Source: a virus. Taken from it: a DNA stretch of 20,407 nucleotides. Positions 1 to 20,407 of the stretch are shown here, in pieces; the stretch's first letter is position 1; each line of letters opens with the position of its first letter. The stretch spans positions 1-20,407 of the IMG/VR virus record IMGVR_UViG_3300030329_001304; one strand, given 5' to 3'. The notes under the pieces are model-generated. The model saw nothing but the letters and a program-made list of their open reading frames with translations. It ran no database searches and had not been told where the DNA came from. The translations under genes and the position numbers were made by a program.

Positions 1-1
1 G

Positions 2-577
2 ATATTCAAGAACAAGCAACAAGCTTGGAATGCTGTAGCACCTAAGTATGCTGAGAAGTGGGTTAAGTCTAAAGAGTACGCAATTGTTGGAGTTATAGAT
101 GTTGTATGTAATGATTTTGATGGTGGAACTACTCTATTAGATTATAAAACATCTAAGAGGTATGGTCCCTACCTACCAGAAGAATACTACCGTCAACTTA
201 TTATCTATGCATTTTTATACACATTAGAGATGGGAGAGATGCCTAACTTTGTAGGTGTTAATTATTTAAGGTTTGATGATACTTTCTTTGTTAAAGTTGG
301 TCAGGCTGAATTAGATGAAGCTAGAGACCTTATTAAAATGGTTCATGATTGTATCAAAGAAAGAGAAGAGTATGAAGACCGCTATGAACAAGTACCTCAA
401 AATCTTTGTAAATGGTGTTCCTTTCATAAATCTCAAGGTGGACCATGTGATGCAGAAATACCTAAATGGGAACCCAAAGGTAGAAAACGTAAGAAAGAAA
501 ATTACGCAGACATCGATTCATCTTTGAAAAAAGATTTAGATGTAGAGTCTCAAGCCCAGTTTCCAGACTTCGATTAG
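2..577 (+). CDS. Cas4/RecB-like PD-(D/E)XK nuclease, 5'-truncated
   Basis: The reading frame is open from base 2 to the TAG at 575-577 (191 residues seen), so the start lies off the window. Numbering from the first visible codon, it carries the PD-(D/E)XK core: D33 in GVID, D47-Y48-K49 in LLDYKTSK, then Q65-LII-Y69, the QxxxY motif of the RecB/Cas4 branch. Near the end are three cysteines, C136 and C139 (CKWC) and C149, spaced like the C-terminal part of a Cas4/AddB iron-sulphur cluster; the fourth cysteine would be N-terminal and is missing here. By family this is a DNA exonuclease for end resection or recombination in viral replication. It is followed at once by a promoter, so it ends an upstream unit. 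No CRISPR array or Cas1 is visible, so a role in spacer acquisition is not supported. Confidence 0.85.
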   Translation: MFKNKQQAWNAVAPKYAEKWVKSKEYAIVGVIDVVCNDFDGGTTLLDYKTSKRYGPYLPEEYYRQLIIYAFLYTLEMGEMPNFVGVNYLRFDDTFFVKVGQAELDEARDLIKMVHDCIKEREEYEDRYEQVPQNLCKWCSFHKSQGGPCDAEIPKWEPKGRKRKKENYADIDSSLKKDLDVESQAQFPDFD

Positions 578-578
578 G

Positions 579-594
579 GTAATCTTTATATAGT
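579..594 (+). promoter_or_regulatory. Archaeal TATA promoter, class A (first copy)
   Basis: GTAATCTTTATATAGT, with the TATA core CTTTATATA at 584-592. The identical 16-mer recurs at 2691-2706. The next start codon, 615, is exactly 23 bases after the box and has no SD motif (preceding bases are A-rich), so the transcript is predicted to start at or next to the ATG. The promoter begins one base after the stop codon of the nuclease gene. Its placement and repetition make it a confident archaeal-type promoter; there is no experimental support. Confidence 0.8.
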
Positions 595-614
595 CGCGTC
601 GTGTAAAAAATAAC

Positions 615-1622
615 ATGGCGCGCGATGATTACGGAGCCATTTCTGTAATCTCTGATGAAGAACGAGAGATTTTAGGAATAGGTGGCTCTAAAAAACCTGA
701 TGATGAAGAAGGACTATTTGAAACCTTAGGTAAAGCAGCTGACAAAGCAGGCGATACTAAAGTAGGACAAAAGATAGGTTCTATACTCACGGTTTTAATT
801 CTCGCGTTTTTTGGTAGTGGTACTGGTGATATAGGTATGCTACAAGATATTTTTGGAGGAGAAGAAGAGGAACCCATGTTAAAGGGTGGATGCATGGACC
901 CAACTGCTATAAATTACAAACCGGATGCAGATTTTGATAACGGCAGTTGTACTTTTCCTCCTCCTGTAAAATATGGTTGTATGGATTCATCGGCTACTAA
1001 TTACGATAATCAAGCTACCCATGATAATGGTAGATGTCAATACTTAAATCAGAACGGTACAGGTAATGAAACTCAAACTAATGAAACAGTTTATGGATGT
1101 ATGGACATTGAAGCTAACAATTACAATGATAGAGCCACAGAAGATGATGGTTCTTGTGACTATGAAAACGAAGAGAACCACTGTAACCATACACAGTTAG
1201 TTCTATGGAATGGGCTACAGTATGGTAACTACTCGAGGGAAGATAATACTTTAGATATATATGTCGATATGGACACTAATTGTGATGACCCTGACGAGCC
1301 TCTACCTGTGTTGGTGTATTATGACGTGGGTCACTTTTTCCTTGACGAAGAGGGAAACGAAACGACCTTAATATATGACACCTTCGTATATGGAGAGACA
1401 TTCTTTAATGTGTCAGGTTGGGTTGAAGATACTCATTGGTTAAACTCAGGAGCAGAACCATATGAAGAAACGTTCGATAATTATACGGACGGCGTTTATT
1501 ATTTTTATGCAAGTTTCTTAGCTGATTGGAATAATACGGGAGAATATGAATGGGTTACAAGCATTACAAATTACCCGTACTACAGCGATGAAGATGAAGC
1601 ATTTAGACTGGAGGAGGAATGA
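615..1622 (+). CDS. Sequon-rich single-pass surface protein with three GCMD repeats
   Basis: 335 residues, family not recognised as a whole. Residues 1-53 are charged and contain no asparagine. A hydrophobic segment at about 54-75 (IGSILTVLILAFFG) looks like one membrane helix without a classical signal peptide. An acidic linker follows, then three repeats at about 92-113, 121-142 and 161-182 of the form GCMDxxAxNY...(D/G)GxC, a motif common in secreted proteins of marine Bacteroidota and archaea. I count ten N-x-S/T sequons, all after residue 91, and none before. Inference: N-terminus inside, C-terminus outside and probably N-glycosylated. The C-terminal half (about 190-335) is acidic and aromatic-rich, perhaps beta. 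It is the first gene after a leaderless-type promoter and overlaps the next gene by ATGA. It could be a virion surface spike or a protein placed in the host envelope. Confidence 0.7.
   Translation: MARDDYGAISVISDEEREILGIGGSKKPDDEEGLFETLGKAADKAGDTKVGQKIGSILTVLILAFFGSGTGDIGMLQDIFGGEEEEPMLKGGCMDPTAINYKPDADFDNGSCTFPPPVKYGCMDSSATNYDNQATHDNGRCQYLNQNGTGNETQTNETVYGCMDIEANNYNDRATEDDGSCDYENEENHCNHTQLVLWNGLQYGNYSREDNTLDIYVDMDTNCDDPDEPLPVLVYYDVGHFFLDEEGNETTLIYDTFVYGETFFNVSGWVEDTHWLNSGAEPYEETFDNYTDGVYYFYASFLADWNNTGEYEWVTSITNYPYYSDEDEAFRLEEE
888..1163 (+). repeat. Three in-frame GCMD...NY...GSC protein repeats
   Basis: Copies start near 888, 975 and 1095. Each encodes G-C-M-D, an A-x-N-Y core and a closing (S/R)-C followed by an aromatic residue; the two cysteines per copy could form a disulphide, and the Asp/Asn spacing resembles calcium-binding loops. 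Spacers differ (29 and 40 residues between copies), and the second spacer carries three of the N-glycosylation sequons. Confidence 0.75.
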
Positions 1623-1744
1623 AGGCTAGCGAAATGCTAGTTTTAACGAATATGTTAGGAAAAATAATCTCTGAATTGGATGATGTAAAAGCAATGATAA
1701 AAAAGAATACATTTGAAGAATCATATGGGGATGAGGAGGAGTGA
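1619..1744 (+). CDS. Small acidic helical protein (41 aa)
   Basis: ATG at 1619 overlaps the preceding stop (ATGA) and is preceded by GGAGG in 'tggaggagga', giving a clear SD and translational coupling. The 41 residues begin MKASEMLVLTNMLGKIISEL and end in acidic EESYGDEEE; the middle should form an amphipathic helix. The gene ends by overlapping the next start (GTGA). No family recognised. It resembles the 52-aa gene at 2262 in being a short acidic protein with an N-terminal amphipathic helix, so both may be small partners of the membrane proteins in this operon. The SD and the overlaps at both ends are the reasons for calling it real. Confidence 0.6.
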   Translation: MKASEMLVLTNMLGKIISELDDVKAMIKKNTFEESYGDEEE

Positions 1745-2265
1745 TAGAATGGATAGGAGTGTTAGAGATACTAGCAGTGGTAATGGCGAGCATAGCAGTT
1801 GTTATTGCTTTCGCGGTACTTGTCAATTTTGCGCGCCAAGCATTAAGACAAGTAAAACCAAAACTAGTACCTTTAAAAAAACAGAGACAGGAGAAAACAC
1901 AAATGAGTAAAGAAAAAGGAGAAGGTGTAACATTTAACGATATTTTTATGTTTATGATTGCAGTACCTTTAGTATTACTCTGGGTAGGTTTTGCAGGTTT
2001 TGTTATACACAGCGGGCTGCAAGACGATTCTGTTCTTGAACAAATCGAAGGTTATACAACTTTGATAGCTATCCTAGGAGGACCAGCCCTGCTGATTATC
2101 AAAGATGCTTTAGATGTCTGGAAACAAGAACAAGCTGAGAAAACCGCATTTTATAAAGTAAAAGCACAAGCTGTTATTGATTATAATGATGCTGCTCAGA
2201 AACAATCTCAGATGATAGAAGCCAAGGCACAAGAACAAGAACATAAGATGGAGAACAAAAAATGA
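1741..2265 (+). CDS. Three-helix membrane protein, holin-like candidate
   Basis: 174 residues from a GTG that overlaps the upstream TGA (GTGA). The GGAGG at 1735-1739 is only one base from this GTG, so initiation may depend on coupling from the upstream gene. Hydrophobic segments: about 7-30 (LEILAVVMASIAVVIAFAVL), 67-91 (IFMFMIAVPLVLLWVGFAGF) and 105-121 (YTTLIAILGGPALLII). Basic residues follow the first helix (35-52). The C-terminus (about 126-174) is a charged, Gln/Lys/Glu-rich helix, probably a coiled coil. Small size, several helices and a charged tail suit a holin-type or membrane-remodelling protein, but no lysin gene is present to support that and archaeal virus lysis genes are poorly known. 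An in-frame ATG at 1903 with its own SD could give a shorter two-helix form. Confidence 0.6.
   Translation: MIEWIGVLEILAVVMASIAVVIAFAVLVNFARQALRQVKPKLVPLKKQRQEKTQMSKEKGEGVTFNDIFMFMIAVPLVLLWVGFAGFVIHSGLQDDSVLEQIEGYTTLIAILGGPALLIIKDALDVWKQEQAEKTAFYKVKAQAVIDYNDAAQKQSQMIEAKAQEQEHKMENKK
1903..2265 (+). CDS. Possible internal-start short form of the membrane protein
   Basis: ATG at 1903 is codon 55 of the 1741 gene. It has AGGAG at 1889-1893 with a 9-base spacer, a better-spaced SD than the upstream GTG. The product (120 residues, starting MSKEKGEGVTF) would keep helices 2 and 3 and the charged tail. Long and short forms from one frame are known for holin/antiholin pairs such as lambda S; applying that here is inference. 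Confidence 0.35.
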   Translation: MSKEKGEGVTFNDIFMFMIAVPLVLLWVGFAGFVIHSGLQDDSVLEQIEGYTTLIAILGGPALLIIKDALDVWKQEQAEKTAFYKVKAQAVIDYNDAAQKQSQMIEAKAQEQEHKMENKK

Positions 2266-2420
2266 ACGACTTTGAAGGAGAAAGAGTGCTAGAACAGCTA
2301 GAAGGTATACATGAACTTCTAGCTTATCTAGTAGAAGCACTCGACACAGAGAGCTGCTGTTGCAGCGTAGAAGAAAACTGCTGTTGCAGTAAAGACAACG
2401 AATGTTGTGAGGAAGAATAA
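2262..2420 (+). CDS. 52-aa protein with cysteine triplets
   Basis: ATG at 2262 overlaps the upstream stop (ATGA); TAA at 2418-2420. Residues 1-30 form an acidic amphipathic helix (LEQLEGIHELLAYLVEAL). Residues 32-49 hold eight cysteines as CCC-x5-CCC-x5-CC, separated by acidic and polar residues. The helix plus cysteine cluster suggests metal or iron-sulphur binding, or a disulphide or acylated tail that attaches to membrane. No family recognised. It lies inside the coupled operon, one base before the next ATG, which supports real translation. Confidence 0.6.
   Translation: MNDFEGERVLEQLEGIHELLAYLVEALDTESCCCSVEENCCCSKDNECCEEE
2354..2389 (+). repeat. 12-bp direct repeat CTGCTGTTGCAG, two copies
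   Basis: Exact copies at 2354-2365 and 2378-2389, 24 bases apart, both in the same reading phase and encoding the cysteine triplets of the 52-aa protein. Each copy can fold as CTGC-TGTT-GCAG. The coding explanation (duplicated Cys triplet) is sufficient. Confidence 0.6.
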
Positions 2421-2421
2421 C

Positions 2422-2685
2422 ATGGTAGAAAAAATAACAAAAGGGGAACATTTCCACGGGAATAACCCAGATATGAAGCTATACTTCGAAAAACCAGACA
2501 AAGCTCAAATCGATGAGATGAATTACAAAAAGCCCACTACATCATTCAAAGATGTACAAAAACCAGAAGCCGCAGAAGGTAAACCTATCTATATGGATGG
2601 TTCAGACGTAATGTCTACTCCTAATGCAGATTTCATTGGTGACAAAGCAAATTTTGCACCGGGCTCAAAACGTAATACATTATAA
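2422..2685 (+). CDS. Unknown 87-aa hydrophilic protein
   Basis: ATG at 2422 follows the TAA of the 52-aa gene after one base, with the purine run GAGGAAGAA as a weak SD; an upstream in-frame GTG at 2407 is less likely because it lies deep in the previous gene. The product begins MVEKITKGEHFHGNN and is rich in Lys, Asp, Pro and Gly, with no hydrophobic segment and no cysteine, so a soluble, perhaps partly disordered protein is expected. No family recognised. It is the last gene before the second class A promoter and so closes the 615-2685 operon. Confidence 0.6.
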   Translation: MVEKITKGEHFHGNNPDMKLYFEKPDKAQIDEMNYKKPTTSFKDVQKPEAAEGKPIYMDGSDVMSTPNADFIGDKANFAPGSKRNTL

Positions 2686-2690
2686 ACTGA

Positions 2691-2706
2691 GTAATCTTTA
2701 TATAGT
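2691..2706 (+). promoter_or_regulatory. Archaeal TATA promoter, class A (second copy)
   Basis: GTAATCTTTATATAGT, identical over 16 bases to 579-594, with the TATA core at 2696-2704. Using the 23-base box-to-start distance of the first copy predicts a transcript start near 2727. It lies 5 bases after the stop of the 87-aa gene and should drive the small membrane protein and both terminase subunits. Confidence 0.75.
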
Positions 2707-2721
2707 AGGCTGTCCTACTAT
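2702..2721. promoter_or_regulatory. Inverted repeat overlapping the TATA box, candidate operator
   Basis: ATAGTAGG (2702-2709), a CTGT spacer and CCTACTAT (2714-2721) form a perfect 8-bp inverted repeat. With one G-T pair it extends to 2699-2724. It starts in the TATA box and ends just before the predicted transcript start, so it should act as DNA, as a repressor-dimer site that blocks TBP/TFB or polymerase. The sister promoter at 579 lacks it. The regulator is unknown. Confidence 0.5.
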
Positions 2722-2726
2722 GTATA

Positions 2727-2787
2727 GGCTCTCGCTGTAGGGCCATGGCATCACAGGATTCTTATCGCAAGTGTCTTTGTGAGAGCC
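2727..2787 (+). ncRNA. Predicted structured RNA leader at the transcript 5' end
   Basis: GGCTCTCGC (2727-2735) pairs with GTGAGAGCC (2779-2787) as a 9-bp helix with one G-U pair, closing 43 bases. Inside, CTGT (2735-2738, sharing one base with the closing helix) can pair with ACAG (2753-2756), its loop holding the palindrome GCCATGGC, and CTT/AAG around 2761-2771 gives a third short hairpin. The predicted transcript start coincides with the first base of the closing helix. The ATG at 2745 is in the loop. It could be a 5' stabilising or translation-control leader for the gene at 2811, or a separate small RNA. Folded by eye only; no known RNA family was recognised. Confidence 0.45.
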
Positions 2788-2810
2788 CCCAAATATGGAG
2801 ATATCAACAT

Positions 2811-3254
2811 ATGAACAATACAAATAATGAAACAGCTGGAAATGAGACAGCAACTAACGAAACCTCTGATGATGGTAACGTTACTGCAATCATCGACACT
2901 GTAAAAGAGTCTGGAATGTTAGACACAATAATGGATGAACCATTACTAATGGCACTTTGTGCTGTTGTATTAGGTATGGGTGGTTATATCGCTTATACTG
3001 TACCAGCAGTCAAAGAATTAGTTTTTAAATATATTAAGAACAATGAAGCTGAGTTAATGGACATGCTAGATAAAAATCTAACAAAAGCCCAGATGAAAGC
3101 TTTTGAAAAGCTAGACGAACAAGCGCAAAAGCACGTCAAAGATTCTTTAGTCCGAAATGTACTAATTACAGCTTGGGACGAGAAAGATGACGAGCTAGCA
3201 AGCCTTGTAAAATCTAAAGTCAAAGCAGCCCTCGATGAAGGGAAAGAGCTTTGA
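2811..3254 (+). CDS. Small membrane protein with N-terminal sequon cluster
   Basis: 147 residues from ATG 2811, preceded by GGAG at 2797-2800. An in-frame ATG at 2745 would add 22 residues but lies in a predicted RNA hairpin and lacks an SD, so 2811 is preferred. Residues 1-25 hold five N-x-S/T sequons (N2, N6, N11, N16, N23) in an acidic Thr/Asn/Glu-rich stretch. One hydrophobic helix spans about 44-63 (PLLMALCAVVLGMGGYIAYTV). Residues 66-147 are charged and helical. Inference: N-terminus outside and glycosylated, helical domain inside, the opposite orientation to the surface protein at 615. No family recognised. It overlaps the next gene (TTGA) and is co-transcribed with the terminases, so it is likely expressed with head genes; a virion membrane-interaction or lysis role is possible. 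Confidence 0.65.
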   Translation: MNNTNNETAGNETATNETSDDGNVTAIIDTVKESGMLDTIMDEPLLMALCAVVLGMGGYIAYTVPAVKELVFKYIKNNEAELMDMLDKNLTKAQMKAFEKLDEQAQKHVKDSLVRNVLITAWDEKDDELASLVKSKVKAALDEGKEL

Positions 3255-3586
3255 ACGTAGAGGAATACGAGCAAAGATTAAGGCAGAGGGTTGGAGAAGC
3301 TGAATATGAACGTCATAAAGAGCTTGTCCGCCTTCTGGCGCGCAATCTTGCTCTTGAAGATATACTTTGGGAGGAAATTCTTATATGTATTCGGGATGTT
3401 AACGCTAGAACAGAGCTCTTGCGCCAAAGAAATACAATCGTTAAAGACATACATACAGAATTCCGAGCGTTAAATATTGAAGTGCCAACAACTGTAGAGA
3501 AAAACACTGAAGCATTTGCTTCTTTCTTAGGAGAATTATCGGATGACGACAACAAAACCAAGTCTGAAGGGCCTACTGACAGGTAA
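3251..3586 (+). CDS. Candidate terminase small subunit
   Basis: 111 residues from a TTG at 3251 that overlaps the upstream stop (TTGA), with AGGGA at 3239-3243 as SD. The frame holds no other in-frame ATG, so TTG is the only good start. The protein is almost wholly helical (YEQRLRQRVGEAEYERHKEL onward), mixed charge, with an acidic end after about residue 96. No motif was recognised; the call rests on size, helical character, and position immediately upstream of and overlapping the large terminase, where small terminases sit. Small terminases bind packaging sites in viral DNA and regulate the large subunit. It overlaps the next gene by 44 bases in another frame. An unrelated small head gene remains possible. 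Confidence 0.5.
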   Translation: MNVEEYEQRLRQRVGEAEYERHKELVRLLARNLALEDILWEEILICIRDVNARTELLRQRNTIVKDIHTEFRALNIEVPTTVEKNTEAFASFLGELSDDDNKTKSEGPTDR

Positions 3587-5210
3587 AGGCGGTATAGATT
3601 CAAGAAGTCTAGAAGATATATTCCAAAACTGTAGAAACGATAAAGACAAGATGCGTAAATTAATACGTGCCTTTTGTTCTACTTACCTAATAGATGGTAA
3701 ACAAAGACCATTACTCCTAAGACCATTACAAGAAGATATAGTTTTAGAATGTCTAATGACAAGAACAGATGATAAACAAACTAAATTAGCAATTTTAGCT
3801 CCACGAGGCAGTGGGAAATCATTCGCTTTGTCTGTAGCAGTAACTATATATATGTTTTTTAATAGATTTAGAGATTTAGTATTTATACTGGCTCCTACAG
3901 AAGACCAAGCTGCATTAATCTTTAATTACGTTTATAGACATTTTGCTGATAATACTTTCCTAAATGGGTTAGTAGCTAATTATAGATTTCATAATAAGCC
4001 CAACATAACACTTAAGGGGGGCACCATAATGCGTAGGGCTCCATTAGCGCCTAGTAACCAAGGTCAAGCTATACGAGGACAACACCCTACATTCTTAGTA
4101 GTTGATGAGTCTCCACTCATCGACGATAGATTATTCATTGATAATGTAGAGCCTGCTATTGTAGCGAATAAAGCTCCTTTTATTAATCTCGGTACACCAA
4201 AATCTAAAGATAATCATATGTATAGATATTTATACGATGATGGCTATGCAGATACGTTTAAGAGATTACATTATACATGGAGAGACGCCGTAAAGAAAGG
4301 GGATGCTTATTCTGCTCCCTATACTGATGAAGAAATGTTAGATAAGATGACTGAATGGGGAGAAGATTCTATCTACTGGAGGACAGAATACGAGTGTGAG
4401 TTTGTAGAGTCTGTATCGAGTGTATTTAATCCAGAAAAAATTAAGGCGTGTTACGATGATTACCAAATTACTAGACTTGATGGGGATGGAGAGCAGGGAG
4501 GAGGCAATATTACTGTTGGTGTTGACATTGGCAAATCTGTTAACTCTACTGTTATTAGTGCATGGTCCCTTGAAAAGTCTGATACAGAAAATATTGCTAG
4601 ACTTATATACGTTGAAGAAATCAACGCCAGAACTGGTGGACATGATATTCCATACCAACGTAGACGTATCATGGACGTTACCAATAAGCTGGGTGCTAGT
4701 CGGCTCATTGTTGATTGTACTGGTATTGGGGGTGCAGTTGAGCAAGATTTGCGGCTGGCGTGCTTAGATTCTAATGTACATTTCGTACCATTCGTATTTA
4801 CAGGAGGACCAAAAGGAACTAAAACACAAATGTATAGAGATTTTCAGTCCTACATACAACAAGGACGAGTAAAAGTACCAAATCCAGAGAATTTAGAACC
4901 AGATATGGCTAAGTTAATACATAAATGGACTAGAGAACATATAGATTTAGAATTTACTATGGATGCTGCTAACAAAACTGAAAAGATTTCTGCCCCATCA
5001 GGTAAACATGATGATTATTGTGATAGTTCAGCTATGGCGTTACATGCTACATTAAGTATGTTACCTATGTCTGGGAACTTTGGACAGAGTATTATATCAT
5101 CTCCTATTAATAAACAAAATTATAGTGGAGGAAACCATAGTTCTCAAAAACTTTTTACTACGCGACAACGAAAAGTTACACTAAATAAGCAACCTTTAAG
5201 GGGTTTATGA
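3543..5210 (+). CDS. terL: Terminase large subunit (packaging ATPase-nuclease)
   Basis: 555 residues. The N-terminal ATPase has Walker A APRGSGKS (86-93, K92), and Walker B FLVVDES (184-190, D188 and E189), with an LGTP coupling motif at 216-219. The C-terminal RNase H-like nuclease shows the three acidic positions expected: D328 in VGVDIG, D391 in LIVDCTG, and D490/D491 with D494 in GKHDDYCDS. The enzyme docks on the portal, pumps DNA into the prohead and cuts the concatemer. Start ATG 3543 has GGAG at 3529-3532 and overlaps the preceding gene by 44 bases; a later in-frame ATG (codon 37) would not remove the ATPase domain, but the first start has the SD. The tail after about residue 505 is Ser/Asn-rich and probably disordered. 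Full length and intact motifs indicate a working gene. Confidence 0.95.
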   Translation: MTTTKPSLKGLLTGKGGIDSRSLEDIFQNCRNDKDKMRKLIRAFCSTYLIDGKQRPLLLRPLQEDIVLECLMTRTDDKQTKLAILAPRGSGKSFALSVAVTIYMFFNRFRDLVFILAPTEDQAALIFNYVYRHFADNTFLNGLVANYRFHNKPNITLKGGTIMRRAPLAPSNQGQAIRGQHPTFLVVDESPLIDDRLFIDNVEPAIVANKAPFINLGTPKSKDNHMYRYLYDDGYADTFKRLHYTWRDAVKKGDAYSAPYTDEEMLDKMTEWGEDSIYWRTEYECEFVESVSSVFNPEKIKACYDDYQITRLDGDGEQGGGNITVGVDIGKSVNSTVISAWSLEKSDTENIARLIYVEEINARTGGHDIPYQRRRIMDVTNKLGASRLIVDCTGIGGAVEQDLRLACLDSNVHFVPFVFTGGPKGTKTQMYRDFQSYIQQGRVKVPNPENLEPDMAKLIHKWTREHIDLEFTMDAANKTEKISAPSGKHDDYCDSSAMALHATLSMLPMSGNFGQSIISSPINKQNYSGGNHSSQKLFTTRQRKVTLNKQPLRGL

Positions 5211-5227
5211 GAAAAGCTTTATATACT
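5209..5227 (+). promoter_or_regulatory. Archaeal TATA promoter, class B (first copy)
   Basis: GAGAAAAGCTTTATATACT, with the TATA core at 5217-5225; it overlaps the terminase stop codon (5208-5210). It matches the promoter at 19483-19500 in the A-rich flank, the box and the ACT after it, then more loosely into an ATCA and TTAAT stretch. ATG 5252 is 27 bases after the box and has no SD, implying a leader of only a few bases. A perfect 10-bp palindrome TTAATATTAA lies at 5236-5245. It should drive the portal-to-capsid operon. Confidence 0.8.
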
Positions 5228-5251
5228 CATCACAGTTAATATTAAATAGCC

Positions 5252-6556
5252 ATGTCGTTTATAGATAGAGTTAGACGTACTTTCGCCAGAGTTGGTGGAA
5301 ATCCGTCATATAAAAAAGACGACCCTAGAAGTTACGGGGAAGGAGTTATTAAACGTCTTAAAATCAATAGAGGTTTTAGTCTTAACAAAGATAAGAACTA
5401 TGAACCACATATAGGTCAAAACAGAACTTATATGAACGTTTATTTATCAGACCCTATTGTTAGAAGTTTAATTGACTTACCGTGCTTATACGCTGTTAAA
5501 GATAATTTTGATATTGTTACAACAGACGATGGAATTAGGGAAGAGTTAGAAGAAATGTTCCGCGATATAAATATTGAACATATTTTATATGGTTGGTTAA
5601 GAAATGCTAGAATTTTTGGTACAGGTTATTTAGAATGGACTGGAGACAATTTAATTTTAAGGTCTAGTCAAAACATGTACGTAAAGAGGAATGAGCACGG
5701 TCAGATAGAATACTATTATCAAAAAGTAGGAGACGATGATGAGAATATCAGATTCGAGGAAAACGAAATAATAGAATTGAAAAATAATCAATTCGATGAT
5801 TATGCATATGGTTTATCTGACATACACCCAATATTATATTTAGTTGATTTAAAGGATTATGCAGAAAGAGATATAGGAGCAGCATTAAATAAATATGCAT
5901 CTAGTAGATTTGATGTTAGTGCTGGTTTACCTGATATGCCTTATGGTCCTGATAAGATTAATGAAATTGTCGACGCATTTAATACTCTAGCACCCGGTGA
6001 AGATATAATTCACGGGAACGACATAGTAATCAAAGAACTACAAGGTACTCAACGTGCTTTTGAGTATGGTAAATATACAGATGATATATTAGATAAAATA
6101 CATGTAGCTTTGAAAACACCACGCACTATGTGGACAGACCCAGAAAAAGCACGACCTATTTTTGAACCATACGTAAGATACTTACAAACTATGGTAGAGG
6201 GAGCACTTAATTCCCAGCTTATGCCTCAATTAGAAAAGGGAGAAGCAAAATTTAAGTTTAGGCAAATTAACGTTGAAGACGCATTCACTAAAGCCAAGAC
6301 TGATATGATTTATCTATCAGAAGGTGTATTATCACCCGGCGAAGTTAGAGAGGAAAGAGGACTTGACCCTGAAGGAGTTGCAGAATTAGATATGGAAACT
6401 TCTGAAGATATAAAGGCTTCACCAATAAAACGAGAACAGAGTGATAAGAATGCTAACATATCTGGAGGAAAGAACCAAGATAAAAGGGAAGAATCCTCTA
6501 GAGCACAAAATAGGGGCAACAAGCCCTCCGCAAACGCAACAGGAGATAGAGCATGA
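5252..6556 (+). CDS. Portal protein
   Basis: 434 residues, typical in length for HK97/SPP1-type portals. Recognised from its pattern as well as position: early YLSDPIVRSLIDLPCLYAV, then ARIFGTGYLEW (about 118-128), the YGLSDIHPILYLVDLKDYAE stretch (about 188-207) followed by ALNKYASSRF, and a C-terminal clip/crown region with LSPGEVREERGLDP. The dodecameric portal fills one head vertex, is the DNA channel and the docking site for terminase, and nucleates head assembly. The last 40 or so residues are Lys/Asn/Ser/Glu-rich and likely disordered. The gene starts without SD right after the class B promoter and overlaps the protease gene by ATGA (6553-6556). Confidence 0.9.
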   Translation: MSFIDRVRRTFARVGGNPSYKKDDPRSYGEGVIKRLKINRGFSLNKDKNYEPHIGQNRTYMNVYLSDPIVRSLIDLPCLYAVKDNFDIVTTDDGIREELEEMFRDINIEHILYGWLRNARIFGTGYLEWTGDNLILRSSQNMYVKRNEHGQIEYYYQKVGDDDENIRFEENEIIELKNNQFDDYAYGLSDIHPILYLVDLKDYAERDIGAALNKYASSRFDVSAGLPDMPYGPDKINEIVDAFNTLAPGEDIIHGNDIVIKELQGTQRAFEYGKYTDDILDKIHVALKTPRTMWTDPEKARPIFEPYVRYLQTMVEGALNSQLMPQLEKGEAKFKFRQINVEDAFTKAKTDMIYLSEGVLSPGEVREERGLDPEGVAELDMETSEDIKASPIKREQSDKNANISGGKNQDKREESSRAQNRGNKPSANATGDRA

Positions 6557-7809
6557 CATTTGAAAAATGTATGATACAAACTAAATCAAACCTGAAGAAG
6601 AGGGGTTTTGAGAACCCTGAAGAGATTGCAGCTGGCATGTGTAGCATGTGGGCGCAAGAGAATGGCGTAGAGCGGGAATTTGCAGAGGGCAAATCTACTG
6701 AACCTGTTCGTAGGTCATTCGCTTTAGAAGTGGCTGAGGGTGAAGATATGACATTTTCCAGCGATGAGGGAATCGACTCTGTATCATTCCCAGTAATCGC
6801 TATTACCTCCGGACCTCATGAATATGAGGTTGATGGAGAGCAACATAAAGTTTATATTGAGGGAGGACAGTTAAAAGATAATTTACATCAATTTACTGAA
6901 CTACCGATTTATATTGACCATCAAAGAACAGAAGAGGACTTAATCGGCATGGCTGCTAATCCCGAACTGTTTGAGATGGATAATGGAAAGACCGCTATTA
7001 AGATGCTAGCAACAGTATCTAATAAATATGGCCGTGGTCAAGAAGTAATGGAGAAAGTTAAGGAAGGAGACATGACACATGTTAGTATCGATTGGTTTTC
7101 AAACGATATTGATGTTATGGGTGACAATTACGCCACCAATATTCGTCCTACAGAGGTAAGTTTCATTGACAATGAAAAGATGGACCCAGTCTGTAAAGAA
7201 TGTACTATAGAAACGAAATGTGATTCACAAGAACCGGAAGACGACCACGACTGTGGTTGTGGTGGCCAAGAAGGAAATTGTGGATGTGAGTCAGAACAAA
7301 CAGAGGTAAATATGTCAGAAGAGACAAAAGAAACAACTGTAAAATCCGACGCAGAAAGCATTGTCGAACGCGAGTTCGCTTCCCTACGCTCACAACTTGA
7401 AGCAGCAGAAGCATCTAAAAAGGAAATCGAATCTGAATTCAAAGCAGCTATGAAAGAATTAGAAACTTTCAAGAAAGCAGAAGAAGAAAGATTAGAGAAA
7501 GAAGCAGAAGCAAGAAAAGTTGAAACAGTAGAAGCAATTATATCCAAAGAAATCTTATTCGGTTCAATCGAAGAAGATAAAAAGGATGCTCGTGTCGAAG
7601 AACTTTCCGCTTGGGATGAATCCAGATTGACTGGATTTAGCGATGCTCTAGCAGCAATGCCAGAGCCAAGCAACGACGTCGAACGTTCTTTCGGAAAAGG
7701 TAAATCAGCTGATGAAGGTGAAGTACCAGAAACCAAAAGAGAGTTCGGTATGAAAGTAGAGGACGGTAAAATTAGAATAAACCGTGACTACTACCTAAAA
7801 GGTGATTAA
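6553..7809 (+). CDS. Prohead protease (S78-type) fused to scaffold-like domain
   Basis: 418 residues with SD AGGAG at 6541-6545. Residues 4-34 (FEKCMIQTKSN...AAGMCSMW) match the helical N-terminus often found on these proteins. The protease spans about 75-212: H123 in IYIDHQ and S178 in THVSID are the expected catalytic pair, with EVSFIDN (201-207) supplying a candidate acidic third residue. A seven-cysteine acidic linker (214-245) follows, then a coiled coil (about 275-325) and tail, as in scaffolding domains. The family cleaves scaffold and itself during head maturation. An R[ES]F[AG] motif recurs at R41, R54, R273, R378 and R396, possibly marking cleavage sites. An internal start at 7312 could make free scaffold. 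Portal, this gene, decoration and capsid genes form one operon; the capsid protein shows no obvious N-terminal scaffold of its own. Confidence 0.88.
   Translation: MTFEKCMIQTKSNLKKRGFENPEEIAAGMCSMWAQENGVEREFAEGKSTEPVRRSFALEVAEGEDMTFSSDEGIDSVSFPVIAITSGPHEYEVDGEQHKVYIEGGQLKDNLHQFTELPIYIDHQRTEEDLIGMAANPELFEMDNGKTAIKMLATVSNKYGRGQEVMEKVKEGDMTHVSIDWFSNDIDVMGDNYATNIRPTEVSFIDNEKMDPVCKECTIETKCDSQEPEDDHDCGCGGQEGNCGCESEQTEVNMSEETKETTVKSDAESIVEREFASLRSQLEAAEASKKEIESEFKAAMKELETFKKAEEERLEKEAEARKVETVEAIISKEILFGSIEEDKKDARVEELSAWDESRLTGFSDALAAMPEPSNDVERSFGKGKSADEGEVPETKREFGMKVEDGKIRINRDYYLKGD
7312..7809 (+). CDS. Possible free scaffold from an internal start
   Basis: ATG 7312 is codon 254 of the protease gene, preceded by GAGGT at 7303-7307 in the sequence cagaggtaaat. 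The product (165 residues, starting MSEETKETTVK) would contain only the coiled coil and tail, without the protease or cysteine linker. Lambda C/Nu3 makes free scaffold in the same nested way. Seen: an in-frame ATG with an SD exactly at the domain boundary. Inferred: that it is used. Confidence 0.45.
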   Translation: MSEETKETTVKSDAESIVEREFASLRSQLEAAEASKKEIESEFKAAMKELETFKKAEEERLEKEAEARKVETVEAIISKEILFGSIEEDKKDARVEELSAWDESRLTGFSDALAAMPEPSNDVERSFGKGKSADEGEVPETKREFGMKVEDGKIRINRDYYLKGD

Positions 7810-7811
7810 AC

Positions 7812-8228
7812 ATGGCAACAGAAATTTTAGTAAACGACGGAGGAGCACCAGCTCGTATTCTTCCTTTCTTAGCAGGGGAAGATATAAGTGCCGGTGAAGC
7901 TCTCACAGCTAGTGCTACCGCAGACATGACTGCTGTACTAGCAACACAAGCAAACATCAATATCATAGGTTTTGCTCTTACCGATGCCGCATCTGGAGAC
8001 ATGTGCAGCGTTATCACAGGTAAAGGAGTAATACTCAATGTACAATGTTTACCAACCACAGGTGGATACCCACAGATGATTGGTGCAGCAGCATCTGGTC
8101 AGTTGGCCAAACAAACCGCAGCAGAAGCAGCAAAAGGAAACGGTCCTGTCGCAGTTCCTGTTAAGGTTACCAACGAAGCTGGAAGTGGACTTGCCGTTGC
8201 AGGTCTTTGGAGATGTCTAATAATTTAA
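7812..8228 (+). CDS. Capsid decoration protein
   Basis: 138 residues, SD GGTGAT at 7801-7806. Small, Ala/Gly/Thr-rich, with alternating short beta segments (NIIGFALTDAASGDMCSVIT and GVILNVQCLP) and a hydrophobic last strand LWRCLII. This composition and its place between protease and major capsid genes fit a decoration/head-stabilising protein of the lambda gpD or DUF2190 type, which binds the outer capsid after expansion. It has two cysteines in the central part and one near the end. Which of the two families it belongs to cannot be told by eye. It is translated 2 bases after the protease stop and 11 bases before the capsid start, consistent with high co-expression. Confidence 0.7.
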   Translation: MATEILVNDGGAPARILPFLAGEDISAGEALTASATADMTAVLATQANINIIGFALTDAASGDMCSVITGKGVILNVQCLPTTGGYPQMIGAAASGQLAKQTAAEAAKGNGPVAVPVKVTNEAGSGLAVAGLWRCLII

Positions 8229-8239
8229 GGAGATAAGAT

Positions 8240-9364
8240 ATGGTTCAACCCGGTCCAACTAGTGGTCTTTTGACCAGTCTGAACTCAGGTTCATACGCCA
8301 ACACTGGCGGAACAGGAGAGCGAGTACTCATTGATTATAAAGATGCAATTATCGACTACAAGGTCACAGACCTTCCAGTCATGCAATTCTTTGCAGACCC
8401 AATGACTACAGATACAGGCGGTAATATTGATATTACTTTCGCAAAACCATCTATGACGATGGAACAAATAGAAGAAGGAACAACTCCTCAATACCAACAC
8501 ACAAAACTACGCTCCGAGAGAGTAGCAGTTAAAGAGTGGGGTATTGCAGTAGGTGTAACCCGAAGAATGATTGAAGATTCAAGATTCAACGAAGTAGAAA
8601 TGGCTCTTAACGAAGCACGTCGCGCTGTCGACAGACACTTGACCGAACACGTTACAAATGTCATTTTCGGTATTGGTAGCACTACACTAGGAACTGGTGT
8701 AGACGTAGGTGCAGGTTTTACTGACATCTTAGCTGCCGGTGCAGCTTCTACTGAAGCAAACATCTCTGATTTCTCAAAGGCACCTAATGGAGCTTTCTTA
8801 GGAACAGCCGCAACTTTTGCAGGCAGATTGGATGAATATGCTAATCAATCATTAGCTACCTTACAAGCATGCAGTTCTTATACAGCAGCTTCATCAAACG
8901 GTACAAGCTCTTTCGCTTTAGTCGATGTTGCAGCAGCAATTAGTAGGATGAGCAAGCTTGGTTACAATGCAACTCACTTATTCATTTCACCTTCACACTA
9001 TGAAAATATGTTGAAGATGGCTGATTTTGTAAGTGCATTCACCAACGCACAAGGAACTAATGGAAGTATCCAAGGTGGAGGTAACTTTATGCCTACAACT
9101 GGAGACAACCCATTCAGCTCCATGCTAGCAACAGGTGGTTTAGTTGGTTCATTATATGGATTAGCAGTAATTGTGAATCCATGGGTTCCAGCAGGAAGAT
9201 TTGGTGTATTCGACCTTTCAGTTAAGCCAATGGCTTATGTAGAAAGACGCGGACTCACTGTAGAAGAAGCCAATCCCGGATTCGGAATTGTCGGTTCCTA
9301 CATGTCTATGAGATACGGATTGAAGGTCGTTAGACCAGAAGCCGGTCAAATCGTCATCAGTTAA
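8240..9364 (+). CDS. Major capsid protein, HK97 fold
   Basis: 374 residues with a strong SD (AGGAG at 8228-8232, 7-base spacer). After a Gly/Ser-rich N-arm (about 1-27) come features typical of HK97-fold coat proteins: an E-loop-like segment around PMTTDTGGNIDITFAKPS (about 54-71), RSERVAVKEWGIAVGVTRRM then the spine helix SRFNEVEMALNEARRAVDRHL (about 113-133), an A-domain with HLFISPSHYENMLKMADFVS, and the final strand region VEANPGFGIVGSYMSMRYGL. There is no long N-terminal delta domain, in keeping with a separate scaffold in the upstream protease gene. It is the last gene of the class B operon; an 80-base leader follows before the fibre genes. Confidence 0.9.
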   Translation: MVQPGPTSGLLTSLNSGSYANTGGTGERVLIDYKDAIIDYKVTDLPVMQFFADPMTTDTGGNIDITFAKPSMTMEQIEEGTTPQYQHTKLRSERVAVKEWGIAVGVTRRMIEDSRFNEVEMALNEARRAVDRHLTEHVTNVIFGIGSTTLGTGVDVGAGFTDILAAGAASTEANISDFSKAPNGAFLGTAATFAGRLDEYANQSLATLQACSSYTAASSNGTSSFALVDVAAAISRMSKLGYNATHLFISPSHYENMLKMADFVSAFTNAQGTNGSIQGGGNFMPTTGDNPFSSMLATGGLVGSLYGLAVIVNPWVPAGRFGVFDLSVKPMAYVERRGLTVEEANPGFGIVGSYMSMRYGLKVVRPEAGQIVIS

Positions 9365-9390
9365 AGTTAATTGATTAATTTTAATAGATA

Positions 9391-9425
9391 AGGCCCGAAG
9401 GGAGCCTGCGTTAGCAAATCCCTTC
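9391..9425 (+). promoter_or_regulatory. Overlapping alternative hairpins between capsid and fibre genes
   Basis: Two exclusive hairpins: AGGCCC pairing with GG-A-GCCT (9391-9407, bulged A), and GAAGGGA (9397-9403) pairing with TCCCTTC (9419-9425). They share bases 9397-9407, so only one can form. The second ends 19 bases before the fibre ATG and is followed by no U-run. No CTTTATATA box occurs in the 80-base gap; the nearest AT-rich stretch is at 9370-9390. The element may lower fibre expression relative to capsid, by processing, pausing or attenuation. Confidence 0.35.
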
Positions 9426-9444
9426 ACCTTACATTTATTTAATT

Positions 9445-12400
9445 ATGGCCAGATACACAAAAGTACTGAAGAGTTTAGCTCATAATGCAGTGGGCTCCAA
9501 ACGCATAGAAGCAGTGTCCACAAGTGGTTCTTCTATATCTTCACTTACTTATGTACCGGGCAGTTATCATTATGTAGCAACTCAATCCAATGGAACTAAT
9601 ATTACAGGAAATAGTCAAAACCTATTTGGTAATCAAATTAAACTAAGCGGTAGTAGTGCTGGAGGTGTACAACTATATGAAGCTACTAGTAATGGCTCTA
9701 ACTATTTACAACTCAATGCCCCTGCGGCAATAACTACTAATTTTGTTCTTACATTACCCAATGGTCCACCATCTACAAGTGGTTATGCTTTAGTTTCCAC
9801 AGATGCTGGAGTTATGTCATGGTCTGCATTCTCAGGGGGTAATACTTACATTACAGGTTTAGCTTATGCCCCTAGTACTCAAAAAATTACAGCTACATTA
9901 AGTGACTCTTCTACAGTTGTACAATCTCCATCTTTAGAAGAATTTGGAGACTCTATATCTATAAAAGGTACCAATGAAGGTCATGTAGACCTTTATGAAA
10001 AAGCAGTTAATGGCTCTGCTTATGTTTCATTAAGAGCTCCTGTAGATATGGGAACTAACCCTTCTTATATTATTTCTTTACCTGTAGCCGATGGTACTAC
10101 TGGCCAAGTTATGGCTAGAGGTTCTGGAGGACAATTAACATGGGTAAACAATGATGATGCTAATTATTATGTAACAGGGGGTACATATGATTCAAGTAAT
10201 GATGAAATAGATTTTAGTGGTACTACTGGATTTCCAGCGTTTAGTGTAGATACCAGCGATTTCGCAAAGGGTTCAATAGCTGGTGCAAGCACATACGTTC
10301 CTTATTTTACCGCAGCCTCAGCTCTTACAGGGACCAATACCTTTAGGTGGGACAATGCTAATGGATTCTTAACACTAAGTAATGCCACAGCTTCTACAGT
10401 TACACATACAGGTCACCCTTTACTTGTTTTAGAAAACACCAACGCTGATGCATTTCCCGCAGGTATTAAATTATATAAAAACTCTGCATCATCAGCAGCT
10501 AATGATTTAATAGGTTTAATTAGGTTTTATGCTAATGATAATGCAGGTACACCTGCCGAAGAAGAATATGCACGTATAGAAGGAGAGGTAGAAAGTTCTA
10601 CTGCTGGTGCAGAAATAGGTAAATTAAGTTTCTATACTGTCAATAATGGAACTAGAGCTCGAAGACTATGGATGTCTGGAGCCACAACCACAATCAACAG
10701 TAACACAGAAATTACAGGAACACTGTCTACAACAGGAGTAGCAACACTAGGAAACAATTCAGTAACCAACACACAATCAGCAGGTAATGATTCAACCCGT
10801 ATCGCTACCACAGCCTTTGTATCCACTGCCGTAGATAATGCTGTAGCATCTTCTAGTCAATATTATAATACCTTCTACAATTCTTCTCAAGGATTAGTAG
10901 GAAGTGCTCGGTTACAAACAGACGCTTCTAATAATATTATTCTTAGTGGAGCTAGTAACATAGCCAAAACAGCAGCAGATTTCCAAAGCACACTAGGAGT
11001 TAGTGGGGCTTTGACAGTCAGTGGTAATTCATCTCTAAAAGGAACATTAGGTGTAGCAAGTACAACTACTTTATCTGGTGCTACAACAATAGAAGCTGCT
11101 ACTGATATAATAGGAAACCTTACTATAAAGGATGGAGGTTATGCCACACCAATGTGGAAGATGACTGCTACACAAGGTGCTGGTAAAGTAGCAATGATAG
11201 ATTCTGGTTCTAATGTAAGCACACCTCAATTTTTCCCTATATTACAATTACACAATGAAGCTCAGGATGTAGACCCCGGTGGAGGAGGTGCTGTTGTTTA
11301 TGCAGATATGCCTACTATTCACTTTAGAAAACTAGGTCCAAGAAATGCGGTTAATAGCGCAAATACTACAGCAGGGTTTAGATTTTTAGCTTCAGGTCTT
11401 TCAACCGCTGCTGCAACAACAACACAAAAACAATTTTTAGTTTATACTTATCAACCTGATGAATCTACTGGTACACCCAGTGAAATAGCAAAATTAGATA
11501 GCACAGGTATATTTACAGCAACTACATTTGCTGGAGAATTAGATGGAACAATAAGTTCAACAACTACAGCAACTACACAAAGTGCTTCTAATAACTCTAC
11601 AAAAGTAGCTACAACAGCATATGTCGATGCTGCTGTAAGTGCAGGTGGTGGAGGTACTATCGGTGGTTCTATAGCAGACAACCAAGTAGCCTTTGGAGCT
11701 ACTACAGCAGACAGTATAGAAGGTAGTGATAATTTTACATATGATGGAACAGATTTATCTTTAACAAGTGCTACATCAAACAAACCAGTTTTTACTTTAG
11801 AAAATACTAACTCTGACGATGCTCCTGCTTTTTTAGATTTTAAAAAGAATGTAGCAGATGGACAACAAGCAGCAAGTGATACATTAGGTCAGATAAGATT
11901 TTATGGTAAAGATTCTGCAAACAATTTAGATAGTTTTGTTGATATGTATGTACAATCTCCAACTATAACATCTACTTCTGAAAATGGAGCGTTGTTTATG
12001 CGAACTAGGGCAGCAGGAACTATGACTCAAACATTAACATTAAATGCTGGTAATGTAGGTATAGGCACAACTGCACCTGCTAGAAAGTTACACGTTTATT
12101 CAGGAAGTAATGGATATGCGGCTAGATTTGAGGATGGTATCGAATTAGATGGTACTAACGTTCAGTTGTTAGGTTACGGTCAAGGTAACCTTTGGCTTAT
12201 GGGTAACAGTGGTAATCCTAAACTTACATTAGGGTATTCACACAATTGGGATTTTGCTGTATCTTTAAGATACTTAAGAGGAGCTACAACTGGTTCTAGC
12301 TATGTTGGAGATGGTGAATTTAGATTAGGACAAACAGATAAAAATAACGCTAATTATGACCACGGTATAACTTCATTTTATGTTAGTGGTTCTGAAGCTA

Positions 12401-14346
12401 TGCGTCTTAATAAAGCTGGATATTTAGGTATAGGTACAACTAATCCTTTAGCACCATTACACGTGTATAAAGCTGATGGATGGAGTACTGGTCAAAACTG
12501 GATGCAATGGATACAAAATGCAGAAGCAACTGACGATTCTAACTATGGATTAAGAATATCTGCTGGTTCTACTGGAAATGACACAGCTTTCTTTGTTCAA
12601 GACCACGATGCTTCTAATGATTACTTTGTTATTCGTGGCGACGGTGATGTCGGTATAGGCACAACATCACCCGCCAGAAAGTTAGAAGTTAATTATGGTT
12701 CAAGTTCTGGTTATATGAGAATCGTTGGTCAAAGTAAAAGTTTGCTTTTAGGCCAAGATAGTGTAGGAGCAGCTATTTATCAAGAAGATAATGCTCCAAT
12801 GTATTTTGCTACCAATAATGCTGAACGTATGCGTATTTTAGCTGATGGTAAAGTAGGTATAGGCACAACTGGACCTGATGGTAAGTTAGAGATTATTGGT
12901 TCAAATGGTACTGTTAGCCAAACTCCTGAGAGTGATGCAGAAGAATTAGTAATAAGAAATAATCATAGAGCAGGTATATCTATACTATCTAGTGAGTCAT
13001 CTGGTAGGGGTGGATATATAGTATTTGGTGGTGCAACAGATAGTAATGCTGCTAACATACATCACGATTTTGATAGTAAAGAATTTTCTTTCCAAGGACA
13101 AAATCCATCTATGGAATTACGTTTTGCTAGTGCTAATAACGTAGAAGCTATGCGTATAGATACATCACAGAATGTAGGTATAGGCACAGATTCACCAGCC
13201 TATAAATTAGATGTAGTTGGAACAACCCAATTATCAGGTAATACAGTTATAACAGGTACACTCGCAACGACAGGGGTAGCTACATTAGGAAATAATTCTG
13301 TAACTAATACACAGAGTGCAGGAGATAATTCAACAAAAATAGCTACAACAGAATTTGTAACTGCGGCTTTGGCAGCAGGAGGATATGGTAATGTTACTAA
13401 AGTAGGAACCCCTGCAAACAACCAAATAGGTGTATGGACTGGTGACGGTACTATTGAAGGTGATACTAACTTTACTTATGACGGAACTGATTTAACCATA
13501 GGTAACTCTGGTAAACTAAAAGTAGTTAATGCTTCTAGTAATTATTGGGCTATATATAATCAATCTAATGGTAAGATGAGAATAGACCAAGGCACTACAC
13601 AAAGAGTACTTGCCTCATCTGGAGAGTTTCAATTTGCTAATGATATTATAATTGATAATGATTTAATAATTAATACTTCTTCACAACTTGCTAGTGGTAG
13701 AGCTACTGTATTAGACACTGCTAACCCTCAATTGACACTTGCTTATGACGGTTCTAATTATGTAACACACCAATACACTAGCGCAGGTAATTATAAAATT
13801 ATTACAGCAGGAGGTAATAGATACATAGATATAGAATCTAACTATTTAAACATAGGAACTGGACAAGATGTAGATATTAGACTTCAATTTAATGCTAATA
13901 CTAGTGTAGGTTATCAATACTGGATGGAAGATGAAGGTAGGTTTGACTTTTTAAGTGGTTCTACTAGTATGGCTTCATTAGACACTACTGGCCTAACTGT
14001 AACAGGCACAGTAAGCGCTACAGCGAAAAGCTTTAATATAGCACATCCCCTATATAAAGATAAGAGACTAGTGCATGGGTCTTTAGAAGGCCCTGAGCAT
14101 GGTATATATATCAGAGGCACTATAGAGGCAATAGAAGGGTGCGAAATAGAGCTTCCTGAGTACTGGAGTGCTATGTGTGAGGACTATACAGTGCAACTGA
14201 CGCCTCATGGGCCTTACACAGTCTTTATTAGAGAAAAGCAAAAGGATAAAGTTATGGTAGGTTGTTCAAGTAAAAATTACAAATTTGATTATTATATTGT
14301 TGGTTCAAGGACTGACGAAACTTTAGAGGTGGTACAGGATGCCTAG
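9445..14346 (+). CDS. Giant fibre protein 1 (1633 aa)
   Basis: Low-complexity Ser/Thr/Gly/Asn-rich beta protein of the marine-virus fibre type. Motifs in order: repeated fibre modules with NST(K/R)(I/V)ATT(A/E)(F/Y)V at about 450-459, 715-725 and 1295-1305 (Phage_fiber_2-like); two ENTN...IRFY modules (from about 329 and 785); five (V/L)GIGT(T/D)xP repeats at residues 870, 993, 1068, 1136 and 1243, most preceded by a MR-containing strand; and a C-terminal domain of about 107 residues (1527-1633) beginning AKSFNIAHPL and containing HGSLEGPEHGIYIRGT, known at the ends of fibre proteins from marine phages. Role: host-binding fibre or appendage, probably trimeric. No SD precedes ATG 9445. It overlaps the next gene by 8 bases, with AGAGGTGG as that gene's SD. 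It follows the capsid gene directly, which is unusual for a tail fibre, so a head fibre is possible. Confidence 0.8.
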   Translation: MARYTKVLKSLAHNAVGSKRIEAVSTSGSSISSLTYVPGSYHYVATQSNGTNITGNSQNLFGNQIKLSGSSAGGVQLYEATSNGSNYLQLNAPAAITTNFVLTLPNGPPSTSGYALVSTDAGVMSWSAFSGGNTYITGLAYAPSTQKITATLSDSSTVVQSPSLEEFGDSISIKGTNEGHVDLYEKAVNGSAYVSLRAPVDMGTNPSYIISLPVADGTTGQVMARGSGGQLTWVNNDDANYYVTGGTYDSSNDEIDFSGTTGFPAFSVDTSDFAKGSIAGASTYVPYFTAASALTGTNTFRWDNANGFLTLSNATASTVTHTGHPLLVLENTNADAFPAGIKLYKNSASSAANDLIGLIRFYANDNAGTPAEEEYARIEGEVESSTAGAEIGKLSFYTVNNGTRARRLWMSGATTTINSNTEITGTLSTTGVATLGNNSVTNTQSAGNDSTRIATTAFVSTAVDNAVASSSQYYNTFYNSSQGLVGSARLQTDASNNIILSGASNIAKTAADFQSTLGVSGALTVSGNSSLKGTLGVASTTTLSGATTIEAATDIIGNLTIKDGGYATPMWKMTATQGAGKVAMIDSGSNVSTPQFFPILQLHNEAQDVDPGGGGAVVYADMPTIHFRKLGPRNAVNSANTTAGFRFLASGLSTAAATTTQKQFLVYTYQPDESTGTPSEIAKLDSTGIFTATTFAGELDGTISSTTTATTQSASNNSTKVATTAYVDAAVSAGGGGTIGGSIADNQVAFGATTADSIEGSDNFTYDGTDLSLTSATSNKPVFTLENTNSDDAPAFLDFKKNVADGQQAASDTLGQIRFYGKDSANNLDSFVDMYVQSPTITSTSENGALFMRTRAAGTMTQTLTLNAGNVGIGTTAPARKLHVYSGSNGYAARFEDGIELDGTNVQLLGYGQGNLWLMGNSGNPKLTLGYSHNWDFAVSLRYLRGATTGSSYVGDGEFRLGQTDKNNANYDHGITSFYVSGSEAMRLNKAGYLGIGTTNPLAPLHVYKADGWSTGQNWMQWIQNAEATDDSNYGLRISAGSTGNDTAFFVQDHDASNDYFVIRGDGDVGIGTTSPARKLEVNYGSSSGYMRIVGQSKSLLLGQDSVGAAIYQEDNAPMYFATNNAERMRILADGKVGIGTTGPDGKLEIIGSNGTVSQTPESDAEELVIRNNHRAGISILSSESSGRGGYIVFGGATDSNAANIHHDFDSKEFSFQGQNPSMELRFASANNVEAMRIDTSQNVGIGTDSPAYKLDVVGTTQLSGNTVITGTLATTGVATLGNNSVTNTQSAGDNSTKIATTEFVTAALAAGGYGNVTKVGTPANNQIGVWTGDGTIEGDTNFTYDGTDLTIGNSGKLKVVNASSNYWAIYNQSNGKMRIDQGTTQRVLASSGEFQFANDIIIDNDLIINTSSQLASGRATVLDTANPQLTLAYDGSNYVTHQYTSAGNYKIITAGGNRYIDIESNYLNIGTGQDVDIRLQFNANTSVGYQYWMEDEGRFDFLSGSTSMASLDTTGLTVTGTVSATAKSFNIAHPLYKDKRLVHGSLEGPEHGIYIRGTIEAIEGCEIELPEYWSAMCEDYTVQLTPHGPYTVFIREKQKDKVMVGCSSKNYKFDYYIVGSRTDETLEVVQDA
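10714..10821 (+). repeat. Fibre module repeat, copy 1
   Basis: 108 bases encoding residues 424-459 (TGTLSTTGVATLGNNS...ATTAFV). Pairs with 13252-13359 without any indel: I count 31 of 36 residues identical but about 28 of 108 bases different, mostly synonymous, so this is an old, maintained duplication. Confidence 0.85.
12052..13200 (+). repeat. Five GIGTT-type fibre repeats
   Basis: Copies of (V/L)-G-I-G-T-(T/D)-x-P begin at 12052, 12421, 12646, 12850 and 13171. The DNA word GGTATAGGCACA is conserved in four copies (GGTATAGGTACA in the one at 12421). Spacing is uneven (204 to 369 bases), so inserted beta modules of different size sit between them. A related GLGTTSP copy occurs in fibre protein 2 near 14800. 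Confidence 0.85.
13252..13359 (+). repeat. Fibre module repeat, copy 2
   Basis: Second copy of the 108-base module at 10714-10821, encoding residues 1270-1305 (TGTLATTGVATLGNNS...ATTEFV). Both copies are followed further down by other fibre material, so the duplication covers at least this core. Confidence 0.85.
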
Positions 14347-17300
14347 TGCAACTGATGTATACATAACACCTGCCAGTAGAAAGATTGAATGGTATCAGAG
14401 TAGTGCGGTAAAAGCAGAGATAAGTGGTTCTGGTGGAGATTTATATGTTTCAGGTTCTGGAGATTTACAATTAGACGCAGAAGGTAATAATATTAATTTA
14501 CGCTCTGCTGGAGTTAAATGGGGTGCAATGAATAATAACAACGCTTACTGGGATTTTGATGGTAATGCAGGTAGCTCTTATCTTAGATTTATTCCGTGGA
14601 ATAGTGGTGCCGGTACAACTGCATATACTTACTGGGGAGATACAACACACGACCAAAATATTATTATACAGGGTGCAGGTGGCGGCGGTAACAACGAGAC
14701 AACACTAGCAAACAACTTTTTTAAACAGAAAGACGGCGCTGGTAATACAGACACCTATATTCAAGCAGGTGGAGATTCTTATATTCTTAATCAGTTCGGA
14801 TTAGGTACAACCTCACCTACTAAACAGTTACACGTGCAAGGAGCTATAGCAGTATCTGGAGCAGAGTCTGGTGGCAACTCAGGTTATGGTAATTCTTTTT
14901 ATCAATACAATCAGTCAGGCGCTCAAACTTTGCGTTTATATTCAGATTCTAGAGGTGTTTCAGGTGGTAAAAGACAACACATATACGCAACAGCAAGATT
15001 AAATATAGAATCTACTGAGCATATGGGAATAGGTCCATCTACATCAGGAGAATATTTACATTTATATTCCGCAGCTACAGCCCATATGTATTTAGATGCT
15101 GGTGGTGATTTTCAATTTAGAGATGCAGATGATAGTAGTGCAGTTAGAATGAGGTTGGCTTCCGCAGATGGTGCTTTGGGAGTTGCTGGATTAATAACAG
15201 CATCTGGTGGTGCAACTATAGCTTCCTCTCAAAATTTTACAATGGGAGGTCAGGCAACTAGTGATATTTTAATTAGTACAGACGCTTCGTCCGTTTCAGA
15301 CACTGTATTAGTTACGGCAGGATATGTAAATGCTCACGCTGGAGGAGGAGGAGGAGGTACGATTGCTGGTTCTCTTTCCGACAATTATATTCCTATCGGT
15401 AGTGCTGCTAATACAGTATCTAACTTCGTTTTAGGTTTAACAGAGGATGATTCTATTTATATAGGGACTGACCCTTCTGCTACAACAAACTCAGCTGGTA
15501 ACAACACAAGTTTAGGTATAAACGCTTTAGCTGCTATAACTACGGCTGATGATAATACTGCTATAGGTTATAGGTCATTGTACACACTCAATACTGGAAT
15601 TAATAACGTAGCTGTAGGAAGTAATGCTGGAAGTGGTGTAACCACAGGAGGACAAAACACAGTTATTGGTAAGGAAGCAGGAGTGAGTGTTGGTACACAT
15701 AGTCACAATACTTATGTTGGTTATAATGCTGCTATTTATCATTCAGGAGATAATAACGTAGGTTTAGGAAGTAATGCTCTACGAACTGGTTCTAATGATT
15801 ACAATGTAGCTGTAGGAATGTCTGCTATGACTAAAGTGTCCGGTGGAGCTGGAGGAGTAGCTGTAGGTTTCCAATCTGGGTACCATCCAACTGGGAATTA
15901 CAATACTTGGTTAGGATACAACGCTGGATTTGGTAGTAGTGCAGCTTCGTCTCAAGCTGCTTATACTAATGTAGGTATAGGCAAAGAAGCTCTAATGTCT
16001 ATTACAAATGGATATGATAATACAGCTGTGGGTGTATTGGCAGGTGCAACCCTTACAACAGGATATTACAATACTTATATAGGTAAGGCAGCTGGGTCAG
16101 GTGCTACTACTGCGGCTCATAGTAATGTAGGTATAGGATTATCTGCATTATCTTCTGCTCATGGAGCAGGTAACGTGGCTATTGGTAGAGGTGCACTCAG
16201 CAATACTACAGATGCTAATCAGGTTGCAGTAGGATATAGTGCTTTAGAATCTAATACAGCTGGAGAGAAAAATACTGCTGTAGGTTATAATGCACTTACA
16301 GCAAACACTACTGGTAATTATAATACTGCTATGGGACACCAAGCACTTGATGCTAATGTTCATGGATATTATAATGTAGCTATTGGATATCAAGCTTTGA
16401 CTGCTAGTAATGCTGCTGATACTACTGGTGGTAATACTGCTGTAGGTGGATATATGGCTTTAGGGTCTGTCACTCAAGGTATCCGTAATAATGCTTTTGG
16501 TCATTCTGCTGGACACACTTTAACTACAGGTAATTATAATGATTATATGGGGTATTCAGCTGGATATGAAAATGTTCATGGAGATTATAATGTAGGAATA
16601 GGAAGGTCAGCTTTAGAAAAGAATGCGCCGGGAGACGGTGCAGGTAAAAATGTAGGAGTAGGTGCTTTTGCAGGTAGAGGAGGAGCGACACATGCTATGA
16701 CAGGTAGTGTGTTTATTGGTTATGCTTCTGGATATTATACTACTGGTAATGCTAATGTAGCAGTAGGGTATGGTGCATTGGAAGGAGGTTCTTCTACTTA
16801 TTCAGCTACTAAAAATGTAGCTATTGGTTATCAAGCTTTGAAGAGTGCTACTACTGCTGAGAATATTGTTGCTATAGGTTATTTAGCTGGTGATGCTCAG
16901 ACTACTGATGACGAAGGTTCTATTTACATCGGAAGTTCGGCTGGAGGTTCAGATTATGGTACTAACAGAAATATATTTATTGGTTTTGATGCTGGTAATA
17001 AAAATACAACAGGGGCTAACAATTTAGCTATAGGGCATAAAGCTTTAGAAGATATGGTTAGTGGTATACATAACGTAGCCATTGGTCGTGAAGCAGGAAA
17101 AGAATTAACAGGTAATCAAAATGTTGCCTTAGGTACTTTTGCTCTGCAAGACCGTGTAGCAGGATATTATAATACAGTTGTTGGTGACCAAGCTATGAGA
17201 GATAGTACTGCTGGAGATAAAAACGTTATATTAGGAACTTCAGCTATGGGTAATGATACTGTGGGAACTGGCGGTGGTGAAAACGTTGTAGCAGGTTTTG

Positions 17301-19483
17301 CTGCACTTAGAAAAAACACAGGTCAATATAATGTAGTTGTAGGCTCAGAGGCTGCTACTGCTGCTACTGCACTAGGTAATTCAGTTGTCATAGGTAGACA
17401 GGCTATGGGAGGTGCAGCAGCTACAGGTGATGAGAACGTAGCAATAGGTTATTTATCAATGCTTGATAATACTTCAGGTCTTCGTAACACAGCTATAGGA
17501 GCTTATGCTGCAACAGGTAGCACAACTGGACAAGACAATGTAGCTGTAGGTCATTCAGCCTTACAAGAAAATCAAGAAGGTGACGATATGGTTGCTATTG
17601 GTAGATATGCAGCGTATAATACAAACCCCACAGCAGGTACTGGAGACTCAGTAGCAATAGGAAGCTCAGCAGCTTTTACTAATACAACAGGTGTGCAGAA
17701 TGTAGTAATAGGTAGAAGAGCTGCTTATAGTGGTACTAGTGCTAATAATCTTGTAGTAATAGGTAGAGAAGCTGGAGAAAAAATAACAACTGGTTCAAGT
17801 AATGTTGCGATTGGTGGACGAGCTGGTTACAACATCACTAAAGGAGCTGAAAATGTAATGATTGGTCAAAATGCTGGATACAATTATGCTGGTACTACCT
17901 CTGGAGTTTATGGTGCTTTTGGGGTTTTCGTAGGACATGCTGCTGGTTATGCTGTAACGGGTGGACATTCTTATGGTTCTGTGATGGCTATAGGTCATCA
18001 ACCTATGTATAATGCTACTGGAGCTAAAAAGACAATAGCTATTGGTCAATCTGCGGTGGTTAGTGGTACTAATGTTGAAGAAACTGTAGCTTTAGGTAAT
18101 GGAGCAGGTGCATATGCTAATGCAACAGGTAGTGTATATGTAGGTAACAAAGCTGGTTTTAGGTCTTCTGGTAATTATAATGTAGTTGTAGGGTATCAAG
18201 CTTTATCAGGTGCTTCGTCGGGGACAGGTTTTGGAACAGCACATAACAACGTAGCAATAGGATATCAATCTATGCTTAATGTAACTAGTGGTGGAGAAAA
18301 CGTAACTATTGGAGACCAAGCTGGTTATGGTATAACTACCGCAGACTATTGTGTTGCTGTAGGTTCAGACGCATTACGCAATGTGACGACTGGTTTTGGT
18401 AACATAGGTATAGGTCGGTACGCTGGAGCTTCTTTAGCAACAGACCAATATACTATAGCTATAGGAAGTAGTGCTGCACAAGATGCTACAACTTCAGAAT
18501 CAGTTATAATAGGACAAAACGCAGGATATAGTTTGACAGGAGACCAAAATATAGCTATAGGTAAAAGTTCACTATTTACTGCTACAAGTGCTGGCAGTAA
18601 TATATCTATAGGTGTTAATGCTGGTAACGCACATACTACTGGGGACGATAATGTATTTATAGGAACTAGCGCAGGTAAAGCAAGCACTACCGCAGCTGGT
18701 AACATAGCCATAGGTAAAGATGCTATGAAAATTGGTGCTCAAACTTCTAGCGACGGTGGTCAAAATACTGTAGTAGGATATGCAGGATATGTCGACGGAA
18801 CTGGTCTACGTAACGTTGTTTTAGGTTATCGTGCAGCATACACAGCTACATCAGCAAACTCGAATGTTAATATAGGATATGAAGCAGGTCAAAAGAATAC
18901 CACAGGTGATGGTAATATTTTTATCGGTAATAAAGCAGGACCATCTTCTACATCCACTGCTTCTAATGAACTCTATATACACAACGACGAGGGAACTCCA
19001 CTTATCAAAGGTGACTTTAGTTCACCATCTTTAACAGTTAACGGTGATTTAGGAGTTACAGGTTCTTTATCAGTCACTGGTTCGACACTAGCAGTTCAAA
19101 AATCAATAAAGAATGACATTGCCGGTAATCACACAATATCAGATAGTTACAGTCATTATATGGCTACAGCTGATAATCAAGGTACTGCTACTTGTACAAT
19201 AACTTGTCCAGCTAGTCCTTCAATAGGTGATGAATATTTCATAGTAGCACAATGTATATATGCCTCTGCTATGCCTAGTAATGCTTTAGTTCAAATAACT
19301 CCTAATACAGGTCAAACAATAAATCAAGCAGTCAATGCTGGTAGTAACATTGCTCTACATCAAGTAAGTTCTGGTACTGGAGCTGGTGGACAACCACTTG
19401 TAAGTTATAAAACAGCTCATTTAATTTGTGTTGATACTGGTCAATGGGTATTGACTGTAAGTGACGTAGGACCTACATCTTAG
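14339..19483 (+). CDS. Giant fibre protein 2 with AIG-repeat solenoid (1714 aa)
   Basis: ATG 14339 overlaps the end of fibre 1 and has the SD AGAGGTGG about 5 bases upstream. Residues 1-340 are fibre-like beta modules, including GLGTTSPTKQLHVQG (about 154-168) and LYSAATAHMYLDAGGDFQFR. A Gly-rich hinge (AHAGGGGGGTIAGS, about 333-346) leads to a long solenoid at about 388-1534 with some 66 copies of N(T/V)-(A/V)-(I/V)-G-xx-A-(L/G), mean period 17-18 residues. This resembles the left-handed beta-roll repeat of YadA/Hep_Hag adhesin heads. The end (about 1535-1714) has ELYIHNDEGTPLIKGDF, LTVNGDLGVTGSLSVTG and a compact beta domain with a few cysteines (CTITCP). Probably a trimeric adhesion fibre working with fibre 1; which part attaches to the particle is unknown. 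No breaks in the frame despite the repeats. Confidence 0.8.
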   Translation: MPSATDVYITPASRKIEWYQSSAVKAEISGSGGDLYVSGSGDLQLDAEGNNINLRSAGVKWGAMNNNNAYWDFDGNAGSSYLRFIPWNSGAGTTAYTYWGDTTHDQNIIIQGAGGGGNNETTLANNFFKQKDGAGNTDTYIQAGGDSYILNQFGLGTTSPTKQLHVQGAIAVSGAESGGNSGYGNSFYQYNQSGAQTLRLYSDSRGVSGGKRQHIYATARLNIESTEHMGIGPSTSGEYLHLYSAATAHMYLDAGGDFQFRDADDSSAVRMRLASADGALGVAGLITASGGATIASSQNFTMGGQATSDILISTDASSVSDTVLVTAGYVNAHAGGGGGGTIAGSLSDNYIPIGSAANTVSNFVLGLTEDDSIYIGTDPSATTNSAGNNTSLGINALAAITTADDNTAIGYRSLYTLNTGINNVAVGSNAGSGVTTGGQNTVIGKEAGVSVGTHSHNTYVGYNAAIYHSGDNNVGLGSNALRTGSNDYNVAVGMSAMTKVSGGAGGVAVGFQSGYHPTGNYNTWLGYNAGFGSSAASSQAAYTNVGIGKEALMSITNGYDNTAVGVLAGATLTTGYYNTYIGKAAGSGATTAAHSNVGIGLSALSSAHGAGNVAIGRGALSNTTDANQVAVGYSALESNTAGEKNTAVGYNALTANTTGNYNTAMGHQALDANVHGYYNVAIGYQALTASNAADTTGGNTAVGGYMALGSVTQGIRNNAFGHSAGHTLTTGNYNDYMGYSAGYENVHGDYNVGIGRSALEKNAPGDGAGKNVGVGAFAGRGGATHAMTGSVFIGYASGYYTTGNANVAVGYGALEGGSSTYSATKNVAIGYQALKSATTAENIVAIGYLAGDAQTTDDEGSIYIGSSAGGSDYGTNRNIFIGFDAGNKNTTGANNLAIGHKALEDMVSGIHNVAIGREAGKELTGNQNVALGTFALQDRVAGYYNTVVGDQAMRDSTAGDKNVILGTSAMGNDTVGTGGGENVVAGFAALRKNTGQYNVVVGSEAATAATALGNSVVIGRQAMGGAAATGDENVAIGYLSMLDNTSGLRNTAIGAYAATGSTTGQDNVAVGHSALQENQEGDDMVAIGRYAAYNTNPTAGTGDSVAIGSSAAFTNTTGVQNVVIGRRAAYSGTSANNLVVIGREAGEKITTGSSNVAIGGRAGYNITKGAENVMIGQNAGYNYAGTTSGVYGAFGVFVGHAAGYAVTGGHSYGSVMAIGHQPMYNATGAKKTIAIGQSAVVSGTNVEETVALGNGAGAYANATGSVYVGNKAGFRSSGNYNVVVGYQALSGASSGTGFGTAHNNVAIGYQSMLNVTSGGENVTIGDQAGYGITTADYCVAVGSDALRNVTTGFGNIGIGRYAGASLATDQYTIAIGSSAAQDATTSESVIIGQNAGYSLTGDQNIAIGKSSLFTATSAGSNISIGVNAGNAHTTGDDNVFIGTSAGKASTTAAGNIAIGKDAMKIGAQTSSDGGQNTVVGYAGYVDGTGLRNVVLGYRAAYTATSANSNVNIGYEAGQKNTTGDGNIFIGNKAGPSSTSTASNELYIHNDEGTPLIKGDFSSPSLTVNGDLGVTGSLSVTGSTLAVQKSIKNDIAGNHTISDSYSHYMATADNQGTATCTITCPASPSIGDEYFIVAQCIYASAMPSNALVQITPNTGQTINQAVNAGSNIALHQVSSGTGAGGQPLVSYKTAHLICVDTGQWVLTVSDVGPTS
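15500..18940 (+). repeat. About 66 AIG solenoid repeats in fibre protein 2
   Basis: In-frame protein repeat with consensus N-[TV]-[AV]-[IV]-G-x-x-A-[LGAM] followed by a variable 7-20-residue loop often containing TTG, NTTG or TAG. Counted by eye: 66. Codons differ between copies, so nucleotide identity is low and the array is not a simple tandem DNA repeat. Confidence 0.85.
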
Positions 19484-19500
19484 AGAAACCTTTATATACT
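19483..19500 (+). promoter_or_regulatory. Archaeal TATA promoter, class B (second copy)
   Basis: GAGAAACCTTTATATACT with the TATA core at 19490-19498; the leading G is the last base of the fibre 2 stop codon. Strongly similar to 5209-5227, including downstream ATCA and TTAAT bases. Predicted transcript start is near 19521. It should drive the small beta protein at 19566 and the adhesin-like gene at 19942. Confidence 0.78.
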
Positions 19501-19532
19501 ATCAACGATTAATTTTATAATATATACAACGT

Positions 19533-19562
19533 ATGGCATCGAGCCAGCGAAGTGAGGTATAA
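19533..19562 (+). CDS. Nine-codon upstream ORF
   Basis: ATG-GCA-TCG ... GTA-TAA encodes MASSQRSEV and ends 3 bases before ATG 19566, in the same frame. The ORF contains the SD (GAGGT, 19554-19558) of the downstream gene. It may be a short leader peptide that tunes translation, or a decayed N-terminus cut off by TAA. It could equally be chance; the placement is the only evidence. Confidence 0.3.
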   Translation: MASSQRSEV

Positions 19563-19565
19563 TAT

Positions 19566-19937
19566 ATGGCAAATTTTAAATCAGCAATACTAACCACAGG
19601 CACATACACAGGAACTTCTACTTCTCAAGTAGCTTTGATAGTGCCCGTGGATGTCAAAAATGAGGACCGTTTATCATTTCAATTTATAAATAATGATACT
19701 ACACCTAGCAATACAGATACCCTAAAAGTATTTGGTAGACTAGCCACCACATCTGGTACTCTTGGAGCAACCAGTGAAGGATGGACACAGATAGGTGACG
19801 ATGTTGTAGTGAGTGGTTCATCGAGCTCATTAAAGTCAATTTCAACAACTGGCTTATATTGGGTTGGTGTAACAATAAACCCTACTGCTACACACGCTTC
19901 CTTATCTCATGACTGGTCAATGCTTAGACAGGCATAA
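19566..19937 (+). CDS. Small beta-rich protein (123 aa), probably structural
   Basis: ATG 19566 has SD GAGGT at 19554-19558, 7-base spacer. The protein is Ser/Thr-rich with alternating beta segments (SQVALIVPVDVKNEDRLSFQ, LYWVGVTINP) and has no cysteine, no signal peptide and no membrane helix. A single compact beta-sandwich domain is plausible. No family recognised. Its position between giant fibres and an adhesin-like gene, under a structural-class promoter, suggests a minor fibre, adaptor or receptor-binding accessory. The next gene starts 4 bases after its stop, so the two are co-transcribed. Confidence 0.65.
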   Translation: MANFKSAILTTGTYTGTSTSQVALIVPVDVKNEDRLSFQFINNDTTPSNTDTLKVFGRLATTSGTLGATSEGWTQIGDDVVVSGSSSSLKSISTTGLYWVGVTINPTATHASLSHDWSMLRQA

Positions 19938-19941
19938 GTAG

Positions 19942-20407
19942 ATGACAACAGTAACTGTTTGGGGTGGAAGTTCGAGCACCGATTGGCACACAGCAGCTAA
20001 TTGGACTAATGGAGTTCCAACAACTTCTTTAATCGCATCTATTCCAAGTGCTCCAAGCAATCAACCAAATATGAGTAGTGATGGAACAGCTCACGCTCTT
20101 CAGTTAGATTCAGGGGCTACCTTAACAGGTGGAAGTAACATTACATTATATATTACAGGTGAGAGTGCAGGAGAAACAGATGCACCACCTAACGGTATGG
20201 CGGTTAATTTAGATGGAGCCATTTCAGGGGAATTAAGCCTTAATATTACAACAAATGCAACAACAAGTGTAGATTTAAACCCCACCAGTGGTGATGTTCA
20301 TGATTTAACACTTGCTAGTACTGGAACTAGTTTGATAATTAATTCTGAAAATACATGTACATTAACTGGTGACCTCACAATTACAAAAGGAAAATTTAAT
20401 GCAAACA
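19942..20407 (+). CDS. Adhesin-like beta protein, 3'-truncated by window
   Basis: Open from ATG 19942 to the window edge (155 residues seen). It begins MTTVTVWGGSSSTDWHTAAN and continues NWTNGVP, the 'W-x-G ... W-x-x-x-x-N-W-x-x-G-x-P' opening seen in large autotransporter-like and adhesin beta-helix proteins. The rest is Thr/Ser/Asn-rich short strands (ATLTGGSNITLYITG, LTLASTGTSLIINSE) typical of a right-handed beta helix. Several N-x-S/T sequons are present (NWT, NMS, NIT twice, NAT). The start has no strong SD (ataagtag) and lies 4 bases after the previous stop, so translation is probably coupled. Likely a surface or host-binding protein; the full length and C-terminus are not visible. Confidence 0.65.
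   Translation, partial: MTTVTVWGGSSSTDWHTAANWTNGVPTTSLIASIPSAPSNQPNMSSDGTAHALQLDSGATLTGGSNITLYITGESAGETDAPPNGMAVNLDGAISGELSLNITTNATTSVDLNPTSGDVHDLTLASTGTSLIINSENTCTLTGDLTITKGKFNAN

Follow-up and report, generated by a model that had tools for sequence, protein, structure and literature searches.

To our knowledge, prohead-protease specificity has been worked out in only a handful of cultured viruses. The proteases of T4 and the giant phages recognize short spaced motifs (L/I-x-E and A-x-E), cut the scaffold repeatedly and trim N-termini, and in SPN3US the removal of propeptides from virion proteins includes the portal (PMC9026906, PMC10052503). T4 gp21 itself has such a motif, LIE-9, close to its N-terminus (PMC9026906). 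The herpesvirus protease cuts behind its own domain, at the R site, and 25 residues from the scaffold end, at the M site, thereby releasing the shell (PMC12474303).

The protease-scaffold protein analysed here probably belongs to a prohead protease maturation system, which is a known kind, with a putative new specificity and a new layout. It resembles T4 gp21 and the giant-phage enzymes, phiKZ gp175 and SPN3US gp245, in having a short spaced motif, multiple candidate cuts in the scaffold and a predicted removal of a virion propeptide. The predicted protease domain also has the same fold as T4 gp21 (PDB 5JBL). Whereas T4 gp21 and the giant-phage enzymes cut after Glu, the residues shared here are R-x-F-[AG]. 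No Glu-ended L/I-x-E or A-x-E motif of the T4 type is shared by the sites, and I-V-E is found only before site 3. In contrast to these phages, the protease here is part of a fusion with the scaffold, and the major capsid protein lacks a site.

Like herpesvirus UL26/UL26.5, the locus combines protease and scaffold in one chain and is predicted to contain a nested in-frame scaffold gene. The herpesvirus M site lies 25 residues from the end, whereas the candidate cuts here would leave tails of 37 and 19 residues. The counterpart of the R site would be the candidate copies located at the scaffold start and, in many relatives, directly behind the protease. Unlike UL26, the protein starts with an additional hairpin bearing two sites, has another two in its tail and uses a different motif, which recurs in the portal. 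No sequence relationship is detectable between UL26 and the window protein. Profile matches to Peptidase_S78 (PF04586) are weak but recur in relatives, whereas the window protein itself is unmatched. In the literature searched, which covered a minority of subscription papers, no description of R-x-F-[AG] as a prohead cleavage motif was found.

Gene neighbourhood and related records

The window, the whole stretch of DNA analysed, is 20,407 nucleotides long and corresponds to positions 1-20,407 of the 63,147-base record IMGVR_UViG_3300030329_001304. It sequentially encodes a terminase, a portal, the protease-scaffold protein, a small decoration-like protein, the major capsid protein and long tail-fibre-like genes. 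Three of its head genes map as follows.

5252-6556, + strand: portal protein gene, matching PF04860 and several portal PHROGs
6553-7809, + strand: protease-scaffold fusion gene, 418 residues, with a fold match to T4 gp21 and PF04586 matches in relatives
8240-9364: major capsid protein gene

The portal match to PF04860 has an E value of 5.5e-9 and falls under the curated cut-off. Elsewhere the record encodes a family B DNA polymerase, a B12-type ribonucleotide reductase and Hsp20. IMG/VR contains hundreds of relatives. Queries with the protease, capsid protein and portal retrieved no meaningful relatives among INPHARED phages, and queries with the protease and terminase retrieved none from cellular genomes.

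Two repeat proteins are encoded on either side of the head genes. A 335-residue protein (window 615-1622) contains three repeats of the form GCMDxxAxNYxxxAxxDxGSC. A 1714-residue protein (window 14339-19483) is built from many NTAIGYxAL- and GxxNVAIGxxAG-like repeats, which we take to resemble the head of a YadA-type adhesin.

Fold and domain layout of the protease-scaffold protein

The AlphaFold model computed from a diverse alignment has a mean pLDDT of 67, compared with 53 for a run on close relatives only. A helical hairpin (residues 2-37) is followed by a β-rich domain (52-206) and a long helix (267-336); a pair of short helices and a final hairpin complete the C-terminal part. The main elements map to the window as follows.

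6553-6663, + strand: N-terminal helical hairpin (residues 1-37), upstream of site 1; helices 2-17 and 22-37, pLDDT about 80
6697-7197, + strand: protease domain (approximately residues 49-215), aligned to T4 gp21, with invariant His123 and Ser178
7351-7560, + strand: long scaffold helix (residues 267-336), from AlphaFold and matches to scaffolding-protein PHROGs

In the model, the β-rich domain adopts the β-barrel fold of the T4 gp21 and herpesvirus assemblin proteases. Foldseek matches it to T4 gp21 (5JBL) with an E value of 2e-5 and a probability of 1.00. VIA-align superimposes model residues 49-213 on T4 gp21 with a Z score of 12.3 and 3.0 Å over 146 residues, followed by herpesvirus proteases with Z scores of 4-6. 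The top matches among the BFVD viral models are predicted prohead proteases. At the sequence level, PHROG matches are to head maturation protease and scaffolding protein, and PF04586 is matched by 13 of 82 relatives (best E value 8.7e-5) and not by the window protein. A sequence-profile search of solved structures found nothing. His123 and Ser178 are invariant across 82 diverse sequences and, judging from their positions, constitute a candidate catalytic pair.

A Cys-rich linker follows the protease domain (window 7192-7287). Cys214 and Cys217 are invariant in the 82 sequences, and Cys223, Cys234, Cys236, Cys243 and Cys245 are nearly so. The linker is perhaps a metal site.

Five copies of the motif

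The initial annotation reported five copies of R[ES]F[AG] in the 418-residue protein. All five are present at the exact residues named, but the copies span 6667-7749 in the DNA rather than 6669-7740.

6667-6684, + strand: site 1, VEREFA (39-44), in the linker joining the hairpin to the protease domain; found in 28 of 28 clusters, coil, pLDDT about 42
6706-6723, + strand: site 2, VRRSFA (52-57), where the protease domain begins; found in 28 of 28 clusters, overlapping predicted strand 52-59
7363-7380, + strand: site 3, VEREFA (271-276), in the opening turns of the long helix (267-336); found in 180 of 180 homologues
7678-7695, + strand: site 4, VERSFG (376-381), in the disordered tail; conserved, predicted coil
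7732-7749, + strand: site 5, TKREFG (394-399), just before the C-terminal hairpin; conserved, predicted coil

When the protein was shuffled 200,000 times, the maximum was two copies of R[ES]F[AG], reached in 46 shuffles. The five copies are encoded by different codons, and codon use also varies at the conserved Arg, Phe and Ala/Gly. The likeness is thus at the protein level, and an origin from a DNA repeat is ruled out.

All sites had been described as lying outside the folded parts. This is so for sites 1, 4 and 5, which are located in low-confidence coil predicted to be disordered. The model has site 2 overlapping the opening strand of the protease domain and places site 3 where the scaffold helix begins; the description is therefore only partly right.

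Conservation of the motif

Similarity-ranked searches did not reach beyond close relatives (72-97% identical). Every site in these keeps the Arg, the Phe and the small residue with few or no exceptions, and the middle residue and the flanks vary. A pattern scan on the protease core provided an unranked sample reaching down to 44% identity, which was enlarged with a second pattern. The resulting set comprises 180 distinct complete homologues, 44-100% identical to the window protein, that form 28 clusters at 80%.

The expectation that the motif would be kept in homologues is borne out, with all five sites present in nearly all 180 proteins. The linker between the hairpin and the protease domain contains two motifs in 178 of 180 homologues and in every cluster; the two remaining proteins look like failures of the position anchors. 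One motif is present at the scaffold start in all 180 homologues and all 28 clusters. The C-terminal tail contains two in 175 homologues and in 26 of the 28 clusters. Matches are found within the protease core in five proteins and within the coil in one (5/180 and 1/180), and no cluster representative has either.

Across the 180 homologues, the motif generalizes to [RK]-x-F-[A/G/S] with a free middle residue. Pooled across the clusters, the sites contain Arg 142 times and Lys 6 times, Phe 147 times and Tyr once, and Ala, Gly and Ser 88, 56 and 4 times, respectively. The middle position is occupied by E, T, S, M, Q, K, A, V, L or Y. On these sequences, the original R[ES]F[AG] is better written as [RK]-x-F-[AG].

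Among aligned distant relatives, the position of the motif follows the length of the linker, and the motif persists while the surrounding linker sequence changes. The start of site 1 varies between positions 41 and 50. In 69 of 180 homologues, a sixth copy directly follows the protease domain, for example, as EHREFGE or TEREFAT. Site 5 is absent from a few homologues and site 4 from one. The protease-scaffold protein at L143:3194-4330 stops early, ahead of the tail sites, and that at L080:1676-2860 lacks the segment holding site 4. These two proteins could be real variants or assembly errors.

The portal and other virion proteins

A single further R[EST]F[AG] match is found among the virion proteins of this record.

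5270-5287, + strand: N-terminal copy in the portal, VRRTFA (portal residues 7-12); R-x-F-A in 148 of 157 portals

The R-x-F-A motif is present at the N-terminus of 148 of the 157 portals, and eight of the nine exceptions carry it upstream of the called ATG. Portal starts were called at ATG only, by which these eight N-termini were missed. The N-termini, such as MSFIDRVRRTFA, MALSDYWPFKRRSFA, MPLRDYLPNLWRKREFA and MGLGDWIQRRFA, are replaced between clades and have little in common beyond the motif. Because shuffling the first residues of the portal produces the motif by chance in about 11%, the portal copy taken alone is moderate evidence; the compared portals are 68-99% identical, and the N-terminus would be a weaker witness by itself.

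Portal residues 26-29 (window 5327-5338) read RS[FY]G in most relatives and are possibly a degenerate second copy. The Arg is missing in some clades, so a second portal copy is not claimed.

A gene comparison with 11 related records detected no conserved linker copies in the capsid protein, the decoration protein, the terminase or any other virion protein. The other conserved matches sit within folded enzyme or portal cores: RIFG at residue 120 of the portal, REFG at the start of a 359-residue protein and a match in the Walker region of the terminase.

Proposed processing and alternative explanations

We propose that [RK]-x-F-[AG] is probably the sequence recognized by the family's own prohead protease, which would process both the protease-scaffold protein and the portal. 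The suggestion in the initial annotation that the copies may be cleavage sites is supported by their recurrence, their conservation around a free middle residue, their occurrence in both the protease-scaffold protein and the portal, the predicted protease fold and the internal start signal described below. As with prohead processing sites, the recurrent motif is located at domain boundaries of the protease-scaffold protein and in another head protein. Arg would occupy subsite P4, Phe P2 and Ala or Gly P1. The chain would probably be cut after the small residue, the most likely bond, with a cut after Phe as a possible alternative.

The protease would act once the procapsid is complete. Cuts at sites 1 and 2 would free it of the N-terminal hairpin. 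A cut at site 3, joined in many relatives by one at the copy that follows the protease domain, would free it of the scaffold. Cuts at sites 4 and 5 would sever the C-terminal tail, which may bind the shell, and the scaffold would then release the shell; a cut after Gly381 would leave 37 residues and one after Gly399 would leave 19. The portal N-terminus would be trimmed by about 12-18 residues, here after portal residue 12. The capsid protein, having no site, would remain uncut.

Some features argue against cleavage. Helix at site 3 and strand at site 2, as modelled, would make these two poorer substrates, and a motif bound by the protease, the portal or the capsid protein would be conserved equally well. 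One rival reading is that R-x-F-[AG] docks into a pocket of the capsid protein, the portal or the scaffold as the head assembles and is left uncut. Such docking would likewise yield a conserved motif in variable linkers with several scaffold copies and one portal copy, and herpesvirus scaffolds bind the capsid protein via their C-terminal end (PMC12474303), near the location of sites 4 and 5. However, the copies flank the protease domain and mark every domain boundary, which would be superfluous for docking to the capsid. Downstream of site 5, the tail, with a conserved Gly405 and conserved hydrophobic positions, is a better candidate for binding the shell, and the register of basic, any, aromatic and small residues appears to resemble the subsite pattern of a protease. 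We consider docking alone unlikely.

It is less likely still that each copy is kept for a folding reason of its own, as part of the first protease strand, the scaffold helix start or a basic portal N-terminus. The overlaps of site 2 with a strand and site 3 with a helix agree with such a coincidence, as does the conservation of the portal RIFG and the REFG of the 359-residue protein within folded proteins. Yet sites 1, 4 and 5 retain R, F and A/G in predicted disorder although the linkers change and shift, and other clades have an extra copy in another linker. Cleavage by a host protease or another viral protease seems the most remote of the explanations, since the protein bearing the motifs itself has a predicted prohead-protease fold and enzymes of this kind are known to process both themselves and the scaffold.

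Cleavage by the virus's own prohead protease could also be combined with binding. R-x-F-[AG] would at first link the scaffold to the portal, or both to the shell, before being destroyed by cleavage. This dual use is conceivable but rather improbable; if true, this marine virus family, an abundant one, would use a single motif on two head proteins to time assembly as well as release.

If self-processing is correct, the family would follow a maturation scheme like those of phages and herpesviruses, with portal and scaffold processed and the capsid protein spared, and the sites would provide a concrete list of peptides for ocean viral proteomes. The specificity, the probable substrates and a nested scaffold gene would thus be readable by comparative genomics of an uncultured virus family common in the ocean.

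A predicted internal start for a scaffold-only product

Between the protease domain and the scaffold helix, the gene contains a putative internal translation start.

7303-7306, + strand: Shine-Dalgarno-like GAGG, 9 nt upstream of the internal ATG; conserved in homologues
7312-7314, + strand: internal ATG (Met254), the predicted nested scaffold start; Met invariant in 82 diverse sequences

GAGG is found 9 or 12 nt ahead of the Met254 ATG in 173 of 176 homologues, compared with 254 of 2278 other internal Met codons. The residues encoded at GAGG differ among homologues (Glu-Val, Glu-Glu or Glu-Asp). The Glu codon there is GAG, which serves 30% of the Glu codons in the gene. The conserved GAGG and the invariant Met254 together predict a nested scaffold-only product containing sites 3, 4 and 5. 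This in silico evidence indicates that the internal start very probably makes a scaffold-only form in addition to the fusion protein.
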